A DNA stretch of 64,000 bases from Aureliella helgolandensis (lineage in GTDB: Bacteria > Planctomycetota > Planctomycetia > Pirellulales > Pirellulaceae). Both the position numbers and the translations under genes were made by a program. Below are positions 1-64,000 of this stretch, piece after piece. The DNA is taken from contig NZ_CP036298.1 of assembly GCF_007752135.1 (NCBI RefSeq), forward strand, positions 3,038,001 to 3,102,000, read 5' to 3'. The notes under the pieces are model-generated. The model was not told the origin of the DNA. It was given only the letters and a program-made list of their open reading frames with translations, and made no database searches. Position 1 is the first letter of the stretch. Every line of letters starts with the position of its first letter.

Positions 1-929
1 AGCCGATGATGGAGGGAAAACACGAAGACGAAATCATTGCGACCACTTTTAAAAACTATATCGAAAGTGGCGATGCGACCTGGCCCTTGCTGTTGCCAAT
101 GGTCAAAGCTGCGATGCGCTCGATGGATGCCGCGACCGCCGCCGCCCAGAGGGAATGGCAGGTAAACCTGGAAAACTTCACGGTCACAGGCGCATCGAAA
201 CGAGGTTGGACAACTTGGTTGACCGGTGCCATGGATTCACGCGTTACGGCGATTGCGCCCATGGTGATCGACATGCTGCGGATGGACCGACAGATGCAGC
301 ATCAAATCGATTCCTGGGGAAAGTACTCAGAGCAGATCGCGGACTATACCGAGCTGCAATTGCCCAAGATGCTGGGGACACCCGAGGGGCAGTCGCTGCA
401 AGGGATCGTCGATCCCTTCGCCTATCGTGGGCAGTTAGGCCAGCCCAAACTCTTGATCTTTGGAACCAACGATCGCTACTGGCCGCTGGACGCTTGCAAC
501 CTCTACTGGGACCAATTGGAGGGGGATAAGTACCTGCTCTATGTTCCCAATCAAGGGCATGGCATTCGAGACTACGCGCGACTCATTGGCAGCCTGAGCG
601 CGCTTCATCATAGTTTGCATGGGGGGCCCGCCCTACCGAAACTAACCTGGGATCACCAGCAGGCAGATAACCAATCGGAGCTTGTCGTCGCAACAAAGGA
701 CTCGATTGATTCGGTGCATGGTTGGGTCGCCTCTTCGGACTCCAAGGATTTCCGAGATGCGACGTGGTCGCAACAAGCTTGTCAACGGATCGACGAGGAG
801 AGTTGGAAGTTGACGGTCGCGGCGCCAGAGAAAGGTTATCGGGCCTTCTTTGCCGAAGCGGTATTCCTTTCCAACGACTTGCCCGGCTTCCTCTCCACGA
901 ACATGACGATTGTGGGTGGCAATCCATAG
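1..929 (+). CDS. PhoPQ-activated pathogenicity-related (PqaA-type) protein, 5' end outside window
   Basis: The reading frame is open to the left edge, so this is the C-terminal part (just over 300 residues) of a longer protein. It shows an alpha/beta-hydrolase pattern: the elbow GASKRGW with Ser64, counted from the first in-window Met at base 6, the segment GTNDRYWPLDA with Asp156, and PNQGHG with His185. These match the PhoPQ-related family, which is common in planctomycetes and usually secreted. Substrate and role are unknown for most members. The N-terminus and any signal peptide lie outside the window. The gene stands alone, with about 290 bases before the next gene. Family call is confident; function is not. 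Confidence 0.85.
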   Translation, partial: PMMEGKHEDEIIATTFKNYIESGDATWPLLLPMVKAAMRSMDAATAAAQREWQVNLENFTVTGASKRGWTTWLTGAMDSRVTAIAPMVIDMLRMDRQMQHQIDSWGKYSEQIADYTELQLPKMLGTPEGQSLQGIVDPFAYRGQLGQPKLLIFGTNDRYWPLDACNLYWDQLEGDKYLLYVPNQGHGIRDYARLIGSLSALHHSLHGGPALPKLTWDHQQADNQSELVVATKDSIDSVHGWVASSDSKDFRDATWSQQACQRIDEESWKLTVAAPEKGYRAFFAEAVFLSNDLPGFLSTNMTIVGGNP

Positions 930-1220
930 TTTGGCGACTGGTCAGTAGCGGTAACGCTGGAGCGCGTTAGACTTTGCCTCGAACTTGCAATTCGACGGTC
1001 TTGCTAAGGATTTCAGTCGGCAGTTCGGCGCATCCAAAAAATCGGCCTTTCCAATCTGGTAGCTGCGTGGGACAATCAGGGTTCACGCAGTCCGTCGGTT
1101 AGCCCCCACTTAGTCGATTCTGCAGACTTCTGCATTCGAATCTGCCTGCGAGGTTTGGCGATGCTCACTGCCGAATCGAGGGGCAGAGGACGATATAGCC
1201 ATTTTCGAGAAGGTGGATCG

Positions 1221-2228
1221 ATGAATAACCCAGTTCCAGCCCCAGTCTTGCCTTACCGCATGAATTGGACCTACTCGGTCACGATCGTTTTGATTCATTT
1301 GTTGGGGTTTCTGGCGCTCATTCCCTATCTGTTCAGCTGGACTGCCTTTTGGGTGTTTGTGATCGGAATTCATGTCTTTGGGCAGGGGATAACGATCGGC
1401 TACCACCGTTTGCTGACTCACCGTAGCTTCAAATGCCCTAAGTGGGTGGAGCGAGTTTTTGCAATTCTAGGCATTTGCTCGATGCAAGATACGCCAGCCA
1501 GATGGGTTTCCGTGCATCGTCAGCACCACGTTCATTCGGATGAAATTCCCGATCCCCACAGCCCACGGGTGACCTTCTTCTGGTCGCACATGGGGTGGTT
1601 AATGTGGGTCAACCGCCAGACCTACAGCGCTGCAGGGCTCGAAAAGTTTGCGAAGGATCTACTGCGCGACCGCTTCTACATGCGGTTGGAATTGAACCCC
1701 TTCCAGCAATTTAAATATCTGATGGGGCAGTTCGTCGTATTCTTCGCTGCTGGATTCGGAATCAGCTTTCTATTCAGTCCAGAACTATCCGCCGCAGTGC
1801 AACTCGGCGCAAGCATGGTGACTTGGGGTGTCATTATGCGAGTCATTGCAGTGTGGCATATCACTTGGTCGGTGAACTCGCTCAGCCACATGTTTGGCTA
1901 TCGCAATTATGAAACCAACGAAGGCAGTCGCAACAACTGGCTGGTAGCGCTGCTGAGCGTGGGCGAAGGGTGGCACAACAATCATCACGAAGACCCCTCG
2001 GCGGCGTCTGTTCAGCACCGTTGGTGGGAGTTGGACATCAGTTACTACGAGATCAAGCTCCTGGAAATGGTGGGGTTGGCGAGTGACGTGATTCCACCGA
2101 GGCAGATGCGACACGGCCACCGACCCACTTCCAAAGCGACCGACAAGCGCGGTTCGGGTAGTACTGGAGATGCGAATCCACCGAGCGACGTCACCGATCC
2201 TACGGTCACCAAGAAGATTCCAGCCTAA
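1221..2228 (+). CDS. Membrane acyl-CoA/acyl-lipid desaturase (delta-9 type)
   Basis: A 335-residue di-iron fatty-acid desaturase that inserts a double bond into acyl chains at the membrane. All three histidine boxes are visible: HRLLTH (62-67), HRQHH (99-103) and HNNHH (252-256), plus the conserved NSLSHMFG near 219-226. Hydrophobic spans lie around 18-60 and 165-215. The frame also opens at 1155, but I chose the ATG at 1221: a purine-rich stretch (gagaaggtgg) precedes it and the upstream 22 residues are unlike the family. The C-terminal tail after about 300 is polar and low-complexity. The electron donor is not evident; a ferredoxin-NADP reductase lies at 62.4 kb but is far away. Confidence 0.93.
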   Translation: MNNPVPAPVLPYRMNWTYSVTIVLIHLLGFLALIPYLFSWTAFWVFVIGIHVFGQGITIGYHRLLTHRSFKCPKWVERVFAILGICSMQDTPARWVSVHRQHHVHSDEIPDPHSPRVTFFWSHMGWLMWVNRQTYSAAGLEKFAKDLLRDRFYMRLELNPFQQFKYLMGQFVVFFAAGFGISFLFSPELSAAVQLGASMVTWGVIMRVIAVWHITWSVNSLSHMFGYRNYETNEGSRNNWLVALLSVGEGWHNNHHEDPSAASVQHRWWELDISYYEIKLLEMVGLASDVIPPRQMRHGHRPTSKATDKRGSGSTGDANPPSDVTDPTVTKKIPA

Positions 2229-2756
2229 CTTCGAGATCACCGACACCTTGTGATCCCGGTTGAAGACTAGCTGGAGATGGTTATATTTCGCCAGAGATGC
2301 TTTTGCAGAAAGGCAGCTTTGGCGAAGCTCGCCAACAGTTGGTATTATGGTAGGCGAGGTGAAGTGCCGGTTCATGGATCGCGGCTTGCCAGGATAGTTC
2401 ATGCCTGCGAAGCGAAAATCGAGATGGACTTTATCGCCTGCGCGCATGGAGAGCTGGCACGAAATGCGGTGGACTCCGCTCTCCGGCCGAATGCATCGGT
2501 ATCCGCTGCCATTTCAGGTCGTGGTAGTGGAGGAATTTCCGAGCCAACGGCTTGCGGGTATCGCCACCTGCCGCCTGAGCAAGGTGGGCGTAACCACCGC
2601 TGGCAGACCTCGAAACTAGGTGCGATGCCACTGAATCGACAAAGCTGCCGGCTTTGAATCGCCCATGCCATCGGCCCCCTCGATCGTCGTTCCAGGTCAT
2701 TGGACCTGTTTGATAACCTCCCCCCACCCCTCGCGTCTCACCGGTGAAGCAATCCC
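2229..2756 (+). other. Gene-poor spacer with one doubtful small ORF (2401-2619)
   Basis: A 528-base spacer between the desaturase and the FAH-family gene. Several short frames cross it on both strands and contradict each other. The most plausible is 2401-2619 (+), 72 codons, with ATG and an AGGA six bases before it. Its product is basic and resembles nothing I know, and it has no hydrophobic segment. I see no clear terminator or RNA gene. Confidence 0.3.
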
Positions 2757-3614
2757 ATGAAGTTGGCAAAACTGTTAAATGACGCTGGAAATCCTTGCGT
2801 TGGTCGTGTCTCCGATTCTTCCGTTGAAGTCATTGACCTGTCCGCGGGAAATTTTACGTGCTTGTCGGCACTGCTGGCGGCGCCCGATGTACTGGCGGCG
2901 GCCGAAGCCCTGCCCGCAACGGGGGAGCAGTTTTCGATTCAGGATGCACGTCTTTTGCCCCCAATTGACCAGCAAGAGGTGTGGGCTGCAGGGGTCACCT
3001 ACAAACGCAGTCAGACCGCGCGAATGGAAGAGTCGGAAGCAGCCGCCTCGTGTTACGACCGGGTCTACAATTCGCCACGGCCTGAAATCTTTTTCAAAGC
3101 CACACCACATCGCGTACGCGGGCACGGTGACGCCCTGCGCATTCGCGAAGACTCCGCTTGGAATGTACCCGAGCCCGAACTGACACTCGTACTTTCGCCC
3201 AAATTGAAGATTGTCGGTTTTACGATCGGCAACGATATGAGCTCGCGGGACATCGAGGGGGATAACCCACTCTATCTTCCTCAAGCCAAAATGTACGACC
3301 AATGCTGTGGCCTGGGCCCCTGGATTACGTTGACTGCCAGTATGCCGGCCAAAGAAGACATCGAAATCGATTTGAAAATCACGCGAGACGGCAAAATCGT
3401 GTTTGACCAAGCGACCCGAGCTACCGAGATGGCACGAACTTTTGAAGATTTACTTTCCTGGCTTGGCCGAGACAACAGTTTTCCAGCAGGAGCGTTTTTG
3501 TTGACCGGGACCGGGATTGTGCCCAACAGCGATTTCACCCTAGCGCCCCGCGATCAGGTCAATATCTCGATCTCAGGGATTGGTACGCTGAGCAACTCGA
3601 TCGTTCAAGGCTGA
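2757..3614 (+). CDS. Fumarylacetoacetate hydrolase (FAH) family protein, 2-keto-3-deoxy sugar-acid dehydratase-like
   Basis: A 285-residue FAH-fold enzyme. The metal-site acidic residues are visible as VPEPEL (Glu139/Glu141) and NDMSSRDIEGDN (Asp160/Asp165), followed by LPQAKMYD and the C-terminal LLTGTGIVP loop. The fold catalyses C-C hydrolysis, isomerisation or dehydration of 2-keto acids. The N-terminal half with WAAGVTYKRS resembles 2-dehydro-3-deoxy-D-arabinonate dehydratases more than true fumarylacetoacetases, so a role in sugar-acid breakdown is my inference. The ATG at 2757 gives a full-length protein. It is a single gene, not in an obvious operon, so context does not help fix the substrate. 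Confidence 0.85.
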   Translation: MKLAKLLNDAGNPCVGRVSDSSVEVIDLSAGNFTCLSALLAAPDVLAAAEALPATGEQFSIQDARLLPPIDQQEVWAAGVTYKRSQTARMEESEAAASCYDRVYNSPRPEIFFKATPHRVRGHGDALRIREDSAWNVPEPELTLVLSPKLKIVGFTIGNDMSSRDIEGDNPLYLPQAKMYDQCCGLGPWITLTASMPAKEDIEIDLKITRDGKIVFDQATRATEMARTFEDLLSWLGRDNSFPAGAFLLTGTGIVPNSDFTLAPRDQVNISISGIGTLSNSIVQG

Positions 3615-3771
3615 TATTCTCGCGTTTTCACTTGGAATCTGCCTCAGTGAGCTTGAAACGGAACCAAAGGCGACAAGAATTACAACATCTGCTATCCCCC
3701 CGGGGTGGCAATCTGCTTTTATCAGCTGCTTTATTGAGAAGTAGCTGCATCCTACCTTCAAAGGAATCAGT

Positions 3772-4458
3772 ATGCGTTTAGTCGCCACCGCAGTAATGGC
3801 AATTGCCAGCCTGCAAACGGTTGCAATGGCCCAACCTGCACTTCAGCCCTTAACACCTCCTGGTGGAGCAAAGGCGGGAGCGAATGCGGCCAGCTACGGC
3901 ATTGGGTACGAAATTGGTATGAATATCAGCTCCGGTGGAATTTCGGCAGAGGATATCTCCAAGTCGGACCTCATGACCGGTTTGCTCGATGCACTGGCCG
4001 GCAAAGAGCCAGCCATTACCTCCGAAGAGATTCGGGCGGCGATGGAAGCGCTGGGCCAGAAGGTACTCGCCCGCAAGTCTGCCGTAGCTAAGAAGTTCTT
4101 GGAAGAAAACAAGTCCAAGGATGGCGTTCAGGAAACCGATACCGGCCTGCAGTACCAAGTTATCAAGTCGGGTAACGGAGCGACACCAACGACGGCCAGC
4201 ACGGTTAGCGTGCATTACGAAGGTAAGCTCGTCAACGGAGAAGTCTTTGACAGCTCGATTGCGCGGGGCGAGCCGACCAGCTTCCCCGTCACACGAGTCA
4301 TTCCTGGCTGGACCCAAGCTCTGTTGAGAATGAAGGTCGGCGACAAATGGCGTCTGTTCATTCCACCTGAATTGGCCTATGGCGAGAACGGCTCACCACC
4401 GGTCATCGGTCCTAACGAAGCGCTCGTCTTCGAAGTGGAATTGCTCGAGATTAAGTAG
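3772..4458 (+). CDS. Secreted FKBP-type peptidyl-prolyl cis-trans isomerase (FkpA/Mip-like)
   Basis: A 228-residue protein with a signal peptide (cleavage probably after AMA near residue 20), a helical FKBP N-terminal dimerisation region (about 35-115) and a C-terminal FKBP domain (about 120-228). The FKBP domain shows VHYEGKLVNGEVFDSS, the VIPGW loop and ELAYGE, which carry the usual aromatic and Asp residues of the proline pocket. It should assist folding of exported proteins outside the cytoplasmic membrane. It starts at an ATG after an AAGGA-containing leader. A strong hairpin terminator begins about 86 bases after the stop, so it is probably transcribed alone. Confidence 0.92.
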   Translation: MRLVATAVMAIASLQTVAMAQPALQPLTPPGGAKAGANAASYGIGYEIGMNISSGGISAEDISKSDLMTGLLDALAGKEPAITSEEIRAAMEALGQKVLARKSAVAKKFLEENKSKDGVQETDTGLQYQVIKSGNGATPTTASTVSVHYEGKLVNGEVFDSSIARGEPTSFPVTRVIPGWTQALLRMKVGDKWRLFIPPELAYGENGSPPVIGPNEALVFEVELLEIK

Positions 4459-4544
4459 TTTGCATGGGGCACCTCTGGCTGGAATGAACCCTGATTCCTC
4501 CTGCCGAGAGCGGCCAAATTGAATGCTGCAGTCTAAAACAGCCC

Positions 4545-4579
4545 TAGCCCGCTCGAGCAATCGAGCGGGCTATTTTTTT
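4545..4579 (+). terminator. Rho-independent terminator after the FKBP gene
   Basis: A perfect 12-bp inverted repeat (left arm 4545-4556, tagcccgctcga; right arm 4561-4572) with a GCAA tetraloop is followed by seven T. It lies 87 bases after the FKBP stop codon. The same stem sequence recurs as the minus-strand terminator at 11257-11288. Confidence 0.93.
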
Positions 4580-5106
4580 GCATGCTTGGTTGGAGCTCCG
4601 CTGGCATCGCCTTTCTGCATCGTTCAAGGCGCACTCTAACTCCGTCCTAGCGTCAGTCGAAAGTCGCTCTTAGAGGTTCCCCTTGGTGATTGATTGTTGC
4701 TAGGGAATAACTCCCGAGAGATCGTCTGCATGCATCGGAGCCGTGGGGAAGTGCAACCCCGATCGCCGCTGGAAAACGATTGGAAGTGAGTTGGAGGCTG
4801 AACAAGACGCACCACTCGGTACGAGGTTTCGTTCATCCTGTGTTCGCATCGTTTCCGATGCAATGGTCTGTGCAATCGGGTTGCGTCCTAGTCGGTCTGT
4901 CGCTAGGGACACCGCACCAACGAGAAACAGCTCGCCGCAAATCATCGCGACGAGCTGTTTCGATTTCAAATCGGGCGACCGAATTGGAGGAGGCTTCCCT
5001 TGCTAGAGCCTCGCCGAAGGAACCACGCTGCCAGTCGGATTGGGAAGGCCCGATTAAGTCCCCTTCGATGAGCGGCTTGTGGGATGCTCTCGCACCCACT
5101 CGACGG
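4580..5106. other. Gene-poor spacer
   Basis: No convincing gene. A minus-strand frame at 4700-4969 begins with a hydrophobic stretch but would need a TTG start without a ribosome site, so I do not call it. The region holds a distinct inverted repeat at 4924-4961, listed separately. Confidence 0.5.
4924..4961. repeat. Perfect 11-bp inverted repeat, unknown role
   Basis: Arms gaaacagctcg (4924-4934) and cgagctgtttc (4951-4961) are exact reverse complements separated by 16 bases. No T-run follows on either strand, so it is not a standard terminator. It could be an operator, a processing site or part of a structured RNA. Confidence 0.6.
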
Positions 5107-6804
5107 CTACTTTTCTGCAGCTGGCGCTGGTTCGTTCGCTTGGCGAACGACGTAAGTCGTTAGCTTTCGCGTTTCCGGTTCGAACGTGATCCCAAGCTCC
5201 TTCTCATACCACTGGCGAGCCATCTGCAGCGATCCCTCGTCGACGAACCAGGGCGAATCGCTGGCTACTAGATACTGGTCGTAATTTACAGCCGTCTTGT
5301 AGTCGTCCCACGAATCGTACTGACTTCGATCAAACTCCGGCGCCCTCGGAAGACCTGTTTGATCCACGATGATCGGATGCGTACCGGCGATCACTGTGCT
5401 GTTTTGCAAATAGTGAAAGTCATCGAAAAGCTGGTCCAACGAAACTGGATGCAGCAAATGCCCGACACCAAGCTTGACCAAGCCACGCTGTTCACGGCCG
5501 CCTTGCACGATGTAAGGAACCGGGGGATTGACTTCCGTGTAGGACTTGCGAGAGACGCCATCATGCTTTGCAATCCAAAACTCACGCTCCTCTTCAACCG
5601 TGTTAAACTCCAGGCCAACCGTTCCAAGTGCGTAGGAGGTCCACTCTTGCCACGGAGTGCCCGATTCGCAAACCAAGTCCGACCGCGGGAAGGTTCGCTC
5701 TGCCAATTCCCTCTCAACTCGCCAGCGATACAAGTCACGCTCTTCGGCCTGACTCGATACGCGACGGCGGATGAAATCCCCCACATTCATTTCGCCATTC
5801 TGCCCATTATCCAACGGAACGACCATAAAGCGTCCATCGGGAGTTGGTTTTGTATACTGGTAGGAGAACACCTTTTGATCCGTCCGAGCAACGATTCTTG
5901 GCAGCGCTGGATTTGCTTGCTTCTGCAATGCAACTCCGACGTTTTGAACATGTTGATTCCACACCGCTATGACATTGTCCATTTGACCGCCATAACGCAA
6001 GTTCTCCGTGGCGGGAGGAGCATACGCGACGACGGTGTTTGGCAAGGGTTCATTGTAGGCTAGGCTCAACTCAAGCACAGTGATCGTGCGCCCTTCGACT
6101 ACATGGCTCCGCGTGTAGGACACCGGCAAATGCGTGCTTGCGTCAAACCAATAGTCGGCAGTCTTGCCGTGGCGATCCAAGCGAGTTCCGCGGAGTACCC
6201 TACCGTCAACTTCACGCGAACCAAGATCGGTTGTGGAATTTCCCTCCGCCTTCAGTTCTCGCAACACTTCACTCAACGTTTCGAAGCGGCTGATGTAGTC
6301 CTTGGGTTGACCCTTCGAAACATACAGCAAGTTAGTATCACGTTGATATTCGTTCAGCGTATCGCCGTCACGCGTGATGGTGATGGGGCCCATCGCTTCG
6401 TACGCGCGGCTGTTGCGACTTTCGTCACTCCAATACCAGGCGTCAATGGCGTGTTTCTCATCGTCGCCGACGGCGGCATCGCTTTCCAATGGCCACTTGC
6501 GAACAACTGTGGTTGTCCAGCCCGTCGCATGAATCACATCCACCTTTTGCAAGGCGGCGACGGCTTGGGCATACAGGGATTTCGGTTGCGTCATCCACCA
6601 ACCGACAGCGAGCATCAGCGCGGCTGCCGTCGCCAGCGCTGCCAAGCGGCGCAGCGATCGAACTGCTGGCCGTTCGACTTGGATGTGAGCAGGTTCCTGT
6701 TCACTGGCAATCTCCGATAGAACTCGTTGAGCAAAGTCTGGAGGTCCAGACAGTTCGTTTTTCAGTTGTGCGAGACGGGTATCAAGTTTATTTGGTTGAC
6801 TCAT
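5107..6804 (-). CDS. Single-TM regulator (putative anti-sigma factor) with LolA/RseB-like outer domain
   Basis: A 565-residue protein with a short cytoplasmic N-terminus (about 50 residues), one membrane span (about 52-71, rich in Ala and Leu and ending GWWM) and a long extracytoplasmic part. The segment just after the membrane (LYAQAVAALQKVDVIHATGW) and the following beta-rich region resemble LolA/RseB-like domains of planctomycete sigma-linked proteins. I chose the ATG at 6804; an in-frame ATG at 6822 is also possible. Either start overlaps the end of the upstream ECF sigma gene, which implies translational coupling. A sigma-regulating role is inferred from this pairing and topology; no zinc-binding anti-sigma motif was seen. 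Confidence 0.7.
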   Translation of the reverse strand: MSQPNKLDTRLAQLKNELSGPPDFAQRVLSEIASEQEPAHIQVERPAVRSLRRLAALATAAALMLAVGWWMTQPKSLYAQAVAALQKVDVIHATGWTTTVVRKWPLESDAAVGDDEKHAIDAWYWSDESRNSRAYEAMGPITITRDGDTLNEYQRDTNLLYVSKGQPKDYISRFETLSEVLRELKAEGNSTTDLGSREVDGRVLRGTRLDRHGKTADYWFDASTHLPVSYTRSHVVEGRTITVLELSLAYNEPLPNTVVAYAPPATENLRYGGQMDNVIAVWNQHVQNVGVALQKQANPALPRIVARTDQKVFSYQYTKPTPDGRFMVVPLDNGQNGEMNVGDFIRRRVSSQAEERDLYRWRVERELAERTFPRSDLVCESGTPWQEWTSYALGTVGLEFNTVEEEREFWIAKHDGVSRKSYTEVNPPVPYIVQGGREQRGLVKLGVGHLLHPVSLDQLFDDFHYLQNSTVIAGTHPIIVDQTGLPRAPEFDRSQYDSWDDYKTAVNYDQYLVASDSPWFVDEGSLQMARQWYEKELGITFEPETRKLTTYVVRQANEPAPAAEK

Positions 6805-7327
6805 GTTTCGTACACTCCTCATGTGTTAGCCATGCTTGTAGTCGCTGGCGTGCGCGAAAAAGTTGTTTCGTAATCGTGCCGACGGGGCAGCCGAGTATGT
6901 CGGCGATTTCCTGGGCGGTATGCCCCTCGAAGTGCTTCAGTCCGATAGCGATTCGCTCTTGCTCAGGCAGCCGGTCGATTAATTCGAGTAGTTCCATGGA
7001 ACTACTGGTCCAACCGTTGACGTCCACTGCCGTATCAGGATCGAGCGTGGCAGGCGTAGTGCGTATTTGCTTCATTGCCGCCGACGATGCCCGGCGCCGG
7101 ACAATGCCAATTAGCCATGAAGCAAAACTGCCATGATCCCTAAGCCTCGAGAGCCCCTTGTATGCTGCGATGAAAGATTCTTGAGTGATGTCGTCAACCA
7201 AATGGTCATCCGGCATAATTCGCTTTGCGGTCCCGCGAGCAAGACGCTGGTAGCGGCTGATGAGCTCCGCGTACGCATTGATCTGTCCGGCGAGTACTTT
7301 TTGAATGATCTCTCGGTCGCTTGTCAC
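6788..7327 (-). CDS. ECF-family RNA polymerase sigma factor
   Basis: A 179-residue sigma-70 family protein of ECF size. Region 2 is seen around 20-80 (DDITQESFIAAYKGL, then GSFASWLIGIVRRRA) and region 4 around 112-165, with the helix-turn-helix EIADILGCPVGTITKQLFRA. No extra C-terminal domain is present. The start is a GTG at 7327 with only a weak purine stretch upstream. It overlaps the membrane regulator downstream by 17 bases, the usual arrangement for an ECF sigma factor and its controller. Its regulon cannot be read from here; autoregulation is likely by family habit. Confidence 0.93.
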   Translation of the reverse strand: MTSDREIIQKVLAGQINAYAELISRYQRLARGTAKRIMPDDHLVDDITQESFIAAYKGLSRLRDHGSFASWLIGIVRRRASSAAMKQIRTTPATLDPDTAVDVNGWTSSSMELLELIDRLPEQERIAIGLKHFEGHTAQEIADILGCPVGTITKQLFRARQRLQAWLTHEECTKHESTK

Positions 7328-7791
7328 AGTGGGAGTCTCTTAAAGCGTTTTTCGGAAAGCACTTCCCGTTGAAGCCCGTCATCGTAGTAGTCCCTGCTCA
7401 GGTGGATTTTGCGGCAATGAAAGGGATTATTCTTCATTGACGATGCACAAGAAATGGGATTCCCAGCGCCTTGGGCCACACTTTGAAGCCTCGCTTGCCT
7501 CCCAACCCGAGCAGCGGCTATTCGCTCAAGACCATTGAGGGCAATAGTGGTGGGACTCACTTAAGCTTCAATGGCACGCGAACTGAACCGAATTGGGCGA
7601 TTTGCCGAGCGAGCCGTGAATGCTGAGATTACACCCGACTGCAAACTGCCTTTAAGGTTGATCCATGCGTATGAACGTGGGACCCGATGCTGACGTTGCA
7701 GTGAGCGGGGGCGGAGGCTCAACCTGCGGACGCGACGTGAGGAGCACTGTGGTCGGTCCTGGGGTACGTCTCGAAATCTGTGTAAGAACTA
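7328..7791. other. Spacer upstream of the sigma gene
   Basis: A 464-base stretch presumably holding the promoter of the sigma operon. A minus-strand frame at 7324-7560 starts with GTG and resembles nothing. I could not identify a -35/-10 pair with confidence. Confidence 0.4.
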
Positions 7792-8817
7792 TCATTCATT
7801 CGTTGGCATCAGCTGCGCAAGTGCAGACGTCGCCCAAGCGGTAGCGGCAACGGAAATGAACTGATGCTTGCCGTGCGGGTCCCCATTGTCAAAGAACGGT
7901 TGGACTGGTTCCGCGTGGCTCTCAAATTTCCAAGATCCATCAGCGTGCTGAGTCTGCAAAAGGAAATCGCGACCGCGTGCAATTGCAGGATCATTCGGTG
8001 CTATTCCTGAGTCGCATAACATGAAGACCGCTTGCCCCGTGGAAAGGGCATCGCTGGGGCGTTCCTCCGATTCGGCCCAACCACCATCGCTTTGTTGACT
8101 ATTCAAAATAGCCTGTTGCACAAGTGCCTTTGCGTCTTCATCCCCACCGAGTTGTTGCAGTCCCCACAATCGCCAAAGTCGATCTTGTTGACTTGTCAGG
8201 GGAGCGCTGGCCAGCCATCTAACAGCCGCAGTACGAGCGAGCGCGACGCGCGGCTGCTGTTCCACGGTAGCGTACCGCTCGATTCCTACGAGGGCCAGAA
8301 CCGTGTCGCCGACCATTGAGGCCTGCATGGGCGCACGTCGGCACGATGCAATCCAACGTCCGTTGTTCAATTTAGTGAGATCCGCGGGCGGATTGTCTCG
8401 CAATCTTGCGACTCCCTGGATGAGAAGCAAGTAGTTCACCATGGCTGTCGTCGTCTCGTCGGAGACCCGCTGATCAAGACTCAGTGCCCAGAGGCCATAG
8501 CCGACCGTGGCAGCGCCACCGGGAACGTGGGAGCCCATATCCATGTCTTCGATAAGCGGCTCAAAATAGGAATGAGCTGCATCCGCTTGCGCCTGCATCC
8601 AATTCGAATCCAATTGCAGCCCGGCTTGGGCGCCTTCGAAAGATGCCAGCATGGGAAGCGTATGATGGTGACACGAAAAACAGTCTTCATTGGATTGCCA
8701 GTTGACCGAAGCGCGTTGCAAGCGTTCGAGACCACGTCGCACCGTCGTTTCCACATCGGCGGAAAAACTTAGTTTTCCAATAGCGCAGAACACCAAGATA
8801 AATAGAGCTGGCTTCAT
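7792..8817 (-). CDS. Secreted squalene-cyclase-like alpha-toroid protein with a CxxCH motif
   Basis: A 341-residue protein with a signal peptide (about 1-19) and repeats typical of prenyltransferase/squalene-oxidase alpha-alpha toroids: SQQSDGGWAESEERPSDALST and TQHADGSWKFESHA in the C-terminal half carry the DGGW/DGSW (QW-like) motif. Near the N-terminus there is CFSCHHHT (Cys46, Cys49, His50), a formal c-type heme site. No DxDD protonation motif of true squalene-hopene cyclases is present, so cyclase activity is unlikely. The protein is probably periplasmic; function unknown. It is alone, with empty spacers on both sides. Confidence 0.75.
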   Translation of the reverse strand: MKPALFILVFCAIGKLSFSADVETTVRRGLERLQRASVNWQSNEDCFSCHHHTLPMLASFEGAQAGLQLDSNWMQAQADAAHSYFEPLIEDMDMGSHVPGGAATVGYGLWALSLDQRVSDETTTAMVNYLLLIQGVARLRDNPPADLTKLNNGRWIASCRRAPMQASMVGDTVLALVGIERYATVEQQPRVALARTAAVRWLASAPLTSQQDRLWRLWGLQQLGGDEDAKALVQQAILNSQQSDGGWAESEERPSDALSTGQAVFMLCDSGIAPNDPAIARGRDFLLQTQHADGSWKFESHAEPVQPFFDNGDPHGKHQFISVAATAWATSALAQLMPTNE

Positions 8818-9386
8818 GAAATTCTCGTGGATGGGCCACTTCGCTTCCTAGGTCCAGCCAACTAGCCGAACCTTCAGGTAGTCGCGTCATGGGATGTGAG
8901 AGGGAGATGCGAGAGGAAGCGTTCACGCGACGGCAGGAACCCATGGTTTTATCCGCCAATATTCCCTTGCGGCTGACCGCGAGATGTTCGTCGCTGCTGT
9001 AGCCTAACACGAAGCATGATCGGCAAGCAAGTTTTACCGCAACCCTCTAGGAACGATGCTGGCAGATTGAAGGTTGAGATCGAATCCTGGACAGAGGCTG
9101 AACAACCAACAGATTTTCAGTGTAGGGACGCGGCCCACATTATGTCGGAGCCCCCCGCGATGGGATCTGCCACATGCGTTGGCTTGGCCCGGTTGTGGCG
9201 AAAGGGGCTCATTAACCGACTTGCACCGATTGTACCCGTCAAATTCAGCAGGAGACCCGGTGTGGGTGCAGCGGGATGTTTCGTCTAGAAGGCAATGGCC
9301 GTGGCGCAGGTCCTGGCAGAAAAGTCCGACCAGCCTGACTGGTAGTGCTCTGGCTCGGTTAGCGGCAGGCCGTTTGTAGTTGATTA
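8818..9386. other. Gene-poor spacer
   Basis: A 569-base stretch between two minus-strand genes. Frames in it are short, mutually overlapping and unlike any family I know. I see no RNA gene, repeat or clear terminator. Confidence 0.4.
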
Positions 9387-10091
9387 CTAGGGTTTATCAA
9401 TCACGATTCGAAACAGAATCGTATTGTCTTTCTTGAGGTCGTCGCTCCAAATTAATCGCGCGTCCTGATCCCAGGCAATCCGGTCATATCCATCCTTGGG
9501 GCGAACGTCACTCACCGAAAATTCTGTAGCTGCCTGCCATTGCTCCGTAGAAAACGCTTCCGATTTCCAGTTTGGCGGTTCCGCGGTCGTAGTGAACGCG
9601 CAGGGCCCTTCCCCAGCGACCGGTGATGCTTGAGCTGCACAGTCATCTTCCACTGGACCATGGTGCAAAACCAAACAACGCCAGCTAGAATCGGTTGCGG
9701 CCAACAATTTTCCAGTAGTGGCGTCTCTAAATTGAGCGATGAAGCCACCATCGCCAAGTTGTTGCTTCTTGGTGCCGATGTACTCCAGCCCGGAATCGTC
9801 TTCTTTAAAGTCCTTCAGGACAAAGTTCAGCACGATCGGATAGTCCGCGTTGAACGCAAAGCTCTCCGCATTGAACGATCGCTCAGTCGTGATGCTGACG
9901 GAGTCTTCGAGCAACAATTGGTCGCCGAGATAGAGCGCGAACCAGTTGTCCGCCCAAACATCACCGTGAATTGTCACCGCGCCTGTCGTGCCCTTCAGCA
10001 CATTTCGATTTTGCTCACGCCTGCCACACCCCACCAAGAGCGCTAGGCACGCCATAACCACAAACGTCAATCGCAATGGGTTGATAATCAT
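9387..10091 (-). CDS. Hypothetical lipoprotein
   Basis: A 234-residue protein with a lipoprotein signal (hydrophobic 6-20, lipobox LLVGC with Cys22) followed by a charged linker and a beta-rich domain. Phrases such as DVWADNWFALYLGDQLLLED and the closing LKKDNTILFRIVIDKP suggest a jelly-roll or beta-sandwich fold. Several Cys in the middle (CLVLHHGPVEDDC, about residues 138-150) could form disulfides or bind metal. I do not recognise the family. It starts at an ATG and lies about 500 bases from another lipoprotein on the same strand. Confidence 0.7.
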   Translation of the reverse strand: MIINPLRLTFVVMACLALLVGCGRREQNRNVLKGTTGAVTIHGDVWADNWFALYLGDQLLLEDSVSITTERSFNAESFAFNADYPIVLNFVLKDFKEDDSGLEYIGTKKQQLGDGGFIAQFRDATTGKLLAATDSSWRCLVLHHGPVEDDCAAQASPVAGEGPCAFTTTAEPPNWKSEAFSTEQWQAATEFSVSDVRPKDGYDRIAWDQDARLIWSDDLKKDNTILFRIVIDKP

Positions 10092-10367
10092 TGGTATAAG
10101 TTTCCCGCTGACGACGGCCAGCGTTAGCTTTAGGTGTTTAGGATTTCCGTTGGCTTACGGATTATGCAGCCCATGGGAGAATGCCAAACGCTATCTTGGC
10201 GATTGGCAGTGCGTGGGGGGCCGTCACCGCAATAGGAATGTTCACAAAGTGTAGTATCATCGTCGGTGTACTTGTCGCACCAGGAAGGGGCCAGACGGGA
10301 CGCTGAGAGACGTCAGGGAAGTTGGCTAGCACTGCCTGTCTTCAACTGCTTTACTCGCTGAAATCGG

Positions 10368-10862
10368 CTAATGCGAAACCGGCCGAACCGTTAGGAGGAC
10401 AGGACTATTCTTGTACGTTCCAATCTCAATGGCTTTTCCAATTGGGTATTCCCCATCGGGAATGGTAACCGTCAGTATTTCGTTCAACGACGTGTCGACG
10501 GAGAAGCTTTCCGTAGTGGAACCTCCAGCACTACCGCCGTTTGGAGTCTCAGGCCGGATCGTGGTTTTTATCTTTGAATCGTTTTCGCCATCCACCCTTT
10601 TTCGCTCAGCAGCGAAGCGGACCACTGAATCCATGTCTGCATTGGGATTCCGTGGATCAAATAGGATCGTGCTGCGTTGACCAGTTGTTTCTACGATGAT
10701 CTCGGACTTAACAGGCGGGTGGAATGACACCAATGTCAGTGAGCTATCGTCATTGTTTGATGGATCTGGCGAAGCGGTGATCTGCAACAGCGTCGGTGTG
10801 ATGGCCGTTTGGCTGCAACCCATGGAGAGGCAGAGTACGAAAATGGCAAGCGTGGTTTTCAT
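10368..10862 (-). CDS. Small hypothetical lipoprotein
   Basis: A 164-residue protein with a clear lipobox (LSMGC, Cys16) after a short hydrophobic signal. The mature part is polar, with a Gly/Ser/Thr-rich linker (PNGGSAGGSTTES) between two beta-rich halves. No catalytic motif or known domain is visible. The spacer to the neighbouring lipoprotein is about 275 bases, so co-transcription is possible but not shown. Confidence 0.65.
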   Translation of the reverse strand: MKTTLAIFVLCLSMGCSQTAITPTLLQITASPDPSNNDDSSLTLVSFHPPVKSEIIVETTGQRSTILFDPRNPNADMDSVVRFAAERKRVDGENDSKIKTTIRPETPNGGSAGGSTTESFSVDTSLNEILTVTIPDGEYPIGKAIEIGTYKNSPVLLTVRPVSH

Positions 10863-11256
10863 GGCTCAATTTCGGTTGGGTCGCAAACACGGGATCTAGT
10901 GGCGTGGAGCTTTGAGGTTGTAATGGGGCGTGAAGCCGCCGCACGCTTGTGTTTTACCGCTCGGGGGCCGGACCCAAGTGGTAGCACTGCATTTGCACTG
11001 AAGTGTCCCAACCGCTAATTTAGTCTAGCAGGAATGCTTGACGCATCGCAAGCAAATTCCAACGCGATGCTTGGGCACTGCAGGACTCTGCAATTGGCTG
11101 GCTCTCTTCCTCACTATTTGAGTGGACGCCGCCGGATGAGAATTGGGGCATGGTACGCGAGTAGGCACAGAAAGGCCGTCACCGCGAGACTGATGGGCCA
11201 GGGCAGGGGGGCACGAGCGGTGTTGCGAAGACCAGATATTGCCGCGGCCTCAATGC

Positions 11257-11288
11257 AAAATAGCCCACTCGATGATTCGAGCGGGCTA
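11257..11288 (-). terminator. Rho-independent terminator after the Gfo/Idh oxidoreductase
   Basis: Read on the minus strand, arm tagcccgctcga (11288-11277), loop atca and arm tcgagtgggcta (11272-11261) form a 12-bp stem with one G-T pair, followed by four T. It lies 68 bases past the stop at 11356. The 5' arm is identical to that of the terminator at 4545. The rest of the spacer 10863-11355 shows no gene. Confidence 0.8.
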
Positions 11289-11355
11289 TGGTTCTGCGTG
11301 CGTGGCTGAACGGCTGGAAGGGAAGTGGTGCCCCTTGGCCATTGCGTCCTAGCGA

Positions 11356-12711
11356 CTAAGCGTAGGGGGTGTATTCACCAGGAACTGGAACTGGGTATTC
11401 GCCGGTTGGGCCAGGCATAGTTGGTGGATCGGAATCGAGAGTGTAGCTATCGATACCAGGGCAGATGTCCTTACCCTTTTCCCACAGCTCATCCCACTTG
11501 ATGAGTTGTCCTGAGTAGCAAGCTTCGCGTCCCAGAATGGCGGTGAAGGTCGACTTAGCGCCGTATTCACCTTCGTTGTAGATCTCGCCACGCATAAGGG
11601 CTTCGATCAAGTCGTGTTGTTCTTGTTGGTGCCCTTGCTGATCGCGCTGTTTGTCGAAGGTGAATTCGTTTTCGCCCATAATTCGGCCGGAGGGATCTGC
11701 GGTTCCCTTGCTACCATGCGCAAACTCGGAAACGTTGGTCCAGGAGTTTGCTAGGTGGCGCCCTTGGCTGAACATCTTAGTGCCATCGGAGAAGGTGTAT
11801 TCGCAGAAGGTGTGATCAAAGATCTGGCTCTTGGTCGCATCCCCATCCAGACGCTGTCCGCGTCCTCCCATGCCATTGCATTCCACAGGGTACTCGCCCT
11901 TAACCCAGCAGCCGACATCCAGGTTGTGAATGTGCTGTTCTACGATTTGATCGCCAGACAACCAATTGAAGTGGTACCAGTTATTGCACTGGAAGGCCAT
12001 TTCGGAGGGCTCCACTTTCATGCCCTTGGGGAGACCCTCGGGAGGAGTCATGAGGTTGGCTGCCTGCTCGCGGCCCTTCCACCAAATGCCTCCGCCATTC
12101 CAATAGACCCGTTGGCAGATGACATCCCCGATCGCGCCATCATGAATGCGTTGGATGGTTTCTTTGTATTGGTTTTCGTGGCGGCGTTGCAGGCCGATAC
12201 CGACCATCAAATTCTTCTTCTTGGACTCTTCAACGGCCTTCATGAAGCGTCGCACGCCAGCGACGTCAGAGGCTACCGGCTTTTCACTGAAGATATGACG
12301 ACCACGGCTTACCGCATACTCGAATTGCTGTGGCTTGAAGGCGGGGGGAGTGGCAATAACGACTAGGTCGCAATCGACATCGATAGCGTTCTTGTAGGCG
12401 TCTAGGCCTGTAAAAACGCGATCGGCGGCGACGTCGACTTTATCCTTGTACTTTCGCTCTAACTGCTTGATGCAACTTGCAGCTCGTCCTGGAAATGCGT
12501 CGGCGACTGCAACCAATTTGATGTTGCCTTTGGTTTCCATGATGTTCGAGGCAGCCCCCGTACCGCGGCCGCCGCATCCGATGAGCACGACTCGGATCTC
12601 ATCGCTGCCCGCGGCATGGGCGGTTCGGGAGACTTGGGTGGCGATGGCAGCAGTGGTGGCTGCGAGAGTCGAAGCCTTCATGAAACTACGGCGAGAAGGT
12701 TGTTCTAGCAT
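11356..12711 (-). CDS. Tat-exported Gfo/Idh/MocA family oxidoreductase
   Basis: A 451-residue NAD(P)-dependent oxidoreductase with a twin-arginine signal (RRSFMK at 7-12, then an Ala/Thr-rich stretch to about 34). The Rossmann motif VVLIGCGGRGTG follows at about 41-52, and the catalytic-type lysine sits in SEKPVA. The C-terminal half matches the family's alpha/beta substrate domain. Such proteins usually act on sugars or sugar acids, and planctomycetes have many exported copies; the substrate is unknown. ATG with an AGGGA seven bases upstream. Transcribed alone, with a terminator behind it. A second, different member lies at 60.9 kb. Confidence 0.9.
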   Translation of the reverse strand: MLEQPSRRSFMKASTLAATTAAIATQVSRTAHAAGSDEIRVVLIGCGGRGTGAASNIMETKGNIKLVAVADAFPGRAASCIKQLERKYKDKVDVAADRVFTGLDAYKNAIDVDCDLVVIATPPAFKPQQFEYAVSRGRHIFSEKPVASDVAGVRRFMKAVEESKKKNLMVGIGLQRRHENQYKETIQRIHDGAIGDVICQRVYWNGGGIWWKGREQAANLMTPPEGLPKGMKVEPSEMAFQCNNWYHFNWLSGDQIVEQHIHNLDVGCWVKGEYPVECNGMGGRGQRLDGDATKSQIFDHTFCEYTFSDGTKMFSQGRHLANSWTNVSEFAHGSKGTADPSGRIMGENEFTFDKQRDQQGHQQEQHDLIEALMRGEIYNEGEYGAKSTFTAILGREACYSGQLIKWDELWEKGKDICPGIDSYTLDSDPPTMPGPTGEYPVPVPGEYTPYA

Positions 12712-12899
12712 CGAATGTTCCCTATCTAATTAAGGTGATTCAAACGGTTAATGATTGAATGTTAGCGGCTGACTGTTGGCCGCTACGATTGTAACTGAAT
12801 TCCGATCCGATTGGAAATCAGAGAGGCGGAGAAAAAAAGAAGTTTCCGCCACCTTTGACCGCTGTTGGCTGGTCGCCAGCTGTGGAGCTCGGAGCCGAA

Positions 12900-13571
12900 T
12901 TAGGCTGGGAGTCGGCCGCGCTGCACAAGAGCCTGCAGCACCTCAGCGGCCAATTGATCCGCGTTTCGCTCTCCGGCCTGGAGATGAATTTCCGGCTGCT
13001 CGGGAGCTTCGTAAGGATCGCTGATTCCCGTGAAATTTGGGATTTTTCCCGCCCGTGCGAGCTTATACAAGCCTTTGGGATCGCGTGCCTCGCAGACTTC
13101 GAGCGGAGTATCGACGAAGACTTCTACAAAATCTCCAGCCTGCCCATGGTCTTCCACCCACTGCCGCACCAATTGGCGGTCCCGGCGGTAGGGGCTGACA
13201 AATGCCGTGAGAGTGATCAAGCCCGCAGAGACCAACAATTGGGCTACACAGCCGATCCGCCGAATGTTCTCCTCGCGATCCAGCGGCCCGAAGCCCAGGC
13301 CGAATCGATCGGCAAACTCTTTTCCGTGCTGCGCTTCGAGCAGATTTGGGCCAGCGCACAGGCCGTGGCGAATGTTGTCACCATCCAACAGGTAGGTATG
13401 CACTCCCCGGGCATTCAATAGTGCGTCCAGAGCATTGGCCACGGTGCTTTTCCCGGAGCCGCTCAAGCCGGTAAACCATACGACGCAACCCGAGTGCCCT
13501 GTAAGACGCTCGCGGCTCGACCGGTCAACGTCTTGGGCATGCCAGACGACTTTGGGGGAAGTATCAGTCAT
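12900..13571 (-). CDS. cysC: Adenylylsulfate (APS) kinase
   Basis: A 223-residue enzyme that phosphorylates adenosine 5'-phosphosulfate to PAPS. Visible are the P-loop GLSGSGKS (35-42), the DGDNIRHGL segment (63-71), REENIRRIG (99-107) and FVSPYRRDR. Compared with the usual enzyme there is an insertion of roughly 20 residues right after DGDNIRHGL (about 72-92), in the substrate-side loop. Its ATG lies 5 bases after the sucB stop, so it is probably the last gene of the sucA-sucB transcript. That is a functionally odd partnership, since no cysD or cysN is nearby. Assignment is confident. Confidence 0.92.
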
Positions 13572-13576
13572 CTTGG

Positions 13577-14806
13577 CTAAACTTCGAGGAACAGACGCGT
13601 TGGATCTTCGCAGATTTCTTTAATCGTTTTCAGGAAGCTTACCGCCTCTCGTCCATCGATGATGCGGTGATCGTAGGTCATGGCTAGATTCATCATTGGC
13701 AAAATGACGACTTGTCCATTGACCGCCATAGGACGCTCTTGAATGGTGTGGAGTCCCAGGATCGCGCTTTGAGGCGGATTGACGATCGGCGTGCTCAACA
13801 GGGAGCCATAGACTCCGCCGTTGCTAATGGTAAACGTGCCCCCTTCCAAGTCGTCGGGAAGCAAGCGGTTCTCCATCGCCTTAGCAGCGTAGTCGCCAAT
13901 GGTTCGCTCGACATCGGCAAAAGTCATGTGTTCGACGTTGCGCAACACCGGCACGACCAGGCCTTTTCCGCCACCAATTGCGATTCCAATGTCATTGTAG
14001 TGACGATAGATGATGTTGTTGCCGCGGATTTCGGCGTTGACCGTTGGGTAGCGCCGGAGCGCCTCGACACTCGCTTTGGCAAAGAACGACATGAATCCGA
14101 GTTTCACGCCGTGGCGTTCTTGGAAAGCGTCGCGATACTTTTTCCGCAGCTCCATAATGGGCTGCATGTTGACTTCATTGAAGGTGGTGAGCAGAGCGGC
14201 TGTCTGCTGGGCTTCGACCAATCGAGCAGCGATCGTGCGCCGAATCATGCTGAGGGGTTTCACCTCTTCGGTGCGGCCACCGGCTGGAGTTGGAGTCAGG
14301 CCTAGGTTCGCCGAGGACTCAAGGACTGGAGCCGACTTGGGTTGCTGCGTCGCGGGCTTGGCTCGCGCGGCCAAGGCATCTTCCTTGAGGATTCTGCCTC
14401 CCGGACCTGTGGCCGTGACATCGCTGGCCGAGAGGCCGTTTTCCTGCATGATCCGCTGGGCGGCAGGCATGACACGTGGCTCGGCTGAGCTGTCCGGGCT
14501 GGCTGGCTTGGCGGTCGACTGCGCTGGAGCCGACGCGGGACTGGCTGCTTCCGCGGGTTCTGTGGGAGCCTCGGCAGGCTCAATATCGCACAGAACATCC
14601 CCCACAGCGGCAAACTCTTCTACTTGCTTGTGCAGTTTTCGGAGGTAGCCCGCTTCGGGAGCAGGGACTTGTACCGATGCCTTTTCCGTTTCGAGTTCGA
14701 CGATATTTTCGTCTCGGTCGACCCAATCGCCTTCCGCTTTCAGCCATTGTCCGATTTGGACTTCGGAAATGGATTCGCCAACAGAAGGTACCTTAACTTC
14801 CAGCAT
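13577..14806 (-). CDS. sucB: 2-oxoglutarate dehydrogenase E2 (dihydrolipoyllysine succinyltransferase)
   Basis: A 409-residue E2 subunit of the TCA-cycle 2-oxoglutarate dehydrogenase complex, moving succinyl groups to CoA. It has one N-terminal lipoyl domain with the modified lysine in ETEKAS (Lys42), an Ala/Pro/Ser-rich hinge (about 78-105), an E3/E1-binding domain (about 108-146, [14 protein letters not shown]) and the catalytic core ending with YDHRIIDG (His380, Asp384). The [18 protein letters not shown] context is that of SucB rather than pyruvate dehydrogenase E2. It starts at an ATG 60 bases after sucA and ends just before cysC. No E3 (lpd) gene is in the window. Confidence 0.95.
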
Positions 14807-14866
14807 CGCTTGCCCTTTTTACTTCCGAGAGTGCTCGGATTGAATTCACTGCCAATCGGCGAACGG

Positions 14867-17671
14867 TTAGAGATTCGCGAAGGCCTCTTCGATCAAGTCA
14901 TCTTGTTCTAATTTATGTGCGCTAGCCGATCCAGTAGAGGGGCTAGCCGATTCCACTCGCGAAATTCGACGCAGCTTGAAATTGAGATCGGCCAACATGT
15001 CACCGAACTTAACTTTCATGAACTGCCAAGCACCCATATTCGTCGGCTCTTCCTGGACCCACACGAGGTCTGTACCGGGTTGGTAGGGTTGCAGCGCTTC
15101 TGCAAGTGTTTCTTCTTTGAGCGGATAATACTGTTCAATGCGTACGATCGCTACATTATCAGCCCCAATGGCTTTTCGCTTCTCCGCCAACTCGTAATAG
15201 ACTTTACCACTACAGAGAAGTATACGATCGGTTTGGGGCGGTGCCTGACGCGTGTCGGGCAATATTTTTTCGAACTTCCCAGTCGTGAAGTCTTCCAGTT
15301 GGGAGACGACTTCTGGATGGCGAAGCAGACTTTTGGGAGTCAGCACGACGAGCGGCTTACTCCACCGACGCTTGGCTTGTCGTCGCAACAGGTGGAAGTA
15401 CTGCGCGGGCGTCGAGGGCTGCGTTACTTGGATGTTATCCTCTGCGGTGAGCAGCAGGAACCGCTCCAGGCGAGCGCTGCAGTGTTCGGGACCCGCCCCC
15501 TCAAAACCGTGGGGAAGCAAGAGTGTAATATGGCTGAGCCGTCCCCATTTGTCCTCTGCACTGGTGATGAATTGATCCACAATGACTTGGGCTACGTTCC
15601 AGAAGTCCCCAAACTGAGCCTCCCAGATCACGACACCTTCGGGGCAGTCGAGTGAGTAGCCGTATTCGAAGCCAAGAACGCCTGCCTCGCACAAAGGGCT
15701 GTTGATAATGTCCACTCGTGCTTGATCGGCGGATAGATTGTTCAGCGGCATGTGCTTGGTGTTGTCGACCGTATCGTGGAGTACCGAATGCCGTTGGCTG
15801 AACGTGCCACGTTCGCAGTCCTGGCCGCTGAAGCGGACGGGGTGACCTTCGACAAGCATACTCGCTAGAGCCAAGGCTTCACCGGCAGACCAATCGAGCC
15901 CGCGTTTGCCCTCAGCCATTTCGCCACGCAGTTCCATGAACCGCTTCAGCTTGCGGTTGATCTGAAAATCCTTCGGGTACGCGGCCAGTTTGCCCATCAA
16001 CGCTCGGGCGCGCGAATCGGAGATCATCGTATCGGGCAGATCGTCCAGGGGCTCATCACCTCCGTAGTATCCCTGCCAGCTTCCTCCGAGCGTTTGCAAG
16101 TCGTCGATAAACTCTTCTTTCTGGGCCAGCTCAAACTCGCGTTCCAGTTTGGTCTGCCGCACTTCGGCGATCGCATCGGCCTCTTGCCGGGTGATCTCGC
16201 CGAGTTTCAGTAAACGCTTCAAATAGCTTTCACGAACGCTCTTGCGTTCATCGATTGTCTTGTACATCAACGGCTGGGTGAACCGAGGTTCATCCCCCTC
16301 GTTATGCCCCCACTTGCGGTAGGCATACATGTCAATGACGACGTCACGACGAAATTCGCGGCGGAAATCCATCGCCAAGTTGACGACTTGAGCCACCGCC
16401 TCAGGGTCTTCACCATTGACGTGAAAAATGGGAATCTGCAGCATCTTGGCCACATCGGTAGCGTAGGTGCAGGAACGCGATTCGTCCGGTTCGGTTGTGA
16501 AGCCCACTTGATTATTGAGGATGACGTGCAGCGTGCCGCCGGTCTTGTAACCAGGCAATTCGCTCATGTTCAGCGTTTCCTGCACAATTCCTTCGCCTGC
16601 AAAGGCGGCGTCGCCGTGCACCAGGATGGTCATGAACTTCGAATGGCGGTCATCTCCAGAGCGATCCTGTTTGGCGCGACAACGACCTTGGGCAACCGTG
16701 TTGACGTATTCCAAGTGACTGGGGTTGAAGCACAGGGAGATGTGGACTTTGGCCCCAGTCGAGGTGGCCCAATCGCTACTGTAGCCCAAGTGATAGCGAA
16801 CGTCCCCGGCGCCTCGGTGCATATCGGGGCGTGGATCGTCGAACGACCAGAAGATGCTCTGTGCCCGCTTGCCCATGATGTTCGCGAGTACGTTCAGACG
16901 CCCGCGGTGTGCCATGGCCAACAGGACCCCTTCGACGCCATGCTGTCCCGCCTTCTCCAGCGATAGGTCGAGTAGTGGAATGAGGCTTTCCGCCCCTTCC
17001 AGGGAAAACGTCTTCGCTCCGACAAATTTCCGGCGAACGAACTCTTCGAAAATCGCCGCATCGGTCAACCGCGAGTAAATGCGGCACTGGACTTCACGCG
17101 ATAGTTCAAGCCGATTTTCGCAGCTCTCCATGCGCCTTTGTAGCCAATCGCGGATGGTGCGATTGTCGATGTGCATGAACTGCGCACCGATGCTGCGGCA
17201 GTAGGTGTTTTGAAGCTTGGTGACGATGTCTCCCAGTGTCCGGCCATCCACGTACTGAAGGTTTGGGCAGCTGAACGGACGCGCCATGTCCTCTTCGCTC
17301 AGCCCGTAGGCCCCGGGCTCCAGTTCAGGATTTCCGAGATTGGCAAGCTTGAGTGGATCAAGCTTGGCCATCAAGTGTCCACGGACTCGGTACTCACGCA
17401 CCAAGTTATCAACACGATCTTGCATCTGTGCTAGCCACAGAGCCTCGTCGCGTATGGAACGCGCTTGGGCGTTGGGCTCGTCGCCCGCAACGGCAACGGA
17501 ACCACCAGCGGTAGTGGCTTGGAGGCCGCTCTGCTCGCTGGCGCCGGAGGCGGTGGCATTGGCCAGCGAAAACTCTTCGAAGTATTTACGCCAACCTGGC
17601 GATACACTCGAAGGGTCGCGGATGTACTGAACGTAGAGGTCGTCAATGTAGTCTAGGCTATAGCTGTTCAT
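14867..17671 (-). CDS. sucA: 2-oxoglutarate dehydrogenase E1
   Basis: A 934-residue thiamine-diphosphate enzyme that decarboxylates 2-oxoglutarate and passes the succinyl group to SucB. The N-terminal E2-binding stretch (SLDYIDDLYVQYIRDP, about 4-20) is followed by the MAHRGRLNV motif (253-261) and the ThDP/Mg site GDAAFAGEG (353-361) to LNNQVGFTT (385-393). The length is normal for the family. A linker at about 36-70 is Ala/Gly/Ser-rich and probably flexible. First gene of the sucA-sucB-cysC set; about 500 bases of spacer precede it, where its promoter must lie. Confidence 0.96.
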   Translation of the reverse strand: MNSYSLDYIDDLYVQYIRDPSSVSPGWRKYFEEFSLANATASGASEQSGLQATTAGGSVAVAGDEPNAQARSIRDEALWLAQMQDRVDNLVREYRVRGHLMAKLDPLKLANLGNPELEPGAYGLSEEDMARPFSCPNLQYVDGRTLGDIVTKLQNTYCRSIGAQFMHIDNRTIRDWLQRRMESCENRLELSREVQCRIYSRLTDAAIFEEFVRRKFVGAKTFSLEGAESLIPLLDLSLEKAGQHGVEGVLLAMAHRGRLNVLANIMGKRAQSIFWSFDDPRPDMHRGAGDVRYHLGYSSDWATSTGAKVHISLCFNPSHLEYVNTVAQGRCRAKQDRSGDDRHSKFMTILVHGDAAFAGEGIVQETLNMSELPGYKTGGTLHVILNNQVGFTTEPDESRSCTYATDVAKMLQIPIFHVNGEDPEAVAQVVNLAMDFRREFRRDVVIDMYAYRKWGHNEGDEPRFTQPLMYKTIDERKSVRESYLKRLLKLGEITRQEADAIAEVRQTKLEREFELAQKEEFIDDLQTLGGSWQGYYGGDEPLDDLPDTMISDSRARALMGKLAAYPKDFQINRKLKRFMELRGEMAEGKRGLDWSAGEALALASMLVEGHPVRFSGQDCERGTFSQRHSVLHDTVDNTKHMPLNNLSADQARVDIINSPLCEAGVLGFEYGYSLDCPEGVVIWEAQFGDFWNVAQVIVDQFITSAEDKWGRLSHITLLLPHGFEGAGPEHCSARLERFLLLTAEDNIQVTQPSTPAQYFHLLRRQAKRRWSKPLVVLTPKSLLRHPEVVSQLEDFTTGKFEKILPDTRQAPPQTDRILLCSGKVYYELAEKRKAIGADNVAIVRIEQYYPLKEETLAEALQPYQPGTDLVWVQEEPTNMGAWQFMKVKFGDMLADLNFKLRRISRVESASPSTGSASAHKLEQDDLIEEAFANL

Positions 17672-18177
17672 GCGAGGTCACCGTCTTTGACTAGTTCCTT
17701 CCAAACAAAAACAAGTACCGAACAGAGGTGCAGTCACAGGGGCACCCCTCGTAGCGATCTTTGGCGAATAGTACCGAAGCAAGGGCAGGAGCCAACTAGG
17801 AACGCCCTGTTTGAGAAGTCCCTTCTGGCCAACCGGCATCAGCGGTGTCCCTAGTGAAAAGGGATGGGCGGGCGAGTAACAAACCACCGCATCCTTCAAA
17901 AGGGCGAGGTCCGGTTTTTGGCAGTCGAGATGGGCGGACACTGATGGAACCGTATCAAACGGCTTGAAAGGCATAGCGAATCGACCGAAAGCACTTATGG
18001 ACAACACTCGGTCATTTCATCGACGCTGATTCGCGAGCGGCCGCGCTGCAGCAACCCACTATGTTAGATATTAACGCCTCTGTGCAAACTGGCTACCGGC
18101 CTAACCACTCCCTCACCCAAAACTTCGACCAGATTTTGGAAAACCTGCCGCCTGCCTCGGGCGAAGTCGAGTCGGAG
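17672..18177. other. Spacer upstream of sucA
   Basis: A 506-base stretch between sucA and the epimerase gene, both read leftward. It should hold the sucA promoter and the 3' end of the epimerase transcript. No convincing gene, RNA or terminator hairpin was seen. Confidence 0.4.
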
Positions 18178-19191
18178 CTAACAGGTCAAATGATAGGCGC
18201 GGTACCAATCCACGAATTTCTGTATCCCAGTTTCTATGGGAGTCGACGGTCGGAAGTCAATGACACTCTCCAATTGGCTAGTGTCGGCATAGGTCTCGAG
18301 GACGTCTCCTGGTTGCAACTCCCTATAGTTCTTGACGGCTGTGCGCCCAATGCACTGTTCAAGAACCTCGATGAACCGCCCCAATTCTTCGGGCTGATTA
18401 TTCCCGATGTTGTACACCCGATACGGACATTGACTGCGGTCGGGAGTCGGGTGCAGTGGATCAAAATCTGGGTCGGGAGTGGGGAGGGTATCGACCAGCC
18501 TCACTAGGGCTTCGACGATATCATCAATGTAGGTAAAGTCTCGCCGCATTTTTCCAAAATTGAAGACATCGATAGGACACTCTTCAAAGATGGCTTTGGT
18601 AAACAGATAGAGAGCCATGTCCGGGCGACCCCAGGGGCCGTAGACGGTGAAGAATCGCAGTCCCGTGGTTGGCAGACCGTATAGATGGCTGTAGGTGTGC
18701 GCCATCAATTCATTTGCCTTCTTGGTGGCTGCGTACAGGCTGATGGGATGGTCCACATTCTGTTCCGTGGACAACGGTTGAATCTGGCTGGTCCCATAAA
18801 CGCTGCTACTACTCGCGTATAGCAAATGTCCTACAGCGTGTTGGCGGCAGTACTCTAAGATGTTCCCGAATCCGACAAGATTGCTGTCGATATAAGCCTG
18901 CGGGTTGGTTAGCGAGTACCGCACGCCAGCTTGGGCGGCCAAATGGACAACGCGGCTGGGTTGGACCTCCGCCAGTGCCGACTCCAATTCGTCCCGTTGG
19001 GCGATATCAAGCTGAAGGAACTGGAAACCTGCCGCACCGTCGAGTTGCTTCAGGCGATCGCGTTTGAGTTGCACGCTGTAGTAGTCATTGAGGTTATCAA
19101 TGCCAATGACCTGCTCTCCGCGGTTGAGCAGGGTACGCGCGAGGTGGAAACCGATAAATCCAGCGGCACCAGTGACAATAATCTTTCGCAT
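18178..19191 (-). CDS. NAD-dependent epimerase, UDP-glucuronate 4-epimerase-like
   Basis: A 337-residue extended short-chain dehydrogenase. The NAD motif GAAGFIG is at 8-14, SSSVYG follows near 128-133, and the catalytic YAATK gives Tyr153 and Lys157. The segment IDNLNDYYSVQLKRDRL (31-47) is typical of UDP-glucuronate 4-epimerases, which make UDP-galacturonate for cell-surface polysaccharides. The family match is good, but the exact sugar is an inference. It sits 122 bases after the RNase E/G gene on the same strand. The exopolysaccharide genes at 56-60 kb are a possible user of its product. Confidence 0.88.
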   Translation of the reverse strand: MRKIIVTGAAGFIGFHLARTLLNRGEQVIGIDNLNDYYSVQLKRDRLKQLDGAAGFQFLQLDIAQRDELESALAEVQPSRVVHLAAQAGVRYSLTNPQAYIDSNLVGFGNILEYCRQHAVGHLLYASSSSVYGTSQIQPLSTEQNVDHPISLYAATKKANELMAHTYSHLYGLPTTGLRFFTVYGPWGRPDMALYLFTKAIFEECPIDVFNFGKMRRDFTYIDDIVEALVRLVDTLPTPDPDFDPLHPTPDRSQCPYRVYNIGNNQPEELGRFIEVLEQCIGRTAVKNYRELQPGDVLETYADTSQLESVIDFRPSTPIETGIQKFVDWYRAYHLTC

Positions 19192-19313
19192 TGCGGCGGG
19201 ACTTTACTGAAAAACTTGTCGATGATCGCGCAGGGGATCGCCGGTATTGGGGCAGCTGCAAATTGCGAGCCGCCCCACGGCTGCTGGGTACCGCTTAGCT
19301 ACCGAGGGAGCTA

Positions 19314-20969
19314 CTAGGCTTCCTCGATGAATGGCAGCTTGATCAAGTTGCCTTCGGAGTCGCGGCAATCGCATTCCAAGTGCTCTGGGAAGAGTCCTTC
19401 GCTACCCAGGATTTGGATGGACACGCCGGTGGTCTCCTCAATTTGGATGACGTCTCTTCTCTTGCGATTGTTGAGGTACGCGGAGACCTTGTCGTTGACG
19501 CGGATGGTCACGCGGCTAGCTCGTGGCTGCTGCGAAGCCATCATCAAAATGCGCACGACCTCGATCGCCATGCTCTCGCCCGTCTTCACGACGGCGCGAC
19601 CTTGGCAGCATGGGCAATCTTCGTAGACACTGCGTTTGAGGCTAGGACGAATCCGTTGCCGGGTCATTTCGATCAAGCCGAAGGGGCTAGTTCTCAAGAT
19701 TTTGGTACGAGCCCGATCTCGTGCCATCGCATCGCGCAGCGAGCGTTCGACTTTGCGACGGTGCGATTCGCGACGCATGTCGATAAAGTCATTGACAATG
19801 ACCCCACCTAGATCGCGGAGGCGCAATTGTCGCGCGATCTCTTTAGAGGCGGCCATGTTGAGCTGGAAGGCGGAGTCCTCCGCCGAATCGTCGGTGCGAA
19901 ACGAACCGCTGTTGACGTCGATGGCCACCAGGGCCTCGGTGGGATCGATTACGATGGAGCCTCCACCCTTGAGTGGTACCGTCCTGCGTTGGATCTTTGC
20001 GATCTCTTTTTCCAGATGGTATTTATGGAAGAGTGGCTCTCGGCCGTCGTAGAGTTTCAGCCGATCAACATAGCGTGGCATGACCAGTTGCAAGAACTCT
20101 TTGGCGCGGTCGTAGGCCCCTTGCTCGTCGACCAGAATTGCGTCGATGTCCTCGCTAAAGATATCCCGAATCGTGCGAATAATCATATCGCTCTCTTCGT
20201 AGATATCGATTGGCGAAGGGGTGTTCTTGACCCGCTTGACCAGCACTTTCCAGAGTCGCAAGAGGTAGGCCATGTCCCGCGACAACTCGCGGCGGGTGCG
20301 ATCTTGGCCAGCGGTGCGAACGATGAACCCGAGCCCTTTGGGTGGGTTGAGTTCGAGAAGCGTTTGTCGGAGGTCGCGGCGTACCTTCTCGTCTTCAATC
20401 TTGCGGCTAACCCCAACACGACCTAAGGCAGGCATGAGGACCAGGTAGCGTCCAGGAATACTGATGTAGGTTGACAGGGTAGGGCCCTTGGTGCCGATCC
20501 CTTCCTTGATGACCTGAACGAGAACTTCGTCGCCGCGCTGGAAAATTTCTTGGATGGGTGGCTTGAATCGCGGGCGGGTGGATCGCATGGGGCGTCCACG
20601 ACGGCGTCCGGGAGGGCCGCTGCTGGGACGATCATCGCCACCATCTCCCTCCGGCTGGTCCTCGCCGTCGTCGATGTCCGCGCCAGGGATGTGCCCGTCC
20701 ATGATTTGATCGGGATCGTACCCTGCCTGTCGAAAGTACTGGGGTTCCACATCGCTAATGTGGAGGAATCCGTTTCGTCCGACCCCGAAATCCACGAAGG
20801 CAGCTTGGATGCTTGGTTCGAGGTTAACAATCTTGCCTTTGTAGATATTGCCTGCAAAATTGTTTTGACTGGCACGCTCGGTATAGAGTTCTTCGAGGAC
20901 ACCGTCTTCAAGAATCGCTATTCGGCATTCCTCGGGTTGCGAAACGTTTATCAACATTTCTTTTCGCAT
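19314..20969 (-). CDS. Ribonuclease E/G family protein
   Basis: A 551-residue RNase E/G catalytic core with little extension. The S1 domain begins near residue 36 (GNIYKGKIVNLEPSIQAAFV) and is split by an acidic then Arg/Pro-rich insert at about 96-136. The DNase-I-like catalytic region shows AIDVNSGSF and GGVIVNDFIDM with metal-binding acidic residues. The zinc-link CPCCQG follows near 465. It lacks the long degradosome scaffold of E. coli RNase E, so it is closer in plan to RNase G. AGGA precedes the ATG by 9 bases. It should process rRNA and mRNA. Confidence 0.93.
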   Translation of the reverse strand: MRKEMLINVSQPEECRIAILEDGVLEELYTERASQNNFAGNIYKGKIVNLEPSIQAAFVDFGVGRNGFLHISDVEPQYFRQAGYDPDQIMDGHIPGADIDDGEDQPEGDGGDDRPSSGPPGRRRGRPMRSTRPRFKPPIQEIFQRGDEVLVQVIKEGIGTKGPTLSTYISIPGRYLVLMPALGRVGVSRKIEDEKVRRDLRQTLLELNPPKGLGFIVRTAGQDRTRRELSRDMAYLLRLWKVLVKRVKNTPSPIDIYEESDMIIRTIRDIFSEDIDAILVDEQGAYDRAKEFLQLVMPRYVDRLKLYDGREPLFHKYHLEKEIAKIQRRTVPLKGGGSIVIDPTEALVAIDVNSGSFRTDDSAEDSAFQLNMAASKEIARQLRLRDLGGVIVNDFIDMRRESHRRKVERSLRDAMARDRARTKILRTSPFGLIEMTRQRIRPSLKRSVYEDCPCCQGRAVVKTGESMAIEVVRILMMASQQPRASRVTIRVNDKVSAYLNNRKRRDVIQIEETTGVSIQILGSEGLFPEHLECDCRDSEGNLIKLPFIEEA

Positions 20970-21118
20970 ATTTTTCTTCCTGTTGTCTGATGAGGTCGGA
21001 GCACTTCAAATGTGCTCCGTGTAGTGGATCAATATTTTTGTTTTGAGGCGCGAGTTGCAACTCGACTCCTCCGGTTCCTTTGATGGAGTTTAAGCGCGTT
21101 GCAGAATCTCATACTGAA

Positions 21119-22864
21119 CTAGACTCCCAATGCCATGTCTGGCAATAAATCAGAGAATCGGGCTTGGAGAAACGCATCGACTTCACGAGCGGTATCGAAA
21201 TCAAAGATGCGACTGGCGATTTGTTGCCAATCTTCGAGTCGCACACTTCGGATCGCCTGCTTTACAGCAGGCAGGGCGGCAGGGGGGGCGGACAGTGCAC
21301 GCACTCCAAGGCCGATTAAGAGTAGAGCAGTGGCCGGAGTTGCACTCATCTCGCCACAGACACTGACTTCCACCTGAGCCTGGTTGGCAATGTCAATCGA
21401 TTGCTTAATCAATCTCAGGACGGCCGGATCGTGGCCGGAGTACAGGTCGGCTACAAACTCGTTACCGCGGTCTACCGCCATGGTGTACTGAATGAGGTCA
21501 TTTGTGCCGATACTGATGAAATCAACCTCGTGGATGAAGTGATCCAGCATCAGTACGGCGGCGGGGACTTCGACCATCATGCCGACTTCGAGTTTTGCGG
21601 GTGGCGGCACTCCCTCTTCTTCGAGGTCTTCTGCGACTTGACGCAACACCATGCGGGCGGTGCGGAGTTCGTGCAGGGTACTGACGAGCGGGAACATGAC
21701 TTTTAGGGTGCGTTCGCTGGCCGCCCGCAACATGGCTCGCAATTGGATGCGGAAGATGCGTGGTTGTCGGAGCGACAGGCGGATGCTTCTCAAGCCCAAG
21801 AACGGATTGCTCTCGCGTTCGAGCATTTGTAGCGAACCGACTTTATCGGCACCTAGGTCCAGGGTGCGCATGATGACAGGCAGGTCATGAAGCGAATTGA
21901 CCACTTCGCGGTAGGTCTGGAATTGCTCTTCCTCGGTCGGCTCGCGATCGGCGCCCAGGTACAAGAATTCCGTGCGGTAGAGGCCAACGCCCTCAGCGCC
22001 ACGCTGCAGGCAAGAGGCTACCTCGCTGGGGAACTCGATGTTGGCCAACAAGCAAACTTGAGTGCCGTCGAGCGTGATGGCGGGCAGGTCCCGGATCTCT
22101 GTCAGCTTGGCTGCCCGCGTGACGCGTGCCTCTCGTCGTTGCCGGTAACTCTCCAGCGTCTGCTCATCGGGTTGAAGGATGACGGTCCCGCGAAATCCAT
22201 CGATGATCACCTGAGATTCCCCAGAGATGCGATGCAGGAAGTTGCCAACTCCGACCACGGCGGGAATTTCCATTCCGCGAGCAACAATTGCAGTATGCCC
22301 TCCTGGTCCACCCACCTCTGTGCAGAATCCGAGGATTTTTTCGCGGTCCAGATTGGCCGTCTCAGCCGGTGTCAAATCGTGGCTCGCCAAGACCGATTGG
22401 CCAGCGCCACCGGAGGCTTCCAACGGGGCTCCCCCCAGGGCCTCGAGCAAAGTGCGTTCGACGTCGCGAATGTCGTTGGCACGCTCGCTCATCGTATCGG
22501 AGCCCATGTGCCGAAACGCATGGGCATAGCGATTTAAGACGGAGGAGACTGCGAATTCAGCGCTGTAGCACTGTTCTTCAATCAGCTGGACCCAGTCCTT
22601 TTGAAGGCAGGGGTCGAGCAGTAGCCCTTGATGTGCCGAGAAGATCGCTCCCACCTGCTCCCCTAGCTGGTCGGTGGAGCGTTGTCGATGCAGGTCCAAG
22701 CGCGAAGACGCCTCGGCAATTGCCGTTCGCAAGCGTTCTAATTCGTTATGACGGTCGGAGGAATCTATCTGAGAGCGGGTAATCCGGTAACCTTCACGGT
22801 CTAGGATCAAAACCTTTCCGATGGCAACTCCTGGCGAGACCGCAATACCTTGCAGTTCTAGCAT
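21119..22864 (-). CDS. ptsI: PTS enzyme I (phosphoenolpyruvate-protein phosphotransferase)
   Basis: A 581-residue enzyme I, which takes phosphate from PEP and passes it to HPr. The phospho-histidine motif GGPGGHTAIVARG gives His190. The PEP-binding barrel shows GVGLYRTEFLYLG, SIGTNDLIQYTMAVDR and VSVCGEMSA with the catalytic Cys. Length and domain order are standard. It is the last gene of a leftward cluster hpf-ptsN-ptsH-(small ORF)-ptsI. No sugar-specific EIIB or EIIC is in the window, which points to a regulatory phosphorelay towards PtsN rather than sugar import; that last point is inference. Confidence 0.95.
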   Translation of the reverse strand: MLELQGIAVSPGVAIGKVLILDREGYRITRSQIDSSDRHNELERLRTAIAEASSRLDLHRQRSTDQLGEQVGAIFSAHQGLLLDPCLQKDWVQLIEEQCYSAEFAVSSVLNRYAHAFRHMGSDTMSERANDIRDVERTLLEALGGAPLEASGGAGQSVLASHDLTPAETANLDREKILGFCTEVGGPGGHTAIVARGMEIPAVVGVGNFLHRISGESQVIIDGFRGTVILQPDEQTLESYRQRREARVTRAAKLTEIRDLPAITLDGTQVCLLANIEFPSEVASCLQRGAEGVGLYRTEFLYLGADREPTEEEQFQTYREVVNSLHDLPVIMRTLDLGADKVGSLQMLERESNPFLGLRSIRLSLRQPRIFRIQLRAMLRAASERTLKVMFPLVSTLHELRTARMVLRQVAEDLEEEGVPPPAKLEVGMMVEVPAAVLMLDHFIHEVDFISIGTNDLIQYTMAVDRGNEFVADLYSGHDPAVLRLIKQSIDIANQAQVEVSVCGEMSATPATALLLIGLGVRALSAPPAALPAVKQAIRSVRLEDWQQIASRIFDFDTAREVDAFLQARFSDLLPDMALGV

Positions 22865-22876
22865 GGACGTGTCGAA

Positions 22877-23113
22877 TCATTTCTTCAGGCCGTGCAGGTA
22901 GTGGCATCTGTCGCGTGCAATCGCGAGGGGGGATACCGGGGGTGAACCGACACGACAGGCATACAGCTGGCCTGTTCTGTGACCGCCGACTTCGCTCCAT
23001 TCGTCAAGTTGAAACAATAGCCGTGGGGGCAACATAAACTTTAGGGGCACCGTACGCGTAATGGTTGAGGTGGATTGTGGGTTGGGCTTGTCTTTTAATT
23101 TGCTGTCGTCCAA
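22877..23113 (-). CDS. Possible small protein between ptsH and ptsI
   Basis: A 78-codon frame that fits tightly between ptsH (ends 23128) and ptsI (starts 22864), with gaps of 14 and 12 bases. It would start at TTG 23113, ten bases after a full AGGAGG that overlaps the ptsH stop. The product has a polar N-terminus, a stretch LPPRLLFQLDEWSEVGG and a basic, Cys/His-containing end (DRCHYLHGLKK). I recognise no family. It may simply be a spacer that happens to stay open, but the spacing and the ribosome site argue for translation. Confidence 0.38.
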   Translation of the reverse strand: MDDSKLKDKPNPQSTSTITRTVPLKFMLPPRLLFQLDEWSEVGGHRTGQLYACRVGSPPVSPLAIARDRCHYLHGLKK

Positions 23114-23127
23114 TTCGCAGTCGCCTC

Positions 23128-23433
23128 CTAGGGGCGGCCGGGGGAGGCTACCTCGGAATCGGATTCGTCAAAGCCTTGGTTGAATAGTTCTGAAAGTGCA
23201 TCGATGGCTTCTTGGGCATCGACGCCACAAGCTCGCAAACTGAGCTGTGAGCCCTGTCGTGCTCCCAGCGTCAGAATGCTCATGATACTCTTGCAATCGA
23301 TGGCTTGTCCGTCTTTTTCGATCTCAATTTGACACTGAAACCGCCCTGCTGCGCGCGACAGCAAGTCAGCCGGTCGCATGTGAATCCCCATTGGATTTTG
23401 GACCGTCACCACTTTTTCGATCGTCGATGACAT
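23128..23433 (-). CDS. ptsH: Phosphocarrier protein HPr
   Basis: A 101-residue HPr that relays phosphate from enzyme I. The active His is His18 in MGIHMRPA. The serine-kinase region KSIMSILTLGA keeps Ser49, equivalent to the regulatory Ser46 of Bacillus HPr, so control by an HPr kinase is possible although that gene is not in view. The last 12 residues (after about 89) are an acidic, polar tail longer than usual. It starts at an ATG and lies about 200 bases downstream of ptsN, with a hairpin in the gap. Confidence 0.95.
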   Translation of the reverse strand: MSSTIEKVVTVQNPMGIHMRPADLLSRAAGRFQCQIEIEKDGQAIDCKSIMSILTLGARQGSQLSLRACGVDAQEAIDALSELFNQGFDESDSEVASPGRP

Positions 23434-23532
23434 TTCGATTTCAGTAAACTCCTGAGAGTTGAACAGTTGGTCGTATCAGAACGGGCTGGAGGGCCAGCCC
23501 CGCTGCAGGTACGGCAATACTCTGCCACCCCT

Positions 23533-23566
23533 ACTCCCAACTACCGCGAACGACAGTTGTGGGAGT
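23533..23566 (-). repeat. Hairpin in the ptsN-ptsH gap
   Basis: Arms actcccaact (23533-23542) and agttgtgggagt (23555-23566) pair over seven plus three bases with a 2-base bulge and a 12-base loop. No T-run follows on the minus strand. It could be an mRNA processing or stability element that sets different levels for ptsN and ptsH. Confidence 0.45.
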
Positions 23567-23630
23567 GAGATGGTATGTATTGCGGCTATTCATCTACCGC
23601 TGGCGGGCGATCTAGAAAGAGGCACACATA

Positions 23631-24107
23631 CTAGGAAACGAACTGATTATTGTCCGCTTCTTCGAGCAACTGCACGATATCTTCGGCATTCTTGGATTGC
23701 TTCAAGAATCTGCAGAAGGTCTCGTCTCTCAGCTGGCGAGAGATGTTTTCAAGTGCTCTCAAGTGGTCTCCAGGACGGTCTGGAGGGGATACCAACAGGA
23801 AGAACAGTTGCACCTTCTCACCATCTAGGCTGTCAAAGTCGACGCCATCGATGCTGACACCGACGGTACCGACCAATTTGTCGACGCTGGGGTGCTTCGT
23901 ATGCGGCACTGCGATTCCTCGCCCAATGCCCGTACTCCCCAGCTCTTCGCGTTTCATGATCGCTTTGACGATGTCATCGCGATCCGATTCTTTGATTTCG
24001 CCTGCCGCCAACAGGGAATCTACCAGTTCAGAGATAACACTTTCTTTGTCGACTGACTCTAAATCAGGACAAATTGACTTAGTGCTAACAAAATCCGAAA
24101 ACTTCAT
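23631..24107 (-). CDS. ptsN: Nitrogen-type PTS EIIA (PtsN)
   Basis: A 158-residue EIIA of the fructose/nitrogen type. The phosphorylated histidine lies in GIAVPHTKH (His69), preceded by MKREELGSTGIGRG, which is typical of PtsN. I chose the ATG at 24107, with AAAAGG nine bases upstream; a longer GTG frame starts at 24134. PtsN proteins act as regulators of potassium, nitrogen or carbon metabolism rather than in sugar uptake. Its place between hpf and ptsH-ptsI mirrors the hpf-ptsN neighbourhood known near rpoN in proteobacteria, but no rpoN is seen here. Confidence 0.93.
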   Translation of the reverse strand: MKFSDFVSTKSICPDLESVDKESVISELVDSLLAAGEIKESDRDDIVKAIMKREELGSTGIGRGIAVPHTKHPSVDKLVGTVGVSIDGVDFDSLDGEKVQLFFLLVSPPDRPGDHLRALENISRQLRDETFCRFLKQSKNAEDIVQLLEEADNNQFVS

Positions 24108-24277
24108 GAATGAAAACCTTTTCTCTGGATACACCAGCTAGCTCGTACCACTTAGCGCGAATTCGCAACGTAACTTTCGCAATACCGAGTCCGTGTAACG
24201 GAGCTCAGTGTGCTCCCTGACGATTAAGTCGTGGGCACCAAGCAGGTTAACTGTCGGATTATTACGCGCTCAAACGA

Positions 24278-24616
24278 CTACTCAGGCTCTGCCACTGGTG
24301 TGATATGTTTCACGCCGGTCGACTTGTGACCGGTCGTTTTTTCTTTGAATTTGCGCAATTGTTGTTCAACTTTGGCCAACGCTCCATCCAACGCACTCAG
24401 GACGGTCGTGGCCTCTGCGGAAGCGACGAAATCAGGAGCATGCTCAGCCGAAACGTTGATTTCCACATGCGGGGACTCTTGGTGCTGCATATCGACCGTA
24501 ACTTGTACGGCATTGACGCGATCGAAGAGTCGACGCACCTTTTCCGCTTTTTCGCGTATGACTTCTTGGTCGTGTGTACTCAGTGAACCGTGTCGAGCAG
24601 AAACATTGACTTGCAC
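24278..24616 (-). CDS. hpf: Short ribosome hibernation promoting factor (HPF/RaiA)
   Basis: A 112-residue HPF-type protein that binds the small ribosomal subunit in slow growth. The start of the fold VNVSARHGSLS and the strand VTVDMQHQESPHVEINVSA are typical. The frame extends to a TTG at 24688, but I prefer the GTG at 24616: it puts QVNVSARHG at the very N-terminus, as in the family, and has GGAG eight bases upstream. The long-form C-terminal dimerisation domain is absent; the tail is short, basic then acidic. First gene of the leftward PTS cluster. Confidence 0.9.
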   Translation of the reverse strand: MQVNVSARHGSLSTHDQEVIREKAEKVRRLFDRVNAVQVTVDMQHQESPHVEINVSAEHAPDFVASAEATTVLSALDGALAKVEQQLRKFKEKTTGHKSTGVKHITPVAEPE

Positions 24617-24945
24617 TGTTTGGACTCCATGTGTGCGAACTCGGTGAGGTTTGATCTCAGCCGATCTAATAGCAGTTGGAAATGCCAACTACCACCCAAA
24701 AAACAGCTCTCAAATTTGGTGCGAGTTTTTCGGCTCCTCCTGATCAATTGCGGTCATTGTATCGTCGCAGCCTAAACCCGCCAAATACGGGATTGCCGCT
24801 ATTAGACAAAAATGATCAATCTTGTGGTCGATTGGTATCTGTACGTATGTACATTGCTCTCGCCAGAATTCCTCTCAACTCGCACCTCTGAATTACTGTA
24901 GACTCGAGCAGAGCCCTGCAATAAAACTCGCTGGAAAACCTGGCA

Positions 24946-25263
24946 ATGGAACCAACATACATACTTTGGCTTATGACTGCAGCGATTGCATGCGTCTGCC
25001 TACTCTGCATGATGCAGCGTCGCCAAACGCAACTCAACTCTATCTTACGTTCTTTCGTCGCGGAGCGTTTGGATTGGACACGCAAAAGAAATCGCGCCGC
25101 GAAATTGGCATTGGCGGCGGAACAGGAGCGAATTGCGAGGGAAAAACAGTACGCTGGAGGGGGGGGTGACGCCGCAGAGGTCTCCAGTGACCCCCTTACG
25201 GCTTCGGAGGAGGCGCTGGAAGCAACCGCACGAGGCCTCGAGCAAGCGATCGAGCAGGCTTAG
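24946..25263 (+). CDS. Small single-pass membrane protein, function unknown
   Basis: A 105-residue protein with one N-terminal membrane span (about 5-24, ILWLMTAAIACVCLLCM) followed by a charged, probably helical coiled-coil stretch (about 30-68), a Gly-rich turn and an acidic helix to the end. It has no known motif. It starts at ATG 24946 and lies about 150 bases ahead of miaB on the same strand. It may share a transcript with miaB, but a functional link is not supported by sequence. Confidence 0.6.
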   Translation: MEPTYILWLMTAAIACVCLLCMMQRRQTQLNSILRSFVAERLDWTRKRNRAAKLALAAEQERIAREKQYAGGGGDAAEVSSDPLTASEEALEATARGLEQAIEQA

Positions 25264-25414
25264 TTGGGGAGATGTTGCCTTTTTTGGGGGGGCGGCGTGG
25301 CGGCCTCTGATTTCATCTTCGCAATTCTGCAACGCTGGATACACTTAGCACTTTCCAGATCATCCGATTTGACCATCACAAACTAGTATCAATAGAGCGG
25401 ATAGGGACAACGAA

Positions 25415-26854
25415 ATGACGCACACCAAAACGTTGTACATTGAAACGGTGGGATGTCAGATGAACGTCCTGGATAGCGAGATGGTCGTAGCCAGCCTCAA
25501 ACGCCAGGGGTATGAGCTGGCCACTAGTATCGAGCAGGCGGACACGATCCTGTTCAATACCTGCAGCGTTCGCGAGCACGCGGAGGAGAAAGTCTACAAT
25601 AATCTAGCGCACCTCAAGAAAATGAAGCTCGCGCATCCAGAAAAGACGCTGGGAGTGATGGGGTGCATGGCTCAGAAGGATCAGCAGGCCGTTTTCGATC
25701 GCGCCCCCTACGTCGATCTCGTCGTCGGCCCAGGGCAGCTGCATCGAATTCCGGACTTGTTGACCAAGATTCGCGACGGCGAGGGGCCTCAAATGGCTGT
25801 CAGTCTCGGCCGCCGCGACGGCTCCCAAGCAGATATCCGACGTAGCCACGAAACCTTCGATCCGCTCCGCGACCCCGCCATGCGTCCGACTCCCTTTCAG
25901 GCCTACCTCAGGATTCAGATCGGTTGCGATAAATTTTGCACCTATTGCATCGTCCCGATGACGCGCGGCCCCGAACAGGGACGCGACCCGCAATTGATTG
26001 TCGCCGAAGCTCAGGAGTTGGCGCGGCAGGGGTGTAAGGAGATCACCTTCATTGGACAAACGGTCAATAGTTACAAGTACGCTGAGGGGGAGAAGACGAC
26101 CCGACTGGCGGATCTGCTGGAAATGGTGCACGAGATCGAAGGTATCGAACGCCTCAAATTCGTTACCAACTACCCCAAGGACATGACGCGCGAGCTGTTG
26201 CAAACGGTCCACGACCTCCCCAAGTGTTCGACCTATCTTCATGTGCCAGCACAGAGCGGTTCCGACGAAGTGTTGAAGCGGATGAAACGTGGCTACACCA
26301 CGAGTGATTACTTCGACATGATGGATCGCATCAACGAGATTTTGCCGGATGCATCGATCTCGAGTGACTTTATTGTTGGCTTTTGCGGCGAGACGGAGGA
26401 GGACTTCCAGAAGACCGTTCAGCTGGTGGAACGCTGCCGATTCAAAAACAGCTTCATCTTCAAGTATTCAGAGCGTCCGGGAACCCGGGGAGCGGAACTC
26501 TTTGAAGACGATATCCCCGAAGAGGTTAAGTCGCGTCGCAATGTCGAGTTGCTGGCGGTGCAAGACGCCATCAGCCTAGAGGACAACATGCAGTTTCTTG
26601 GAAAACGCATGACGGTCCTTGTGGAGGGCCCTAGTAAGGTCTCGATCAAGAAGGGAGAGTCGGGGCCGATCCGCCAGATGATGGGACGCACCAACTGTGA
26701 TCGCATTGTAGTTTGGGAAGGCAACGAGCGTCAGACCGGCAACATGCTGCCCGTGTTGATCCATGACACGGGGGCTTTCACCCTGTTCGGTAGCGTTGAA
26801 ACTGCTGAGATAAAGCCCGACGTGATCGAAATGCCCAGCTTTATTCGGTCTTGA
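25415..26854 (+). CDS. miaB: tRNA-2-methylthio-N6-dimethylallyladenosine synthase MiaB
   Basis: A 479-residue radical-SAM methylthiotransferase that modifies A37 of tRNAs. The N-terminal UPF0004 domain carries three cluster cysteines (Cys14, Cys50, Cys84). The radical-SAM motif GCDKFCTYC gives Cys171, Cys175 and Cys178. The TRAM domain occupies about 390-470. Motifs TVGCQMN, FNTCSVREHAEEK and IVPMTRGPEQGRD fit MiaB rather than RimO or MtaB. The start is an ATG with an AGGGA upstream. A stem-loop overlaps the stop codon. Confidence 0.95.
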   Translation: MTHTKTLYIETVGCQMNVLDSEMVVASLKRQGYELATSIEQADTILFNTCSVREHAEEKVYNNLAHLKKMKLAHPEKTLGVMGCMAQKDQQAVFDRAPYVDLVVGPGQLHRIPDLLTKIRDGEGPQMAVSLGRRDGSQADIRRSHETFDPLRDPAMRPTPFQAYLRIQIGCDKFCTYCIVPMTRGPEQGRDPQLIVAEAQELARQGCKEITFIGQTVNSYKYAEGEKTTRLADLLEMVHEIEGIERLKFVTNYPKDMTRELLQTVHDLPKCSTYLHVPAQSGSDEVLKRMKRGYTTSDYFDMMDRINEILPDASISSDFIVGFCGETEEDFQKTVQLVERCRFKNSFIFKYSERPGTRGAELFEDDIPEEVKSRRNVELLAVQDAISLEDNMQFLGKRMTVLVEGPSKVSIKKGESGPIRQMMGRTNCDRIVVWEGNERQTGNMLPVLIHDTGAFTLFGSVETAEIKPDVIEMPSFIRS

Positions 26855-26870
26855 GCCACTGCGGCTCAAG
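26850..26870 (+). terminator. Stem-loop over the miaB stop codon, possible terminator
   Basis: Arms cttgagcc (26850-26857) and ggctcaag (26863-26870) pair perfectly with a 5-base loop and include the miaB TGA (26852-26854). There is no T-run after it, so it is either a factor-assisted terminator or an mRNA-end stabiliser. Confidence 0.4.
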
Positions 26871-27001
26871 CGAGAGGGCGAGTTGATAAAGGCAATAAAG
26901 GGCTAGGTTGGACGAATCAATGCTAGGCGAACTCTTGGCTCGCCCTAGAGAATCGGACCGCAGCCACCGCACGCAGCCATACCTGGGACGCAAACTGAAC
27001 C

Positions 27002-27697
27002 ATGAGTTGGCCAGATAGGATTGATCAGCTACTCCGCCGTCTGAAATGGCCCGCTGCTTGGCTCTCCTTGGCCTCTACCCCGTTGTTGGTATGGGGCTTG
27101 CTGAAACTTTTACTGCGCATCTTACCAAGTCCCCTAGGCTTACTTCCGTTTGTGCTGGGAACGGTTGGGTTCATCGTGGTGTGGAGACGCTTTCTACGCA
27201 CCAGCCGGATGGGACGCTTTGCGATGACGCTGGAGCACGAATCGACCCATGCGTTGTTCGCCCTCTTGTGCATGCATCGCATCGTCGGTTTTCGAGCATC
27301 GGTTGGGCGGGGGGGCGAGGTGCGTTTTACCGGTAAGGGGAATTGGCTAATCACGGCTGCTCCCTATTTCTTCCCCACCGCTGCGATTCTGCTATTTTTG
27401 ATTGCCTATGTACTCCCCTTTCCCGGGCTTCCCTGGCAGAGTTTTCTGCTGGGAGTCGCGTTGGGTTACCACGTGGTAAGCACCTACCGCGAAACGACGC
27501 GTGACCAGCCCGACATTCAGCAACTCGGTACGAAATTTTGTTGGATGTTCCTACCGGCCGCGAATCTAGCCGTGGTTAGCCTGCTGATCGCCTTCGCATA
27601 TGGACGCGCCAGCGAGATGAATCAATGGCTTAGCGATCTTTCCCAGCCAGTACGGCTGCTGATTTCCAGCATGTGGCGACTCGCCTCAGCAACGTGA
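27002..27697 (+). CDS. Integral membrane protein with HExxH motif, M50-like putative metalloprotease
   Basis: A 231-residue protein with several membrane spans (about 22-40, 46-62, 113-135, 142-158, 180-200). HESTH (79-83) lies at the start of a helix near a membrane segment, the zinc-ligand arrangement of M50-type intramembrane peptidases. A possible third ligand is in TRDQPDIQQ (about 165-173). The classical NPDG motif of site-2 proteases is absent, so this would be an M50B-like or distant member. Catalytic activity is inferred from motif and topology only. ATG start at 27002, 147 bases after miaB on the same strand. Confidence 0.6.
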   Translation: MSWPDRIDQLLRRLKWPAAWLSLASTPLLVWGLLKLLLRILPSPLGLLPFVLGTVGFIVVWRRFLRTSRMGRFAMTLEHESTHALFALLCMHRIVGFRASVGRGGEVRFTGKGNWLITAAPYFFPTAAILLFLIAYVLPFPGLPWQSFLLGVALGYHVVSTYRETTRDQPDIQQLGTKFCWMFLPAANLAVVSLLIAFAYGRASEMNQWLSDLSQPVRLLISSMWRLASAT

Positions 27698-27840
27698 AAC
27701 CGGTGGCAGACGTGCCGGTGCCAGCCCCTCCAAGGAAATTCAGCAGCTAGGCTACGGATTGACCTATCCACCTAGTGAATTTATCTGCTAGTGTCGCCTG
27801 GGCATGCTTGGGTTTTCTAGAAGCGTGGAACGGATGAGGT

Positions 27841-28554
27841 ATGGATAAAGCACGAGACTACTGGCTACTATTGGGGCTGATCGTCCTCGGCGCAGGATGC
27901 GTTGACGGGCCGTTATACGCACTCAAAAAAGTCAATCCTTACTACCGTAGCCAATGGGATAAGGATCTGCAGTTGGGGCCAACCTACGAGCAGAGGATGG
28001 CAGAATTGAACCTGCTCAAGGAGCAATTGCCCACCATGTCTGCCACCCAGCAGACTGCCTGGGCCGAACGTCTAGCGACGATTGTGGCCAATGACGCGAG
28101 TCCCGAATTGCGAGCCCGAGCCGTCCTCACGATGGGAGCCATTCAATCTCAGGAAACCGTCGAAGCGCTGAATATTGCGTCTGGCGACGATAACGAAAAA
28201 GTTCGCTTGGCTGCCTGCAAAGCTTGGAAGTCGCAGCAGGGGGCGGCTGCGCGAGATATGTTGCTGAGTCTCGCTCAACGCGATTCCGAGACGACCAGTG
28301 TACGGAAAGCTGCCGTGGATAGCTTGGCCGCCTTTGACGAAGCTGAGGTTCGCACCGCGCTGGGCCGCTTGCTCGACGATTCCAGTCCAGCCATTCAATT
28401 CCAGGTTGCACAGAGCTTGAAGACCATGTCTGGCCGCGACTACGGCGGGGATCTTGAGTCGTGGAAGCACTACTTGGCTGGCGAAAATATTCCAGAGCCC
28501 CCCACGGAATCGGTGGCGGAGGAACTATGGAATTCGCTGCCATCGTTCCGCTAG
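27841..28554 (+). CDS. HEAT-repeat lipoprotein
   Basis: A 237-residue protein with a lipoprotein signal (lipobox LGAGC, Cys20) and helical repeats of HEAT type from about 75 to 205; recurrent units such as PELRARAVLTMGAI, EKVRLAACKAWKSQ and SVRKAAVDSLAAFD are visible. HEAT scaffolds usually bind other proteins. It is membrane-anchored on the outer side of the cytoplasmic membrane or in the outer membrane; partner unknown. ATG start with GAGG close upstream. No catalytic motif. Confidence 0.8.
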   Translation: MDKARDYWLLLGLIVLGAGCVDGPLYALKKVNPYYRSQWDKDLQLGPTYEQRMAELNLLKEQLPTMSATQQTAWAERLATIVANDASPELRARAVLTMGAIQSQETVEALNIASGDDNEKVRLAACKAWKSQQGAAARDMLLSLAQRDSETTSVRKAAVDSLAAFDEAEVRTALGRLLDDSSPAIQFQVAQSLKTMSGRDYGGDLESWKHYLAGENIPEPPTESVAEELWNSLPSFR

Positions 28555-28802
28555 TCGGAAAACTCTAGAGGTTCATTCGCCGCAGGTGCTTCCCCAACAG
28601 GGGACGCTCCTAAGGCAAGTGGGATAGTCTGTTCGCTGGATTCGCCCCGAGTTGCCAAACCACGGCGATCCTCCACTCAATCGGACGACGCGTATTGCCT
28701 TGCCCGAGTCGCGGTGGCCCGCTACTCAGTTTGTTGGCCGCAAGCCACAAGCTCCATGCAGGTAGACGTACCGCCTCCACCGAGTCTGCTAGAAAAAAGC
28801 TG

Positions 28803-29264
28803 CTATTCGGTCATCTCCTCAAACATCTTGGCTGCTACGGCTTTGATCTCGTCAGCGGTCATCTCTTGCAGCTGAGTTGCGATTCCCCACTCGTGCCCGA
28901 ACGGATCCCGGATGCGCGCGAATCTCTCACCCCAGAACATGTCGGCAGGGGGCATCAGGATGGTTGCACCATTGTCGCTCATCGTTTTCACCATCGCGTC
29001 GCAGTCATCGACGTACAGATGGATCGCGACGGTAGTGCCTCCAAGCCGTGTGGGGCTGGGCGCGCCGCCGTGTTCTGGAAGGTCTTCGCTGACAAAAAAT
29101 CTTGCGTTGCCAATGCGGAATTCACAGTGCATCACGCGCCCGTCTGGCATGTTGAGGAGTGCGTGTGGTTCGACGCTGAAAACGCGCGAGTAGAACGCGA
29201 CCGCCTTGGCGGCGTCCGTAGCGCTGAGATAGGGGACGAATTCACAGGTTGGTGGTGACTGCAT
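28803..29264 (-). CDS. VOC (glyoxalase/bleomycin-resistance fold) family protein, PhnB-like
   Basis: A 153-residue protein made of two beta-alpha-beta-beta-beta units: PYLSATDAAKAVAFYSRVF at the start, DGRVMHCEFRIGNARFFVSE, then VAIHLYVDDCDAMVKTM and RIRDPFGHEWGIATQ. The metal-site pattern fits the PhnB-like subgroup (DGRVMHCEF, DPFGHEW). The frame runs upstream to 29492, but the fold begins right after the ATG at 29264; an ATG at 29300 is also possible. Activity and substrate are unknown. It has an extra helical tail (EMTADEIKAVAAKMFEEM). Probably a single cytoplasmic enzyme. Confidence 0.85.
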   Translation of the reverse strand: MQSPPTCEFVPYLSATDAAKAVAFYSRVFSVEPHALLNMPDGRVMHCEFRIGNARFFVSEDLPEHGGAPSPTRLGGTTVAIHLYVDDCDAMVKTMSDNGATILMPPADMFWGERFARIRDPFGHEWGIATQLQEMTADEIKAVAAKMFEEMTE

Positions 29265-29427
29265 GCTGAGCAAAACGATCTGGTTAGTGGACGGGGACAT
29301 TTCAGCGACGACTTCGTCGCGAGTGCCATGGTGGGACGGCGGTCTAGAGAACTCTTCCAAGAGCTCACCTGCCTTGCCAACGCATGCATGCAACATGATT
29401 GCGCATGGGGGAAATCGGATTATAGGG

Positions 29428-30159
29428 TCAGGCCACGTTGTACAGGACCGGCATTTGCCCTTTCCATCGATTCCACGTGTCTGCGTCTGCAATCATTTCA
29501 GCCATGAAGTGAGCAACGTTGATTCGGCTACTTTCGCCAGCGTTAAATATAGCACTTCGTGTCGGCGACGGGTGCAGAGTGTATTGAGTGACCGTGGGTG
29601 CGTTGGTGAGAGTGTCAGGGCGGACGACTACCCATTCGATCGACGGGCTGGTAGGACCGATGGCAGTACGGAGATGGTCCGCCGCCATTTCATTGTCACG
29701 ATGTGGCGGTACCATGTTTCGCAGCAACACCATGATGCACCGTTGAGCCCAGGAGATGGGCTCATTAAGGTCACGGTTGGAGTTGCCTGCAGTATTCATT
29801 AGGACGAACTTGGTCGGTGTGGACGATGCGTTTGCCTGAGCTGCCAGGCACACGCGTTGCGTAGCTTCGGTGACCAGTCTGCGCGGTCTTCCAAAGATTC
29901 CCTTGAGCGTCAAGTTATGCCCGAGGCACGATGCTACAGCATCGCAGCCGTCGACAAATCGAGTCATCTCAGCGTCAGTAGCATCTGCGATGCTCGTCTC
30001 GATTAGAGAAAGACGCGGGTGCTCCATGAGCGTCTGAGGAAGCTTGGCGGAGGATCGCACGATTGCCCTGACATGAAGATCGCGTTGCAGCAATTGTTCG
30101 ACTAACAGGATGCCGGTCGCACCGCTGGCTCCCAAGACAAGAGTCGTCATCGTTTGCAT
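29428..30159 (-). CDS. NAD(P)-binding SDR/NmrA-like protein
   Basis: A 243-residue atypical SDR with the nucleotide motif LVLGASGATG (7-16) and the following LLQRDLHVRAIVRS, as in NAD(P)H-binding NmrA-type proteins. VASCLGHNLT and FVLMNTAGN match the usual positions for strands beta-4 and beta-5. The classical YxxxK dyad is not evident, so it may be a redox sensor or an isomerase-like protein. ATGs at 30159 and 30150 are both possible. Same strand as the VOC gene, with about 160 bases between them. Confidence 0.85.
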   Translation of the reverse strand: MQTMTTLVLGASGATGILLVEQLLQRDLHVRAIVRSSAKLPQTLMEHPRLSLIETSIADATDAEMTRFVDGCDAVASCLGHNLTLKGIFGRPRRLVTEATQRVCLAAQANASSTPTKFVLMNTAGNSNRDLNEPISWAQRCIMVLLRNMVPPHRDNEMAADHLRTAIGPTSPSIEWVVVRPDTLTNAPTVTQYTLHPSPTRSAIFNAGESSRINVAHFMAEMIADADTWNRWKGQMPVLYNVA

Positions 30160-30253
30160 TTCAGGAGTGAGGGGATGGTATGAAGTGCGGATTTCTCAGG
30201 GGGGAGTTGCATCGAGAGGTTGTGTAAGTTCCCTCGCCCCACGGAAATTGTGG

Positions 30254-30403
30254 TCAAGCGGCTCGTCGGTCGTTGCCGGACATGAGCCAACCACGTTCCG
30301 CCTGCAGTTTCCGCAGGATATCGATGTTTTCAGTCTCACCAGTTGCCAGCCAGTGGTCAACTGCCTTGGTGTTTTCGTTGAAGTAGGTAGGTCGACAAAT
30401 CGC
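30254..30403 (-). pseudogene. Gene remnant: C-terminal fragment of an unknown protein
   Basis: Between two stop codons on the minus strand there is a 49-codon stretch with a strongly protein-like reading: YFNENTKAVDHWLATGE, then NIDILRKLQAERGWLMS and NDRRAA before TGA at 30254. It has no start codon or ribosome site, and an in-frame stop lies immediately upstream (30404-30406). It looks like the surviving end of a decayed gene. I do not recognise the family. The surrounding 300-base spacer is otherwise empty. Confidence 0.4.
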
Positions 30404-30460
30404 TCAGTGGGTGTCGGGGGATGTCGTCGGTACATGCCGGTACGTTGAGCTAGCGGGATG

Positions 30461-30955
30461 TCAGAAGTACGAGGAATTGTAGAGTGAAAGTCGAGAGCTT
30501 TGTTCAAACCAAAACGTGACGATGGTATCCAGCGAAGCGGAGAGCAAGACAGCTCCGACCAGCCAGCGACGCCGCGGTACCCGCTGCAGCAGTGTCAGGC
30601 TGCCGGCCAAGGTCAATGCCGGCACGGTCGTCATGACGCCCATGGCCCAAAAGTGCGTCGCGATATAGTCCGGCGAATGCGATCCACTCGACAAACCGCT
30701 TGCTGACACCAACGACATCAGCGCGCTTTGCACGATAGATTTGACGAACCCTTTCGGCATCTGGATGAAGGCAAGCAGCGGTACCTCTCCAAACCAAACA
30801 TCATCCGCAAATGGAAGCGTCAATGCGCTGGTGAGGAAGTAGCCGCACGTCAGTATGGCCACAATCACCGGCCATCTTTTCAACCCACTCGGGTTGTCAG
30901 TGAGAGTGGCTGAAGGGACGCTGGGTTCGAACGGGTTCACGTTAGGAAAGGGCAT
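30461..30955 (-). CDS. Hypothetical membrane protein
   Basis: A 164-residue protein with a polar N-terminus and about three or four hydrophobic segments (about 27-47, 53-72, 99-121 and 128-147). No motif or family was recognised. The frame continues upstream to 31081, but that part is basic and low-complexity, so I chose the ATG at 30955. It is followed after a short gap by the gene remnant at 30.3 kb. Confidence 0.6.
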   Translation of the reverse strand: MPFPNVNPFEPSVPSATLTDNPSGLKRWPVIVAILTCGYFLTSALTLPFADDVWFGEVPLLAFIQMPKGFVKSIVQSALMSLVSASGLSSGSHSPDYIATHFWAMGVMTTVPALTLAGSLTLLQRVPRRRWLVGAVLLSASLDTIVTFWFEQSSRLSLYNSSYF

Positions 30956-31126
30956 AAGATTGATCGGCTGTCGGCGATGCTCACCGCCAGCAGCCGAAGT
31001 GCTTGGATGGCATCGCTCTCGGCGGCTGGGCGTCGGGCCGGGGCACTGGAGTTCATGGTAGCATCGATGGGTTCTGCCCATCGAAGGGTATCGCCGGGCA
31101 GGGGATGCTTGCGGGGATGCTTGCGG

Positions 31127-32488
31127 CTAAAATGTGAGGCCTAGGCTGCGCTCGTATTGCCGTTGCTGCCCGCTGGTCTCGCGCGTGATTTCATTCCAGC
31201 GACGCGCTGCGTCCCCCAAGGCTAATTGCGGTGTCTTGGTACCAGCAATTGCGTGCAGAAGCTCGGTGGCCAGCGTATCGCGATATTGTGGGGTGCTGGG
31301 AATGCGAGGCTCAAGAGGGAGCGTATCAGCTGCCTGCGCCTGAGTCGTGGCGCGAAAGGCTTTCCAGCTGACGGAATCGACTCCAGCCACCGGTGATGCG
31401 GGGTCTACTCCCACGATATTGGTGGCCAGAAAATCGCGAGTTCCGCTAGTACCCAGCCATTGGAGGAATTGGACCGACTGAGCTGACTGGCGGCAATCGT
31501 AGGCAATCGATGCATTCAACCCTCCGCCGGTGTTCCACAATTTGGATTGCGATTCATGGGTTAGCTGGGCAATCGCCGCGCCAGACTTGATCGTCGCCGT
31601 GGCAGCATCGAGCAGCGTGTTGCTGGCAAGTGCGACCAAGGGCGAGGTCGACTCGGTGGCCAGCCGCCACGCGTGGCTGTGCGAGGTTAGAACGGTAGCA
31701 CCGTCTTCGGTTTGGGCAGCCAAACGCTTGAGGATTTCCGCAGCATCGACAAACTCAGGCTCCTCAAGCAGGGCTTGCATCGATCTCAGGTCAAAGAGGA
31801 CGCCATATCGCGTATTGCGGGTTGAGCGTGATGCGGCGATGGCTAGAAAACGATCGACGACCGCCTCCTTGTCGGCGGCAGCAAGTTGCTCTTGGAACGC
31901 GGCTTCATTTCTTGGTGTTTCGGGCAACTCACTCAGCAGCTCAGACCAAGGCAGTTGGGAAGAGCTTTCGAGTTGATCGTCGAGACGTGTTTGCAGGATG
32001 GGGCTCAGCACGGCAACTGGGAGAGAGCATCCCAAGGGGACGGCAAAGGGAGTGCCGCCGTATTCTGCCTGGGCTCGCTTAGCTGCTGGCAGCGCGGCGG
32101 GGGCTTCTGCGGAATCCAGAGTGCCTTCCTGTTTCTGCTGCGCACTGGACGGGAGTTTGGCGATCCACTTGCGATGTTCCAGTTCTCCCAGGAGCCGAGC
32201 TGGGTACAAGAGTACGTCGCAAGCACAGCTCTCTAGCTCTAGCAGCTCTGACCAGGAAAGCACGCGAATATCAATCGGTTGTTCCGAATTGGCCAACCAC
32301 TTGCGTTTGACCAGCTCGGTATCCACGGCTTGTGCGGCGATCCAAATCCTCAGCGGTACGGAGGAAGCGGAGGGTGGAGTCTTGACCGTCGCGGGGGCTT
32401 CTGTCGGCTGCTCCGGTTGGCATCCGGCGGAGATTCCGAGGGTCGCAGCGAGTAGGAGCAGTAGGGAGATTGAAATACGGCGCGGCAT
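31127..32488 (-). CDS. Lipoprotein resembling ABC solute-binding proteins
   Basis: A 453-residue lipoprotein (lipobox ISAGC, Cys23; Ala/Pro/Thr linker to about 45). The mature part has the order of features of extracellular solute-binding proteins: an initial strand PLRIWIAAQ, a hydrophobic DVLLYPARLLGEL, then GTPFAVPLGCSLPVAVLSP and late helices around LQWLGTSGTRDFLA. Similarity is to the sugar-binding family 1 fold, but weak. No ABC permease or ATPase is adjacent. It is divergent from xylB across a 169-base region, so a pentose-related role is conceivable but unproven. Confidence 0.6.
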   Translation of the reverse strand: MPRRISISLLLLLAATLGISAGCQPEQPTEAPATVKTPPSASSVPLRIWIAAQAVDTELVKRKWLANSEQPIDIRVLSWSELLELESCACDVLLYPARLLGELEHRKWIAKLPSSAQQKQEGTLDSAEAPAALPAAKRAQAEYGGTPFAVPLGCSLPVAVLSPILQTRLDDQLESSSQLPWSELLSELPETPRNEAAFQEQLAAADKEAVVDRFLAIAASRSTRNTRYGVLFDLRSMQALLEEPEFVDAAEILKRLAAQTEDGATVLTSHSHAWRLATESTSPLVALASNTLLDAATATIKSGAAIAQLTHESQSKLWNTGGGLNASIAYDCRQSAQSVQFLQWLGTSGTRDFLATNIVGVDPASPVAGVDSVSWKAFRATTQAQAADTLPLEPRIPSTPQYRDTLATELLHAIAGTKTPQLALGDAARRWNEITRETSGQQRQYERSLGLTF

Positions 32489-32657
32489 GGAATGCGGACT
32501 TTTGATTCGTAGTCAAATTGGAAGGGACGGCTGCTTGCCGTGCCTCTGCCTGTAGGAAACAACGCGAGTTACTAGTATAGTGTCTACCGCTTGCATGGTC
32601 TGACAAGGCGGGGCGGAGCCGTCGATTGGGGCAATTCATTCTTGGGAGTACAACAAC

Positions 32658-34175
32658 GTGGGCTATACGATTGGGGTTGATATTGGAACCTCTGGAACGA
32701 AGAGTTTGCTGATTGATTCAGATGGAAATATTTTAGCGGAATCTTCTGCGACTTACGACGTTTTGACTCCCAAACCGCGTTGGACTGAGCAGGATCCTGA
32801 GGACTGGTGGAACGCCACGGTTAAAACCATCCGGGCGGTCGTCAAGAAGTCAAAGGTCAAGGCTGGAGATGTCAAAGCCATTGGGCTTTCTGGGCAAATG
32901 CACGGTTCGGTATTTCTGGACAAGAGAGGGAAAGTCCTACGCCCCGCTCTGCTCTGGAACGACCAGCGGACAGTGGCGGAGTGTGAAGAAATCACCGAAT
33001 TGGCAGGAGGTCGCGACGAGCTCATTCGCATGGTGGCCAATCCAGCCATGACCGGTTTTACCGCCCCCAAGATTCTTTGGCTCAGGAACAAAGAGCCGAA
33101 GAAGTTTGATCGACTGGCACACGTTCTCCTCCCCAAGGATGAAATCCGCCGGCGACTGACCGGAGAACTGGCCACGGAGGTCAGCGACGCCAGCGGCATG
33201 CTGCTGCTTGATGTGCGCAATCGCAAGTGGTCGAGTGAATTGCTGGGGAAACTGCAGATCGACCCCGAGTTGTTGGCGACCGTTTACGAGTCGGAGGATG
33301 TCACCGGGAACCTGCGGCCCGAAATTGCCGAAAAACTAGGTCTCACCACCGATTGTGTGGTTGTGGGCGGAGCGGGGGATTGCGCCGCCGGTGCGGTCGG
33401 CAATGGCATTGTTCGCAGCGGAATCCTGACTGCTTCGTTGGGGACATCGGGGGTCATGTTCATCCATAGCGATGAACCGCAGTACGATAAAATGGGGCGG
33501 TTGCACACTTTTTGTCATGCCGTACGCGGCAAGTGGCACATGATGGGTGTCACCCTGTCGGCGGCCGGATCGATGCAATGGTTCGTGGATAATGTGTGCC
33601 CCGAGTTGGCGAAGCGACGCGGCGCCGACCCGTTGCTAACGCTTAATGCCGAGGCATTGGAAGTTGCTGCAGGGGCCGGTGGATTGCTGTTCACCCCCTA
33701 TCTGTCTGGGGAGCGTTCCCCCCATGTCGATCCCAATGCGCGGGCTAGTTTTGTCGGCCTGACTGCCAATCATGGCCGAGGCCACATGGCTCGTGCCGTC
33801 ATGGAGGGAGTGGCCATGAGCTTGCGAGAGAGTCTAGAGATTTTTAAATCGCTCGATGTTCCCGTGCGGGAAATGCGCGTCAGTGGTGGAGGCGCCAAGA
33901 GTCCACTGTGGCGGCAGATTTTTGCCGACGTGATGAATCAAGCTGCCTGCACGATCAATGCCGAGCAGGGGGCCGCCTATGGCGTCGCTCTGCTGGCAGC
34001 TGTGGGCGCCGGGCAGTTTAAAGACATTGAAGAGGCGTGCAAGGCGACCATCGAGGTCGTCCAGAAGACGGCTCCCAAGAAGCCCCACGTGCGGACGTAC
34101 GACAAGCTCTTTCCCATTTATCAAAGTCTCTACGGTTCGCTCAAAAATTCGATGGACGCCTTGGGCGAGATTTAG
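32658..34175 (+). CDS. xylB: Xylulokinase
   Basis: A 505-residue FGGY-family kinase that phosphorylates D-xylulose. The N-terminal ATPase loop is GVDIGTSGTKS, LSGQMHG (about 76-82) is the xylulokinase signature, LLWNDQRT follows, and GGAGDCAAGAVGNG carries the probable catalytic Asp241. The C-terminal FGGY domain shows SGGGAKSPLWRQI. It starts at GTG 32658 with GGAG nine bases upstream. No xylose isomerase is in the window. The FHA-kinase gene follows 32 bases later on the same strand and may share the transcript. Confidence 0.94.
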   Translation: MGYTIGVDIGTSGTKSLLIDSDGNILAESSATYDVLTPKPRWTEQDPEDWWNATVKTIRAVVKKSKVKAGDVKAIGLSGQMHGSVFLDKRGKVLRPALLWNDQRTVAECEEITELAGGRDELIRMVANPAMTGFTAPKILWLRNKEPKKFDRLAHVLLPKDEIRRRLTGELATEVSDASGMLLLDVRNRKWSSELLGKLQIDPELLATVYESEDVTGNLRPEIAEKLGLTTDCVVVGGAGDCAAGAVGNGIVRSGILTASLGTSGVMFIHSDEPQYDKMGRLHTFCHAVRGKWHMMGVTLSAAGSMQWFVDNVCPELAKRRGADPLLTLNAEALEVAAGAGGLLFTPYLSGERSPHVDPNARASFVGLTANHGRGHMARAVMEGVAMSLRESLEIFKSLDVPVREMRVSGGGAKSPLWRQIFADVMNQAACTINAEQGAAYGVALLAAVGAGQFKDIEEACKATIEVVQKTAPKKPHVRTYDKLFPIYQSLYGSLKNSMDALGEI

Positions 34176-34207
34176 ATTGCTGAACGTATTGAGAATGGAT
34201 TTTGCCG

Positions 34208-36154
34208 ATGGCATCGTTCTATGTGATTCGCGGTAACGACAATGCCCAGCACTTCCTGGTCAGTGGGGTGGTTGCCAAGATTGGCCGCGGCGCCAATGTG
34301 CAGATCCATTTAAACGATACCGAAGTCTCCAGGCAGCATGCGCTCATCATGCGGGCTGCCGATGGAGAGCATGAGATCGTCGACAACAACAGCAGCAATG
34401 GGACGTTCGTTAACAGTCGGCGCGTGAAGCGGCAGTTGTTGCGCAGTGGAGACCGCGTGCAGGTCGGGCGGACGCTGATGATCTACACCAGTGGCCCCGA
34501 GCCGCATAAAGTTAGCGGAGGTGACGCTGAAGCCGGTAGCCGAAGTGTGGCCAGCAGCTCCGTGGAGATTATTGCGGACAGCAAGGAGCACGAACTCTCC
34601 AATATCCGGCAAAGCCTCGAAAGCCAGTTCGCGGTGATTGGCGATTCGCTCATTGCCCGTGAGTCCGCGAGCCGCATGCGTCCAGCGGAACTTTCTGGCG
34701 ACGCGTCCGACGACTCCCAGCCCACTTCCCCCGTCGACGAGGATTCATCGCTTGACGGCAGGGATGAATGGGAGATCGTCTTCCAGGTGGGGCAGGCCGT
34801 TAGCCGAACCCTCGACCTTCACGACTTGCTGGATCAGGTTCTGGAGTTGATCTTCCAGTGGATCGCCTGTGATCGTGGGTGCATTGTGATGCTCGACGAT
34901 GTCACCAGCGAGCTGACGCCAGTCTGCAATCGTGACCGCAAGCAAGCGAACGCTGCTGGTACATCCACCGAGGCGTTGCCCGGTAGCGAACGACGCAAGA
35001 CTCGGACGCAACGCATTCGCATTAGTCGCACGATCCTTGATCATATTCTGCAAACGAAAGAGGGGGTGCTGACGAGCAATGCTCAGGACGATACGCGGTG
35101 GGAGAATGTCGAAAGCATTGCCACGCTAGGCGTGCATGAAGCGATCTGCGTCCCCATGCTTGGTCGCTATGGCGTTGTGGGGGCGATCTACGTGGACACG
35201 ACGATGTCCGCCGGGGTGTTCGCGGAACGCCAGGGAGAGAATACCTTCAATACCCAGCATCTCAAACTCATGATGGCGATTGCAAGCCAAGCTGCTTTGG
35301 CCATTGAGGATACTCAGTTCTATCGTGCCGCCCTGCAGTCGGAAAAGCTGGCGGCGATGGGGCAAACGATCGCAAACCTCTCGCACCACGTCAAGAATAT
35401 TTTGCAAGGCGTGCGTGGCGGAGCCTATTTGGTGGACGATGGACTCAAGAAAGGAAATTTGGAAGTTGTGCAGAAGGGGTGGGGAATCGTTGAACGCAAT
35501 CAAGAGCGAATCCACAACCTGGTCATGGATATGCTCAGTTTCAGCAAGGAACGCGAACCAGAGCTGGAGCTCGGTGACTTGCGCGACCTGCTCAGCGACG
35601 TTTGCGAGTTGATGGAGACGCGGGCGAGGGAAAATGGTGTGCAATTGCTGTGGCACAGGCCTGCCGATGCGATCCGGGTTGAATTCGACAGCGAAGCGCT
35701 CCATCGGGCTGTGCTCAACGTCGTAACGAATGCAATTGACGCAGTCGCTGAGCTGGCAAAGTCCGAAGAGGAGGAGCAAACGATGCCGGATGGCATTTCC
35801 GGGGAGGAACCCCAAGCCACTGGGGAGCGGGAGGCAAGCCAATATCGCGTCGACATCTCCGTCCATTTGCAAGCCAAAAGCAATTTGGTGCAAGTCATCG
35901 TGCGCGATACGGGGCCCGGGATTAGCCCAGAGGATCAACGCCGTATTTTCGCACCCTTCGAATCCAACAAAGGGGCTCGTGGTACCGGCCTGGGGTTGCC
36001 GGTCAGCCGCAAGGTCTTGCGCGAACATGGTGGAGATATCTCGATTTCCAGTCAGGCAGGGCGGGGGACCGAGTTCACCCTTTCTTGGCCCGCTTCGCAG
36101 ACGCAGAATCTGGGCCAGACCATTGAGCAGATCGTCCCAGACGATTCCCCCTAG
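34208..36154 (+). CDS. FHA-GAF-histidine kinase hybrid sensor
   Basis: A 648-residue soluble kinase. An FHA phosphothreonine-binding domain is at about 20-95 (KIGRGANVQIHL, VSRQHA, NNSSNGTFVN). A polar linker runs to 183, then a GAF domain (about 190-370). The histidine-kinase part has the phospho-His in LSHHVKN (His393), the N-box TNAIDAV, DTGPGIS and GTGLGLP. It has no transmembrane segment and no receiver domain, and no response regulator is adjacent, so its partner is unknown. I chose the ATG at 34208 over an upstream TTG. FHA plus His kinase suggests cross-talk between Ser/Thr and His phosphorylation. Confidence 0.93.
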   Translation: MASFYVIRGNDNAQHFLVSGVVAKIGRGANVQIHLNDTEVSRQHALIMRAADGEHEIVDNNSSNGTFVNSRRVKRQLLRSGDRVQVGRTLMIYTSGPEPHKVSGGDAEAGSRSVASSSVEIIADSKEHELSNIRQSLESQFAVIGDSLIARESASRMRPAELSGDASDDSQPTSPVDEDSSLDGRDEWEIVFQVGQAVSRTLDLHDLLDQVLELIFQWIACDRGCIVMLDDVTSELTPVCNRDRKQANAAGTSTEALPGSERRKTRTQRIRISRTILDHILQTKEGVLTSNAQDDTRWENVESIATLGVHEAICVPMLGRYGVVGAIYVDTTMSAGVFAERQGENTFNTQHLKLMMAIASQAALAIEDTQFYRAALQSEKLAAMGQTIANLSHHVKNILQGVRGGAYLVDDGLKKGNLEVVQKGWGIVERNQERIHNLVMDMLSFSKEREPELELGDLRDLLSDVCELMETRARENGVQLLWHRPADAIRVEFDSEALHRAVLNVVTNAIDAVAELAKSEEEEQTMPDGISGEEPQATGEREASQYRVDISVHLQAKSNLVQVIVRDTGPGISPEDQRRIFAPFESNKGARGTGLGLPVSRKVLREHGGDISISSQAGRGTEFTLSWPASQTQNLGQTIEQIVPDDSP

Positions 36155-36291
36155 TTCGCCTACTTGGATGCGAATCAACCACACCGGTGTGGTGAAACAA
36201 TTGTCAGTTGCCATTGACGTCCATCCAACACCTTTCGAAACTTCCAGCACTCTCCTAGATTGCAATCCTCTTTACTTACGTGAATCCACGG

Positions 36292-37434
36292 ATGTCCAAT
36301 ACATACGAAGTGCGCCGCGTGGGCGGCAACCGGTCTGACCAGAAGCAATTTATGCGACTTTTGTGGGATATTTACAAAAACGATCCCCATTGGGTTCCGC
36401 CACTGCTGCAGAACCAAAAGGAGTTGGTTGGTTTCGCGAAGCATCCGTTTTACGAGCAAAACCGTGGAGCCAACTTTCTGCTGCTCAAAAATGGGGCTGC
36501 GGTGGGGCGGGTTACTGCCATGGTTAACGTGGGGCACAATCAGCGTTTTGAAGAAAAACGGGGATTTCTAGGATTCTTCGAATGCATTGACGATCATGAT
36601 GGAGCGCGTCGCCTGCTCACCGAAGCGTGTCAGTACTTGGCATCGGAAGGGATGACGGATGTCCGTGGCCCGGCCAATCCAAGCTTGAACTACGAAGTTG
36701 GCATGTTGGTGGAAGGCTTTGATTCAAAGCCAACATTTATGATGACCTACAATCCTCCCTACTATGAGCGACTGTGGACTGACTTCGGATTCGAGCAGAC
36801 TCAAGACCTCTTTGCGTATACGGCCCATATTTCGATCATTGCCGACTTGGATCCCAAAATGGCGTTTGTCATCAAGGAGATTAAGCGGCGGTTTAACGTG
36901 GTGGTTCGCCCATTCAACTTGAAGAAGTTTCGAGAAGAGGTGGGGCTGTTTCTAGATATCTACAACAAATCCCTGGTGGGTACCTGGGGCTTCGTGCCTC
37001 TGTCCGATGCGGAAGTGGAGCACCAGGCAAAGGGGCTGAAGCATCTTCTCGTCCCTGAATTGACGACGGTGATCGAAGTGGATGGAAAACCGATCGGAGC
37101 GGGGCTTGGCCTGCTCGACTTTAATCCTGTGATTCAGAAAATTGGCGGCAGATTATTTCCTTTTGGATTCCTGCGATTGCTGGCCAGCAAACGCAAGCTT
37201 GACCGCGTCCGGTTGATGAGCACGAACATTTTGCCGGAGTATCAAAAATGGGGCTTTGGCTTGCTCGCCCTGGAGCGAATGCTACCTGACGCGCTCAAAA
37301 TGGGAATTCAGTATGGCGAATTCTCTTGGGTTTTGGAATCGAATCACTTATCGCGGGCAACCCTGGAGCGGAGCGGCCTGAAATGCGATAAGACCTTCCG
37401 ACTTTACGATCGAAGCTTGGCTGAGTTTGTCTAG
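36292..37434 (+). CDS. GNAT-like acyltransferase family protein
   Basis: A 380-residue protein of the long GNAT-related type. The N-terminal part (KQFMRLLWDIYKNDPHWVPP) and RVTAMVNVGHN, with GFLGFFECIDD, are the hallmarks of a conserved bacterial family often annotated as N-acetyltransferase. The C-terminal half contains VIEVDGKPIGAGLGLLD and ILPEYQKWGFGLLALERM, which resemble the acetyl-CoA strand-loop of GNAT folds. No substrate can be read. ATG start at 36292; GTG at 36280 is an alternative. Located between the FHA kinase and floA, same strand. Confidence 0.8.
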   Translation: MSNTYEVRRVGGNRSDQKQFMRLLWDIYKNDPHWVPPLLQNQKELVGFAKHPFYEQNRGANFLLLKNGAAVGRVTAMVNVGHNQRFEEKRGFLGFFECIDDHDGARRLLTEACQYLASEGMTDVRGPANPSLNYEVGMLVEGFDSKPTFMMTYNPPYYERLWTDFGFEQTQDLFAYTAHISIIADLDPKMAFVIKEIKRRFNVVVRPFNLKKFREEVGLFLDIYNKSLVGTWGFVPLSDAEVEHQAKGLKHLLVPELTTVIEVDGKPIGAGLGLLDFNPVIQKIGGRLFPFGFLRLLASKRKLDRVRLMSTNILPEYQKWGFGLLALERMLPDALKMGIQYGEFSWVLESNHLSRATLERSGLKCDKTFRLYDRSLAEFV

Positions 37435-37524
37435 ACTTGTTTCGTGGCGGATGGCGAACTGCTACACTTACGATTCACAAAACCATCGTGGCTCGTGGTG
37501 TCTCCCGGATAAGGCTATTGACTC

Positions 37525-38598
37525 ATGGATACTGCCATACTGCTGGCTCAGAATCAAAATACGGACCCTCAATCGGTGATCATAATCGTGGTCGCACTGG
37601 CCATCATCGTGGTGATCATGGGGGTGCTTGCCGTCATGGCCAATTTCTTCTGGTTGTGGGCGCAGTCCTTCACCACGGGGGCCGGTATTGGCTTGCGCGA
37701 CTTGATTGGCATGTGGTTTCGCCGGGTCGACTCGCGGATGATCGTCCGTAGTAAGATCATGGCCGTCCAGGCCGGGTTGGGGATGAACGAAATTACCAGC
37801 CAGGCCTTGGAAGCGCACTATTTGGCCGGGGGAAATGTCTCACTGGTTATCCGCGCTTTAATTGCCGCGCGCAAATCTAAAATCATCACGCTGGGGTTTC
37901 GGGAAGCGACGGCCATCGACTTGGCTGGACGCGACGTCCTGGAGGCTGTGCAGACGAGTGTCTATCCGAAGGTTATTGATTGCCCTCCCAAGGGAGCGGC
38001 ACGCTTGTCCCTCGATGCGGTTGCTCGGGATGGTATTCAGTTGAAAGTCAAAGCTCGTGTCACGGTTCGGGCTAACTTGGAACAGTTGATTGGCGGAGCT
38101 GGCGAAGAGACCATCGTGGCCCGCGTTGGGGAAGGTATTGTGAGTACCATCGGATCAGCCGATGACCACAAAGTGGTTTTGGAAAATCCCGACATGATCT
38201 CCAAGTCGGTGCTGGCCAAACGATTGGATTCTCAGACTGCGTTTGAGATCGTTTCGATCGATATCGCGGATATCGATGTCGGAGAAAACATCGGTGCCCG
38301 GCTGCAAGCCGATCGAGCGGAAGCCGACATGCGGGTGGCACGTGCGAAGGCGGAAAGCCGTCGAGCGGCAGCGGTGGCGGCCGAGCAAGAGATGATGGCC
38401 AATATCGAAGAGAGCCGTGCCAAGCTGGTGGAGGCGGAAGCCGATGTGCCTCACGCAATGGCCGCTGCGTTTGCCGATGGCCTGTTGACGGTAATGGACT
38501 ACTACCGGCTGATGAATGTGGATGCTGATACCAAGATGCGCTCAAGCATTGCCGATGTTGGCGAGCGGGATAAACCTGTCATTCAGTCGGTGAACTAG
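37525..38598 (+). CDS. floA: Flotillin-like protein FloA (SPFH family)
   Basis: A 357-residue membrane scaffold. One N-terminal span (about 17-45, [20 protein letters not shown]) anchors an SPFH domain (roughly 60-230) and a C-terminal helical, Ala/Glu-rich coiled coil (about 255-315, [16 protein letters not shown]). The core [21 protein letters not shown] is diagnostic of FloA (UPF0365). It should organise membrane microdomains. The NfeD partner usually found beside floA is absent here. A charged small protein gene follows 38 bases later and ppk2 follows that, so a three-gene transcript is plausible. Confidence 0.94.
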
Positions 38599-38636
38599 TC
38601 GCTCTGGTTGCACATTATTGATTGGGATTTAAAAGC

Positions 38637-39182
38637 ATGGCTGGTGAACTTGAGCGGTTTCTAGAGCAGGCAGCTCGGCGACTTGCGGAAAAAATCGAGC
38701 AGTCTCAGAACCCTGGCCGTCCAGCACCGCGTCCGAGGCCGCAGCCGACACGGCAACAGGAACGCCAGCGATTGGATCCCGACATCGTCGATGCTGAGAT
38801 TGTCGAAGCCAAGGTGGTGTCGTCCAATCCCCGAGAGCTTGGGCCTGACCGGCTGAGCAAGCTGGACACGCGTAAGAAGGCAGACTCCGACGTCGATCAG
38901 GCTGACGAACGCATGTCGTCCCACTTGCATGACGTGTTCGACCAAGACGATGTGATGCATCTGCAGAAAGACGCTCATGCGCTGAAGCCTGAGTCCAATA
39001 CGAGGAGCTCACGTTCTAGCGTTAAGCACGAGACGTCTCCTGGAGAGGTGCGGAGTACTCAAGGGAATAACAGTGTCCAGCGTCGGAATCGTTCGGTAAG
39101 CCCAATGATTGAGATTCTACGCCAGCCAGAAACTCTGCGAGCTGCATTCATCGCTGGTGAAATCTTCCGTCCTAAGTTCTAA
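38637..39182 (+). CDS. Hypothetical charged protein downstream of floA
   Basis: A 181-residue, very polar protein: an N-terminal helix (MAGELERFLEQAARRLAEKI), a Pro/Arg/Gln-rich linker (about 28-50), an acidic-basic region and a C-terminal helix (about 158-181) ending EILRQPETLRAAFIAGEIF. No enzyme motif. The conserved-looking ends separated by disorder suggest an adaptor. Position 38 bases after floA and before ppk2 suggests co-transcription. The ATG at 38637 gives the natural N-terminus. Confidence 0.75.
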   Translation: MAGELERFLEQAARRLAEKIEQSQNPGRPAPRPRPQPTRQQERQRLDPDIVDAEIVEAKVVSSNPRELGPDRLSKLDTRKKADSDVDQADERMSSHLHDVFDQDDVMHLQKDAHALKPESNTRSSRSSVKHETSPGEVRSTQGNNSVQRRNRSVSPMIEILRQPETLRAAFIAGEIFRPKF

Positions 39183-39216
39183 ATGGGCTGTCTCGCGTAC
39201 GAGTTTGGGAGGCCTT

Positions 39217-40113
39217 ATGGCAAAGAAGCATCGGTTTGACAGTGACAAGTTCGTCGTCGAATACGAGAAGAAGCTAAGCCTGTCTAGGCGGCCCACGCAA
39301 GCTGGACAGGAACTCGATAGCAAGACCGAAGGACGCGAGGCCCTGGCCGTTGACGTCACCGCGCTTAAGGCTGCCCAGGAATTGCTCTACGCCAGCAACT
39401 CGCATTCGTTGCTGATTATCCTGCAGGGCATGGATGCAGCCGGCAAGGATAGCACGATCGAACATGTCATGGGCGCGGTAAATCCCCAGGGCTGTCGGGT
39501 CTATTCCTTCAAGGCCCCCAGTGCAACCGAGTTGCAACACCATTTTCTAAGTCGGCCGGTGCGCTGCATGCCAGCTCGCGGAATGATTAGTATCTTCAAC
39601 CGCTCCTATTACGAAGAAGTTGTGGTCGTCCGCGTCCATCCAAAGTTTCTTGAGCCCCAGCGTCTGCCTGGGCTGGATACCGAGAATCCCAAGTCGATCG
39701 AACGGCTTTGGAGACAGCGATACCAAGAGATTAACGCCTTCGAAAAGACGCTCGCCGATAATGGCACGTTGATCCTCAAATTCTTTCTGCACGTATCGCT
39801 CGAAGAGCAACGGGAGCGATTTCTTGAACGGTTGAACAACCCGGAAAAGTACTGGAAGTTCAACGCGGGAGATTTAGCGGAACGCAAATTGTGGCCGAAG
39901 TACCATCAAGCATTTGAAGATGCTCTTAAGGCCACCAGCACGAAATGGGCCCCCTGGTATGTTATTCCCGCCGATGACAAATGGTATTCTAGGGCAGCCA
40001 TCGCAGACATCGTGGCTGCTAAGCTTGAGGGGCTTAAATTGAAATTTCCGAATGTCGATGAGGCCGAAGTCGCGAATTTCGCAGCGTATGCTCAACAGTT
40101 GCGGGAAGAATAG
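39217..40113 (+). CDS. ppk2: Polyphosphate kinase 2 family protein (class III-like)
   Basis: A 298-residue kinase that uses polyphosphate to phosphorylate nucleotides. The Walker A motif is GMDAAGKDS (71-79) and the Walker-B-like part is FNRSYYEEVVVVRVHP, followed by an Arg-rich lid (WRQRYQEINAFEK). NRSYYEEV rather than DRSWYNRA places it with the PPK2 group active on AMP or ADP (class III type); that sub-call is inference. I chose the ATG at 39217, with GGGAGG five bases upstream. Last gene of the probable floA cluster. Confidence 0.92.
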   Translation: MAKKHRFDSDKFVVEYEKKLSLSRRPTQAGQELDSKTEGREALAVDVTALKAAQELLYASNSHSLLIILQGMDAAGKDSTIEHVMGAVNPQGCRVYSFKAPSATELQHHFLSRPVRCMPARGMISIFNRSYYEEVVVVRVHPKFLEPQRLPGLDTENPKSIERLWRQRYQEINAFEKTLADNGTLILKFFLHVSLEEQRERFLERLNNPEKYWKFNAGDLAERKLWPKYHQAFEDALKATSTKWAPWYVIPADDKWYSRAAIADIVAAKLEGLKLKFPNVDEAEVANFAAYAQQLREE

Positions 40114-40578
40114 ATCGCGGTCGAGGAGTGATTGGCGTCTCAGGACGCGTGGTTTGGGGCTTGCCGTTGATCATTGATCGGCGGCCGCCTGTTGAGGTGT
40201 CCCGGCAAGCGTTGACAGCCTAAAACTAGCCCCAGGCTCATTCAGAAACCGGTCGCGTTAGCTTGCGCCCACCACAGCCCACTGCTCTGCGATCTGTGGG
40301 AGCATGGGAGGTGCGGAGGCAAGGCAAAACTGCCTGCGATGGCTCGTTTGCAGTTGTGCACACAGCGGGTATCCATGGATTCCAACTCCCCCGGTGGAAC
40401 TGCCCCGTCTGTGCACTTGTTCGCGTTCTCCTTCCTTGCCTAGCAAGGTCAGATTCAATCTTCCCCAATTACCGCTCAACGGCCATAGACACAGCAACTT
40501 CCGCCATTGAGAGCAACATCGACTTCCCATTAGCCGAGACTCAGGAACATGAATTCTTATTTTAGAGAGCCAGCCAGC
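40114..40578. other. Spacer upstream of the large heme protein gene
   Basis: A 465-base stretch with no convincing gene. It includes minor palindromes such as gcgtc-tcag-gacgc near 40136, but no T-run terminator. It should contain the promoter of the heme-protein gene. Confidence 0.35.
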
Positions 40579-43500
40579 ATGGCAAGAAATTGCATTCGGA
40601 CAGTGGTGGTGTACTTACTTGCCCTCGTTGGTTGGCTGGCCCCGGGGCAGTCCGTCGCTCAGGTACCGTTTCCAGAAATCTACAATAGCGAACCCTCGAC
40701 GGAAGAGCCCATTTCGCCAGAGGCAGCACTCGCAGCACTGAGCTTGCCTGACGGTTTCACGGCCTCTCTATTTGCCGCCGAGCCCCAAGTGCAAAATCCG
40801 ATCGCAACCTGTGTCGACGGCAGGGGGCGCGTGTGGGTTGCCGAGAATTACACCTATGCAGAACGCTCGCAACGTTTCGACTTGAACCTCAATGATCGCG
40901 TGGTTGTTCACGAAGATGTTGACGGAGACGGTGTCGCAGACTCACGCGTGGTGTTCACCGACTCCGTTCAAATGTTGACCGGGATTGTGGTCGGGCGAGG
41001 GGGCGTGTGGTTGATGTGTCCGCCTCAATTGCTGTTTGTTCCAGATGCAAATGACGATTTGCTGCCTGATGGCGTTCCACAGGTTGTCTTGGATGGTTTC
41101 CACGTGGCGCGGGAAAATTATCACAATTTCGCGAACGGCCTAAGCTGGGGACCAGATGGTTGGCTCTACGGCAGGTGTGGTGCCTCGTGTCCTGGAGAGT
41201 TGGGAATCCCGGGTTGCCTGGATGCCGATCGGATTCCCATTCGCGGCGGGATTTGGCGTTACCATCCGCAGCGGCATCTGGTTGAGGCGCTAACGCAGGG
41301 GACGACGAATCCATGGGGGCACGATTGGAATGCGCTCGGAGAGCTGTTTTTCATCAATACGGTGAATGGACATCTGTGGCACATGATTCCCGGAGCTCAC
41401 TATGTCCGACCACACACTTTGGATGCCAATCCCTATAGCTATGAATTGATCGATATGCATGCGGATCATTGGCATTTCGACACTGGCAAGAGTTGGACAC
41501 AGTCGCGGGATGGAGCGGCCAATGATTTTGGTGGAGGGCATGCGCATATTGGTATGTTGATCTATCAAGAGGAGACGTGGCCCCAGGAGTTTCAAGGAGA
41601 CTTGTTCACGATCAACATGCATGGCAGGCGATGGAATCGCGAGCATTTGCAGCCACAAGGTTCAGGCTATGTGGGAGTCCACGCGGCGGATATGGTTTTT
41701 TCAGACGATCCATGGTTTCGTGGTATGGATATCAAATCGTTACCCGATGGCAACGTCTTGCTGATTGATTGGAGCGATACAGGAGAGTGCCACGATTCGA
41801 CCGGTGTCCATCGCACTAGTGGTCGCATCTTCAAGATCTCGCATGAATCGCCGGAGGGTGCCCAGGCTCTGGGACCCCGGCTAGAGCCACTGCGTTCGAG
41901 TGACTTGCTGGAGCTTGCTCGTTTACAAGTCGAAGGCTCCACCTGGCAATCGAGGCGCGCACGCGAGCGGACGGCGTACCTCCAGACTCAAGCCAGCGAT
42001 AGTCCTGCAGCTACGGAATATCTACGGCAGGTGCTTCGCGATTCAGGTTCCGCTTCTGTTGAGGCTCGCCTACGGGCGTTGTGGGGACTGCAGACTCTCG
42101 ACGCGATGGATGGCAGCGAGTTGAGACAATTGCTCGGAGATGATGCTCCTGCAATCCGAGTATGGGCAATTCGCTTGCTCACCGATTTGTGGCCACTGGA
42201 CACTAGCTTGGGGGAACGCCCAGCTCGCCAGGATGCTGAGATTGAGGAGAGTATGTTGGAAATGCTGTCCGATATGGCTCGTCGGGAAACAGCCGCGGAA
42301 GTGCGTTTGGCGTTGGCGAGTACTCTCCAGCGACTGCCTCTGGAGCGACGAGCCGCGTTGGCCAGCAACTTGGTTCGGCACGTCGCGGATGCAGGGGATC
42401 ACAACCTGCCATTGATGGTGTGGTACGGTTTGATGCCGCTGGGGGACGAGCATTTGGGGGCGTTGCTTGAGGTCCTCCGAGCATGCGAGTGGCCCACTAC
42501 CAGACGGTTGATCGCTCGACGGATTGCTGAGCAAGCGGAGACGGCACCTCAGGTCTTCGAGCAATTGATCGCGTTGGCGGCGGAGAAGGACAGTCATTTT
42601 CAGGCTGATATCGTGGCCGGAGTTGGCCAAGGAGTGGCTGGGCGTCGCCAAGTGACGGCACCCAAGTCGTGGCAACTGCTCAGCAAGCAGTTGCAAGGTG
42701 AGGCTGGTCCGGATCTTCGATCGCAGGTTCAGAATCTGAACATTCTGTTTGGGGATGGCCGGACCATCGGAGAGTTGAAGTCGATTGTTGCGGATAGAAA
42801 GGCGGACTTGGCTCTTCGAAAGACAGCGTTGCAAACGCTCGTCGATGCACGGGCGGAGGGCATTGTGGAACTGACCCTCGGTCTACTGAATGAGAGATTC
42901 TTAAACTCGGTTGCTGCTCAAGCGTTGGCGCGGGAGACCTCTGACGAAGTGGGGGACGCGTTGGTGAAAGCCTATGGTCGCTTTCATCCCTCGGAACGAT
43001 CTGGGCTGATCTCAATTTTATCGTCACGGCCAGCTTGGAGTCATGCACTGCTCGAAGCGGTCGCTGATGGTGCAGTCGATCGCACGGAAATCTCTCCCTT
43101 CCAAGCTCGGCAGATCGCCGGACATGGTGACCCCGCACTGGATGCACAGTTGCTGCAAGTGTGGGGGCAGGTGCGGGTGAGTTCTGCCGAGAAACAGCAG
43201 TTGATAGCCCAGCTGAAGCAGCAGCTTACCAACAAGGTTTTAGCCGAAGGAGACAAGCAAGCTGGGCGGGCTTTGTTTGAAAAGTCATGCATTGCCTGCC
43301 ATCAGTTGTTTGGGGCAGGGGGGCAGATTGGTCCCGATTTGACGGGAGCCCAGCGTAGCAACCTCGATTTTCTACTTGAGAATATCATTGATCCCAGCGC
43401 CGTGGTCACCACTGAATTTCGTGCAACCCTGCTGATGCTCGAAGATGGTCGCGTGCTGACGGGGTTGCTAACCAATCAGTCGGAAAACAGCTTGACGCTA

Positions 43501-43668
43501 GCCACCCAAGAGCAGGTCTTCACGATTCCCACGGAAGATGTGATCGAACGCAAAAAATCGAATGCATCGACGATGCCAGAAGGGCTGCTGTCGCAATTAT
43601 CCCCTACGCAAATCCGCGATCTCTTTGCCTATTTGCAAAGCAAGATGCAAGTCCCGCTTCAGCCGTAG
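40579..43668 (+). CDS. Exported PVC-type CxxCH heme-binding protein with propeller and HEAT-like repeats
   Basis: A 1029-residue secreted protein. After a signal peptide (cleavage near SVAQ, residue 28) comes a beta-propeller dehydrogenase-like domain (about 55-430) with LPDGFTASLFAAEP, GRVWVAENYTYAE and NLNDRVVVHEDVDGDG. Next is a HEAT-like helical region (about 435-860) and a C-terminal cytochrome c domain with CIACHQLFGAGG (Cys-x-x-Cys-His). This matches the planctomycete/verrucomicrobial N-terminal family TIGR02604 and the heme domain TIGR02603. It probably oxidises sugars or similar compounds outside the cytoplasm; the substrate is unknown. I chose the ATG at 40579, just before the signal peptide. 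Confidence 0.92.
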   Translation: MARNCIRTVVVYLLALVGWLAPGQSVAQVPFPEIYNSEPSTEEPISPEAALAALSLPDGFTASLFAAEPQVQNPIATCVDGRGRVWVAENYTYAERSQRFDLNLNDRVVVHEDVDGDGVADSRVVFTDSVQMLTGIVVGRGGVWLMCPPQLLFVPDANDDLLPDGVPQVVLDGFHVARENYHNFANGLSWGPDGWLYGRCGASCPGELGIPGCLDADRIPIRGGIWRYHPQRHLVEALTQGTTNPWGHDWNALGELFFINTVNGHLWHMIPGAHYVRPHTLDANPYSYELIDMHADHWHFDTGKSWTQSRDGAANDFGGGHAHIGMLIYQEETWPQEFQGDLFTINMHGRRWNREHLQPQGSGYVGVHAADMVFSDDPWFRGMDIKSLPDGNVLLIDWSDTGECHDSTGVHRTSGRIFKISHESPEGAQALGPRLEPLRSSDLLELARLQVEGSTWQSRRARERTAYLQTQASDSPAATEYLRQVLRDSGSASVEARLRALWGLQTLDAMDGSELRQLLGDDAPAIRVWAIRLLTDLWPLDTSLGERPARQDAEIEESMLEMLSDMARRETAAEVRLALASTLQRLPLERRAALASNLVRHVADAGDHNLPLMVWYGLMPLGDEHLGALLEVLRACEWPTTRRLIARRIAEQAETAPQVFEQLIALAAEKDSHFQADIVAGVGQGVAGRRQVTAPKSWQLLSKQLQGEAGPDLRSQVQNLNILFGDGRTIGELKSIVADRKADLALRKTALQTLVDARAEGIVELTLGLLNERFLNSVAAQALARETSDEVGDALVKAYGRFHPSERSGLISILSSRPAWSHALLEAVADGAVDRTEISPFQARQIAGHGDPALDAQLLQVWGQVRVSSAEKQQLIAQLKQQLTNKVLAEGDKQAGRALFEKSCIACHQLFGAGGQIGPDLTGAQRSNLDFLLENIIDPSAVVTTEFRATLLMLEDGRVLTGLLTNQSENSLTLATQEQVFTIPTEDVIERKKSNASTMPEGLLSQLSPTQIRDLFAYLQSKMQVPLQP

Positions 43669-43804
43669 AATAGCTGGAACGCTCGCAGGAAATTCTGCCG
43701 GGTTGGGAGGTCCCTGACGCCCCAACTGTGTCAAGAGGATAGCGATTGGTGAAAAGGGACGGTAAGTTGTCAGGGCTGCACTTACCTCAAAGGACTCCAG
43801 GTTG

Positions 43805-46606
43805 ATGTTTAATCGCGACGACGGAAAAAAATTGATACTGCTCGACGGTATGGCCTTGGCCTATCGCGCTCACTTTGCGTTGGTGCGAAGTCCACGTTTT
43901 ACCTCCGGCGGACTCTGCACTTCGGCGGTATTTGGGATCCTAAATACGTTGATGGATATCATCAAACGTGAAGATCCGACGCACCTTGCCGCCGCATTCG
44001 ATACCTCCGAGCCGACGGCACGGCATATCGCTTTCCCTGAATACAAGGCTCAACGCGATGCCATGCCCGAGGATATCGCTATCCAATTGCCCTACATCGA
44101 TCGCTTGATGGATGCGTTCAACATCACCACCATCCGCATACCGGGTTACGAGGCGGATGACATCATCGGCACATTGGCCTACCAAGCATCCAGTTGTGAT
44201 TTCGAGACGTTGATGGTCACTCCTGACAAGGATTACGACCAATTGGTGAGTGACTCGGTCAAGGTTTTGAAGCCTGGCCGCAAGGGAGGGGAGGTCGAGC
44301 TTCTGGGGGTGCCAGAGGTTCTGGAAAAGTGGGGGATTGAGCGAGTCGAGCAAGTGATCGATGTGCTGGGACTGATGGGCGACGCCAGCGACAACATTCC
44401 AGGAGTACCTGGGATTGGTCCGAAAACTGCTCAGAAACTCATTGCGCAATTTGGTTCCGTTGAAGAGTTGCTGGCGCGTGAGGCCGAACTCAAAGGCAAG
44501 CAAAGAGAGCGGATTCAACAAAATCACGAGCAAGCTCTACTCTCCAAGAAACTGGTAACGATTCGGCTCGATGTTCCGCACGATATCAAACTGGGCGCCC
44601 TTCAGTGGGAATCGTTTGACAAGAAGAAGCTGCAAGCACTGTTGCAAGAATTGGAGTTCGACACGATCGGTAAGCGATTGTTTGGTAAGTCGTTCTCCTC
44701 TGCGGCATCTCGCGCGACGGTGGTGCGGGAAAAGCGGGAGAAGGAGATACAGGCCACTCTGTTTGATGCCGAGTTTGATGCGGACGAGAACGCACAAACA
44801 CTCGAGGATATCCAGCGCAGCTATCAGGTAGTGAGAACTCAAGCCGAACGTGAAAACTTGGTCAAACAGCTGTTGGCTACTCCGGAATTCTGTTTCGACC
44901 TGGAAACGACCAGCCTGGATCCTCGCACTGCTGAGCCACTGGGGATTGCCTTTTCCTGCAAGAAGCATGAGGCGTTTTATGTGGTCTGTCCGCAGGATCC
45001 CGACGAGCTGAAGCAGGTGTTCGACGACCTTCAGCCAGTCTTTTCCAACGAGTCGATTTGCAAGGTAGGGCACAATCTCAAGTATGATTTGTCGGTCTTG
45101 AGATGGCAGGGAGTGTCGGTGCAGGGACCGTTCTTGGATACCATGCTGGCACATTCCATGAAAGAGCCTGAGATGACTCACGGCCTCGACTACTTGGCCA
45201 AGCTCTATCTCAACTACCAACCGGTCTCCATCACCGAGCTAATTGGCCCCAAGGGAGAAGGGCAGTTGAGTCTGCGCGATGTACCGGTGGAACGGGTGGC
45301 TGAGTACGCTTGTGAAGACGCCGATGTGACGTTGCAAGTTGCCAACGTTTTAAAACCTGATATCGAAGAGCGTGGAGTCAGTCAGGTCTGCTATGAAGTG
45401 GAATGTCCGCTGCTGCCCGTCTTGGTAGACATGGAATATGAAGGAATTCGTTTGGATGTGAAATCCTTGCGAGAGTATTCCAAACGCTTGCAGGGAGAGA
45501 TCGATGAGCTCCGAGATGCCATTTACGCAGGGGCAGGGCATGAATTCAACATCGATTCTCCCAAGCAGTTGGGCGTTGTGTTGTACGAAGAGTTGGAGTT
45601 GGATTTAAATCCGAAGAAGACCGCGACGGGGCAGTATTCTACCCGAGAGTCGGAACTAGAACGCATGCAGGGGCGGCATCCCATCGTGAGCGATATTCTG
45701 CAGTACCGCAATGCGGTCAAATTGAAGAGCGTGTATGTCGACCAATTGCCTGCAGCAGTACAACCCAAGACCGGCCACGTACATACCCATTACAGCCAGG
45801 CTTGGACGGCAACGGGACGCATCCAGTCGAAGGACCCCAATTTACAGACACTTCCCATTCGCAAGCAACGGGGACGCGAGATACGGGCGGCGTTCGTAGC
45901 TCGCAGCGACGAATTTCGCATTCTGTCGGCGGACTACTCTCAAATCGAATTGCGCGTGATGGCTGACTTGAGTGGCGATCCTGCCATGATCGAAGCCTTC
46001 CGTGGCGATCAAGACATTCATGCGATTACCGCTGCAAAGGTTTACAAGGTAGCGGAAAGCGAAGTCACTCGCGAAATGCGTGATAAGGCCAAGACCGTAA
46101 ATTTTGGCATCATCTATGGAATCTCTGGATTCGGTTTGCAGCAGAGGCTGAATATACCTCGTGGTGAAGCCAATGAGCTGATCGCGAACTATTTCGAGAA
46201 ATATCCAGGCGTCCAAGACTATATTGATCGTACGATTGCATTTGCGCGGGAGCACGGATTCGTGCAAACACAGACTGGACGCCGTCGCTACCTCCGGGAT
46301 ATCAACTCTCGCAATAAGTCGATGGTGAGTGCCGCGGAGCGTTTGGCAATGAACAGTCCCATTCAAGGGACAGCAGCGGATATACTGAAGCTGGCAATGA
46401 TCCGCGTTGCCAAAGCACTGCGCCACGGGGGCTTTCAAACGAAAATGCTACTGACCGTCCACGATGAGATTGTTTTTGACTTGCACCAATCTGAAATCGA
46501 TACGGTAGTGCCGGTAATTCGTGAATGCATGATGGGGGCATTGGAGATGTCGGTGCCACTCAAAGTCGAGACAGGCATCGGCAATAACTGGTTGGAGGCA
46601 CATTAG
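43805..46606 (+). CDS. polA: DNA polymerase I
   Basis: A 933-residue PolA with all three domains. The 5' nuclease is at about 1-310 (PGYEADDIIG, TPDKDYDQLV, GDASDNIPGVPGIG). The 3'-5' exonuclease is at about 335-530, with its acidic residues present in FCFDLETTSLDP, GHNLKYDLSVL and YACEDADVTL, so proofreading looks intact. The polymerase (540-933) shows DYSQIELRVMADLSGD, KAKTVNFGIIYG and VHDEIVFD. It replaces RNA primers and fills repair gaps. The ATG at 43805 follows a TTG in frame. Its stop codon overlaps the start of the next gene by one base. Confidence 0.97.
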   Translation: MFNRDDGKKLILLDGMALAYRAHFALVRSPRFTSGGLCTSAVFGILNTLMDIIKREDPTHLAAAFDTSEPTARHIAFPEYKAQRDAMPEDIAIQLPYIDRLMDAFNITTIRIPGYEADDIIGTLAYQASSCDFETLMVTPDKDYDQLVSDSVKVLKPGRKGGEVELLGVPEVLEKWGIERVEQVIDVLGLMGDASDNIPGVPGIGPKTAQKLIAQFGSVEELLAREAELKGKQRERIQQNHEQALLSKKLVTIRLDVPHDIKLGALQWESFDKKKLQALLQELEFDTIGKRLFGKSFSSAASRATVVREKREKEIQATLFDAEFDADENAQTLEDIQRSYQVVRTQAERENLVKQLLATPEFCFDLETTSLDPRTAEPLGIAFSCKKHEAFYVVCPQDPDELKQVFDDLQPVFSNESICKVGHNLKYDLSVLRWQGVSVQGPFLDTMLAHSMKEPEMTHGLDYLAKLYLNYQPVSITELIGPKGEGQLSLRDVPVERVAEYACEDADVTLQVANVLKPDIEERGVSQVCYEVECPLLPVLVDMEYEGIRLDVKSLREYSKRLQGEIDELRDAIYAGAGHEFNIDSPKQLGVVLYEELELDLNPKKTATGQYSTRESELERMQGRHPIVSDILQYRNAVKLKSVYVDQLPAAVQPKTGHVHTHYSQAWTATGRIQSKDPNLQTLPIRKQRGREIRAAFVARSDEFRILSADYSQIELRVMADLSGDPAMIEAFRGDQDIHAITAAKVYKVAESEVTREMRDKAKTVNFGIIYGISGFGLQQRLNIPRGEANELIANYFEKYPGVQDYIDRTIAFAREHGFVQTQTGRRRYLRDINSRNKSMVSAAERLAMNSPIQGTAADILKLAMIRVAKALRHGGFQTKMLLTVHDEIVFDLHQSEIDTVVPVIRECMMGALEMSVPLKVETGIGNNWLEAH

Positions 46607-49398
46607 TGCAACGCGATCTGCCATTCGTTCATGATGTATGCAGCCAGCCTGGAAATGGCTGCGCATTCTGGTGGCGCTGTCTGTCGCTCATCTGCTTGCT
46701 CTTTGCAACAGGTTGCAGTGGCTGTCGCCCCGAGAGTGAGAGGCTGACCCGCGAAGAGATTGAGAAACGCTCGCGCGAGAGTCAAGAAAAACGAGAGGCA
46801 ATCGTCGCATCGGAACTGGTATCGCTGCCGGCAGACAGCGATTCAAGACTGTTGTTCGCTAAGCCTGGACATTGGTTCGAAACCCGTCAAGAATTCAAAT
46901 CCAATCGAGAGGATTTGCAAATTTTAGCCGTGGGGAGTGTAGGGCGTGGCGATCGCGTGACTCCACTGCCCGGCACCAATATCCTCAACGAGTTCACGCG
47001 ACGCACCAGCCTGCCGAAAGGGCAAACCAAATCGGTCGACCTCCAGTACTTTGTACCCTATTCCGCCATCGTGGAGCCGGAGGATTGGGCTCAGCCGGTT
47101 TCCAACCAGTTGACCTTCCGCACGGAGTTGCTCTCGTGGCCGCTGCTGACTCCGCTCACCGAACGCATTCCTAAGCCGGCAAATGAACTGAAGGCCCATG
47201 AGTTTCAGCTACTAGTCCTGTCTCCCGAAGCGTTAGCTTATGACTTCCTAGGTAGCCTCGATGCCGTCTTTTGGCGCAACGACGACTCGATGGCGGATGA
47301 GCGGATACGCAGCTATCATGTGCGGTTGGTAAAGCCTGTCAAAAATCAATACTCGCTGCCACGTAGCATGCTGACGATGACCTCCATCGCAGTCGTCGTT
47401 TGGGACGATGTCGCCGCTGAAGACGTGTCGCGTGAACAACAGCAAGCGCTGATTGATTGGGTGCATTGGGGCGGCCAGTTAGTGGTTAGTGGCCCGAGTA
47501 GTTGGACGCGTCTGCAGAATTCTTTTCTGTCTCCCTATTTACCTGCAGATAGCGCTGATTCCACGCTCTTGGAAACCGCCGATTTTGTTGAGCTTTCGGC
47601 GCACTGGGAGGTTGAGGATCGATCGCACCCCAAAATTCGTGAATCACTCGTTGTTCAGGGGGCGGCGATCGCGGGTCTCAATCTTAAACTGAACACAGAT
47701 GGTGCGTGGCTGCCAGGTACTGGGCACCTCGTGGCGGAGAGGCAAGTGGGCCGTGGCCGAGTCGTGTTGACGGCATTTCCACTACGTGAGACTCGCATCA
47801 ATCGCTGGAATTATTTTTCGAGCTTTCTCTCTAGCGGACTGCTGAGGAGGGCCTCGCGCGCATTCACCCAGTATGACGCCAATCAATCCTTGGCCCAGAT
47901 GTGGGCAGGACCGTTCAAGGGCGCGGAGCGCGATCCTCGCATGCACTCCAATTTCAGAATTCTTTCACGCGACCTGCCGCTGTCAGCAAACACCGTCCAG
48001 GAATTGGGAGAAACCAGGCTAGGGGAGCTGGGAACGTCCCTTGTAGGAACAACGAGATCCGGATCGGCATTGAACACACCTGGCAGTACTCAGCCGGGAG
48101 ATGCGGCAGCAGTTCAGGGACAGGGGAACTCCGGACGGACCGTCAAACCGTCATTTGCGGGTGACGCCTCAGCGGTTGCCGAAGAGCATTCAGCATCCCC
48201 GATGGTTGATGAAGCGATGCGCTGGGGGGGCGGCGGCGCAGCCTGGAATGATTTCTCCGGCTTGTCGCACTCTGCGTTGACGGCGCTGCGCTCGGCCGCA
48301 GGAATTGTGCTCCCGACACGCACGACAATTCTCTACCTCTTGGCCGGTTACTTATTCTGCTTAGTGCCGGTGAACTGGCTGCTGTTTCGTTTGATGGGAC
48401 GCTTGGAATATGCTTGGCTGGCTGCCCCCATCTTAGCGCTGGTGGGCGTGGTGGTGGTTACCAGTGTCGCCCGGTTGGATATCGGGTTTGCCCGTCGCAC
48501 TACCGAGATCTCGGTTTTGGAACTGCATGGCAGCTATCCTCGTGGGCACCTGACCCAATACGTGGCGTTGTATACTTCCCTGTCCACAAACTATGCGGTC
48601 GAATTGCCCGAGAATGGGAGCGTGGCTTTACCAAGTTCTGATGTTTCTCGAACAGACCGTCGTGCCGTGGACAAGATTCGAAATCTACGCACCAACTATG
48701 GACGCTCCGCTGGGGTGACACTCGAACCGTTAACGGTCTACTCCAATTCGACGGAAATGCTGCACGCAGAGCAAATGATTGAGTTTTCCGGAGGGATTCA
48801 GCTAGGAAAACTTGCGACCGGTGAGGAGGGCCTGAAGAACCGATCGGAACTGAACTTGAAAAGCACTCAGGTCTTGCGGTGTGCCGACGATGGCACGATT
48901 CATTCCGCTTGGGTAGGCGCGTTAGAGTCCGGAGGCTCGGCGGCACTGCGTTTTCAAAGGTTGTCGTCAAGCAATGGAGTGGAGGGATTTGCTTCGCAGT
49001 GGATGGCCAATCCTATTACCAGTGCTCAGCAAATTTCCGCTAGAGCGAAGACCGACTCCGAGGCCGATTCGGAATTGTGGATTGGGGGAGTGATGCTTGA
49101 GGTTCTCCGCAAAACGCCGCTGATGCCAGGGCAGATGCGATTGATTGGATACACTGACGACCACCCGGGGCAACTCAATATCATTCCGACCCAAGATCAA
49201 CTTGATGTGCGGTGCGTCGTGGTTGCGCATCTGCTGCCACAGACGCTGGGGCCGATCACTCCCGATGCAAATATTCAGAGTCGACGCATTGCTGCTTTGG
49301 ACAAGTTGTTGCAAGACGACCCACCGAATTCAGAGGAACCGCAGGAGGATGTATCGCCATCGGTCGGAGAACCTGGCGGAGAACCTCCCAAAATCTAG
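46606..49398 (+). CDS. Large membrane-anchored protein translationally coupled to polA, function unknown
   Basis: A 930-residue protein starting at GTG 46606, whose G is the last base of the polA stop; GGAGG seven bases upstream supports this start. It has an N-terminal lipoprotein-like signal (LLFATGC, Cys37), a long extracytoplasmic part with ALIDWVHWGGQLVVSGPSSW (glutamine-amidotransferase-like fold), a Gly/Ser-rich segment (about 480-545), two membrane spans (about 574-594 and 602-622) and a beta-rich tail. I do not recognise the family. The ABC ATPase follows 73 bases later, and a transport-linked role like GldG-type subunits is a guess. Confidence 0.7.
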   Translation: MQRDLPFVHDVCSQPGNGCAFWWRCLSLICLLFATGCSGCRPESERLTREEIEKRSRESQEKREAIVASELVSLPADSDSRLLFAKPGHWFETRQEFKSNREDLQILAVGSVGRGDRVTPLPGTNILNEFTRRTSLPKGQTKSVDLQYFVPYSAIVEPEDWAQPVSNQLTFRTELLSWPLLTPLTERIPKPANELKAHEFQLLVLSPEALAYDFLGSLDAVFWRNDDSMADERIRSYHVRLVKPVKNQYSLPRSMLTMTSIAVVVWDDVAAEDVSREQQQALIDWVHWGGQLVVSGPSSWTRLQNSFLSPYLPADSADSTLLETADFVELSAHWEVEDRSHPKIRESLVVQGAAIAGLNLKLNTDGAWLPGTGHLVAERQVGRGRVVLTAFPLRETRINRWNYFSSFLSSGLLRRASRAFTQYDANQSLAQMWAGPFKGAERDPRMHSNFRILSRDLPLSANTVQELGETRLGELGTSLVGTTRSGSALNTPGSTQPGDAAAVQGQGNSGRTVKPSFAGDASAVAEEHSASPMVDEAMRWGGGGAAWNDFSGLSHSALTALRSAAGIVLPTRTTILYLLAGYLFCLVPVNWLLFRLMGRLEYAWLAAPILALVGVVVVTSVARLDIGFARRTTEISVLELHGSYPRGHLTQYVALYTSLSTNYAVELPENGSVALPSSDVSRTDRRAVDKIRNLRTNYGRSAGVTLEPLTVYSNSTEMLHAEQMIEFSGGIQLGKLATGEEGLKNRSELNLKSTQVLRCADDGTIHSAWVGALESGGSAALRFQRLSSSNGVEGFASQWMANPITSAQQISARAKTDSEADSELWIGGVMLEVLRKTPLMPGQMRLIGYTDDHPGQLNIIPTQDQLDVRCVVVAHLLPQTLGPITPDANIQSRRIAALDKLLQDDPPNSEEPQEDVSPSVGEPGGEPPKI

Positions 49399-49471
49399 CT
49401 CCAACGCTCTTGCGCTTCCTGGCCCTCGATCCTTCGCTCCCGTTCCTAGAACTCCCCGCTTAAGCCGTTCC

Positions 49472-50398
49472 ATGATTGAAATCTCAGAGTTTGGAAAAGA
49501 CTATGGCGAATTTACAGCCGTGGGCTCCATATCGCTTAAGATCGAAGCGGGAGAGATGTTTGGGTTCATTGGCCCCAACGGAGCTGGAAAAAGCACGACC
49601 ATTCGCTACTTGGCAACCCTACTGAAGGCGACGCGGGGGGATGCCACGGTCAACGGATACAGCGTCAACAAAGATCCGATGAATGTCCGCCGCAGTATCG
49701 GCTACATGCCCGACGACTTTGGTGTCTACGACGGAATGAAGGTTTGGGAGTTTCTCGATTTTTTTGCGGTGGCCTACAAGATCGGTCGCTCCCAACGCAA
49801 GCAAGTCATTATGGACGTGCTGGAACTGTTGGATCTAGGGCACAAACGGGACGATTTCGTCAACGGGTTGTCGCGAGGAATGAAGCAGAGGTTATGCCTA
49901 GCCAAGACGCTGGTGCATGATCCCCCCGTGTTGATTCTCGACGAGCCTACGAGCGGATTGGATCCACGCGCACGAATCGAGGTCAAGGCACTACTCAAAG
50001 AGCTGCGTCGGATGGGAAAGACGGTTTTGATCAGCAGCCACATTTTGTCGGAGCTGGCCGACTGTTGCTCTTCAATTGGAATTATTGAGCGTGGTGAATT
50101 GCTGATGAGTGGTCCGATCGACAATGTGTATCGTCAGATTCGCCGAAATCGGCAAGTGGACATTCGTTTCAATGGGCAGGTGGAAGCTGGGGTTTCCATT
50201 CTGCGTTCGTGCCCCGAGCTACGCGACATCGAAATCTTGGGAGATCGAGTACTCGTTGAACTTGAAGCGGACGATCAGCAATTAGCGGAAATCATGAATC
50301 GCCTAGTCCAAGGAGGAGTTTCAATGCGGAGCTTTAATGACAAAGAGCCGACATTGGAAGACGTGTTCATGATGGTGACCAAGGGGCTCGTTACCTAA
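49472..50398 (+). CDS. ABC transporter ATP-binding protein
   Basis: A 308-residue ATPase. Walker A is GPNGAGKST, the signature is NGLSRGMKQRL, Walker B is VLILDEPTSGLDP and the switch is LISSHIL. The Q-loop reads GYMPDDFGVYDGM, a variant with Pro-Asp-Asp. It belongs to the DrrA/CcmA-type exporters with a C-terminal extra domain (from about 220). The frame extends upstream to 49145, but that part overlaps the previous gene; the ATG at 49472 is right for the family. No permease gene follows: the next gene is convergent, with overlapping stops. The 930-residue membrane protein upstream may be its partner. Confidence 0.92.
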   Translation: MIEISEFGKDYGEFTAVGSISLKIEAGEMFGFIGPNGAGKSTTIRYLATLLKATRGDATVNGYSVNKDPMNVRRSIGYMPDDFGVYDGMKVWEFLDFFAVAYKIGRSQRKQVIMDVLELLDLGHKRDDFVNGLSRGMKQRLCLAKTLVHDPPVLILDEPTSGLDPRARIEVKALLKELRRMGKTVLISSHILSELADCCSSIGIIERGELLMSGPIDNVYRQIRRNRQVDIRFNGQVEAGVSILRSCPELRDIEILGDRVLVELEADDQQLAEIMNRLVQGGVSMRSFNDKEPTLEDVFMMVTKGLVT

Positions 50399-52080
50399 TT
50401 CTTGTCATCCGCCGGAATGGAGGGCGATTCCGTCGTCGACTCGGCTGCCGCAGCTTCTGCATTCGATGCGGGCTGTGGCGGCTCGGCTGCCGCAGCCGCA
50501 TTGAGCTTGCGGACGACGTCTTCGTGACTCTTCGCCATCTGTGGATTGTTCTCGCGACGATAAAGCTCAGCGGCGCGACGGTGGTAGTCCACCACGGTCG
50601 GAGCAATCTCGATAGCGTTCTCAAACGCAGTGATTGCCTTTTGATTGCGTTCTAGGCGAGTAAGAATAATACCCATTGTGTCGTAGTATTCTGCCCGCGG
50701 GGTTTTCGCTGCAGCGGCGGAAATAACGCACCGCTGTGCGTAGTCCAGCGCCTCCTCCAGACGGTCTGCCGATGGGCTGGCTGCCAAGGAGTAAGCTAGG
50801 TTATTCAGAGACTGTGGTTGCGTAGGTAGGCGAATGACAACTTGTTCCAAGTGCGGGATGGCCTGCTCGTAATCTTCGCGTTTTAAGAAGGTTTCAGCTA
50901 GCCAGGCATGGGTGGCAACGGTGGCCTTGCCTTCAGCCAAGAAGGTTCGGAGCATGGCCACCATCTCATTGTTGACCTTCGAACCCCCGCTTCCCGCCAG
51001 CTGAGCGATCTCCTCTGGAACACGAGGGTTGGTGGGATCCAGGCGCATGGCGCGGTCCAGGTAACCGATTTGAGCTTGAGATTTTCCGTCGCTGGTTCCC
51101 ACGACGCTCATGCGAAACTTGAGTCGATAGACCTCCGATTGGGCTCGTTGAATATCGGGTGTAACTTCGAATTCGAGGTTCTGGGGGAAGAGCAGACGTT
51201 CGGCTTCATCCAATCTCTTTTGCTCGGCTAAAAATTGGGCGAGAGTCAAGCGTGCAACCGCATCCTTAGGATCGTCTTGGAGCACTTGCCGCAAGTGCTC
51301 TTCGGCTGTCTTGCCAGCTTGTTCCGCCACGCGAGGATTTCCCAAGGCGGATGCCAAGCGGGCCAAATTGACATTCTGACTTGGATCGCGTTCGGCTGCA
51401 GTGGCCATAAAGCTGAGTGCTTCGTTGCCGCGTCCTAGATCGGCGAACAGCTTGGCTGCGATTAACAGAAGACGGACTGGCATCCGCTCCCATCGCGCAC
51501 CCTGAGTGAGGTGATGGAGCAGGATTGGCAAATTCTGTTCTGGAGCTCTCTGAACTTTCGGAAAGAAAATCTCCGACAAAACGGCATGGGCTGGAGCATA
51601 GCCACCGGGGCCGCTATTGGGGGCAATCTTAACCAGCATTCTTTCTGCTTGGGCGACGGCACCTCGTTGAGCCATTGTCGCACCGATCACAAACTGGGCG
51701 CGATCGGTGGGTGAAAGCAGTTGAGCACGGCGGAAGAGTACGTCTGCGAACGGCGATACCTCAGCGCGTTTCTCGCTTTCCGCTGCTTCATCGGTGGTGG
51801 AGGGCTCCTCTACGGAGGATTCTGCTTCTGGCGTATTCGACGGCACTGCTGGCGCCCAGGCTTGTTCCCAGCCCGCGATCTCTTCGTCCCCCAGCTCCAT
51901 GTACCATTGGGCTAGAGCGCGATGATCACCGCGAGATGCGATGAACACAAAACTGATACCGGCGATCAATAAGTACACTGGCCACATGACCAGTAACACC
52001 TTCTTCCATTCGCGGGTGATAATCCAATCGTAGACAAACCCTGCGATAGACACTGGCCAGCGAAACGGATCGAGTTGCAT
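50395..52080 (-). CDS. Membrane-anchored TPR-repeat protein
   Basis: A 561-residue protein with one membrane span (about 28-50, VLLVMWPVYLLIAGISFVFI), a Glu/Ser-rich linker (about 75-105) and tetratricopeptide repeats over most of the rest (for example RLTLAQFLAEQKRLDEAERL, QSLNNLAYSLA and YDTMGIILTRLERNQKAITA). The C-terminus is Ala/Pro/Glu-rich and low in complexity. Probably a scaffold facing the periplasm or paryphoplasm. I chose the ATG at 52080; the frame extends to 52194 without a family-like start. Its stop codon overlaps that of the ABC gene tail-to-tail. Confidence 0.85.
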   Translation of the reverse strand: MQLDPFRWPVSIAGFVYDWIITREWKKVLLVMWPVYLLIAGISFVFIASRGDHRALAQWYMELGDEEIAGWEQAWAPAVPSNTPEAESSVEEPSTTDEAAESEKRAEVSPFADVLFRRAQLLSPTDRAQFVIGATMAQRGAVAQAERMLVKIAPNSGPGGYAPAHAVLSEIFFPKVQRAPEQNLPILLHHLTQGARWERMPVRLLLIAAKLFADLGRGNEALSFMATAAERDPSQNVNLARLASALGNPRVAEQAGKTAEEHLRQVLQDDPKDAVARLTLAQFLAEQKRLDEAERLLFPQNLEFEVTPDIQRAQSEVYRLKFRMSVVGTSDGKSQAQIGYLDRAMRLDPTNPRVPEEIAQLAGSGGSKVNNEMVAMLRTFLAEGKATVATHAWLAETFLKREDYEQAIPHLEQVVIRLPTQPQSLNNLAYSLAASPSADRLEEALDYAQRCVISAAAAKTPRAEYYDTMGIILTRLERNQKAITAFENAIEIAPTVVDYHRRAAELYRRENNPQMAKSHEDVVRKLNAAAAAEPPQPASNAEAAAAESTTESPSIPADDKN

Positions 52081-52324
52081 GGTAGGTTCCGAGCTGGATA
52101 TGCACAATAAGCTGCTTAAAACAAGAAACGGCGGCCCATTGGGGGCAAGTGGGCCAGAGCCTATAATAATAGCTGAAAAGCGATTTGTGGCCACAACCGC
52201 TAGAAGTAGGCTGCAGTCCTCCTACTCCCCCTTTGGTTTCTGGTGATTGTTCCAATTCGATCGATTATGCTGATTGGGTATCGTGCTAAGGATGATAGTT
52301 CAGTAGCTTGGGAGAGAGTCCGCC

Positions 52325-52531
52325 ATGGACGTTCTCATTCAGGGTGTCGGACCGTATTTAGCCGAGCCGTTCTACATTTACGACCTCCTGCTTCGATGGA
52401 GAAACTACGATGCATTGCTTGGTGAGTTCCCCCGGTCCAATCTTGGTCCGCTTGAGTATTTGCGCTGCGTTGATTTGCGGGCCGTTTGTGGCTTGCGAAT
52501 CGCGAGCTCAGAAGTCGGATACCGCCGTTAG
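52325..52531 (+). CDS. Possible leader ORF overlapping msrA
   Basis: A 68-codon frame starting at ATG 52325 with GGGAG about eight bases upstream. It overlaps the first 122 bases of msrA in another frame. The beginning (MDVLIQGVGPYLAEPFYIYD) reads like protein, but the rest does not, and no family is known. It could be an upstream ORF tuning msrA translation, or chance. Confidence 0.22.
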   Translation: MDVLIQGVGPYLAEPFYIYDLLLRWRNYDALLGEFPRSNLGPLEYLRCVDLRAVCGLRIASSEVGYRR

Positions 52532-53159
52532 CGATAATGCAAACAACGACGATTCCAAGCCACAGCAGGTTTCCAAGCCCCTCGAGGATACTCCGGCTGG
52601 CAAGGAGACGGCTGCCCAATCACAGGCAATTGCCACATTTGGGGGTGGGTGTTTTTGGTGCGTTGAAGCCGTCTTCGAGAATATGCAAGGCGTGCAGAGT
52701 GTGGTTTCAGGTTACGCGGGCGGAGCTGGCGCCAATCCCTCCTACAAAGCGGTTTGCACGGGAAGGACAGGGCATGCCGAGGTCTGTCAGATTCACTATG
52801 ACCCAGCGGTCGTAAGCTACCCCGAGCTCCTGGAGGTGTTCTGGAAGACACACGATCCCACCACGCTCAATCGCCAAGGAGCTGATATTGGTACGCAGTA
52901 TCGCTCCATCATCATGTATCACGATGACGAGCAAAAGGAACTGGCCGAGAAGTACAAAGCCAAGCTCAACGATGCTGGAGCGTTCCGTAGCCCTGTTGTA
53001 ACTGAGATTGCTAAGTTAACGCCATTCTATGAAGCGGAAGGCTATCATCAGGACTACTACCGCAATAATCCCAACGACGGATATTGCGCCGGAGTCGTTC
53101 GTCCCAAGGTGGAAAAGTTCAAGCAAGTGTTTGCAGACAAAGTTGCGGATCCCAAGTGA
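52410..53159 (+). CDS. msrA: Exported peptide methionine sulfoxide reductase A
   Basis: A 249-residue MsrA that reduces methionine-S-sulfoxide in proteins. It has an N-terminal export signal (about 8-30; FVAC at 27-30 is a weak lipobox) and a polar linker (about 34-72). The catalytic motif GGGCFWC (Cys81) follows, then VVSGYAGG and GRTGHAEVCQIHYDP. The C-terminal YHQDYYRNNP and a Cys near GYCAGVVRP are typical resolving parts. It likely protects envelope proteins from oxidation. ATG start at 52410 with GGAG eight bases upstream. A short second frame overlaps its 5' end. Assignment is confident; location follows from the signal. Confidence 0.95.
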   Translation: MHCLVSSPGPILVRLSICAALICGPFVACESRAQKSDTAVSDNANNDDSKPQQVSKPLEDTPAGKETAAQSQAIATFGGGCFWCVEAVFENMQGVQSVVSGYAGGAGANPSYKAVCTGRTGHAEVCQIHYDPAVVSYPELLEVFWKTHDPTTLNRQGADIGTQYRSIIMYHDDEQKELAEKYKAKLNDAGAFRSPVVTEIAKLTPFYEAEGYHQDYYRNNPNDGYCAGVVRPKVEKFKQVFADKVADPK

Positions 53160-53214
53160 GCTTGAGACACGCGAATCCTTGGCCGATGCCACTGTGACTC
53201 TGCAAATGGTCTAG

Positions 53215-53367
53215 CTATTGATTTCCCGCTTGGATGTTCACCCAGGCGACGTAACTCAGCCAACCTAGCCATAGAAGATAGATGCTGGCGAGTGCAAGCA
53301 AGATCCAAACTGGTCGGCGCCCCTTGGGAATCTCATCGGGGCGCGGCTGTGGCGATGGGCTGGGCAT
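53215..53367 (-). CDS. Small single-pass membrane protein
   Basis: A 50-residue protein from ATG 53367: a Pro/Arg-rich N-terminus (PSPSPQPRPDEIPKGRR) and one hydrophobic span (about 20-40, WILLALASIYLLWLGWLSYV). The frame runs upstream to 53481 without a better start. Small proteins of this plan are frequent in planctomycetes; function unknown. It is convergent with msrA, the stops about 55 bases apart. Confidence 0.5.
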   Translation of the reverse strand: MPSPSPQPRPDEIPKGRRPVWILLALASIYLLWLGWLSYVAWVNIQAGNQ

Positions 53368-53861
53368 GCAATGGAGACAATTCGAGAGAGGGGCGATGCT
53401 GGTATGCATTTGCGGTGTCCCAAATTGTACTGCAACTGATCCGAGTGGCAACAAGCACTGCTCGACTTGGCATGTCCCCATCCCGCTGCATGCCGATTGT
53501 TAACATCGCAACACGCGGCGTAAGCAAGGAAGAGGGATTGACGCGATGGGGCCGTGGATGGCACTACCTCAGCGTTAAAACCCGAAAACGCTCCCCAACG
53601 GCACGCCTCTACGCAGTAGTTTCCAGGCTCAAGATATCAACACGCCGGAGAGTCGGTTTGCAGCGTCCAGCAGTGGCTATGACCTGCGATTGCGATTTTT
53701 CAGGGAGGATAGGTGGCGTGACGCCGTTGTAAAACGGTTAAACGCCAGGGTGCGCTGGAGCAAAGCTGGGCTATCAGATCGGTAGACGCTTTGCCTAGGG
53801 AGAGTGCCCGGGGGGGAAAGGCACCCACGCTCCCTGAAAATTCTTGTGCTGGTACAGAGGG
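53368..53861. other. Spacer between the small membrane protein and the protease gene
   Basis: About 490 bases without a convincing gene. A G/C-rich imperfect inverted repeat lies around 53800-53837 (agggag ... ctccct), just past the protease stop. It could help terminate the protease transcript, but no T-run follows. Confidence 0.35.
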
Positions 53862-55133
53862 TTAGGATTCTGGACTGGAATCTAGCACGGCGGTGGCTTG
53901 GAGCTTTTGACCATTTCTGAAGATGACCAGCGAGACCGATTTTCCAACGGGCGTGAGTCCAACGGATTGGACCAGATGTCCGTCGTTGTAGATTTTCGAT
54001 CCGTTAAACTCCAGGATCACATCGCCGACCCTCACTCCTCCTCGATCGGCCGGGGAGTTGGGAATAATCGATTTTACGAGAGCTCCCATGTTGGTCCCCA
54101 AGCCAAGACGGCGGGCGGTGATTGGGTCAAATGCATTTTCCAATTGGACACCGAGGTAAGCGCGTTGCAAGCGTCCACTCGAGACCAGTTGTTCGGCAAC
54201 GACCATCGCCATATTGATGGGAATGGTAAAGCCAATCCCCTCGTTTCCACCTGAATTGCTGGCGATTGCGGTGTTGATGCCAACAATTTGACCGTAGTAA
54301 TTGAGAAGTGGGCCACCACTATTGCCTGGATTAATCGCAGCATCCGTCTGGAAGAAATTCTGGATTTCAATTTCTTTGGACCCGAGTTCCAAATTGCGCC
54401 GCCCTTTGGCGCTGAGAATCCCGGAGGTGACTGAGTGGCTGAGGCCGAATGGGCTACCGATGGCGAGGACAAAGTCGCCTACTTCCATTGCGTCACTGTC
54501 GCCAAGTTCGGCGGTGACTAGGTCGCGTTCTGCGATTTGAATAATGGCTACGTCAGTAGACGGATCGGTCCAAACTTGAGTCGGTTGAAGGCGTCGACCA
54601 CTGTTCAGCTCGAGGCGGATCGAATGGATATCTGCTGGATGGATGACGTGACGGTTGGTGAGCACATGGGGAGTGCCTGCAACGTTGACCAGCACACCAG
54701 CTCCCGCCTCTTCGATACGACTACTGGCAAAGCCCTTGCCTGTCTCGGCTGTTTTCGTGGCTTCGATGTGGACGATGGTCGGGCTGGCGAAGTGAACGAT
54801 TCGCCGCACGAGTGTTAGTTGACGCGAGAGAGCATCGGCCTCGGCACGCAACTCTTTAAACTCATGAGCTCGGCTGTTGCTTTCCGGAAGGACCGGTTGA
54901 TTATAGTCTCGCGACACACTCGACAGCGGTGCCTCTCGCGAGACTGGGCGTTGCCGTCGGCTGGAGTCTGCATAATCGCCGTTGGCGTATTCGCTCGCAG
55001 CGGATGGTGGGTCCAGCGATGGTCTTAGGACTATCTGTGCATGCGCCGTAGCTACGTTGAGCTTGGCAGCCAACAGCCCTAGGGCAATACATATCAGGCG
55101 TCTCGTCAGGCAAAGCTTGCGCACCACTAACAT
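53862..55133 (-). CDS. HtrA/DegP-type serine protease with PDZ domain
   Basis: A 423-residue exported protease. An N-terminal signal (about 10-32, ending AHAQ) and a charged, coiled-coil-prone stretch (about 85-110) precede the trypsin-like domain with catalytic His162 (TNRHV), Asp194 (STDVAI) and Ser272 (NPGNSGGP). One PDZ domain follows (about 325-415; YLGVQLENA and ADRGGVRVGDVIL). Such proteins degrade or refold damaged envelope proteins. Only one PDZ is present, as in DegS-like enzymes, but there is no N-terminal membrane anchor beyond the signal. ATG start. Confidence 0.93.
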   Translation of the reverse strand: MLVVRKLCLTRRLICIALGLLAAKLNVATAHAQIVLRPSLDPPSAASEYANGDYADSSRRQRPVSREAPLSSVSRDYNQPVLPESNSRAHEFKELRAEADALSRQLTLVRRIVHFASPTIVHIEATKTAETGKGFASSRIEEAGAGVLVNVAGTPHVLTNRHVIHPADIHSIRLELNSGRRLQPTQVWTDPSTDVAIIQIAERDLVTAELGDSDAMEVGDFVLAIGSPFGLSHSVTSGILSAKGRRNLELGSKEIEIQNFFQTDAAINPGNSGGPLLNYYGQIVGINTAIASNSGGNEGIGFTIPINMAMVVAEQLVSSGRLQRAYLGVQLENAFDPITARRLGLGTNMGALVKSIIPNSPADRGGVRVGDVILEFNGSKIYNDGHLVQSVGLTPVGKSVSLVIFRNGQKLQATAVLDSSPES

Positions 55134-55513
55134 CCTCGGCTGGCAGTTAACCCAATATGCTCAAAGCAAATGAGCTGCTGGGGAGTCCACAGAATCCACC
55201 AACATCCAATGTCGGAAGATACACGAATTCACTCGTAAGGTGTGGAATCGGCTGTCCCGCCGAGACTCGTCTAAACTAAACGGCTAGCAAGTCAATGATT
55301 GCTAGCGAAGCGGCCTACATGTACCCAAAAGTCACGGTATTCGGAACCGAACAGTTGTGCATGTGGTTCCGATCAGTAGGGTCGTACCTCCTTATCCGAT
55401 GCAATCGGCATTGGTTGCACCGGCTGATCACGGCTTACCGCCAACCCTCGTCCATTCACTGCCGCATAAAATGGCTAGTGGCACCGCAGGATATTGGCGT
55501 GCTGCGTTGCATC
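55134..55513. other. Spacer between protease and DksA-like genes
   Basis: A 380-base stretch presumably holding the protease promoter. No gene, RNA or clear hairpin was recognised. Confidence 0.35.
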
Positions 55514-55897
55514 CTACGCACTTGACGTCAGTTCGGTCCAGTCTGCAAAGCCGGAATTTTCCAGTTTTACTTGGCAGGCAATGCAGAGCGTGGCAAAGGG
55601 CAGAATCTCCAGTCTCGCCAAAGGGATCTTCTTATCACATCCTTCGCAATTGCCAAATTTTCCGCTATTCATACGACTGAGCGCATTGTCAATTGCGTCC
55701 AACTCGTGCGATTCAAGTTCTGCCCGCTGGCTGGACACTTCTTCATCGGAAGAGTCCAACGCAACATCCGCCAGCTCTCCCGATGCGTTTTTGAGTTGTC
55801 GCAAAGCGTGGAGATCCCCGCGGAGTGCGCTGCGGATTAACTCGCGACGTTGGAATAGCACTGCTCTGAGTTTTGCGATGGCGGTCTGTCGGGACAT
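55514..55897 (-). CDS. DksA/TraR family zinc-finger protein
   Basis: A 127-residue protein with a helical N-terminal half (about 5-80) and a C4 zinc finger: CEGC (about 86-89) and CIAC (about 107-110), after FGNCEGC and before KLENSGF. In DksA this finger and the coiled coil enter the RNA polymerase secondary channel. The DxxDA tip motif of true DksA is matched only by SHELDAIDNAL, so function in ppGpp response is uncertain. I chose the ATG at 55897 over a TTG at 55915. The glycosyltransferase gene lies just upstream, same strand. Confidence 0.88.
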   Translation of the reverse strand: MSRQTAIAKLRAVLFQRRELIRSALRGDLHALRQLKNASGELADVALDSSDEEVSSQRAELESHELDAIDNALSRMNSGKFGNCEGCDKKIPLARLEILPFATLCIACQVKLENSGFADWTELTSSA

Positions 55898-55951
55898 CTC
55901 GCGATTCCTTGTCAAAGGTGAGCCTCTGAGGAAGTTTCATGACACACGCTA

Positions 55952-57253
55952 CTAATGGAACAGGGCGACGTCTGGCTGGCTTGGCAAGACCTCGTGAAGT
56001 CCAAGGTTGGGAGAAGCCGCCGAGTTGGCAGGTGGTCGCTTCCAGGGAGCGGACTGATGAATGGCGGCTTTTGCGTTGTAGAGCTGCTCCCACAGCGTTT
56101 CGTAGCCCTGGACCATGCGTTCTAGACTGCTCGACTCTGCTACCAACTGTCGTCCGGACCGTCCCATCTGCTCGGAAAGCTCCGAATCGGAAAGGAGGGT
56201 AAGAATTGCGGCTGCCGTGCTGGAGGATTCCATTGGAGATGTCAGCAACCCCGTCTTGCCGTTGATGACTGTTTCCGATATCGATCCCACGTTGGGTGCC
56301 ACGACCGGAACTTCGCAAGCCAGTGCCTCTAGGATGGAAACGGGATTGGCTTCGTTCTTGCTTGTTAAACAGAAGACGTCGAGTGCCGCTAGGCAACGCT
56401 CGGTATCGTGGCGGTTCCCGAGTAGATGAAAATGGGATTTTTGGCTCGTGGCTTCAATTGCTTTTTCAATCGAAGCACGTTCTGGACCTTCACCGATGAT
56501 CACAAAGTGCGTGTTGGCGCGATTGCGGATTACCTGAGTGGCTGCTTCGACGAATTGTAGGTGGTTTTTTTCCGAGCGCAGCGCGGCCACGATCCCCACA
56601 AGCCTAGCGTCGGAAGCAACGCCCAGCTCCGTTCGGAGCCAGTCGCGTTGGGGGGCATCTGGGTGGAAACGTGACGTGTCGATTCCATTGGGAATGGTAA
56701 AGACATGTTCTTTGGGGAACCGTTCAAAATCAACCAAAAATTTTGCGTGAGAGGCGGCGCATGCAATGAAGCCATCGGTCACTGACGTAAGCCACCGATT
56801 CATGCGGCCCACGCCGTCGGGCCAGCCGGTGGAATGTAGTGCGCTGCACACGACTGGGACCTTAGCGAAATAGGCTGCTAGGCGCCCCCAAAACATCTTG
56901 TCTCCCGCGCCCACGGTAACGACCACGTCGGTCTTCGACTCGCGAAAGAGCTTGACCAATCTAGGTAGAACACGTAAGTCCCACTTGGAATTCAGTAGAT
57001 GGGAATGCACTGGAACGAGCTGTGATACGTCGATTCCCAGTTGGCCAGGTTCCTTGAGGCAGACAACTTCGGCTTGGAATGCCTGCCGATCCAACCGACT
57101 GATGAGGTTCAAGAGAAGCGTTTCCGCACCGCCAACCGGCAAGCTTGTGAGTACAAATTTTACGCGTAGTGGAGCTGTGCGAGCCGGGAGAATTTTCTTA
57201 GTTGGCACTTGATTCAACTTTCGTATCACACCGCCGATGGGAGAGATGAACAT
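55952..57253 (-). CDS. Glycosyltransferase family 4
   Basis: A 433-residue GT-B fold enzyme. The N-terminal half begins near residue 32 with FVLTSLPVGGAETLLLNL. The C-terminal nucleotide-sugar half shows GIVAALRSEKNHLQFVEAA, VIIGEGPERASIEKAI and the acceptor motif SKNEANPVSILEALA, with the usual EX7E spacing. It transfers a sugar in building a polysaccharide or lipid-linked glycan; donor and acceptor are unknown. Its start overlaps the end of the polysaccharide deacetylase gene by 28 bases, so the two are translated from one transcript. Confidence 0.92.
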   Translation of the reverse strand: MFISPIGGVIRKLNQVPTKKILPARTAPLRVKFVLTSLPVGGAETLLLNLISRLDRQAFQAEVVCLKEPGQLGIDVSQLVPVHSHLLNSKWDLRVLPRLVKLFRESKTDVVVTVGAGDKMFWGRLAAYFAKVPVVCSALHSTGWPDGVGRMNRWLTSVTDGFIACAASHAKFLVDFERFPKEHVFTIPNGIDTSRFHPDAPQRDWLRTELGVASDARLVGIVAALRSEKNHLQFVEAATQVIRNRANTHFVIIGEGPERASIEKAIEATSQKSHFHLLGNRHDTERCLAALDVFCLTSKNEANPVSILEALACEVPVVAPNVGSISETVINGKTGLLTSPMESSSTAAAILTLLSDSELSEQMGRSGRQLVAESSSLERMVQGYETLWEQLYNAKAAIHQSAPWKRPPANSAASPNLGLHEVLPSQPDVALFH

Positions 57254-58128
57254 GCGTAGGTGGGGAGTGGGGGAAGCCGAGGGATGGAGTTTGCCGTACT
57301 GAAAGGTAGTTCTCGCTTGTCTTCCAGCTTGCGAGGATCAAGCGTCAACCAGTTTCTCAGGCTGACGAGTCCAGGATCGGCGTGAATTCGCTTCAAATGC
57401 GTGCCCTCACTGCCAGGCCAATTCCACGCTCCGTAGGCGGTGCAAAATCCTCGGAATCCTAGCTCTTGAATAAGATCGACGGCTAGCTGGGAGGTGTTGG
57501 GGGGGAGGCCAAACGGAAACGCAAAATAGTCGCACTCAATCCCCAGCCAATCACGTAAATCTCGGCGGCTACCCTCGATTTCAGCTCGTACCGCGGCTTT
57601 GTCTTGCGTCGAGCCAAGGTCCAGGTGCGTTCGCGTATGGGCACCAATTTGAATACCTGCGTCGACGTACTGCCGCAATTGTTCGATGGTATTGGGCGGC
57701 AGCGGACAGCCTGCGGCAATGTCGTGTGGGAAGGCTGTCCCCTTGCGAACGAAGTCTGTTGCGACAAAGTAGGTCGCCGTCAGCCCTCGCCGCACCAGTT
57801 CTGGAATGGCAAAATCGGTGTTCTCGGAGTATCCGTCATCAAATGAGATTGCGACTGTCGGTCGTGTATTGGTGGGTGACTGAATGCGATTCTGTGCCTC
57901 CTGCAGGGAGACAACATCAAAGTTGTCCTGCAGCCAGTCGAGCTGCAGTGCGAAGTCTTTGCAATTCATCGTCCAGTCGTTAGGAGCTGCATCTGCAATG
58001 CGATGGTAGAACAGGATGGCAACGGGAACGCGGCCGCTGCTCTGAAGCCGATCAAACAACCGCGTTCTCTGGCGCGACGTGACCTTCTGATAGAGCCAGA
58101 GAGCTGGTTCTTTGATACGCGTGCTCAT
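57226..58128 (-). CDS. Polysaccharide deacetylase
   Basis: A 300-residue NodB-type carbohydrate esterase (CE4). Motif 1 is SFDDGYSEN (Asp97, Asp98) and motif 2 is GAHTRTHLDL (metal ligands His164 and His168). FAFPFGLPPNT is a motif-3-like part. The upstream stretch VAILFYHRIAD is typical of deacetylases in exopolysaccharide clusters. It removes acetyl groups from amino-sugar polymers. No signal peptide is seen, so it may act on the cytoplasmic side or on lipid-linked precursors. ATG start; co-translated with the glycosyltransferase. Confidence 0.92.
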   Translation of the reverse strand: MSTRIKEPALWLYQKVTSRQRTRLFDRLQSSGRVPVAILFYHRIADAAPNDWTMNCKDFALQLDWLQDNFDVVSLQEAQNRIQSPTNTRPTVAISFDDGYSENTDFAIPELVRRGLTATYFVATDFVRKGTAFPHDIAAGCPLPPNTIEQLRQYVDAGIQIGAHTRTHLDLGSTQDKAAVRAEIEGSRRDLRDWLGIECDYFAFPFGLPPNTSQLAVDLIQELGFRGFCTAYGAWNWPGSEGTHLKRIHADPGLVSLRNWLTLDPRKLEDKRELPFSTANSIPRLPPLPTYACSSLPSAV

Positions 58129-58479
58129 TCTCAGTCCGGTCAGTTGGTCTTAGTCAAATTGCAGAATTCGCAGGAAACACTTGCAGCGGAAATGGTATCC
58201 GTGGGCCGCGTGGCTCCTGCTTTAAGGGTGCTTTACAGAACAGTTCAAAGACGGCCCGACCCAGCGTATCTAGACACAGTCTGGTCGAGCCTGCACCCAT
58301 CCTATGGATTGTAGGGATTGCAAGAGCTGGCTATCGGTAGGACGGTTAGGCAATACTGTTCAACCCAACGCACGCGCTAAGTGGCAAGCTACGTTTCAGT
58401 GCGTTTCCTCGCCTTAAACCGGATGGGATTCACGCAGAAGCCTTAGTCCGATATCTGAAATCCTTCTTGAGCATGCTCC
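58129..58479. other. Divergent promoter region of the polysaccharide genes
   Basis: A 351-base stretch between the leftward deacetylase and the rightward O-antigen-ligase-like gene. It should carry two divergent promoters; none could be named with confidence. Confidence 0.4.
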
Positions 58480-59898
58480 ATGCCATTTCTTGTACTGACC
58501 CTTTGTCTAGCTCTCGGCGTGTGGTCGGTAATCGCCTTGGTGCGAGGTTCGGTTTTCTTATCCACGGCGCTCTTTCTGGTTTCAACCAGTTGTCTTCCGG
58601 CGGAGTTTTTCGCCGTGGACGCAGCGAGCCTAACATGGACGCTCGATCGCTTTTGGTTTCTCTTGCTGGCTGCGCAGGTCGCCATTCAATGGTATCGCGG
58701 CGAACTGGTCCTGAATCGCCTCGAGAATGTTGATGTGACTATTGGATTGTTCGCACTCTGGTTGGTTGCGCGAACGATGACGCAACCCTTGGGGGCGGTT
58801 CTGCCCGGTCAGCCCCCCACGCTCATGCACCTAATCAATGGCTATTTGATTCCCTTCGCACTCTACGCCGCCCTGCGAACCGCTAGGCTAGACGTTGCGA
58901 AATTGAAGCCTGCGTTGTATTTGCTCATCGCAATGGGATGCTATCTGTCGTTAACTGCGTTTTTAGAATCCGCAAAACTCTGGAGTTTCGTGTTTCCCCA
59001 TTTCATCAGTGATCCCGCGCTGGGAATTCACTTTGGAAGAGCGCGTGGCCCAATGCTGCAATCGGTCCGGTTGGGGATATGCATTATTGCTTGTTGGCTA
59101 CCGGCAATCCTGTTTACGATTTGGCTGAATCCCGGTTCTCGCGAGCGCATGATGCTGGCGGCTTTCGTAACGCCCTTGATGTGGGGTGCTGCTTTCCTAA
59201 CGTTGACCCGCAGCATCTGGATGGGGCTGGGGCTCGTCATCTGTATCTTGGTCTATTTTTGCCTCAAAGGGTTGCCTCAGCGTATTGCGATTGTCAGCAT
59301 CCTGTTTGGAGCACTTGGTGTCTTGGTGCTCAAGGGCCCAGAATTGGTCGCCTTCAAGCGAGAATACTCCGCGGCTGAAACTAGAGAGAGTACCTACATG
59401 CGGGCTGCTTTCGCTTATGTTTCCTTAGAAATGATCAAGGACCGCCCCGTCTCCGGGTTTGGCTTCAACCAATTCCAAGTCTACAACCGCCCCTACCTGT
59501 CGGATCGATCCACCGATATTCGCCTCGAATCAATCCGAGGCTATGTGCATCACAACAGCTTCTTGAGCTTGATGGTCGATTTGGGAATTGTCGGTTTCGC
59601 CCTATTCACCTTCGTGGGAATGGCTGCCTGCCAACAGGCGATGGCTCTGTGGCGCAATGAGGAAGCACCGCAGTGGGCAAGAGGATTGGCGATTATTCTG
59701 CTGTGCATGGGCGGAGTGCATTTGATTCAAATGGCATTCCATGAGGTCTCTTTCTCATCCATTGAAAATGGATTTCTTTTCTCAGCGGTGGGACTGGTGG
59801 TAGCGGCCAATCAACAATTCCGCTCGTCGGCTGCTAGGTCGACATGCCAGCAGTCGGATGCTATGGACCTGGCCATGAATTCGAATCAAAACCATTAG
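58480..59898 (+). CDS. O-antigen ligase/Wzy-type polymerase family membrane protein
   Basis: A 472-residue protein with about ten to twelve membrane spans. The family signature LTRSIWMGLGLVICILVYFCLKG and, further on, GFGFNQFQVYN with HHNSFLSLMVDLGIVG are typical of O-antigen ligase/Wzy enzymes, where the His-Asn pair sits in the outer loop. It polymerises or ligates glycan repeat units at the membrane. Divergent from the deacetylase and glycosyltransferase, with which it most likely forms one exopolysaccharide locus. ATG start. The last 30 residues are polar. Confidence 0.9.
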   Translation: MPFLVLTLCLALGVWSVIALVRGSVFLSTALFLVSTSCLPAEFFAVDAASLTWTLDRFWFLLLAAQVAIQWYRGELVLNRLENVDVTIGLFALWLVARTMTQPLGAVLPGQPPTLMHLINGYLIPFALYAALRTARLDVAKLKPALYLLIAMGCYLSLTAFLESAKLWSFVFPHFISDPALGIHFGRARGPMLQSVRLGICIIACWLPAILFTIWLNPGSRERMMLAAFVTPLMWGAAFLTLTRSIWMGLGLVICILVYFCLKGLPQRIAIVSILFGALGVLVLKGPELVAFKREYSAAETRESTYMRAAFAYVSLEMIKDRPVSGFGFNQFQVYNRPYLSDRSTDIRLESIRGYVHHNSFLSLMVDLGIVGFALFTFVGMAACQQAMALWRNEEAPQWARGLAIILLCMGGVHLIQMAFHEVSFSSIENGFLFSAVGLVVAANQQFRSSAARSTCQQSDAMDLAMNSNQNH

Positions 59899-59919
59899 CG
59901 CCCCGCAAGCGACGTGCAG

Positions 59920-60720
59920 CTACTTCCATTGAGCGCGAAGATGGGAGGGCAAATCTGGTTGCTGCCAAACACTCATTCCACCATCGACCATGAGGGTCTG
60001 ACCGTGGACGTGTTCGGCTTCGTCGCTCAAGAGGAACAATGCCGCTGAACCGCACGCGGTCGCCGATGGAACCTGTCCATTGGGTGTATGCAATTGCATC
60101 CATGCCAGGTCGGCAGAGCCCGGCTGAAGCGAGGGAGCGGTTAGCGGGGATATGACTAATCCTGGGGCCATGGAATTGACGCGAATACGGTGCGGTGCCA
60201 ACGCTACGCACAAGCTGCGGACCAGGGTTCGCACCGCACCTTTACTGGAGTCATACGCCGTATGGTTAGGTTCCGCGAGTTCACCATTGATCGAGCCTGT
60301 AAACAGAACGCGTCCTGCGACGCCCTGGGCGATCCAGCGGCGAGCAAAGGCTTGGGTTAGAAAGTAGCCCGCTGCCACGTTTAGGCGAAATGTACGATCG
60401 AAGGTTGCGTAGTCCATTTCCAAAAATGGCTTGTCGCAGAATGTGCCCGCGTTGTTGACCAGGATGGGGACATCGGCAGGGTCGCAGTGCTCAAGAATGC
60501 GATCCACGCAGTCGGGGACTGGCGCGGTCAGATCGGAGAACAGGCAGCGAACCTCGACACCATGGCGTTGGCAATCCTGCTGGGTCTGCCGACTGTGATC
60601 GTCGGCCTGCAGTCCATGGAGCAACAGATTGCAACCGGCTTGGGCCAAAGCGTCGGCGATCGCCGCCCCGACGCCTTGAGTTCCACCGGTGATTAAAGCG
60701 GTTCTACCGTCGAGTCGCAT
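59920..60720 (-). CDS. Short-chain dehydrogenase/reductase
   Basis: A 266-residue classical SDR. The cofactor motif TGGTQGVG is at 11-18, followed by LVNNAG, FTGSING and the catalytic YDSSKGA (Tyr-x-x-x-Lys). It should interconvert an alcohol and a ketone with NAD(P). The frame extends upstream to 60789, but the ATG at 60720 starts right before the typical first strand. Its substrate is unknown. Convergent with the O-antigen ligase gene. Confidence 0.92.
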   Translation of the reverse strand: MRLDGRTALITGGTQGVGAAIADALAQAGCNLLLHGLQADDHSRQTQQDCQRHGVEVRCLFSDLTAPVPDCVDRILEHCDPADVPILVNNAGTFCDKPFLEMDYATFDRTFRLNVAAGYFLTQAFARRWIAQGVAGRVLFTGSINGELAEPNHTAYDSSKGAVRTLVRSLCVALAPHRIRVNSMAPGLVISPLTAPSLQPGSADLAWMQLHTPNGQVPSATACGSAALFLLSDEAEHVHGQTLMVDGGMSVWQQPDLPSHLRAQWK

Positions 60721-60806
60721 GAGTTCAGCAAAATTGAAAAAGCGGATGATGGAACAGGCACCGAGACAGTGGGGGCACCTGAGGGACATTAGAGATCAAA
60801 TGGGAA

Positions 60807-60838
60807 AACCCTTGCCAGTGCATGCACTGCCAAGGGTT
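60807..60838 (-). terminator. Rho-independent terminator after the second Gfo/Idh gene
   Basis: A 16-base inverted repeat with a single mismatch (aacccttggcagtgca / tgcactggcaagggtt on the minus strand) is followed by a run of four T overlapping its end. It lies about 65 bases past the stop at 60902 and before the SDR start. Confidence 0.75.
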
Positions 60839-60901
60839 CCTGGACGTTTCCTAGTGCGGTTGGATGGCAACCCCGGTTGTCTACCTGCTGGGTGCGCGGT
60901 A

Positions 60902-62287
60902 CTAGATTTCGATTTCAAAGCCGCTACGGTACTCGCGTCCGAGCATCGAATTGGCTTGGTCGTCCCCTACAATTTGCTCCGATTTCTCGTCCCATTTGAG
61001 TTCACGTCCCAACCGGGCTGAGATGCCAGCTAGGTGGCAAATATTCAGCATTTTCATGTGGGAATGGACATCCGAGATTGGCTCTTGGCGGGAGCGCACG
61101 CAATTGAGGAAGCAAGCCCAGTGAGCCTTGCGTTCATTGCTTTCCATGGGGAGGCCTTTGTAGACCTTTTGAATCGCATCCTCTGGGAGTGGGTTGTCTT
61201 TGAGAGCGTCCACGGGAGCACCGGTAAGATTACCACGGCTCACAAAGATTCGCCCTTGGTCTCCTTCGATGAGAACGCCATTGCGGCCATTGGATTCGAT
61301 CCAGAGTTCGGTTCCGCCCGGATAGACCGTCTTGAATGAAAACTTGGTAGCGGTATTGTATCGGTCGTGCTGGGCAGGAACTCCGTCGACGAATTCAACC
61401 GGATGCTCGGCAGAACCGCCGATGGACAAGGGGCCATCACTCTGGCCGTTCAATTGCAAGGCCCAGACTGCGATGTCAACATGGTGGGCACCCCAGTCCG
61501 TCAATTTTCCACCGGAGTATTCGTACCACCAGCGGAATTCATAATGGCAGTTCGTGTTGACCTGCTTGCGGTCATCGGTAGCACCTAACCAGCGATAGTC
61601 GGTCGCTGGAGCTGGCCCCAGCCACTTATCCCAGTTCAAATTCTTGGGGACATCGACCACGGGAATGGACGGACTGGATGGGGCGCCACCGATGGATACG
61701 GTGATCTTCTGAATTTTGCCCACGCGTCCCTCGGCCACCATGGCCATCGCTTTTACAAACAGGTTGAAGGTACTTCGTTGTTGAGTTCCAACCTGAACGA
61801 TTCGACCGGTTTCCTGTTGAACCTTGCGGATGAGTTTGCCTTCATCGATCGTCAGCGTGAGTGGTTTTTCGCAGTACACGTCTTTGCCGGCCAACATGGC
61901 TTCGATCAACGGTTTGGTATGCCAGTGGTCGGGAGTCGCGATGTGAAGCACATCAATATCATCGCGCTCGATGACTTGGCGATAGTCTTCGTAGACATCC
62001 GCTTTACCTCCGCTCATCTTTTGATTTGCAGACGCCCCGCGATCGGAGTCGACGTCGGCGATGGCGACTACATCCAGCCACTCCTTAGCGGCATTCATGT
62101 TTCCTTGTGCCATTCCGCCAGCACCGATGACGCCGATGGGGATTCGGTCGTTCTTCGACTTGGTTTCCTGGGCCAATGTCTTGGGGGAGGAGAAGAAGTA
62201 GGGGACGGTAGCCAACGAGGCGACGGTGGCCGTTTGCTTCAGGAAAGCTCGTCGAGAGTCTTCGTTTTGGGGATGTTCGACTGTCAT
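60902..62287 (-). CDS. Tat-exported Gfo/Idh/MocA family oxidoreductase
   Basis: A 461-residue oxidoreductase with a twin-arginine signal (SRRAFLK at 11-17, hydrophobic to about 40). The Rossmann motif GVIGAGGMAQG follows, then ATPDHWHTKPL and YCEKPLTLT with the catalytic-type Lys. The substrate domain ends normally. The pattern HIATPDHWH marks the exported planctomycete subgroup. It differs from the member at 11.4 kb (HWH and CEKPL versus PPAFKPQ and SEKPV), so the two are not recent duplicates. Sugar or sugar-acid substrate, unknown. Confidence 0.92.
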   Translation of the reverse strand: MTVEHPQNEDSRRAFLKQTATVASLATVPYFFSSPKTLAQETKSKNDRIPIGVIGAGGMAQGNMNAAKEWLDVVAIADVDSDRGASANQKMSGGKADVYEDYRQVIERDDIDVLHIATPDHWHTKPLIEAMLAGKDVYCEKPLTLTIDEGKLIRKVQQETGRIVQVGTQQRSTFNLFVKAMAMVAEGRVGKIQKITVSIGGAPSSPSIPVVDVPKNLNWDKWLGPAPATDYRWLGATDDRKQVNTNCHYEFRWWYEYSGGKLTDWGAHHVDIAVWALQLNGQSDGPLSIGGSAEHPVEFVDGVPAQHDRYNTATKFSFKTVYPGGTELWIESNGRNGVLIEGDQGRIFVSRGNLTGAPVDALKDNPLPEDAIQKVYKGLPMESNERKAHWACFLNCVRSRQEPISDVHSHMKMLNICHLAGISARLGRELKWDEKSEQIVGDDQANSMLGREYRSGFEIEI

Positions 62288-62414
62288 AATTAAACTCGTT
62301 CTAGGATTGATTGGAGAGGCGCGGTGCGCAAAAGTAGGGAAGCGAGTCGCTGGACCATTCGCGGTAAGCCGACCATTACAACTAGGCTAAGCAATAAAAG
62401 CCACCGCTGCAAGT

Positions 62415-63152
62415 TTACCAGTAGCGTTCGACGACGATTTGCCCCGGCTCTTTTTGTTTGTGCTTTCGCAGGCCGCGTTCGCCCAGGATGTTCTCCATTT
62501 CTTGCAACATGTCGGGATTCCCGCACATCATTATGCAGCTGTCTTTTGTAAAACGGGTTGCAGCGCGTTCTTCCAGACTGCCGTTGACGATACAGGTGGT
62601 TATGCGGCCAGGTAAAGCCTGTGGAGCCGCTTCACGCGAGACGACCGGAATATGGTGGAAGCGGTCACCATAGGTGGCGGTAAATTGCGCCAATTCCGGC
62701 TGATAGGCCAAATCGGCTGCATAGCGCACTCCATGCACGACCGTAATACGATCATAGCGCTGCCACGGAAGTTCGGTGCGTAGCATGGCGATGTAAGGCG
62801 CCAAACCCGTCCCCGTCGAAATTAGCCACAGGTCCTTGGCGTCGGGACAATGGCTCAGCGTAAAGCTTCCGGCTGCTCGCTTGCTTACGTCGACTGAATT
62901 TCCTGGCTCTAACTTCCATAGCTGAGGAGTGAGTCTTCCGTCTGGTACGACCACGATGAAAAAATCGAGCAGTTCACCGTGTGGCGAAGCGACGCTATAG
63001 GGACGATGCAAGTGTCCGTCGGGTTGCTCCATGCCCAACTGCAGAAACTGACCTGGCTCGAACGATTGAACCTCTGGAGCACGGATTCTCAGCGTGAAGA
63101 GTCCTTCAGCCCAAACGCTTTTCTGTTCGATGATGCCTGGAGTCCATTTCAT
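62415..63152 (-). CDS. fpr: Ferredoxin-NADP reductase
   Basis: A 245-residue flavoprotein of the bacterial FNR type. The FAD motif RPYSVAS (about 50-56) and the pyrophosphate part are followed by the NADP motif STGTGLAPYIAML and CGNPDMLQEM; the C-terminus is VERYW, as in subclass I enzymes. It moves electrons between NADPH and ferredoxin or flavodoxin, for biosynthesis and oxidative defence. It is on its own transcript, leftward. It may feed the desaturase at 1.2 kb, but that is only a guess. Confidence 0.94.
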   Translation of the reverse strand: MKWTPGIIEQKSVWAEGLFTLRIRAPEVQSFEPGQFLQLGMEQPDGHLHRPYSVASPHGELLDFFIVVVPDGRLTPQLWKLEPGNSVDVSKRAAGSFTLSHCPDAKDLWLISTGTGLAPYIAMLRTELPWQRYDRITVVHGVRYAADLAYQPELAQFTATYGDRFHHIPVVSREAAPQALPGRITTCIVNGSLEERAATRFTKDSCIMMCGNPDMLQEMENILGERGLRKHKQKEPGQIVVERYW

Positions 63153-63457
63153 CAGTATCGCACCTTGGGGATAATGGTTATGGGAACGAATTTAGGTGAA
63201 TTCGCATGGGGTGGGGGGATGTTGCCAGATCGATTCGGCCAATGATTAAGCCGTGTCGGCGTTGACGTTGGGTCGCTCGCCAGCGTACGGAAATGCATGA
63301 AAAATAGCGTTGCTGGGCATCATAGCATTTGCCATCGGGCCGTGCGCGCCAGCCGTTTTTTTTGACGCCGAGCGTGGTAGCACTGCGACTGCGGCGAGCT
63401 GCTGGAGTTCTGGAGCCGAAGAATGGGTAGCCAAAGAATGGATACCAGCCGCACTCT
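63153..63457. other. Spacer upstream of fpr
   Basis: A 305-base stretch with an eight-T run at 63356-63363 (+ strand) but no stable hairpin before it. No gene recognised; it should hold the fpr promoter. Confidence 0.35.
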
Positions 63458-64000
63458 TTAATGCGGACTGGTGGAGCAGCTACTCGCTGCGGCGATCAGG
63501 GAGTCGGCTAACGACTCTTCCGTAAAGCTGATTTCTTGGACCCGGTCGGGAGCGATGAATACCCGCACCTGCTTGACGAAGCTATCGAATTGGTCGGTTG
63601 CCAAGGCACGGACCACGGGGGATTGTTGCGTTAACGGCGCAAAAACGGCGTCGGTAGTGGTGCCCGACGCGAGTCGAATCCCCATGCGAAATTGCACTTC
63701 GAGTTTAACCGGAGGTGCATCCAGGAGGACGTCGGTTGCGAGCAGCGGGCGCGCGAGACCGCGACTCAACTGTTTGGCAAGCTTGGCAGCGCATTGGACT
63801 AGGTGTGGGTAGGGACGCTGGGCTAGTGCTGCATGGATTTGGGGGTTCTCGGCGTGGCTGTACTGCGCGACACGCTTGTAGAGCCGGCGGTCGACGCCAA
63901 ACAGCCCACACGCCAGACTTGCCAAGTCGGGGATCCGCCGCGAACACTCGAGCATCTGTTCGGCAAATTCCGAATCGGTCTGCTGAAGCCACAATTCCCG
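63458..64000 (-). CDS. C-terminal part of an HD-type phosphohydrolase-like protein, 5' end outside window
   Basis: The frame is open to the right edge, so only about 180 residues of the C-terminus are seen. The phrase DRRLYKRVAQYSHAENPQIH and the following RPYPHLVQCAAKLA resemble the C-terminal half of HD-superfamily phosphohydrolases related to dGTPases; the HD motif itself would lie upstream and cannot be checked. The last part, with KQVRVFIAPDRVQEI, is beta-rich. Function is inferred from this partial resemblance only. Confidence 0.5.
   Translation of the reverse strand, partial: RELWLQQTDSEFAEQMLECSRRIPDLASLACGLFGVDRRLYKRVAQYSHAENPQIHAALAQRPYPHLVQCAAKLAKQLSRGLARPLLATDVLLDAPPVKLEVQFRMGIRLASGTTTDAVFAPLTQQSPVVRALATDQFDSFVKQVRVFIAPDRVQEISFTEESLADSLIAAASSCSTSPH

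Follow-up and report, generated by a model that had tools for sequence, protein, structure and literature searches.

A probable dispersed three-part ABC-2 complex in Aureliella helgolandensis and related planctomycetes

An ABC ATPase of Aureliella helgolandensis, the 930-residue membrane protein coded directly ahead of it (P930) and a permease coded at a distant site are probably the three parts of one dispersed ABC-2 complex of the GldA/F/G-like kind. The P930 and ATPase genes lie in the stretch of 64,000 nucleotides that was analysed (the window; contig NZ_CP036298.1, positions 3,038,001 to 3,102,000). An earlier note on this DNA had described an ABC ATPase lacking a permease and had suggested that P930 may replace one. 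Neither reading is supported, since a permease is coded elsewhere in the genome and tracks the ATPase across genomes. P930 is most likely an exported accessory subunit, not a replacement channel. What looked like an ABC system without a permease would thus be a probable ABC-2 complex whose genes are scattered over the chromosome in this family, and would define for planctomycetes a three-part ABC-2 system that includes a large exported accessory subunit. With the genes of a complex scattered in this way, gene neighbourhoods alone yield false "orphan" ATPases.

The P930 and ATPase genes behind polA

The open frame of P930 (46606..49398, plus strand) begins at a GTG that shares one base with the polA stop codon: in the sequence TAGTG (46604..46608, plus strand) the stop TAG takes positions 46604-46606 and the start codon begins at 46606. 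A GGAGG ribosome-binding site (46594..46598, plus strand) lies within the end of polA, 7 nt from the GTG, and the earlier description of this start region agrees with the sequence. There is no earlier possible start for P930, because its open frame totals just 936 aa. The gene is single-copy in the window's genome, and the polA gene ahead of it is genuine (PF00476, E 3.9e-153). From the overlap, the proposal that P930 is translated with PolA is possible for this species; however, the pairing is missing in two readable congeners (L151 and L206), and therefore gives no sign of a common function. Conserved linkage, which the note had suggested looking for, is not observed: polA stands upstream at 0/67 other P930 loci with 2.5 kb or more of sequence on that side, these two congeners included, and a polA partnership of P930 was rejected. 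Promoter and terminator scans of positions 43600-50700 gave chance-level results (5 promoters vs 4.4 expected; 4 terminators vs 6.6 expected).

The ATPase gene (49472..50398, plus strand; 308 aa, DrrA/GldA-like) comes directly after P930 and is followed by a convergent gene for a TPR protein (50395-52194, minus strand), an arrangement that had been noted correctly. Its homologs align from the ATG at 49472, 73 bp past the P930 stop, and not from the mechanically assigned TTG at 49145. The protein matches PF00005 (E 1.2e-30, 107.3 bits vs a cut-off of 25) and DrrA1-3_C, and it is intact, with the stretches GPNGAGKST, which we take to be the Walker A motif, LSRGM and LDEP.

A distant permease that accompanies the ATPase

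The statement that no ABC permease is found holds for the locus only. In relatives, the genes run in the order P930, ATPase, ABC-2 permease in 9/9 intact clusters of the order and class (L211-L219), in two loci from outside the family (L046 and L047) and, inside the family, in G422 (L152); at L054 the permease after the ATPase was detected by tblastn. The permease of G369, a genome of the same order, retrieved one clear ortholog from the window's genome (48% identity, E 2.5e-147), with the runner-up at E 8.8e-12. The ortholog (G000:C1:8074939-8076579, minus strand) stands alone, about 5 Mb from the P930/ATPase locus, or 3.5 Mb the other way if the chromosome is circular; it matches PF12679 with 92.1 bits vs a cut-off of 27.2 and has two ABC-2 stretches. 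Among the loci looked at, the 214-aa gene downstream of it recurs in just 4 other genomes. Synteny in relatives and co-occurrence suggest that this permease is the cognate partner of the ATPase.

Of 198 genomes of the class, 83 carry the ATPase together with the permease, 111 have neither and 4 are discordant, at an ATPase threshold (E up to 1.2e-103) that was chosen after inspection of the list, between 1.2e-103 and 2.5e-100. With the threshold at 1e-118, both are found in 82 genomes, the ATPase only in one (G590) and the permease only in three (G274, G449 and G537). Relatives of P930 occur in 51/60 family genomes, window included; all three parts are present in 48 of the 60, none in 9, and 3 are discordant. 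Presence follows clades, so these counts are not independent events. G590, from the window's genus (98% complete, 820 contigs), has P930 and the ATPase, and the cognate permease was not found there even with a congener's permease as query; it was likewise not found in G424, a 72% complete draft with P930 and the ATPase. G449 (L210) has ATPase and permease without a P930 match. A permease gene elsewhere, co-occurring with the ATPase, is what the earlier note had itself named as speaking against its reading.

P930 and the ATPase adjoin in 42/50 other family genomes and are apart in five. The order P930, ATPase, permease is probably ancestral, and in the ATPase tree the adjacent state is found on outer branches; the permease gene would then have been relocated in most lineages of the window's order, and P930 would have come to lie behind polA in this species through rearrangement. 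One natural fusion of P930 with the ATPase seemed to be present at L053 (the sole case in the 85 frames that had a match to an ATPase). The stretch ahead of that ATPase seems out of frame, being rich in arginine and lacking a membrane span that would place the ATPase on the inner side; for this reason, and because the ATPase has its own ATG, the joint frame was not counted as evidence. Long frames of G512, G571 and G464 were likewise rejected as fusions.

Predicted architecture of P930

An N-terminal signal, recognized by hydropathy and overlooked in the earlier note, takes up residues 1-37 (46606..46716, plus strand) and ends in a lipobox-like ATGC at Cys37; GC is present at this site in 57/70 aligned rows, window included. 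The glutamine-amidotransferase-like segment that had been noted before is borne out as residues ~200-415 (47203..47850, plus strand), for which the AF2 model gives a likely GATase1-like or GIFT-like fold. VIA comparison of the modeled domain gave Z scores of 16.4 (2gk3), 16.3 (3soz) and 15.5 (3rht) to GATase1-like entries and of 11.9 to the IFT52 N-terminal domain (5fms). The IFT52 score is about matched by those of glycosidase domains with this fold, so the likeness is one of fold level only; no GldG structure was among the rows compared, an absence that excludes nothing. DUF4350 (PF14258) matches residues 274-392 weakly, with 20.2 bits, under the gathering cut-off of 30.4. The domain has no conserved nucleophile cysteine: over residues 195-424 no cysteine column exceeds 23/70 rows, and the elbow at 291-300, by our own site assignment, has no conserved cysteine column in the 70 aligned rows.

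The two mid-sequence membrane spans reported before are confirmed by hydropathy, which peaks within residues 567-630, and by AF2 helices at 572-597 and 600-625. They form a near-invariant hairpin (residues 572-625; 48319..48480, plus strand), in which Y582, N590, E601 and W604 are present in 70/70 aligned rows. The hairpin is the most conserved stretch of P930, suggesting that the protein has a membrane partner. The C-terminal part (residues ~630-880; 48493..49245, plus strand) is predicted by an AF2 model of the C-terminal half (pLDDT 64) to be a beta-sandwich that resembles mu-homology domains only weakly (best Z 8.2, rmsd 4.1 over 166; Foldseek E 7.8e-4, TM 0.22-0.34). On the basis of these models P930 could conceivably unite a domain of GIFT type, like that of ciliary IFT52, with one of true mu-homology topology, like those of clathrin and COPI adaptors, across a membrane hairpin and within an ATP-driven planctomycete complex, although we consider this doubtful. 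To our knowledge, the two modules are otherwise known together only from eukaryotic trafficking, and P930, if so built, would belong to a bacterial envelope machine made from modules of that kind.

In the proposed complex, a dimer of the ATPase would drive the permease, a single chain made of two ABC-2 halves, and P930 would sit beside the permease by way of its conserved hairpin. The GIFT/GATase-like and beta-sandwich domains would then lie outside the cytoplasm, where they may receive cargo or relay ATP-driven movement, and the direction of transport would be export.

Other explanations and likeness to known systems

That P930 is itself the permease substitute, with the ATPase acting on P930 alone, would fit the adjoining genes of most family genomes and the conserved hairpin; it is highly improbable given a cognate permease that co-occurs with the ATPase, the mere two spans of P930 with a short loop between them, and the five family genomes in which P930 and the ATPase are parted. 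A real polA-linked function, in which P930 works with DNA polymerase I, is hardly credible despite the one-base overlap and the good ribosome-binding site, considering the export signal on P930 and the polA-free upstream regions of the other loci, congeners included. The ATPase might instead serve another ABC-2 permease, either the GldF-GldG fusion (C1:3144242-3147211) or the permease of a paralogous operon (C1:4963632-4965293), as ATPases can be shared and PF12679 matches at 16 places in the window's genome. Both of these systems, however, have an adjoining ATPase of their own, and a full-length match to the operon permease of relatives is given by the relocated permease alone. The fusion, which served as a control, is present in 84/85 class genomes with the ATPase but also in 63/113 without it, and so does not track the ATPase; service to another permease is quite unlikely.

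It is also unlikely that the ATPase and the relocated permease make up a plain two-part exporter, with P930 as a co-regulated, physically separate envelope protein. Such a separation would agree with the much faster divergence of P930 (identity across the family ~30% vs ~75% for the ATPase), with its distance from the ATPase in five family genomes and with the pair at L210 that has no P930 match. Against it, P930 accompanies the pair in 48/60 family genomes and has disappeared along with it from 9, and its conservation is highest in the membrane hairpin. The dispersed three-part complex is the reading that we prefer.

We found no paper on this planctomycete system in the literature searched. 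The closest likeness is to GldA-GldF-GldG of gliding Bacteroidota, where GldG is described as a likely partner of GldA and GldF in an ABC transporter (PMC5682007). The three kinds of parts are the same, namely a GldA-like ATPase, an ABC-2 permease and a large exported protein that is anchored in the membrane and has a GATase1/GIFT-like fold in its central domain. The GldA model (TIGR03522) is the second-best NCBIfam match of the ATPase, but its 228.5 bits are under the equivalog cut-off of 402.6. The suggestion that P930 is GldG-like thus agrees with gene setting and central-domain fold, but GldG-type models (PF09822 and NCBIfam GldG) gave no match to P930 at E up to 1, in a search whose HMMER filters can drop weak matches. 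P930 differs further in its mid-protein hairpin and C-terminal beta-sandwich, and the likeness to this system of gliding bacteria is one of parts, gene setting and fold.

DUF4350/arCOG01314 membrane proteins, which share the weak match noted above, have been linked to GldG by profile comparison and proposed to act in a secretion or membrane-remodelling complex (PMC5898192). Their archaeal operons contain vWA and MoxR-type ATPase genes and, as described there, differ in having no ABC ATPase and ABC-2 permease pair; the P930 score is also below the Pfam cut-off. Within the window's genome, the GldF-GldG fusion operon (L241; C1:~3143491-3149495) likewise combines an ATPase and an ABC-2 permease with a domain of GldG type (PF09822), although permease and GldG domain are fused there, its ATPase is 38% identical to the window's over 234 aa, and the fusion occurs far more widely in the class (147/198). 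The paralogous operon (L064; C1:4963632-4968932) was considered as a source of a P930 relative, and its 864-aa protein was rejected as such (hhalign probability 0.7%). It has the same order of large protein, ATPase (41% identical to the window's) and two-half ABC-2 permease, with its genes still together.

Local gene order and the polA overlap

The polA gene (window positions 43802-46606, + strand) ends in TAG, and the 930-codon frame of P930, a predicted exported membrane protein (46606-49398, +), opens with a GTG at 46606 that has one base in common with this stop. A GGAGG is read on the same strand 7 nt 5' of the GTG. The ABC ATPase (308 residues, 49472-50398, +) begins at an ATG at 49472, a start set by homologs, 73 bp 3' of the P930 stop, and is followed by a convergent gene for a TPR protein. 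The layout described in the earlier note is thus borne out by the frames, the GGAGG and the homolog starts. By profile search the ATPase is of DrrA/GldA type, with scores under the cut-offs of both models. P930 also has an N-terminal signal, absent from the earlier account, with a lipobox-like ATGC at Cys37; GC is present at this site in 57 of 70 aligned rows.

Conserved linkage to polA was looked for among 84 P930 loci, 67 of which (at most 66 distinct) carry at least 2.5 kb of upstream sequence. None of these 67 has polA upstream of P930, including two loci from members of the window's genus (L151 and L206). The overlap seems peculiar to the window's species or its closest kin, where it may couple translation, and is no sign of shared function.

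A permease at a distant locus

Relatives of P930 were found in at least 26 of the 392 Planctomycetota genomes searched, a lower bound with two candidates scored per genome. The ATPase and then an ABC-2 permease are present in 10 of the 12 P930 loci read outside Pirellulaceae (nine by tblastn, L058 by Pfam); L056 has the ATPase alone and L050 has neither. With the permease of G369, a genome of the same order, as query, the window's genome yielded a single clear ortholog (48% identity over full length, E 2.5e-147; runner-up E 8.8e-12) at 8074939-8076579 of the contig, minus strand. It has two ABC-2 stretches and lies 4.99 Mb from the ATPase, or 3.45 Mb in the opposite direction should the 8.44-Mb contig be circular. 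Its neighbours are a response-regulator-like gene and a gene for a 214-residue protein, with no ATPase among the flanking genes. Reading the genome and its relatives thereby dissolves the "ABC ATPase lacking a permease", for which P930 had been offered as a permease substitute: judged from these comparisons, the permease of the system is not missing.

Among 60 Pirellulaceae genomes sampled for all three genes, 51 have P930, 50 have the permease and 49 have the ATPase ortholog, a count that leaves out G400 with its paralog-grade match; the trio is complete in 48, wholly absent in 9 and discordant in 3. Two discordant genomes (G274, G444) have no ATPase, and the P930 frames of both run off a contig end; the third (G424) has no permease, and its assembly is 72% complete in 1600 contigs. 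Among 198 Planctomycetia genomes, 83 have both ATPase and permease, 111 have neither, and four have the permease only (G274, G537) or the ATPase only (G479, G590); because presence of the three genes follows clades, such counts are not independent events. The awkward case for co-occurrence is G590, a draft from the window's genus (98% complete, 820 contigs) with P930 at 54% and the ATPase at 88%; a search of it for the cognate permease came up empty, even when the query was taken from a congener, and this is either an assembly gap or a true loss.

Another conceivable partner is a GldF-GldG fusion of the same genome (990 residues, PF12679 + PF09822) with its ATPase directly upstream (~3143491-3144180); this locus (L241, contig ~3143491-3149495) is ~55 kb downstream of the window's ATPase. 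Of the class genomes, 85 have the window's ATPase and 113 lack it; the fusion is found in 84 and 63 of these, respectively, and therefore, unlike the relocated permease, does not track the ATPase. Downstream of the fusion is a 713-residue protein with no Pfam match. A paralogous operon of this genome (L064, contig 4963632-4968932) encodes in order an 864-residue exported-looking protein, an ATPase of its own (41% identity with the window's), a two-half ABC-2 permease and a HEAT-repeat protein. Two further ABC-2 permeases of this genome (L032, ~4.44 Mb; L033, ~4.32 Mb) are fused to a CAAX-protease-like (Rce1) domain.

Outside Pirellulales, the ATPase and permease are adjacent on the same strand in 43 of 45 class genomes having both; the adjacency is found in 4/16 genomes of other families of the order and in 0/22 of Pirellulaceae. 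P930 is 5' of the ATPase in all nine intact clusters read (L211-L219), and L210 has ATPase and permease with no P930 match. In G422, from a separate family sample, the three genes still stand in a row (L152), and in G563 the permease is divergent, beside P930 (L207). On an 82-row ATPase tree, a quick tree with several long branches, the adjacent state lies on outer branches and adjacency changes five times, at least two changes being forced by well-supported branches. Leaving the window's genome aside, 50 family genomes have P930, and in 42 of them the ATPase lies next to it; in five (G397, G401, G409, G432, G446) the two have parted, the remaining three (G274, G444, G439) being contig-end cases. 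Read plainly, this points to an ancestral operon that broke up, its genes being scattered yet retained within one genome.

Domains of P930

In a 70-row alignment the conserved blocks are residues 245-420 and, strongest, 541-660. An AlphaFold2 model from 11 sequences (modest overall pLDDT of 55) has a mostly confident domain at 200-415, whose fold is GATase1-like: Z 16.4 (2gk3), 16.3 (3soz) and 15.5 (3rht, Planctomyces limnophilus). The IFT52 N-terminal domain follows at Z 11.9, a value that several glycosidase domains roughly share. Lacking a conserved nucleophile cysteine in the 70 rows, this domain is unlikely to be an amidotransferase. DUF4350 matches P930 weakly (20.2 bits, under the cut-off); one paper likens DUF4350 to GldG by profile comparison (PMC5898192), and another derives the name GIFT from GldG and intraflagellar transport (PMC10191852).

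Around the hairpin, P570, Y582, N590, E601 and W604 are invariant (70/70 rows), and the short hairpin loop holds the basic R595 and R599. Because of this loop and the signal sequence in front, the large parts of P930 are expected outside the cytoplasm. The C-terminal domain was modelled alone (390 residues, pLDDT 64). For its predicted beta-sandwich (~630-880, window 48493-49245) the 50 VIA matches listed are adaptor or coat entries (mu-homology judged by titles) at Z 6.2-8.2; the tool itself cautions that top Z values of 7 to 8 often arise where no true relative exists. The best four Foldseek matches are also of the mu-homology family, with E-values from 7.8e-4 to 4.2e-3 (the next match stands at 0.06) but TM-scores of 0.22-0.34. 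The likeness to these domains, which come from clathrin and COPI adaptors and are matched weakly but consistently, is a lead only.

Comparison with GldA/F/G

By analogy with GldA/F/G, ATP binding and hydrolysis by an ATPase dimer would move the two-half ABC-2 permease, and P930, anchored by its hairpin, would extend out of the membrane and take cargo or relay motion. The window's ATPase scores 228.5 with the GldA model, whose cut-off is 402.6, and P930 is matched by none of the GldG-type models, so membership in the GldA/F/G family is not claimed. The observation behind the earlier note is real, and what remains is an apparently uncharacterised, dispersed GldA/F/G-like ABC-2 system of Planctomycetota.
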